From positions 1-20,123 of IMG/VR virus record IMGVR_UViG_3300020022_000006: a stretch of 20,123 nucleotides of DNA. The stretch is one strand, 5' to 3'. Position numbers and translations under genes: made by a program. The DNA is from a virus. The stretch's first letter is position 1. The number at the start of each line of letters is the position of its first letter. This document shows positions 1-20,123 of the stretch, one piece after another. The notes beneath the pieces were generated by a model that searched no databases, was not told the DNA's origin, and saw only the letters and a list, made by a program, of their open reading frames with translations.

Positions 1-2
1 GT

Positions 3-830
3 GGTCGCAAATTTGGGCGCGACGTTTTACAGCGTTCGTTGATCGACGCGACGCCGGCCATTGACCGAATCACGGTTAAACAGAAAGCGAGTCAGGCGGG
101 AAACACAATCAGCTATAAACGTTTCGTCGGCGGTTCAATTTATGTGACTTCTGCGCGCTCAGCCTCGAACTTCCGCGGGCCCAGAGCGGGACTTGTTTAC
201 TGTGACGAGATCGACGGATTTCCGGCGAGCGCAGGCGAGGAGGGCGACCCGATCTTGCTCGCGTTCAGGCGAGCCGAAGGATTCGAGGAGGCGATCAAAC
301 TGCTCTCAGGAACGCCGACCATGAAAAACCATTCAAACATTGAAAATTGGTTGAACAAGTCCGACAAACGAATGTGGTTTGTTCCGTGCCGACGTTGCGG
401 TCGCGAGCAAATCTTAATGTGGCGCAAGCGCGGCGATCTTGCTCAACTGCAAGCAACCGTCGATTGGCCGAGCCAGGGTCGTTACCGTCACGAGAAAGCG
501 GTGATTTTGTGCGGTCACTGCGCAGCGGCTCACAACGACGAACAGCGGCTCCGGATGGTCTTTGACGGGCAATGGAAGCCCACAGCGATCTTCACCGGCA
601 TTCGCGGTTATTGGTTGAACGGCATCAACTCGACGCTGCCGCCAGAGAAAGGATTCAAATCCAAGCTGCACCAGTTTTCATCGGACGCGCATCAAGCAGC
701 AAACTCGAACAACCGTCGCGAAGCAACTCGCGTGTGGGTCAATACGTTTTTAGCGGAAACATTCCAGGAAGAACAAGACATAAAGCCCGCGTGGCAGACC
801 TTATTCGAAAGGCGTGAAAAATATGATTGA
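3..830 (+). CDS. Terminase large subunit, N-terminal ATPase half (5' partial, split gene)
   Basis: This is the ATPase motor part of a GpA-family terminase, which drives DNA into the prohead at the portal. The reading frame is open to the window edge, so the real start, with Walker A, lies upstream; the TTG at 39 is only an internal codon. Visible landmarks are the Walker B segment ending CDEID at 201-215, the coupling motif SGTPT near 309-320, and a zinc-type pair CRRCG (near 387) and CGHC (near 516). The family's WVNTFLAETFQ segment leads to RREKYD at the end. In GpA proteins the sequence after RRExY normally runs straight into the nuclease domain (VPxxVxxxTAGVD). Here a TGA stop interrupts at exactly that interdomain point, and the nuclease resumes 530 bases later in the same frame after an HNH gene. 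Family assignment is confident; that the split product is functional is an inference. Confidence 0.9.
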   Translation, partial: GRKFGRDVLQRSLIDATPAIDRITVKQKASQAGNTISYKRFVGGSIYVTSARSASNFRGPRAGLVYCDEIDGFPASAGEEGDPILLAFRRAEGFEEAIKLLSGTPTMKNHSNIENWLNKSDKRMWFVPCRRCGREQILMWRKRGDLAQLQATVDWPSQGRYRHEKAVILCGHCAAAHNDEQRLRMVFDGQWKPTAIFTGIRGYWLNGINSTLPPEKGFKSKLHQFSSDAHQAANSNNRREATRVWVNTFLAETFQEEQDIKPAWQTLFERREKYD

Positions 831-1365
831 ATTATCAGATTTGCCGACAATGAAATATGGTCGATGGACGATTCTGCGACGTTCACCGCCGGATAAGAAC
901 AGAAGGCATTGTAATGTTTTGGTTAGATGCGAATGCGGCGCGAAACGGGTAACAAACTTATATGCGGTTTTAGCCGGAAGATCGCAGTCTTGCGGTTGCT
1001 GGATGAGGGAGAAGCCGATAACGCACGGCCTCTCTCACACGCGATTATATCAAAATTGTTGGGGCGCTAAGAACCGTTGCGAAAACCAAAAAGGGAACGG
1101 CTTTGCGAATTATGGTGGGAGAGGTATTCAGTTCAAGTTTCGCGATGCTGGGACGGCGGCTCAATGGATTGAGAGGAACTTAGGGCCTCGTCCGTCCGTC
1201 GTCCATTCAATCGACAGAATTGATAACAATTCACATTATGAAGCAGGAAATCTGCGATGGGCTACCAAATCTCAGCAACAGCGCAATAAACGACCTTTTC
1301 GGACGCATCTCTTTCAGTATTCAACCGAAGAGTTATTGCTTGAACTTGCCCGCAGGAAAAAATGA
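823..1365 (+). CDS. HNH homing-type endonuclease inserted in the terminase gene
   Basis: This is a 180-residue free-standing HNH endonuclease of the kind common in phages. The N-terminal module (about residues 11-63) begins YGRWT and has four cysteines spaced CxC-x18-CGC (C36, C38, C57, C59), probably a zinc or DNA-binding unit. It is followed by a THGLS...LYQNCW / NYGGRGI block (67-102). The nuclease core is HSIDRIDNNSHYEAGNLRWAT (128-148) with Q152 and N155 of the QxxN tail. The start could be GTG 814, but AAAGG at 808-812 is better spaced for ATG 823. It overlaps the terminase ATPase stop by 8 bases, and its own TGA overlaps the ATG of the nuclease half (ATGA). It lies in a different frame from the terminase, so it is not an intein. 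It fills nearly the whole insertion, leaving no obvious room for an intron RNA. Likely role: copying itself into terminase genes that lack it (inference from family). Confidence 0.88.
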   Translation: MIELSDLPTMKYGRWTILRRSPPDKNRRHCNVLVRCECGAKRVTNLYAVLAGRSQSCGCWMREKPITHGLSHTRLYQNCWGAKNRCENQKGNGFANYGGRGIQFKFRDAGTAAQWIERNLGPRPSVVHSIDRIDNNSHYEAGNLRWATKSQQQRNKRPFRTHLFQYSTEELLLELARRKK

Positions 1366-2201
1366 CATCAACCGATTTTGCGGTTCCCAACCAAGTGAAG
1401 CTTATAACCGCAGGCGTCGATTTCCAGATTGACCGAGCCGAGCTTGAATTTGTCGGCTGGGGTGAAGGCGAGGAGACATGGGGCTTGGGTTATTTCGTGC
1501 TGCCCGGAGACTTCTCGAAGATGTATCAAGCCGGTCGACCGTGGGCATACGATCAAATTGAGGGCACGCTTACGCGCGAGTTTACGCGTAAAGATAACGC
1601 GACCTTGAAAGTCGCCGCCGCTGGCTTTGACACGGGCTTTTCATCCGTGCAGCGCGCACTGTATCAATACCTGCGACCGCGTTATGGGCGGCGCTACTTC
1701 GCAACCAAAGGCGCAAGCGCAAAGTGGGCACCGATCTGGGCGCAAGGCCGACGTGATGAACGTATCCGGCTTTTTATCATTGGCACAAACCGAGCGAAAT
1801 CTTTGATCTATCAGCGTTCGACAATCAGCGTGCCGGGTCCGGGTTACATGCACATTCCGGAGACCGACGGTTACGGCAGCGAATGGTTCAAGCAGTTACT
1901 TGCCGAAGATTCACACACTGAACGGGACAAAGGAATCGAAATGCAGATTTTCCAAATGCCGACCAGCCCACCCGAAGATGGTACAAGCCACAACGAAGCA
2001 CTAGACATACGTGTGCAAGCGTTGGTCGCTCTGTATATTCGCGGACCGGTGAACTGGGCGATGGAGGAGCGGAAAAACCTCGCAACGATTCCTAGCGAAT
2101 CCGCGCAGACGAAAAAGAAACAAGTGCCGACTCGCTCGCGCGATGATCCTTTCGGGCGACGCGGCGGGCGCGGTGGATTGGGCCGCGGCTGGGCGGTTTG
2201 A
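1362..2201 (+). CDS. Terminase large subunit, C-terminal nuclease half (split gene)
   Basis: This is the endonuclease domain of the GpA-type terminase, which cuts concatemeric DNA at the start and end of packaging. Candidate metal-binding acidic residues are in TAGVD (about residue 20), AGFDTG (about 88-93) and NEALDIR (about 213-219), the three usual landmarks of this RNase H-like nuclease. VGWGEGEETW near residues 30-39 is the standard GpA segment. The tail is rich in Gly and Arg (FGRRGGRGG...), as often seen near terminase C-termini. The ATG at 1362 overlaps the HNH stop and has AGGA at 1354-1357. The first residues MTSTD look non-native; the conserved sequence resumes at FAVPNQV (1377). 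The frame is the same as in the ATPase half, so removing a 549-base segment (828-1376, or 825-1373) would give the continuous text REKYDFAVPNQV. Confidence 0.9.
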   Translation: MTSTDFAVPNQVKLITAGVDFQIDRAELEFVGWGEGEETWGLGYFVLPGDFSKMYQAGRPWAYDQIEGTLTREFTRKDNATLKVAAAGFDTGFSSVQRALYQYLRPRYGRRYFATKGASAKWAPIWAQGRRDERIRLFIIGTNRAKSLIYQRSTISVPGPGYMHIPETDGYGSEWFKQLLAEDSHTERDKGIEMQIFQMPTSPPEDGTSHNEALDIRVQALVALYIRGPVNWAMEERKNLATIPSESAQTKKKQVPTRSRDDPFGRRGGRGGLGRGWAV

Positions 2202-2248
2202 AAATCCTGCTTGCTCTGATTTCGTGACGTGAGAATGATACAGGGCAA

Positions 2249-2839
2249 ATGGCAATCGAGATCGGGACACATATCCCTCGTCGCATCATTGTCGGCAACG
2301 CCTACACATTCACCGCAGGCGATGCCGATTATCCTGCTTCCGGCGGTTGGACTGCTCAGATCGCTTTCAAGATCGGCAACGCCTCGCCGATAACGTTTCC
2401 CGGAGTCCCGAGCGGCGATGATTTTCTTTTCACGCTAACCAATGCCAACACAGCGACGTTAGCCGTTGGCGACAATCTGGTATGTGTTGTTTTCAGTGAC
2501 GGAACGAATCGAGAAGCGAGCGATTGGCGTGAGGTTGAGGTTTTGCAAAATCCTCTCGCGGCTGATCCTGTCAGCTACGCCCAGCAGCAAGTGAAACTGC
2601 TACAAACTGTGATCGCCGCTTTTAACACGAGCAGCCATAACATTGTCAATTTTAACGGTCAGAGCTTCACCCGCGGCAGTGTGTCTGAGTACCAGAAGCA
2701 GCTCGTTTATTACGAGGCGCGTGTAATCAGAGAAAATAGAGCGGTCGAGGCTGCGCGCGGGATCGCACCGCGTCGCGTTGTCGAACCAGCCTTCACAAGC
2801 AATCGTCGCTGGCCTTTTACTCATTGGAACCAACGATAA
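2249..2839 (+). CDS. Head-tail connector at the gpW position, with N-terminal beta domain
   Basis: This 196-residue protein lies between terminase and portal, the position of gpW in lambda. Residues 1-105 look like a small beta-sandwich, with alternating hydrophobics, DYPASGGWTAQIAFK, and ending DWREVEVLQNP. Residues 110-175 are mostly helical and include FNGQSFTRGSVSEYQKQLVYYEARVIREN in family style, with a 'GRS-x-x-R...L...R..Y..EV.RE' pattern resembling gpW-type joining proteins. The C-terminus is basic and unstructured. Such two-part proteins of about 200 residues are common at this locus in related phages (recalled, not searched). A weak AGGG at 2242-2245 precedes ATG 2249. Its TAA overlaps the portal ATG by one base (TAATG), suggesting coupled translation. 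The role in closing the portal vertex is inferred from position. Confidence 0.6.
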   Translation: MAIEIGTHIPRRIIVGNAYTFTAGDADYPASGGWTAQIAFKIGNASPITFPGVPSGDDFLFTLTNANTATLAVGDNLVCVVFSDGTNREASDWREVEVLQNPLAADPVSYAQQQVKLLQTVIAAFNTSSHNIVNFNGQSFTRGSVSEYQKQLVYYEARVIRENRAVEAARGIAPRRVVEPAFTSNRRWPFTHWNQR

Positions 2840-4641
2840 TGGCAAAAGCGAAACGAAAATCGAAAAGAAAGCCAGAGCCGAAGCGGCGTGGTTATAGCGA
2901 GTTGGTTTCCGGTAACCGAAGCAGCAACGCCGATTGGAACGTCACGATCTTAGGCGAGGATGCCGACGTTTGGCAGAATGCTTGGCTGCTCACGTCGCGA
3001 ATGCGCGACCTTTTCAAGACCAATCCGATTTTTATCAAGTATCGCGAAATTCTGTGGGCGAACATCTTTGGCGAAAATGGCATCATGCTACGGATGAAGA
3101 TCAAGGAATTGGAGGATCGCGTGGTGTTTTCAACGCCTGAGAAAATGGCGCTGATTGCTTACGAGCGACGAATCAACCGTCTGCGTGAATGGGCATCACA
3201 ACGGGATGGTCGTGAGCGTTCGACGTGTCGCGCCTACCAATTGGCGGATGTGATGGATCGCAGCAAGCCCGAGGATATCCTTGAACGGCAAGCGAAGATT
3301 CAAGTGGGCGACCCCGATGTTTTCGCGAATCTTTTAATCGAAAGCGCATGGGCTGAATGGCAGCGACCCGAATTTTGCGATATGCGCGGTTACCGCAACT
3401 ATCATCTACTGCGGCAACTGCGGCTGATTAATGGCGTGCGTGACGGTGATTTTTTCATTCGAATGGTTCGCGAGCCGACCATCAATAAGTTTGGATTCAC
3501 ACTGCAACCAATCTCTGCCGAGTGGTGTGATCGTTTCTACCACCTCGAAGCAACAACGCAGGGAAACGTGATCATCATGGGCATCGAATACGAATCGACG
3601 CCCTACGGAATCGGCAAACCGATCGCTTATCATTTCATCAAACGTCAACCGAATGACTGGCGGTTCACGCTTGCCGGTGTGTTCAACTTTAATTCTGGCG
3701 GTCTGCATGTTCGCGTTGAAGCAAAAGACGTTCTTCACTATGCGCGACCGGTTGACTCTGACAGCACGCGTCCGGCGCCGTGGGCGTCTTCGTGTATACC
3801 AAAGTCGCGCCAGCTCGACCAATACGAGCTGGCTGAGGTGATCGCCGCGCGAGAGCAAGCGTGCAAGACTGGCTTTTATTACTCGGACGTATTACCAGAG
3901 GGCGGCGGCGCGCAGCTCGACGAGGTGCCTAATCCGGCAAGCTCACCAACCGAACCAGCGGCGCCTGGTAGTGCTATCCCGCTTGAATGGGGCGTGAAAT
4001 ACATGGAGCGTAACCCTACGCATCCCACTGGCAACTTTTCGCTGTTCCGTAAAGGGATGGGGCAGAGCACAAGCGCAGGTATGCCCGGTGGTGATTACAA
4101 TGTCTTGTTCAACGACCTTGAAAATATCAATTTCAGTGCCGGCCGTCTTGGGCGACTCGACACGAACGAAATGTCGAAAATGATTCAACGCTTTGACATC
4201 GACACGGCGGAGCGTCCGATCTTCGAAGCGTGGTTGGAAATGGCGATTGTCGCCGGAGCAATTCCATTGCCGTTGGTGAAGCTCAATAAATTTAACAAAC
4301 CAGTTTTTCAAGGCCGCCGTTGGGCGCAGGTCGATGAAATCAAGGCGATCAACTCCGCTGCTCTGCGCATCGCCAATAAACTGAGCAGCCGAAACCGCGA
4401 GTGCGCCGAAGAGGGCGTGGATTTCGAGGAGAACGCAATTGAACTGGCGGAGGAGGAAATGCTTCTGGAATCGCTGGGACTTGAATCGAATATGACAGTT
4501 GAGCATGAACCGGCGGCGCAACCAGCCGAGGATGTTGGCGACACGAGTGCTGCGACAGGTGGAACTACAAAACCTTCCGCGACAACAAAACCTGCGAAGT
4601 CAGACAATGGCGCTGAGGAATTGGAATTTTCGCGAACATGA
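2839..4641 (+). CDS. Portal protein, lambda gpB family
   Basis: The portal is the dodecameric ring at the unique capsid vertex through which DNA enters and to which the tail is joined. The protein is 600 residues from ATG 2839; an earlier TTG at 2824 is possible, but ATG directly overlapping the upstream TAA is preferred. Family-type landmarks are the basic N-terminus, NADWNVTILGEDADV, LLTSRMRDLFKTNPIFIKY near residues 50-70, RLINGVRDGDFFIR near 195, VEAKDVLHYARPVDSD near 300, and GMPGGDYNVLFNDLENINFSAGRLGRLD near 415-440, followed by the WLEMAIVAGAIPLP segment. The last 70 residues are acidic and low complexity, a usual portal tail. The family normally reads 'HvarPxRxxQxRGvp' after this point. 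Here it reads HYARPVDSDSTRPAPWASS, so the RGvp signature is diverged. Confidence 0.92.
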   Translation: MAKAKRKSKRKPEPKRRGYSELVSGNRSSNADWNVTILGEDADVWQNAWLLTSRMRDLFKTNPIFIKYREILWANIFGENGIMLRMKIKELEDRVVFSTPEKMALIAYERRINRLREWASQRDGRERSTCRAYQLADVMDRSKPEDILERQAKIQVGDPDVFANLLIESAWAEWQRPEFCDMRGYRNYHLLRQLRLINGVRDGDFFIRMVREPTINKFGFTLQPISAEWCDRFYHLEATTQGNVIIMGIEYESTPYGIGKPIAYHFIKRQPNDWRFTLAGVFNFNSGGLHVRVEAKDVLHYARPVDSDSTRPAPWASSCIPKSRQLDQYELAEVIAAREQACKTGFYYSDVLPEGGGAQLDEVPNPASSPTEPAAPGSAIPLEWGVKYMERNPTHPTGNFSLFRKGMGQSTSAGMPGGDYNVLFNDLENINFSAGRLGRLDTNEMSKMIQRFDIDTAERPIFEAWLEMAIVAGAIPLPLVKLNKFNKPVFQGRRWAQVDEIKAINSAALRIANKLSSRNRECAEEGVDFEENAIELAEEEMLLESLGLESNMTVEHEPAAQPAEDVGDTSAATGGTTKPSATTKPAKSDNGAEELEFSRT

Positions 4642-4832
4642 AACTCGGCAAATGTGAAATCTGCCAAGAGGCGTGCGCAGAAGGCGATCACGGTTTTCTT
4701 TGTGTCGCCCATGAGCGAGCATATAAAATCGAGCTTGCGGAAATTCTCAAAAGTGAGAACAAGAAGAAACGCAGACCAATTGAAACGCCTCGGACTCAGC
4801 ATCGCGACCCATCAAACCTAACGCACCGATGA
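4638..4832 (+). CDS. Small putative zinc-binding protein
   Basis: A 64-residue protein sits between portal and protease with ATGA overlaps at both ends, so it is almost certainly translated. The first 25 residues contain C6-x2-C9, then C22-x2-H25 (with an extra C13), a possible treble-clef or zinc-knuckle-like site. The rest is a basic, probably helical tail (ENKKKRRP). The family is not recognised. One copy of the TTCTCA-N4-TGAGAA palindrome lies inside it at 4744-4759. Function unknown; it could be an assembly or regulatory factor. Confidence 0.6.
   Translation: MKLGKCEICQEACAEGDHGFLCVAHERAYKIELAEILKSENKKKRRPIETPRTQHRDPSNLTHR
4744..4759. repeat. 16-bp palindrome, copy 1 (TTCTCA-AAAG-TGAGAA)
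   Basis: This is a perfect 6+6 inverted repeat with a 4-base centre, inside the small zinc-protein gene and about 70 bases before the protease start. The 3' side extends to TGAGAAC. Two further perfect copies are at 5406-5421 and 8861-8876. As it encodes E-I-L-K-S-E-N it may be partly explained by protein sequence. It could be an operator or an RNA hairpin. Confidence 0.5.
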
Positions 4833-5482
4833 AAAAAATTCTGAAAGTTCCGCAGAAGCTTTTCCGCGTGGCTACGCTCGAACGCGATTCGGTTGACCCG
4901 GATAAAGGAACGCTGCGCATGTCGATTTCGAGCGATGTGCCTTATCTGCGTTACGATTATTGGAACGATGAGGAGTATTATGAAATCCTCGATCATTCTC
5001 CCGGCGGCATTGGCGAAGATCGCTTGAAAGCTGGTCTACCGATTCTCTTCAATCACTCTTCGGATTCACATCTCGGACGAGCAACTAGCTATATAAACGA
5101 TGGCCATAAGGTCACGGTTGAAGCGAAATTTTCAGAATCAGATTTTGCTCAAGAGAAACTGCGCGATGCGATGAGCGGCGTCCTGCCGGACACGAGCGTT
5201 GGCTACCAACTCGATGATGATGAGGGCGAGTGCCTCGGCGCGAAGGATGGCATACCGATTTACAAATTCAAATGGACGCCATACGAAGCAAGTCTGGTCA
5301 CAGTGCCTGCGGATATTACGGTTGGAGTTGGGCGGCAGCGCGCCGAAAAGCCAAAGGGCGAGCCAAAAGAAATTTCGATTGAAACAAAAAAAGAAGTTGA
5401 CTCTGTTCTCAAAAATGAGAAAACGAGAAACATGAGTGAACCAGCGACAGTGACCGATCCTCCGAAGGAAACGAATTATTGA
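4829..5482 (+). CDS. Prohead maturation protease (S78/HK97 type)
   Basis: This protease acts inside the prohead, trimming the scaffold part of the capsid protein. It is 217 residues long. The candidate catalytic histidine is H76 in LPILFNHSSD and the serine S123 in PDTSVGYQL, matching the family's 'llxxH' and 'SxGY' motifs; the YEASLVTVPAD segment (152-162) is the family's usual EvSlVtxPA. The start ATG overlaps the upstream TGA (ATGA). The last 50 residues (EKPKGEPKEISIETKKEV...) are a charged linker. The frame stops at TGA 5480, exactly where the +1 frame carries on as capsid N-terminal scaffold sequence. Either the protease-capsid polyprotein is made by +1 frameshifting, or the two proteins are separate. 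An internal ATG at 5432, 10 bases after palindrome copy 2, could start a short leader. Confidence 0.85.
   Translation: MKKILKVPQKLFRVATLERDSVDPDKGTLRMSISSDVPYLRYDYWNDEEYYEILDHSPGGIGEDRLKAGLPILFNHSSDSHLGRATSYINDGHKVTVEAKFSESDFAQEKLRDAMSGVLPDTSVGYQLDDDEGECLGAKDGIPIYKFKWTPYEASLVTVPADITVGVGRQRAEKPKGEPKEISIETKKEVDSVLKNEKTRNMSEPATVTDPPKETNY
5406..5421. repeat. 16-bp palindrome, copy 2 (TTCTCA-AAAA-TGAGAA)
   Basis: A perfect inverted repeat within the 3' end of the protease gene. It shares TCTGTTCTCA with copy 3 (8861-8876), so the similarity extends four bases beyond the palindrome on the left. It ends 10 bases before an in-frame ATG at 5432 and 60 bases before the protease-capsid junction. In RNA it would be a 6-bp hairpin with a 4-base loop. 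Confidence 0.5.
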
Positions 5483-5660
5483 CGCGGAGAAGGAACGCAA
5501 GGAAGCCGTCGCCGCTGAGCGCAATCGCGTCAAAGACATCAACGACCTTTGCAAGCATTTCGCCGAAAAAGGTCTCGGCGGTCGTAAGATCGACACGCGC
5601 GAAGCTGCCGATACTCACATCGCCGAAGGCAAGACTGTCCGCGAGTTTCAAGATTTTGTA
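5454..5660 (+). other. In-frame N-terminal extension of the capsid gene; candidate +1 frameshift junction
   Basis: The capsid reading frame is open from 5454 (preceded by TGA 5451) and overlaps the protease frame until the protease stop at 5480. It encodes a helical, charged segment DAEKERKEAVAAERNRVKD... followed by THIAEGKTVREFQDFVVKGE. This resembles the scaffold/delta region linking protease and capsid in fused protease-capsid proteins, with the 'aIxeGxsxxeFr' pattern. No ATG, GTG or TTG occurs in this frame before GTG 5661. It could be reached in three ways: a +1 shift at TAT-TGA-C (giving NYDAEKERK), a rare ATT start at 5475 or 5478 behind AAGGA at 5465-5469, or a one-base sequence error (an extra T in TATTGAC). 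The protein-like composition makes random openness unlikely. Confidence 0.7.
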
Positions 5661-6794
5661 GTGAAGGGCGAGTTCAAGGATGTCAAAAAAATCGAAACAC
5701 TAACCGTTGTCGATGAGCGCGAGCAGCGCAGCGGCAATAGCGTTGGTGCATTGTTTGTCCGCTCGAAACAATTTCTGGCTGCTATCGCGAGGAGCGGTCA
5801 GGGCGAGCGTTTCGCCGCGATGGATTTTCCAAATGTCAGTATGCTCGGCGCTCGCGGCAAAGCATCATTAAATCAGCGCACCGGATTCAATTCCCCCGAT
5901 CTAGGGGCGATCAACATTCAGATTGTGCCGGAGATTATCGCGCTTGGTGTTCAGAAATTGACCGTGCTTGACCTTCTCGCGCCCGGTGTCACTGGCGCCG
6001 CCGCGATCATCTATCCGCGAGAAAACACGCTTGGTTTGATTGACGGAGTTCAGATTGCCGCTTCGCCCGCCATGCCGCGAGTAAAGACAACCGGTGAGCG
6101 CGGTGTAAAACCAAACTGGGATCCCGATCTGACCACGGTGACTGCGAATGTGAAGAAAATCGCGGTGACCACAAAGGTTCCTGACGAGTTTATGTCGGAT
6201 TTTCCGGCAGCGCAGAGTTACATCGACCAGCGTTTGCCGTTCATGGTGGACATCGAAACCGAGTTTCAAGTTCTTTACGGCGATGGTCTCGGCAATAATC
6301 TGCTCGGCATCGCTTCAACCGCCGGCATTCAGACCCGCGCGATTGACACCACGAGTGACGCCACGATTGCTGGTTCGCTGAAAAAAGGAATCACGGATAT
6401 CCAGGTCGGCTCCTTTTTCGAGCCGGATGGTTACGTGTTCCATCCTTACGATTGGGAGACCGCGAGCTTGCTCAAGGACACGACCGGACGCTTTCTCGCA
6501 GGCGGGCCTTATTATGTTCCATACACTGCGCAAACTTACGTGCAGTTTTCTACGTTCTGGGGCAAGCAGGTTGCAGTCACGGTTGCGGCTACAGTCGGCA
6601 AACCTTTAGTCGGGTGTTTCAAGCTTGGCGCGCAGTATTTCCTTCGCGAAGGGATGCGTCTCGAAATGACGAATGCGAACGAGGACGATTTCAAGCGCAA
6701 CCTGATCGCGATTCGCGCCGAACATCGTCTAGGCTTGGCTGTGTATCGCCCGGTCGCATTTCTCGAATTTACTGGCTTCCCGGTTCGCACATAA
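5661..6794 (+). CDS. Major capsid protein (HK97 fold)
   Basis: The major head protein forms the icosahedral shell. The part downstream of GTG 5661 is 377 residues. It has the typical course of HK97-type capsid proteins: an N-terminal arm, IVPEIIALGVQKLTVLDLLAPG near residues 92-113, IIYPRENTLG near 118-127, an AVTTKVPDEFMSDFPAAQSYIDQRLPFMVDIETEFQVLYGDG spine helix with P-loop region near 167-208, and a C-terminal DDFKRNLIAIRAEHRLGLAVYRPVAFLEFTG segment. GTG 5661 is the first ordinary start but has no convincing ribosome site, and it cuts into a protein-like upstream segment. The natural product may therefore start near 5475 or be fused to the protease. It is followed 19 bases later by an exported beta protein and then a terminator, consistent with a highly expressed head block. 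Confidence 0.9.
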   Translation: MKGEFKDVKKIETLTVVDEREQRSGNSVGALFVRSKQFLAAIARSGQGERFAAMDFPNVSMLGARGKASLNQRTGFNSPDLGAINIQIVPEIIALGVQKLTVLDLLAPGVTGAAAIIYPRENTLGLIDGVQIAASPAMPRVKTTGERGVKPNWDPDLTTVTANVKKIAVTTKVPDEFMSDFPAAQSYIDQRLPFMVDIETEFQVLYGDGLGNNLLGIASTAGIQTRAIDTTSDATIAGSLKKGITDIQVGSFFEPDGYVFHPYDWETASLLKDTTGRFLAGGPYYVPYTAQTYVQFSTFWGKQVAVTVAATVGKPLVGCFKLGAQYFLREGMRLEMTNANEDDFKRNLIAIRAEHRLGLAVYRPVAFLEFTGFPVRT

Positions 6795-6813
6795 TCGACT
6801 GACCAAAATCAAT

Positions 6814-7377
6814 ATGAAAAAATTCATTTCACTGGTGGCGCTTAGCGCCCTAATGGTAATCTCCGCCTTCGCTCAGGAAAGCTGGCCGGTTTATGCCAAT
6901 GCTGGTGTGCCAAGCAACGGGACGACCGCCGTTTACACGCTGACTATTCAAACCAGCACGTCGGGTGGTAGTTTCACGCTCACGATTGCTAGTGGGCGAA
7001 CCAGTGCTGTTATCCCGTGGAATGCGACCAACGCCACGCTGCTTGCAAGCGTTAAGAGCGCGGTTGAGGGCTTGAATGCTGTTGGAGCGAACAATACAAC
7101 CGTTGCTGCTGGTACCTTGACCGCTGGCATTGGCACGATCACAATTACGATGGCCGGTAATAAGACCGAGCTGGCTTTCCCGGCATTCAGCGTGACAAAC
7201 AATTTAATCACAGGCGGCACGATTCCGACCATCACGAATACCACACCCGGCGTTACAGCTACATTTCGCGATGCCAAACCCGGGGTTATTCTCGTTGATA
7301 ATTCGACCCCTGGTCTTTGGTTTAACGCCTCAGCAACGCGCTACGCTCCGACATGGACACAGATTACAATTCCGTAA
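6814..7377 (+). CDS. Predicted exported beta-sandwich protein next to the capsid gene
   Basis: This 187-residue protein begins with a classic Sec signal: MKK, then a hydrophobic core ISLVALSALMVISAF, with likely cleavage at AFA|QE (residues 20/21). The mature part is Thr/Ala/Gly rich and all-beta. Residues 32-135 (GGSFTLTIASGRTSAVIPWNATNATLLASVKSAVEGL in pattern form) resemble the repeated Ig-like or display domain 'GGTFTLTxxGxxTxxIxYNAxAATVxxAL' found in phage and secreted proteins. The final 35 residues (PGLWFNASATRYAPTWTQITIP) resemble the tail-fibre motif 'GVYYRLTSATPTWAQL' seen at 15860-15910. Position after the capsid gene suggests a decoration protein, but a Sec signal would send it to the cell surface. 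No clear ribosome site precedes ATG 6814. Role unknown. Confidence 0.65.
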   Translation: MKKFISLVALSALMVISAFAQESWPVYANAGVPSNGTTAVYTLTIQTSTSGGSFTLTIASGRTSAVIPWNATNATLLASVKSAVEGLNAVGANNTTVAAGTLTAGIGTITITMAGNKTELAFPAFSVTNNLITGGTIPTITNTTPGVTATFRDAKPGVILVDNSTPGLWFNASATRYAPTWTQITIP

Positions 7378-7381
7378 CACT

Positions 7382-7648
7382 ATGGCTAACTTAATCGCGA
7401 AGCAGACAGTTTTTGCCACCATCGACCGTAGGAAGGCGGTCAAAGAGGGGCATCCCGAAGCGAAATTCCTTCTCGTTCGTGAAGGACATGAAATCTCCGA
7501 GGCTGAGGTTGAGAAGCATGAGGGCGCCGCTGCTCTTGTTGGTAGTAAGGCGTCGACCGAGCCAGTTCACGAAGCGCAAACTCCACAGCGTCGAGTTGTC
7601 GAAGAGGAGGAGCCGAAGCAGCGCCGCAAAAAGGCGAAGCGCAGGTAA
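7382..7648 (+). CDS. Small protein with basic tail, end of the head operon
   Basis: An 88-residue hypothetical protein starting MANLIAKQTVFATIDRR. The N-terminal half looks like a compact beta/alpha fold (VREGHEISEAEVEKH). The C-terminal 30 residues are acidic then strongly basic (EEEEPKQRRKKAKRR) and probably disordered. ATG 7382 lies 5 bases after the previous stop; longer upstream extensions would overlap the signal-peptide gene and were not chosen. It is the last gene before the terminator at 7675. Related small proteins occur between capsid and head-completion genes in many phages, but no function is recognised. Confidence 0.6.
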   Translation: MANLIAKQTVFATIDRRKAVKEGHPEAKFLLVREGHEISEAEVEKHEGAAALVGSKASTEPVHEAQTPQRRVVEEEEPKQRRKKAKRR

Positions 7649-7674
7649 TTTTCTTGTAGAGGCCGAAGGTGTTT

Positions 7675-7711
7675 CACCCGCCAGTTGTGTTTGCTGGCGG
7701 GTGTTTTCTTT
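7675..7711 (+). terminator. Strong intrinsic terminator after the head genes
   Basis: A perfect 10-bp stem CACCCGCCAG / CTGGCGGGTG (7675-7684 with 7694-7703), a 9-base loop, and the T-rich tail TTTTCTTTGTT. It lies between the small basic protein and the next gene and would separate abundant capsid transcripts from tail transcripts. Confidence 0.9.
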
Positions 7712-7725
7712 GTTAATCTCACGCA

Positions 7726-8058
7726 ATGCAATCAGAACTGGCTCAAGCGTTCGATGAGTTATTGGACGTAAACGATGCTGCCTGCGGCAAACCTCAATTC
7801 GTGAGGATCGAGGGCATAAAACACCGCGCGATTGTCGAGAGCATCGCCACGGATGAAATGATTTTGATTGGCGGCTTTGCCGACCGTGGCGGGTTTCGCG
7901 CTCAGGTGAGAAAATCAGACTTCGGTGAGCGTCCAGAGGAAAACATCGCCATCCAGAATGGTGACAAGGGCGAGCAATTCGTGATCCTCTCTTTAATCGA
8001 GCGTAATGGCGTCACGTATGAAATCACCGCTGGTGATCAAGCAAGCGGTCGGACATGA
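7726..8058 (+). CDS. Putative head-tail joining protein
   Basis: A 110-residue protein in the position of lambda FII/Z-type head-completion genes. The N-terminal helix (MQSELAQAFDELLDV) is followed by a beta-rich body (IKHRAIVESIATDEMILIGGFADRGGFRAQVRKSDF...ERNGVTYEITAGDQ). This fits small head-closure or stopper proteins, which have a similar layout of short helix plus beta barrel. It begins 15 bases after the terminator T-tract without a clear ribosome site, and its stop overlaps the next gene by ATGA. Assignment is by position and shape, not by a diagnostic motif. Confidence 0.5.
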   Translation: MQSELAQAFDELLDVNDAACGKPQFVRIEGIKHRAIVESIATDEMILIGGFADRGGFRAQVRKSDFGERPEENIAIQNGDKGEQFVILSLIERNGVTYEITAGDQASGRT

Positions 8059-8819
8059 TCACGAACGATTTCCTCAGTAATGTCGAATCGGCGTTCCTGA
8101 AATTATTCCAGATTAATCCCGCGCTCAGTGCTTTGAATTGGCAGACATGGGATAGCGATGCGGATGTCACACTGCCGCGCGCGACGATTAGCCTAAGCGC
8201 GAAACAGGCCTTTCCGCAGGCTCGGCTTTACGAAATCCAGGTGGAGATAAATCTGGACGCTGCGCCGAAGGATCAAAAGTTAAGCCAGGGCTTTTTCGCT
8301 CTACAACGGCTGGTCGAATACATCGACCTGCCGTCACAGCTCAACAGCTACTCGACTGGCTTGGTGAATTTCAACGCGCCAATCGAGAACGCCGAGATAC
8401 GTCAAACCATTGAGGGCGATATCCGGCGGCGTTCAATCTCCTTTTCGATCTTCGCAGCGTCGATCATTGAATGGCCAACAGATTTTGGTGGTAATCTTTA
8501 CCTTACCACGAGTTCGGGTGCGGTTACACTTCCGTGGTCAAGTGCCTTTTCCAATTTTGGCGGAGGCCTACTGCAAAATCCTCCAGGCTATTGGTTGACC
8601 GACACGATCAACGATTTGAATACTCTCGTGACCCCGTGGGAGATCGTTTTTAATTACGATACTGGTGAATCCGATAAATTTTTCTTTGTTTACGATGTCG
8701 CCCCGCGTTTGATCATGCAGAGCAGCGGTCATTTTGACGGTACAGGACACCAAACCGGCCCGGCCTTGAAATCAATCTCGCGTTGGACTTCTGACGGCAG
8801 CGCATTTTACATGGCATAG
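8055..8819 (+). CDS. Putative tail terminator/completion protein with extra C-terminal domain
   Basis: 254 residues. The first 135 (helix DFLSNVESAFLKLFQINPAL, then beta strands ATISLSAKQ..., ARLYEIQVEINLD..., and a central helix GFFALQRLVEYIDL) look like a gpU-type tail terminator. In particular, the pattern of a central alpha helix with strands reporting a 'difference' measurement (IRRRSISFSIFAA) is typical. The remaining 115 residues (IEWPTDFGGNLYLTT... to the end) have a separate aromatic- and Gly-rich beta composition, which a simple terminator would not need. It is coupled to the upstream gene by ATGA. The C-terminal part is unrecognised and could be a second virion domain. Confidence 0.45.
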   Translation: MITNDFLSNVESAFLKLFQINPALSALNWQTWDSDADVTLPRATISLSAKQAFPQARLYEIQVEINLDAAPKDQKLSQGFFALQRLVEYIDLPSQLNSYSTGLVNFNAPIENAEIRQTIEGDIRRRSISFSIFAASIIEWPTDFGGNLYLTTSSGAVTLPWSSAFSNFGGGLLQNPPGYWLTDTINDLNTLVTPWEIVFNYDTGESDKFFFVYDVAPRLIMQSSGHFDGTGHQTGPALKSISRWTSDGSAFYMA

Positions 8820-8876
8820 AAATTCTCAGAAAAGAGATGTTGACTGATTTGCGAAATCTGTTCTCATTACTGAGAA
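8820..8876 (+). promoter_or_regulatory. Short intergenic region with palindrome copy 3 and a degenerate half copy
   Basis: Copy 3 of the palindrome (TTCTCA-TTAC-TGAGAA, 8861-8876) ends exactly one base before ATG 8877. A related sequence TTCTCA-GAAA-AGAGAT lies at 8823-8838, imperfect on the right. TTGACT at 8840-8845 between them is a possible -35 element, but no good -10 is seen at the right distance. This looks like an operator/promoter region or an RNA hairpin masking the start; neither is shown. Confidence 0.4.
8861..8876. repeat. 16-bp palindrome, copy 3 (TTCTCA-TTAC-TGAGAA)
   Basis: The only copy outside a coding sequence, directly before ATG 8877. Together with copies at 4744 and 5406 it defines a repeated symmetric element. 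Confidence 0.55.
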
Positions 8877-9083
8877 ATGCCACGCGAGTCCGCAGCGCAG
8901 AGCGAAGCAAAAGTAAAAGTCGAGCACCACCGCTTGCCAGAATTACGCGCGAAGCTCGCGCGACTTGAAAAGCTGAGTGCTGATGATCAAACCTCGCACG
9001 TCAATCAGGGGTTCGACGTAGCGGCAGCCAAGACACGAACCAAACGGCTCATCGCTGAGCTAGAGGGCTTGAAATGGGCCTGA
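8877..9083 (+). CDS. Small coiled-coil protein
   Basis: 68 residues, largely helical and charged, with heptad-like leucines (LPELRAKLARLEKL and TKRLIAELEGL). It overlaps the next start by 10 bases. ATG 8877 directly follows the palindrome. No family recognised. Small helical proteins here may be tail-assembly helpers, but that is guesswork. Confidence 0.5.
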   Translation: MPRESAAQSEAKVKVEHHRLPELRAKLARLEKLSADDQTSHVNQGFDVAAAKTRTKRLIAELEGLKWA

Positions 9084-9463
9084 CAATTCTTCCAGCATCA
9101 TTGACCGGTCTGCAACGTGGCGTCGAACTTGCTGAGGTTGGTGGTTTTGTTCGCCGGTACGAGGTGCGGTATTTCCCTGAGATCAACGAGAAGATTCAGG
9201 ACAATTTTGGCGAGACGAAGGGCAAAGTGGTTAGTACCGCGATGTCGCGCGAGTTCACGATTGAATTTGAAGTGACTGGGGCTACCGGACTAATGGCTTT
9301 GACGCAACTTGTTGACGCCACCTCGTCCATTGCCAATGACAAAACCACTTTTGGTGGCACAGGCATTATTTTACTGGAAGAAGCGACTGAAACGCAGGAA
9401 CGCGCTGGTTGGCGTTCAGTCCATTTGCGATTGTCCAGCAATCCAGGTATCACCTCAGTGTAA
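9074..9463 (+). CDS. Putative tail tube protein
   Basis: 129 residues, mostly beta (VGGFVRRYEVRYFPEINEKIQDNFGETKGKVVSTAMSREFTIEFEVTGATG). It lies directly before the tail chaperones, where the major tail protein sits in siphoviruses. The strand pattern, with a long exposed loop about residues 40-57 and a helix near ALTQLVDATSS, is compatible with the tail-tube fold shared by gpV-like proteins. It is small for a tube protein but not too small. The assignment rests on order and shape only. Confidence 0.45.
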   Translation: MGLTILPASLTGLQRGVELAEVGGFVRRYEVRYFPEINEKIQDNFGETKGKVVSTAMSREFTIEFEVTGATGLMALTQLVDATSSIANDKTTFGGTGIILLEEATETQERAGWRSVHLRLSSNPGITSV

Positions 9464-9511
9464 AAAACAACAATCAAACGGAGCGGTAAACCGGTTAAAC
9501 CGCAGAAAATT

Positions 9512-10057
9512 ATGGGACATATCGAACCCGCAAGCCTTCCATTCTCCACGAGGGATGCGATTCTAGCCTTCTCTCTTTACTTTTCGGGCGAATCATTGCT
9601 CGACGTTAGCAACCAATACAATGCCGAAATACTGCGGAGGTTTGGCTACAGCGGGTTGACGTTAGAAGCAGCGGCGAAACGCGCCTGGGCTGAGAAAAAG
9701 AAAGGCGATGTCGTCTATTATTTCGCCAGAAGCGACCAGTTGCAGTTACGGCTTCGCGAATACGGCGAACAGAAAAAAGAGATTGTCGATCTAAACATTG
9801 AAGCGCAGGAATGCGTTGCTCAACTTGCAACGAAATACAAGGGCGCCGAGTTACTACTTCGTCTCGCGTGCGTGATTCGGACAGTGAACGCCGATTTTCT
9901 GTCTCTCTGGCAGAAGGTCGTTCCACTTTTGCGCATCGACAATCCTGGAGAGGTGCAATGGCGAGAAGGCCCGAATGGCAAGATTGGGCGTCATCCGGGA
10001 TTCAAACTGATTAGTCTCAACGCCAGTGAAGCGACTAAAGCCCACCTGAAATTATGA
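9512..10057 (+). CDS. Tail-region protein of unknown function
   Basis: 181 residues with mixed helix (QNQLQLRLREYGEQKKEIVDLNIEAQECVAQLATKYKGAELLLRLACVIRTVN region near 75-130). N-terminal text includes AILAFSLYFSGESLLDVSNQYNAEILRRFGYSG. The C-terminus (GEVQWREGPNGKIGRHPGFKLISLNAS) is beta-like. It ends with an ATGA overlap to the tail chaperone. It resembles no family I can name. It could take part in tail assembly. A weak 21-base dyad (9483-9503) precedes it. Confidence 0.5.
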   Translation: MGHIEPASLPFSTRDAILAFSLYFSGESLLDVSNQYNAEILRRFGYSGLTLEAAAKRAWAEKKKGDVVYYFARSDQLQLRLREYGEQKKEIVDLNIEAQECVAQLATKYKGAELLLRLACVIRTVNADFLSLWQKVVPLLRIDNPGEVQWREGPNGKIGRHPGFKLISLNASEATKAHLKL

Positions 10058-10497
10058 GTGCAACCGTCAAACCACCGCCTCGGAAAAAAGAACCGGATTC
10101 GTTCGTGAGCAGCGATAAGCACACCTTAAACGGCAAAAAACTGCAACCGTGGACGCCCTCGCGTTACATCGCCGCGCAAGCAATGGGAATGCTTTATCCG
10201 CGCATTGGTGAGAAGGGCCATGATCAATTCAAACGAACGCAAGTTTATCCAGGCGCGGTCAAGGATGTGATCATCGCCCTGTGGCTGTGTTCTGTGACCG
10301 AGGACGAGGTGGATGACGCGGACGCGTCGCCCGAAGCAGCCTACCGTAAGGCAAGAGCTTGGGCGATCGGTTTAGGTCTGCATAAGATTGAGGGTGACGC
10401 CTTTTGGAACGCTTACGGACAATTCGCCGACATTTTTAACGAGGTTGATCAATCACGGACGACGCCGGCTGAAACGGATGACGACCCAAAAGACTAA
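10054..10497 (+). CDS. Tail assembly chaperone, short form (gpG-like)
   Basis: 147 residues. In siphoviruses a short chaperone (gpG) and its frameshifted extension (gpGT) coat the tape measure protein during tail assembly. Here the protein lies two genes upstream of the tape measure. The N-terminus is basic, the central part helical (LQPWTPSRYIAAQAMGMLYPRIGEKG, then KDVIIALWLCSVTEDEV and EAAYRKARAWAIGLGLHKIEGDAFWNAYGQFADIFNEV), and the end very acidic (ETDDDPKD). The slippery heptamer CCCAAAA lies in the last codons, in the correct frame, and leads to the T-domain. The role is supported by the frameshift signal more than by sequence similarity. Confidence 0.75.
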   Translation: MSATVKPPPRKKEPDSFVSSDKHTLNGKKLQPWTPSRYIAAQAMGMLYPRIGEKGHDQFKRTQVYPGAVKDVIIALWLCSVTEDEVDDADASPEAAYRKARAWAIGLGLHKIEGDAFWNAYGQFADIFNEVDQSRTTPAETDDDPKD

Positions 10498-10682
10498 CGC
10501 CACTATCCGATTGGGCTGGCTATTGCGTGATGGTGGCGGAAATGAGTGGACATAATGCCGAGTTCATTATGAGAAGGATGCCTTACGCGCGCGGCCTTCA
10601 ATTTCGCACCGCTTTTTTTCTGAAAAGAGGGATTGAACTGAGCGAACCAGGTGCGAGTTCATCACTGCAAACAATTATATGA
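10054..10682 (+). CDS. Tail assembly chaperone, -1 frameshifted long form (gpGT-like)
   Basis: Made by -1 slippage at C-CCA-AAA (10485-10491). The first 146 residues are as in the short form and then 63 residues are read in the -1 frame from 10491: RLTPLSDWAGYCVMVAEMSG..., then HNAEFIMRRMPY..., ending LQTII before TGA 10680-10682. This frame is open from 10482 and has protein-like composition. It fills the otherwise empty 180 bases, and its stop overlaps the ATG at 10679 of the next gene by ATGA, as the rest of the gene block does. DWAG...VAEMSGHNAEFI...P resembles the T-domain style of short helical segments. Total predicted length 209 residues, shorter than lambda GT (279). It should be the minor product. 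Confidence 0.82.
10485..10538 (+). promoter_or_regulatory. -1 programmed frameshift signal
   Basis: The slippery heptamer CCCAAAA (10485-10491) is in X-XXY-YYZ phase and followed by GAC and TAA (zero-frame stop 10495). After a 6-base spacer (10492-10497), 10498-10507 (CGCCACTATC) pairs with 10529-10538 (GATGGTGGCG). Nine of the ten pairs are Watson-Crick and one is G-U; the loop is 21 bases. Heptamer, spacer length and stem all match the usual architecture. Confidence 0.85.
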
Positions 10683-11299
10683 CCTCGGTGAACATCGACA
10701 CGCGTGCATTTAACTCCATGTGCCGAGAATTGGCGCGAAAAGCCAACGTCCCCGACGAGGTGGTGTTAGTGGCTGAAGTTGGTAAGGTGCTTGAAAAGAC
10801 AATCGAATACACGCCAGCGGCGAGTAAATCAAAGATCGAGGCGCGCAGCGACCAGGGGTATTACACCACCTACAACGGTAGGATTTATTATCGTCTCAAC
10901 CGTTATACCGACAACCTGTGGGGCGCGATGGAGGCGAATCGCAAGGCTCTTTTGCGGATGCGGTTGCGGGCGATTGGTTTATCCAAAAAATCATGGATCG
11001 ACATTGCTGTTAAGCTTGGGCTGCACGTTAAAGCGCCAGCCTACGCTCGAAATGCGGTTGCGCGCACCGGAAAGGTTTACAGTAACGTGAAAACTGCCAT
11101 TTCCCGACAAAAGGGCAAGCTCACTGTAAGTTTCTTTAATTCACAGCCGACGGTTAATCTTCCGGCGGTTGGCGGTCGCCGCGCCTTGGAGGCTGCGATA
11201 GCTGGCCGCGTGAAATATTTCCTTGGTCAAATGGCGTTGAAAACCTTTGATGACGCTGCGAAGATCGCGAAGAAATATCCGGGAATTAGAGTGAACTAA
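10679..11299 (+). CDS. Minor tail/assembly protein before the tape measure
   Basis: 206 residues, basic, mostly helical with many Lys/Arg. It begins MTSVNIDTRAFNSMCRELARKA and contains AVKLGLHVKAPAYARNAVARTGKVYSNVKTAISRQKGKLTVSFFNSQPTV in its second half. ATG 10679 overlaps the frameshifted chaperone stop by ATGA. Position between the chaperones and the tape measure suggests a tail protein. Proteins of this shape, with an N-terminal helix set and a beta/helix end, resemble gpZ or HK97-gp10-like proteins, but no diagnostic motif is seen. Function unproven. Confidence 0.5.
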   Translation: MTSVNIDTRAFNSMCRELARKANVPDEVVLVAEVGKVLEKTIEYTPAASKSKIEARSDQGYYTTYNGRIYYRLNRYTDNLWGAMEANRKALLRMRLRAIGLSKKSWIDIAVKLGLHVKAPAYARNAVARTGKVYSNVKTAISRQKGKLTVSFFNSQPTVNLPAVGGRRALEAAIAGRVKYFLGQMALKTFDDAAKIAKKYPGIRVN

Positions 11300-11301
11300 A
11301 A

Positions 11302-12690
11302 ATGGCTGGAACGATTCAAGGTAGTTTTGGTTGGGATAACTCTCCCTTTGTCGCCGGAATGCAGCAAGCCGAACAGGCGGCGCAGCGCAGCACCACGTCA
11401 ATTGGAGATAAATTTCAAGGCCTATTTAGACGGAGTAAAAGCCTACGCGCCGAGCACGCGGTGAGAGGTTTTGCGCAAGACCTCGCTGGCGGCGATGTCA
11501 CTGGCGCAATTACCAGTCTAGCCGGTCACATGACCGGTTTGGGCCTGGCAGCGGGAATTGGAGTTGGTGTGGCTGTAGGCATATTCGGCAAGCTTAAAAC
11601 GTCAATCGACGAAACGATCAAGGTGCATGAAGCGTTGACGAAGGAACTTAGCAAACCGGTCGCTATCCAAAAAGCCTTAGCACCGGAGGAGATTGCCAAG
11701 CAGGCCGATGCCGCCGAGAAGGCGGTTGCTCCTCTCATTGCGCAGAATCGAACCTGGCGAGACTCAATTGTATCCACTTGGAAGGCTTGGAGTGCTTTTG
11801 GATCGAGGAATCTTCCCGGTGCTGTCGCTCAACGCGAGACCGAAATCGGAACTGGCGTCGGGCGCGCGTCCGAGCTGCGTAAAGCGGAGGCGGATGCCAT
11901 GACTAAGGTGGTCGCACTTCGCGCAAAGACATTGACCCTTTCCGAGCGCGAAGGTGAAATCAGTAAGGTTAAACTTGAATCTGAACAAAAACAGGCCGCC
12001 TTAAAATTGGAATCCACCAATCGTTTGGCGGCAGTGGCTCGGGGCGATCCAGGCGTGCGAAAGGACCCGAACGAAAGAGCGAACCTTGAGCAGAAAATCG
12101 CTGCTATTCAGCGCGACACCGCCTTGACGCTTAGGCAATATGACGTTCAGCACGTCGAAACCAAACAGCTCGAATATCAAATCCAGGAAAAAATTATCAA
12201 GCTGCAACAATCGGGATTTACTCCTGCGCAGCAAGCGATCGGGGCGATACAGTCGAAGATCAAGGCAACCGAAGAGGAATTGCGACAGCCTGGTGTTACC
12301 GCTGAGAGAAAGGCGCAATTACAATTACAACTGCACGAGCAGCGCGCCGAGGAGACAAAGGCTCAATACACTGAATTGGAAAAGACGCCTGCACAAAAAG
12401 AGGCCGAACTGGCCGAGCAGAACAAGTTTCGTGATTTTGCGATCATGCAGCGCACAATGAGAATTGGTTCGCTTGGGCGGCAACTTCGCGGCGAGGAAAC
12501 TCCGAGCGGAAGCCGGGCCGATATATTCAAGGAAATGGGCGGCCTGGAAGCCGAAAACAAGGCGGCGCTTTATCAAAAGGCGATTGCGCCTGCGCTCGCA
12601 CCTGGGACGGCAAAAGAAGATGTGACACCCGAAATGCTGCAAGAGCTAACAAAACTTAATACTGCAATCGAGAGGTATTGGGGATCGTGA
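11302..12690 (+). CDS. Tape measure protein (short)
   Basis: 462 residues. The tape measure sets tail length and is thought to be ejected with the DNA. The N-terminus MAGTIQGSFGWDNSPFVAGMQQAEQAAQRSTTS resembles the usual 'F...F..gl..a...' start. A glycine-rich hydrophobic stretch (about residues 69-96: AITSLAGHMTGLGLAAGIG onward) is the membrane-active part. The rest is long helix rich in Ala, Gln, Lys and Glu (ERKAQLQLQLHEQRAEE). At about 0.15 nm per residue the tail would be near 70 nm, short for a siphovirus. No lysozyme or peptidase domain is visible. It follows the chaperone pair, as expected. Its stop overlaps the next GTG. Confidence 0.8.
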   Translation: MAGTIQGSFGWDNSPFVAGMQQAEQAAQRSTTSIGDKFQGLFRRSKSLRAEHAVRGFAQDLAGGDVTGAITSLAGHMTGLGLAAGIGVGVAVGIFGKLKTSIDETIKVHEALTKELSKPVAIQKALAPEEIAKQADAAEKAVAPLIAQNRTWRDSIVSTWKAWSAFGSRNLPGAVAQRETEIGTGVGRASELRKAEADAMTKVVALRAKTLTLSEREGEISKVKLESEQKQAALKLESTNRLAAVARGDPGVRKDPNERANLEQKIAAIQRDTALTLRQYDVQHVETKQLEYQIQEKIIKLQQSGFTPAQQAIGAIQSKIKATEEELRQPGVTAERKAQLQLQLHEQRAEETKAQYTELEKTPAQKEAELAEQNKFRDFAIMQRTMRIGSLGRQLRGEETPSGSRADIFKEMGGLEAENKAALYQKAIAPALAPGTAKEDVTPEMLQELTKLNTAIERYWGS

Positions 12691-13457
12691 GCCTAACCTT
12701 AATTGGCGATTGCACGTTTGCGGAGAGCTGCCCACCTGCGCCTGGTAAGAATGATTGGGGCGTCGATACCTTGGTGCGTAAGTTGACCGGCGCTCAGTCA
12801 TTGCGAGCTGCGTTTGAAGCCACGCTCGGGCAAGGTCAAACCTATAGTTACAATTCGGTCACCTATTACCTGCAAACGTGGCAATGGGATGATCGCGTCG
12901 CTATTTCGACTGTCACTCTGAACTACAAAGGATTGCGCAATGGGACTCCCAATCCAGTCGTGATCAACGAAATTGTTGGCGCGAGCGGTTCGACCAGTGC
13001 TAATTTCGAGACCAAAAATAATGGGCTGGGTGTTATTTATCGCACAGAGCTTGTCTTGGATGACCAAGGCAATCCAAAACAAGACGATGGCCAAGGCGCG
13101 CCATTCTTTATTGGCATCGGCGGCTTCAAATATAAGAACATTTACTGCCTCGGCGCGCAGATGGAATTTACCTATAATGCCGGACAGACCGTCTATCGTT
13201 ACATTGCAAATGGCCAGCCGAGTAGCCCGACTAACAGTGCATTGGGTTTCAGTTATACACCGAGAATTAAACGGGTTCGAGTCACCACGAACGATGGCGC
13301 GACATTTGGAATTTTAATGCCGCTAGCCATAGGCTCCGCATTAGAACCTGCAATGGTCGTGCGCGCGGTAGGTTTTAGCAGCCAGCCAATCTTCGGCACT
13401 CCTTATTTCGAGTGCCAGGATACCGTGCGCGCCGATCTAGCTGCGATTGGGGCCTAA
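12687..13457 (+). CDS. Tail-tip protein A, unknown family
   Basis: 256 residues from GTG 12687, which overlaps the tape measure TGA (GTGA); TTG 12678 is possible but badly placed for the GAGAGG at 12670. Beta-rich with many aromatic residues (YSYNSVTYYLQTWQWDDRVAISTVTLNYKGL). It ends FECQDTVRADLAAIGA. The place directly after the tape measure is normally that of distal tail or hub proteins. No motif links it to a named family. It probably forms part of the tail tip. Confidence 0.55.
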   Translation: MSLTLIGDCTFAESCPPAPGKNDWGVDTLVRKLTGAQSLRAAFEATLGQGQTYSYNSVTYYLQTWQWDDRVAISTVTLNYKGLRNGTPNPVVINEIVGASGSTSANFETKNNGLGVIYRTELVLDDQGNPKQDDGQGAPFFIGIGGFKYKNIYCLGAQMEFTYNAGQTVYRYIANGQPSSPTNSALGFSYTPRIKRVRVTTNDGATFGILMPLAIGSALEPAMVVRAVGFSSQPIFGTPYFECQDTVRADLAAIGA

Positions 13458-13461
13458 GGCA

Positions 13462-14244
13462 ATGCCGGTTACATCACCAACCGGTATTGGTAAGGAAAAG
13501 CCGAAATGGGAAAATCCACGTGGCCCGAAATGGCTACAAGAGATTATCCAGCGATTATTTAATGAGATCGGTGTGCGACAGCCGATTGAAGGTGTTGGCG
13601 TCCATATCGATGAAACCGAAGGTGGTCGGCAAATAAATTCCTTTGGCGGCGCTGGCGCGCAGAAACAGGAGCTTGCTAAAAAAGGGCAGGTATTGCCATT
13701 TACACTAACCGTGGTGCCTCAAACGGACAATCCGAGCGCCTTTGCCGTCCATATCGTGGATGGAAAATCCAATAATGAATGGCCCGATGTTGGCACCGAC
13801 ACGATGGGATCGTCCACCAGTAAGGGCTATCAGGTTTTGAATATCGCCGACATCAACGATTCGAATATTTTCCTCCGTGTGATGTTTAACTATTTAACAT
13901 TCGAGATTGCCCGTCTCGATATTTACGAACGACCGAACGCAACTTATCCGACGAACAAGATTATTTTTGGCGTTCCTGTTCCTGGAGCGTGTGATGATGT
14001 TGATGATCCTGAAACCGATCCACCGGCAGGCTATGGGCGGTTGAATTTATTGATCGGGTTTACCTACGTCAAACCGCCGCCGCCAGGTTCCCCTCCGGGA
14101 ACCACAGGAACCGCCACAGCATACAACTTGGTAATAGGTAATATCAATTTCGGATTTGTTGTCGGAGCGCTTAACGCTCAGCCGGCATTGTGCCCAGTTA
14201 CGTTATATCCGGGCGCGGCCTTTATCCAGGTTCCGACTTCGTAA
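13462..14244 (+). CDS. Tail-tip protein B with proline-rich hinge
   Basis: 260 residues from ATG 13462 (AAGG at 13457-13460 is close upstream); the upstream TTG at 13447 would overlap the previous gene. The N-terminal helix WLQEIIQRLFNEIG is followed by a beta body (LPFTLTVVPQTDNPSAFAVHIVDGKSNNEWPDVGT). A linker FTYVKPPPPGSPPGTTGT (about 205-225) separates a last beta unit. Tail-tip or receptor-facing role inferred from position; unrecognised family. Confidence 0.5.
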   Translation: MPVTSPTGIGKEKPKWENPRGPKWLQEIIQRLFNEIGVRQPIEGVGVHIDETEGGRQINSFGGAGAQKQELAKKGQVLPFTLTVVPQTDNPSAFAVHIVDGKSNNEWPDVGTDTMGSSTSKGYQVLNIADINDSNIFLRVMFNYLTFEIARLDIYERPNATYPTNKIIFGVPVPGACDDVDDPETDPPAGYGRLNLLIGFTYVKPPPPGSPPGTTGTATAYNLVIGNINFGFVVGALNAQPALCPVTLYPGAAFIQVPTS

Positions 14245-14245
14245 A

Positions 14246-15118
14246 ATGAGCGACCAGCATTGTATTGTTCCTGTTCTTCGAGGTAACAGGACACGGCGAG
14301 ATTGTTTTCCAATGCTCGCGGTTAATGCGGATTTGGATGTCACAAGAGACGCTATAGGTAATTTTCTGATGCCCGGCATCAGCGCAGATAAAGCAATGAA
14401 ATGGCTATGGAAGGTCAGAACGTGGCTGCTAAACGGAAGCGTTTCGGCTAGTTGGTCGATACCTACTCACGTTCCACCTCTTAGCGGTTCGATAGGGGTC
14501 GCGTGCACGGATTGCCCATTGACCTTCCGTGATTTTGGAGGCACTCCTGCAATCAGTGAAAGTCAAATTGTCGATCCAGTAATACAAATTGATTTTGGAC
14601 GATCTCAGGGCGCTGGAGGATGTTCCGTTCCACCGGCTGAGGCGGATGCACACTGCGCCTTCACGCCCACGGCTATAAACTGCACTTTCGTTCCCGGTTC
14701 GGCGCATATCACGGTAAATGTTTCAATACCAGGCTTGATTTTTGGAACTGAACTGCAACGAAGAAATCAAATCCTTCTTTATTGGGATGAAGATGACACC
14801 GATGATGTTCCCGTTGCGACGCCTGCCATGCCTGTTATTCAATGGCAGGTCATACTCACCGGGGTATGGACTTACACCGATATGGGTGGAACTCATTTCG
14901 ACACCCACGGCGTAGCTTTAGGCCCTACTTACGACATACCAAACACAGCCCAACATGCTATCATGGACGGGGAAAGCGCTGGTCTTAGTTGGACGGGCGG
15001 CGATTCGATAAGCGACTGGGTGCTTACACCTTCTAAGTATTGGACTTATTCGACCAAGGCGGGATTGCCCGTTTACGATGAGAATACCGGCGCTCAACTA
15101 CGCGACCCATTCTCGTAA
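14246..15118 (+). CDS. Tail-tip protein C, cysteine-containing
   Basis: 290 residues from ATG 14246, one base after the previous TAA. It contains several cysteines (ACTDCP, GGCSVP, HCAFTPTAINCTFVPG), an acidic WDEDDTDDVP segment near residues 180-190, and a beta-rich C-terminal part. An upstream extension in this frame from 14156 lies over the previous gene and is not supported. No family recognised. The Cys pairs could be structural disulphides in an outward-facing tail protein. Confidence 0.5.
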   Translation: MSDQHCIVPVLRGNRTRRDCFPMLAVNADLDVTRDAIGNFLMPGISADKAMKWLWKVRTWLLNGSVSASWSIPTHVPPLSGSIGVACTDCPLTFRDFGGTPAISESQIVDPVIQIDFGRSQGAGGCSVPPAEADAHCAFTPTAINCTFVPGSAHITVNVSIPGLIFGTELQRRNQILLYWDEDDTDDVPVATPAMPVIQWQVILTGVWTYTDMGGTHFDTHGVALGPTYDIPNTAQHAIMDGESAGLSWTGGDSISDWVLTPSKYWTYSTKAGLPVYDENTGAQLRDPFS

Positions 15119-15163
15119 GAAATCGCGTGACAAAATTAAACGCGCGAAGTAAGAATTTAACAA

Positions 15164-15730
15164 GTGACACTAATCTTTGATCTTGACCAGCAAGCGTTGG
15201 TTTACGGTTTCGCTCAGCGAAACCAGATTGGCTGGCTCAGTCCGAATCAGGTTGTCACCTCGCTTAGCTACAAGCGCGCGAACCAAGCTACGATCAATGT
15301 GCAGGTCAGACAAAATGGTGTAATTATCGAATTGCCGACGGGATTTGATTTCGTCTTTGGAATAAAGGAGGTGGGAAAATTCGACGAACCTTTAGTGACA
15401 TCTGGTTCATCTCCGGTAAAGACCGGCACCGGCATCAACACGATCTATTCATTCGCGTTTCCGTTGATAAATACCTTTTTGGATGGTCTCTTGCATGTCG
15501 ATTCCGATTCGACCAATGACATCGCTAGTGTGCAACTGTCCTGCGAATTGGAGCTTTCGTTCAATGGCAATACTTATAAAACCCCAACCATTCCCTTCAC
15601 TCTCTTTAATGACATCGTGCGCGGATTCGAGGTCGCGGTGCCGCCAGATTATATGACTGATGACAGCGGCGGAATTACTGATACACTGATTGGCGAAGAG
15701 GATATGCTGCAAATGATCGAAGGAGGATAA
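15164..15730 (+). CDS. BppU-like baseplate/fibre-anchoring protein
   Basis: 188 residues starting at GTG 15164 (MTLIFDLDQQALVYGFAQRN). The layout (LFDLD start, tandem beta strands INVQVRQNGVIIELPTGFDFVFGIKEVGKFD..., SCELELSFNGNTYKTPTIPFTLFNDIVRG) matches the beta-sandwich N-terminal domain of BppU-type upper baseplate proteins as I know it. The likely job is to connect the tail tip to receptor-binding fibres. No clear ribosome site precedes the GTG. A coupled strong Shine-Dalgarno for the next gene overlaps its stop codon. Confidence 0.5.
   Translation: MTLIFDLDQQALVYGFAQRNQIGWLSPNQVVTSLSYKRANQATINVQVRQNGVIIELPTGFDFVFGIKEVGKFDEPLVTSGSSPVKTGTGINTIYSFAFPLINTFLDGLLHVDSDSTNDIASVQLSCELELSFNGNTYKTPTIPFTLFNDIVRGFEVAVPPDYMTDDSGGITDTLIGEEDMLQMIEGG
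15721..15726 (+). promoter_or_regulatory. Strong Shine-Dalgarno AGGAGG for the fibre gene
   Basis: AGGAGG with 8 bases to ATG 15735, overlapping the end of the preceding gene (its TAA is at 15728). It stands out because most starts in this window have weak or no such site, so the fibre gene should be well translated. Confidence 0.85.
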
Positions 15731-15734
15731 AATT

Positions 15735-16691
15735 ATGTTGCACGGATTGAGCACCGCAGTTCATAGGATCGAGCGTTGGGTTTATGCCAACGCGGCTGCG
15801 CGCATAGCAGCGAGCGGTTTTGTCACTGCCGATATTGGTAAGGTCGCCTACCAGACCGACACGGGTGTTTATTACCGTCTGACTTCCGCCACGCCAACGT
15901 GGGCACAATTAGCGCCGCCGAGTGGAGTCGGAGCGTTGCGATATAGCTGGCTGACCTCAACCGCGAATGTCGATCCTGGCAGCGGCAATGTCTCAGGTGA
16001 CGGCGCGACTTTCGATGTCTGCACTCTTTTGCGATTCTCGAAAACAGATGGGAATGGAAACAGTATCAATCCTGTTCTCTTGGCTTGGGTGGGCGTGTTT
16101 AGTTACATCCGAATTTCAGACCCCGCGAGTCCGCTGAATTTCGTTGTCTATAAAATTGGAGGCTCTACTGATCATGGGACATGGTTGGAGATTGATGCCT
16201 CAGCAATTCAAAGCTCATTGCTGCATAATGGCGTGTTCACTAATGCGATGCCCATTTTTGTGGATTTCATTCCCGACGTTTCACCGGCATTCGTTCAGGC
16301 GACGCAAGGTACTGTCACGGGAACTTCGGATACGGTTACCGGGAAAATGATGGGGCTGGCTAAATTAATATCACTGGTGAGAGGCGGCAATGTTCTAATC
16401 ATAATCAGCGGAGATATCTTCAATTCAGGTGGAGTTGGTGATGGTGCGCAAGCTCAACTTCGATGGGGAACAGGCACGGCGCCAACGAACGGAGCTGCTC
16501 CTGCTGGATCAGCAGCAGGTGGATTCGTGAAATATATCTCATCGACAACTGCGGGAAAGGTTCCGTTTTCTTTGCAAGCAATCGTCGCTGCTTTTGTAGG
16601 GACGATCTGGGTTGATATTTTGCTCGAAGCGATCACAGGCGGCACCGCAACCATAGAAAATCTAAGCATTTCATTGCTTGAACTGCCGTAG
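15735..16691 (+). CDS. Tail fibre / host-contact protein
   Basis: 318 residues. The N-terminal 60 include ANAAARIAASGFVTADIGKV followed by AYQTDTGVYYRLTSATPTWAQL, a small adaptor-type motif common in phage fibre proteins ('DIGkvayQtDtgxYYxLt...ptW'). The rest is beta-rich, Gly/Ala/Thr rich and without a chaperone domain, ending IENLSISLLELP. It would form the host-facing end of the fibre. The next 250 bases do not code. Confidence 0.6.
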   Translation: MLHGLSTAVHRIERWVYANAAARIAASGFVTADIGKVAYQTDTGVYYRLTSATPTWAQLAPPSGVGALRYSWLTSTANVDPGSGNVSGDGATFDVCTLLRFSKTDGNGNSINPVLLAWVGVFSYIRISDPASPLNFVVYKIGGSTDHGTWLEIDASAIQSSLLHNGVFTNAMPIFVDFIPDVSPAFVQATQGTVTGTSDTVTGKMMGLAKLISLVRGGNVLIIISGDIFNSGGVGDGAQAQLRWGTGTAPTNGAAPAGSAAGGFVKYISSTTAGKVPFSLQAIVAAFVGTIWVDILLEAITGGTATIENLSISLLELP

Positions 16692-16942
16692 GCTCCTTCT
16701 CATTTTGCATAATTGAGACTCAAAACTGCGAAACCCAAGCGTAAACGCTCGCGCCAGGCTCGCTCAGGAACCGTCCAAATGCCGAAAGTGACTCAGAGTA
16801 GCGGCTTCTCATCAGAATCAATCCTGCCGTGTCTGGTGCAGGTTGTTCGAGTGCGAAAAGCTCGCTAAGTGACGAATTGTCGCTTGATGAGAAGTGATAA
16901 AGTTAAGCTTGCCTGAGCACGCAAGCTGCTCTATAAGAGAGC
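16692..16942. other. Non-coding stretch with several inverted repeats
   Basis: No convincing coding sequence. It contains AGCG-TAAA-CGCT near 16729, TTGAGACTCAA near 16713, a candidate folded RNA at 16805-16894, a 7-bp stem AGCTTGC / GCAAGCT near 16905-16927, and GCTCT-ATAAG-AGAGC (16928-16942) directly before the next ATG. No tRNA is recognisable. The dense pairing suggests a regulatory leader, small RNA, or recombination site. Confidence 0.5.
16805..16894 (+). ncRNA. Candidate structured RNA with cloverleaf-like folding
   Basis: A perfect 10-bp closing stem (16805-16814 with 16885-16894; CTTCTCATCA / TGATGAGAAG) encloses three hairpins: CCTGC/GCAGG (16823-16842), CGAGT/GCTCG (16848-16864, one G-U) and AAGTGAC/GTCGCTT (16867-16885, one G-U). 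The third shares one base with the closing stem. No T-loop or other tRNA signature is seen. Strand and function are uncertain; the reverse strand could fold similarly. Confidence 0.35.
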
Positions 16943-17143
16943 ATGAAATATCAAGCAGCGGTGCAGTTCCGAGGCGAGACGTTTATCGGCGTCGATCACG
17001 ACAGCGCGATTGCCAAGCTCGCTAATCGTTTCCCTCGTTATCGTGAGACCTCACGCAGACTCGAACCCCTCTCGCGCGGCTGGAACAGCCCAGACGGCGT
17101 GTTTATGAGCCTTTTGGAAATCGCTCGCAGGGAGGTCGCATGA
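16943..17143 (+). CDS. Small protein, first gene of an overlapping accessory trio
   Basis: 66 residues (MKYQAAVQFRGETFIGVDHDSAIAKLANRFP...), a small alpha/beta protein of unknown family. It starts right after the GCTCT/AGAGC hairpin, with AGAGAG close upstream, so translation may be controlled by that hairpin. ATGA overlap with the next gene. Confidence 0.55.
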   Translation: MKYQAAVQFRGETFIGVDHDSAIAKLANRFPRYRETSRRLEPLSRGWNSPDGVFMSLLEIARREVA

Positions 17144-17397
17144 AATCCGTAAAATTCCTTAAGAAAGGCGTGAAGGATTCAGCGGGTAATTATTACCCTT
17201 GCTGGTATTCACTCACAACCCTCATCAATGGCAAAATCGCGATCACGCTTTACGCACGCTCTATCTTGAAGGGCCTGCCGCGTGAATTAAAGCCGGAAAA
17301 CAATTCCGATATGACAACCGATTACTTCGAGAATGACCGCGTTCGATTTTACGAAGGCTCGCCGGAGTTCGAGTTATTGAAAGGATTCACGCAATGA
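17140..17397 (+). CDS. Small protein, second gene of the trio
   Basis: 85 residues, beta-rich then acidic. It contains the text DSAGNYYPCWYSLTTLINGKIAITLYARSI and ends FYEGSPEFELLKGFTQ. ATGA overlaps on both sides show translational coupling. Unknown family. These accessory small genes between the fibre and the next tail gene could be host-takeover or regulatory factors. Confidence 0.55.
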   Translation: MKSVKFLKKGVKDSAGNYYPCWYSLTTLINGKIAITLYARSILKGLPRELKPENNSDMTTDYFENDRVRFYEGSPEFELLKGFTQ

Positions 17398-17819
17398 GCG
17401 AACATGTTCCCGATGCACCCGAAAGCGTAAGACATTGGAGTGGTCGCGATCCTTCGGATTCTGGCTACTGCCCTGAATGTGGCGAACATCTTGACAGTGG
17501 TCGATGTGAATGTGAAGAAGAGGACGAACTTAGCGAGGAGATCGCCGCGAGCGTTGTGAAAATGAAGCTTCCGACGACACTGCGCTATGACGGGATGTTT
17601 AGTGAGAAACTTGTGCAGTTCACCGAGCTTGACCGATTCTCGCCCAGTTATGGCGCTAGCTTTTACTTGCCGGTACACCAACTCACGCTTCAAGCGATCA
17701 CTTGGAGGCGCGCGCAGGTGCGCAGAAAGTTCAACGAAGCGTTGAGGGCCGAAGGCGTATTCCTGACAAGGGGAGGTTCAGTCGCGTTGACCTCGAAAAG
17801 AGAGGCAGCGCGTTGTTGA
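17394..17819 (+). CDS. Zinc-ribbon-like protein, third gene of the trio
   Basis: 141 residues. CPEC (C26, C29) and CEC (C38, C40) form a possible zinc ribbon, followed by an acidic stretch EEEDELSEE. The second half has a helix ITWRRAQVRRKFNEALRAEGVF. It might bind nucleic acid or partner proteins. Coupled to the gene upstream by ATGA. A terminator follows after 45 bases, so the trio appears to be one transcript end. Family not recognised. Confidence 0.5.
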   Translation: MSEHVPDAPESVRHWSGRDPSDSGYCPECGEHLDSGRCECEEEDELSEEIAASVVKMKLPTTLRYDGMFSEKLVQFTELDRFSPSYGASFYLPVHQLTLQAITWRRAQVRRKFNEALRAEGVFLTRGGSVALTSKREAARC

Positions 17820-17863
17820 ACCTCGTTGCGAAGTAAAAAGGACAAAGATTCCTAGTTAGATGG

Positions 17864-17900
17864 GGCGGCGGGAGAAATTCCGCCGCCTCTTTTCTTTTGT
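17864..17900 (+). terminator. Intrinsic terminator after the accessory trio
   Basis: Perfect 8-bp stem GGCGGCGG / CCGCCGCC (17864-17871 with 17880-17887), an 8-base loop, and the T-rich tail TCTTTTCTTTTGT. It lies within a longer open frame of the next gene, which is why the later ATG 17941 was taken as its start. Confidence 0.85.
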
Positions 17901-17940
17901 CGTTGAAAAATCTTCACAATACGAGACAGTCAGACGCGAA

Positions 17941-18648
17941 ATGGCAGCTCTCTTCTCCATCGTCGCGAGCATCACGAGTAAACATCCACTTGTCAGTGAC
18001 CTAATCGCGAATCCTGTTGCGCTACCGCCTTTCTTTTTTGCTGATGCGTTCCAAGGTGCGATTGAGGTTGTAACCGAGACGGATAATCCAAGCGCGCCAA
18101 CTGCGGCACTACCGATTGACGCGTCGACCGGCGTTGTGCTGAGTGATGGAATTTCAGTGATTTACGCCAACGCGGTGATTATTGGAATTGTGAATAGCAA
18201 CGTAATCAGCTTCACGATGACCGTGAGCAGTCAGGCGTTATTGGATGCGCTCGACGCGACCACCGAAGATTATATCAACGCCTTTTTCGAAGCTCGAATC
18301 AGTATCACAGCCGGAGGGCAGAACGAGCTGCTTTTGCGCGAGCCTTGTTTGATTATGAAATCGTCGTCGATTGGCGGCGCGATCATTCCAGCGGTCGTTC
18401 CGGGCGTGATCTTCAATTACAACATTGATGGCTTGCGCGGGACCGCTAATCCAATCACGGCGATTCCTACCGCGGCTCTCGCCACCTTCGTCTTGCTCAT
18501 TGCGGTGATAACCAGTGGCGGTATCCGTTCGCAATCGACTTGGCAGTTGCTTGGTGGTGCTGCCGATCCGACAGACCTGAATGGTCAGGTTGCGCCCGCT
18601 GACTATAACGCGGTGACGAACAATCGTTTTTGGCAACGCGTCTCATGA
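17941..18648 (+). CDS. Baseplate-like or tail surface protein
   Basis: 235 residues from ATG 17941; the open frame begins earlier (17860) but would run through the terminator, so that start is rejected. The N-terminus AALFSIVASITSKHPLVSDLIANP is followed by beta strands (DAFQGAIEVVTETDNPSAPTA..., SFTMTVSSQALLDALDATTEDYINAFFEARISITAGGQNELLLREPCLIM) and ends NNRFWQRVS. The layout is like the 15164 BppU-like protein, perhaps a paralogue. Role on the tail surface is inferred. Its TGA overlaps the next gene's ATG. Confidence 0.5.
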   Translation: MAALFSIVASITSKHPLVSDLIANPVALPPFFFADAFQGAIEVVTETDNPSAPTAALPIDASTGVVLSDGISVIYANAVIIGIVNSNVISFTMTVSSQALLDALDATTEDYINAFFEARISITAGGQNELLLREPCLIMKSSSIGGAIIPAVVPGVIFNYNIDGLRGTANPITAIPTAALATFVLLIAVITSGGIRSQSTWQLLGGAADPTDLNGQVAPADYNAVTNNRFWQRVS

Positions 18649-19268
18649 TTGCAGGAAGGAAATATGGTCGTTTGACCGCAACGAGGGAATTACAGAGTGA
18701 TTCCCGTGGGCATCTTTGTCTCTGGAAGTGTGAATGCGGTGCAGAAAAAATTATTCCAATTGCACCGGTTAAAAGCGGAGGGATTAAGAGTTGCGGGTGC
18801 TGGAGAAGGGATCAATGCAGCCGGACGGGAAAGAATTTTGGAGGTAAGCCGCCAATCTCAATAGAAGAAAAGAAAAGACGATTCACTCAATCTCGGCATT
18901 GCAAAAGATGCCAGAGGCTGCGAATACCAAGATTCTTTGCTGTCGATCCCCGCAATGGCGTGCCGGGGTCGGTTTGTAAGTTTTGCAGACGTGATGACGC
19001 AAGAAAGTGTTATTTCGGTATCAGTCCCGCTGAGTATTCAGAGTTAAAACGAAACCAGCGTGGCAAATGCGCGATTTGCATGAAGCAGCCGGAGCGATTT
19101 CTTCAAATCGACCATGATCACAAAACTGGAAATGTTCGAGGATTGCTGTGTAGGAAATGTAATACCTTGCTTGGGATGGCGTTGGAGAGCGAAGTGACAT
19201 TGAAGTCAGCGATCCATTATCTCGCGGCTTCCAGAGAGGACACAATAATGAAATCAAGCCTGAGTTGA
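18645..19268 (+). CDS. Mobile endonuclease: CxC module fused to an endonuclease VII fold
   Basis: 207 residues from ATG 18645 (ATGA overlap; a TTG at 18630 lies further upstream). The N-terminal 55 residues begin YGRLT and repeat the CxC-x18-CGC module (C29, C31, C50, C52) found in the HNH protein at 823. A Cys pair region follows (HCKRC 85-89, VCKFC 110-114). The nuclease part is CAIC (142-145), QIDHDHKTGNVRGLLCRKCN (154-173), the Zn and active-site arrangement of T4 endonuclease VII (DHxH plus CxxCN). Recombination endonuclease VII resolves branched DNA; in phages this fold also serves as a homing enzyme. It sits between two virion-type genes without visibly breaking either. Confidence 0.85.
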   Translation: MIAGRKYGRLTATRELQSDSRGHLCLWKCECGAEKIIPIAPVKSGGIKSCGCWRRDQCSRTGKNFGGKPPISIEEKKRRFTQSRHCKRCQRLRIPRFFAVDPRNGVPGSVCKFCRRDDARKCYFGISPAEYSELKRNQRGKCAICMKQPERFLQIDHDHKTGNVRGLLCRKCNTLLGMALESEVTLKSAIHYLAASREDTIMKSSLS

Positions 19269-19272
19269 TCAA

Positions 19273-20049
19273 ATGAGACGAATTATCTCCATCTTTTTGT
19301 TGGTATCGGCATTCGCTCTGAGTGTGCTCGCCGTTTTTCCGCTTCCATTTTCGCAATCAAGGATAGGCGCAGGTTGTCCACCTGATTCGATTGGTGGTCT
19401 TAAACTTTGGTTAAAAGCAAATTCGCTCGCGCTTAACGATGGCGATCCTGTTTCTACTTGGACCGATTATAGCGGCACTTCAAATAGCGCGACCAGTGGA
19501 GCGAATCAGCCAGTCTTTCATACGTCGATAATCAATGGCCTTGCCGCGGTTTTATTTAATGGATCGACAAACGGAATGACCTTTCCCAATGATCCTTCAG
19601 TGCCGACATCAACCTTTGTCGTCGCGCAGACAAACATCGCTGCTTCGAGCGCAACGGCTTATGCCGCGTTGATCGTTGATAGCGCTGCCAGTGGTTTTAG
19701 AATTTGTCACCGCTTGACTGGCACAAATTGGGGAACCTATGTAAACGCCGATTTAAGCTCTGGCGAGGATTTGGTTTCAGGGGTACCTAACATTCTCGAA
19801 TTGACAACACAGACCGGAGGAGCATCGAACGCGACGGTAATTTACCGCAACGGAGTGTCAAAGGCGAATAGCACCGTTGTTTCGTCGGGAGGAGCACCCG
19901 CCAATCACCTAGGATATGAAGCGAATAACCGATATTACAGCGGCTACATCGCCGAGATCATCGTTTACAATTCAGTTCTCTCAACGGCCAATAGGCAGTG
20001 CATCGAAGATAACCTTGGCGCGAAATACAACATCGTGGTGAGCCATTAG
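19273..20049 (+). CDS. Exported LamG-like (concanavalin-fold) protein
   Basis: 258 residues with an N-terminal hydrophobic signal (MRRIISIFLLVSAFALSVLAVFP), probably Sec-dependent. The mature part has LKLWLKANSLALNDGDPVSTWTDYSG followed by NQPVFHTSIINGLAAVLFNGSTNGM, a pattern I associate with LamG/laminin-type carbohydrate-binding domains, and a C-terminal GYIAEIIVYNSVLSTANRQCIEDNLGAKYNI, a typical end of such domains. In a phage cluster it could be an attached fibre part, but the signal argues for export to the host surface. Starts 4 bases after the endonuclease gene. Confidence 0.75.
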   Translation: MRRIISIFLLVSAFALSVLAVFPLPFSQSRIGAGCPPDSIGGLKLWLKANSLALNDGDPVSTWTDYSGTSNSATSGANQPVFHTSIINGLAAVLFNGSTNGMTFPNDPSVPTSTFVVAQTNIAASSATAYAALIVDSAASGFRICHRLTGTNWGTYVNADLSSGEDLVSGVPNILELTTQTGGASNATVIYRNGVSKANSTVVSSGGAPANHLGYEANNRYYSGYIAEIIVYNSVLSTANRQCIEDNLGAKYNIVVSH

Positions 20050-20055
20050 AAAATC

Positions 20056-20123
20056 GTGAGCATTAAACGCGCTTTTTTAATTTTCTTTTTGCCATTCGCC
20101 CTTCTTGGCGCGGGCGTTGATAC
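20056..20123 (+). CDS. Start of a further exported protein (3' partial)
   Basis: GTG 20056 opens a frame to the window edge encoding MSIKRAFLIFFLPFALLGAG, a basic start plus hydrophobic core like a Sec signal. No strong ribosome site. The remainder lies outside the window. Confidence 0.45.
   Translation, partial: MSIKRAFLIFFLPFALLGAGVD

Follow-up and report, generated by a model that had tools for sequence, protein, structure and literature searches.

A conserved, predicted Sec signal peptide on a capsid-adjacent accessory protein and on fibre-like proteins of a tailed-phage clade

The window, by which we mean the whole stretch of DNA analysed here, is a 20,123-base virus fragment that encodes a GpA terminase (in two ORFs), a lambda-type portal, a prohead protease, and an HK97-type major capsid protein (Table 1). 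The ORF under study occupies exactly positions 6814–7377 on the plus strand, starts with ATG 19 nt downstream of the stop codon of the major capsid gene, and encodes a protein of 187 amino acids. The initial annotation had placed this gene between the capsid gene and a terminator. The capsid side of this placement holds, whereas on the other side a small conserved gene stands between the ORF and the terminator-like hairpin, and such hairpins were no commoner in the real sequence than in shuffles (pattern scan).

Table 1. Positions of the accessory gene, its neighbours, and the second gene with a predicted signal peptide (SP) in the window
Feature	Position	Strand	Basis
Lambda-family portal protein	2824..4641	+	Phage_portal_2 E 5e-52
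Prohead protease, Peptidase_S78 type	4829..5482	+	PF04586 E 4e-4; PHROGs head protease/major head families
Major capsid protein gene, upstream neighbour	5661..6794	+	Phage_capsid PF05065 E 4e-23; phrog_10 E 2e-40
Predicted Sec/SPase I SP, 20 codons, cleavage between SAFA and QES	6814..6873	+	n-h-c pattern; 8/8 clade members; codon pattern of purifying selection
Mature capsid-accessory domain (beta-rich, no cysteine), 167 aa + stop	6874..7377	+	family next to capsid genes; AlphaFold model; virion-domain matches
Small conserved gene downstream of accessory gene	7382..7648	+	own profile: 34 ORFs in related loci
Terminator-like hairpin, then TTTTCTTTGT	7675..7703	+	pattern scan
Second gene with predicted SP, near tail end: MRRIISIFLLVSAFALSVLA, then LamG-like domain	19273..20049	+	rule score 41.5; phrog_10356 virion structural protein E 4e-15

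The terminase large gene (39–2201) is split into an ATPase ORF (39–830) and a nuclease ORF (1362–2201), and an HNH-like ORF (814–1365, by inspection) lies between the two; in L003, L004, and L060, the terminase is a single intact ORF. Shine–Dalgarno sites are scarce among the window genes and clear on the accessory genes of other phages that lack an SP. A missing Shine–Dalgarno site as a peculiarity of the accessory gene was discarded, because the majority of window genes have none.

The N terminus of the accessory protein, MKKFISLVALSALMVISAFA followed by QESW, shows the layout of an SP, with the n-region MKK, a hydrophobic core, and the c-region SAFA ahead of QE; the predicted cut lies after AFA and before Gln-21. 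The charged n-region, the hydrophobic core, the small residues at −3 and −1, and the lack of any other hydrophobic stretch or further membrane helix in the protein are the features of a Sec/SPase I substrate. SPs were called with a home-made, crude n-h-c rule that recovered all four controls (lambda Lom, Rz, Rz1, and Bor) and, spurious overlapping and antisense ORFs aside, flagged no annotated virion gene in six annotated phages. Lambda portal B, which is annotated as “sig_peptide”, was not counted as Sec, the segment being noted there as a leader peptide. The accessory protein of the window scores 41.5 by this rule, and a score of 36 is reached in 46 of 20,000 shuffled versions of it.

All eight distinct members of the capsid clade carry the SP (the window, L002, L003, L004, L015, L030, L065, and L060, among which L030 and L065 are closely related). 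L030 and L065 differ by 9 synonymous changes and 1 non-synonymous change in the first 20 codons and by 69 synonymous and 14 non-synonymous changes in the mature part, and this codon comparison indicates that the SP is under purifying selection. Because of this pattern, and because the SP is kept throughout the eight relatives despite an alignment identity to the window protein of 34–58%, the SP is more than a product of chance. A chance hydrophobic stretch or a wrongly chosen start codon was rejected on the same conservation and selection, and there is no plausible later start that retains the domain.

Each of the eight accessory proteins has an A-x-A motif or a similar one before the predicted cut and Gln at +1 (6854–6876 in the window), and several fibre-like proteins also have Gln at +1. 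No member has Cys at +1, so the lipobox of secreted phage lipoproteins of the Llp and Bor type is absent from the eight. The Q-rule for the residue after the cleavage site has been described as Bacteroidetes-specific (PMC5837995). A host-wide Q-rule was rejected as the source of the +1 Gln for the one known host, in which 2 of 21 rule-predicted SPs have this residue. The export signal recognized in the initial annotation is thus borne out by the rule score, by its presence in eight of eight clade members, and by the purifying selection, and we consider it highly probable from these sequence features that the accessory protein is exported and cleaved in the cell.

The accessory family emerged by profile only; a tblastn search of annotated phages with the window protein and a single-sequence scan of viral contigs both gave no match. 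A profile built from four members matched 47 viral loci, from which 40 primary copies were compared, 8 in the capsid clade of the window and 32 outside it. In nearly all of them, as in the window, the gene lies directly 3′ of the capsid gene, the adjacency to the major capsid gene by which decoration proteins are recognized, and the same small gene often comes next. The capsid-adjacent homologues from IMG/VR outside the clade (e.g. L016, L022, L042, and L091) thus share the domain, the place after the capsid gene, and often the next small gene with the window protein but start with MPIIEGA or a similar sequence. An SP is absent from 32 of 32 primary copies outside the clade, which upholds the earlier statement that an export signal is unexpected on such a protein. 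Ahead of the first conserved motif, the mature SP-bearing members have 9–16 residues versus mostly 11–22 in the SP-less homologues.

The eight SP-bearing phages group together as a single branch of the capsid tree (support 97/85), in which identity to the capsid protein of the window goes down to 43%. The short domain tree places L030 and L065 among SP-less sequences with weak support, so the SP may have been gained a second time or the domain exchanged. Searches of six whole contigs and one host genome for a further accessory copy gave none, so that these genomes lack a cytoplasmic spare. In L065, an HNH-like ORF (5840–6610, by inspection) lies between the capsid and accessory genes; it is absent from the close relative L030. 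Bacterial genomes yielded one relative, a prophage with lambda-like gene order that lies on a 321-kb contig from a Spartobacteria metagenome-assembled genome (MAG), which provides the one known host. Spartobacteria are a diderm group, and the other clade members presumably also have diderm hosts.

For the mature domain, Pfam and PHROGs gave no convincing match, and the window protein had no match to the lambda gpD-type decoration family in either collection at E values up to 1. Among solved folds, the AlphaFold model of the domain (pLDDT 90.6) is closest to two parts of mycobacteriophage Bxb1, namely its tail-tip cage gp23 (Z 15.4) and the C-terminal domain of its capsid protein (Z 10.8), and to a Patience capsid entry (Z 9.6), and profile similarity extends to Bxb1 gp23 (E 1.6e-26) and the Bxb1 capsid protein (E 0.0067). 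By fold and profile together, the domain is therefore of the virion accessory type found in Bxb1 and Patience. The initial annotation had likened the mature part to Ig-like display domains, a resemblance that we could not confirm: no Pfam Ig model scored above cut-off for the window protein (a homologue gave one weak, sub-threshold match to a plant Ig-type model), antibody chains appeared in Foldseek at E values of about 0.8 or worse, and the top structural matches were phage capsid and tail domains.

In Bxb1, the same fold is used on virions (gp23 and the capsid C-terminal domain; PDB codes 9d93, 9d9w, and 9d9x) but belongs to larger proteins that are made in the cytoplasm and have no SP, whereas in the window it forms a separate, SP-bearing protein encoded after the capsid gene. 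The similarity to Patience (PDB code 8giu, chain 1) extends over 85 residues and covers only part of the Patience protein, which, judging from its length, is probably the minor capsid protein. The latter is described as sitting atop the capsid at the local 3-fold axes, and, in contrast to the predicted SP of the window protein, no SP is reported for it in the available portion of that paper (PMC10635136). Since tail proteins and giant chromosomal ORFs contain the domain as well, fold alone does not place the accessory protein on the capsid. The giant ORFs are represented by L133–L140 (G098, G147, G025, and G022), in which the domain lies within frames of ∼13,800–20,500 amino acids on Verrucomicrobiota chromosomes.

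The accessory protein is not the only SP-bearing product of these phages. The LamG-like protein near the tail end of the window shares 39–40% identity with an SP-bearing protein of G002; a second HNH-like ORF (18630–19268, by inspection) lies immediately upstream of its gene. SPs likewise stand at the start of large fibre- or spike-like proteins in the Spartobacteria prophage and in those related contigs that extend to the tail end, for example a 901-amino acid protein of G007 with tail-fibre repeats, which starts with MKKLFLIFLFGLSSAFA followed by QESL. Several of the SP-bearing fibre-like proteins have PHROGs matches to tail or virion-structural families; for others, such as the 1031- and 662-amino acid proteins of G001, there is no such match, and their fibre-like label comes from position and shared segments. 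The 804-amino acid fibre-like protein of G003 has no SP, and the rule flagged none of the clade's genes for capsid, portal, and tape measure.

The SP rule flags 19 of 161 ORFs of at least 180 amino acids in the clade versus 3 of 407 in the related loci (one duplicate removed; p about 1e-8, shared ancestry ignored). In the six annotated phages, 2 of 147 ORFs of this size pass, neither of them annotated as a virion gene, and the Flavobacterium, Maribacter, and crAss-like control phages showed no SP-bearing structural genes. A search with the fibre N termini in other viral contigs returned almost solely the same contigs. In a phage of another lineage (L100), a 344-amino acid SP-bearing protein with a tail-protein-like C terminus is encoded directly after the capsid gene (5747–6781).

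These distributions bear on whether the N-terminal segment acts as a Sec signal at all. It could instead be a hydrophobic arm or membrane anchor in head assembly, or be removed by the prohead protease, which is encoded next door; the available portion of a study on Porphyromonas phages assumes such removal for their SP-like capsid proteins (PMC10367356). We regard this explanation as quite unlikely, since all members show the full n-h-c pattern with A-x-A or a similar motif and mostly Gln at +1, and the SP-less homologues manage without such an arm. Cleavage by the prohead protease in particular fits poorly, because the fibre-like proteins, which are not substrates of this enzyme, bear the same signal.

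Export could also be real but inconsequential, with SPs acquired by drift and most of the protein still reaching capsids from the cytoplasm. The SPs on different genes look alike and may have been spread by recombination, as MKK...SAFAQES is common to the window accessory gene and the 901-amino acid protein of G007. Retention of the SP across the capsid clade, even at the lowest capsid identity to the window, and the purifying selection on it speak against this idea, to which we give very little weight.

The initial annotation had further set a decoration protein and an exported protein against each other and proposed a coat on the host surface. The exported part stands, whereas the opposition does not, as the family evidence suggests that the protein may be both. 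Decoration proteins, spikes, and fibres can be added to finished particles in other phages. The proteins that carry SPs in the clade are of these addable kinds, whereas its capsid, portal, and tape-measure proteins go unflagged, and we therefore favour a path of export, SPase I cleavage, and attachment at lysis. In this proposal, the accessory protein would be made from the head operon and passed through the host Sec translocon, and host signal peptidase I would cut after AFA, leaving an N terminus similar in length to the one that the cytoplasmic homologues have. In the periplasm, the folded domain would then wait alongside several SP-bearing tail-fibre-like proteins and would attach to already filled particles, most likely when lysis mixes periplasm and particles. 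That the accessory protein is a decoration-type capsid accessory of this kind is our leading, if tentative, reading; its incorporation into virions appears plausible from the family and fold, and the timing of attachment at lysis is the weakest step.

We favour joining of virions at lysis over coating of the cell surface. For the latter, a former capsid protein would have been recruited outside the cell for receptor masking or as a surface coat and would no longer be part of the virion; it might serve in superinfection exclusion, keep progeny off debris, or alter the surface of lysogens. The conserved export signal, the existence of SP-bearing phage surface proteins (lambda Lom and Bor), the prophage state of one clade member, and the occurrence of a related domain in giant ORFs on Verrucomicrobiota chromosomes would all suit such a role. 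However, the gene is locked in position to the capsid gene in a late operon, its homologues and fold are of the virion type, and a single masking protein leaves the same signal on the fibre-like proteins unexplained, so that we consider a surface coat, in any of these roles, rather unlikely.

The cytoplasm is regarded as the place where tailed-phage virions assemble. The absence of an SP has even been cited in support of the phage origin of a protein (PMC6199706). Like the predicted path of the window protein, lambda Lom and Bor use the host Sec pathway, as do Q-rule proteins of Porphyromonas gingivalis phages according to the available portion of PMC10367356. Together, these are surface, lysis, or capsid proteins (the last with SP removal assumed to be by the prohead protease) or proteins of unknown function; exported decoration and fibre proteins, as read here for the clade, are not described for the Porphyromonas gingivalis phages in that portion (PMC10367356). 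In the open-access literature, at incomplete coverage, no account was found of tail-fibre or decoration families that bear SPs. Selected Sec signals on a single accessory gene and on fibre-like genes imply either that the rule of cytoplasmic assembly is broken or that virion-type proteins act on the host surface, and either outcome, if true, would change the annotation of SP-bearing phage structural genes. The outer virion parts of this virus group may be finished outside the cytoplasm. It is conceivable, though doubtful at present, that a Verrucomicrobiota tailed-phage lineage exports both decoration and tail-fibre proteins via Sec and that its virion assembly ends outside the cytoplasm, during lysis or afterwards.

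A survey of 20 further prophage stretches with the same portal family, from 19 Verrucomicrobiota genomes, revealed by inspection an SP-like fibre-type protein in five (G315, G344, G297, G247, and G335), three of which were retained in an automatic count with stricter filters.
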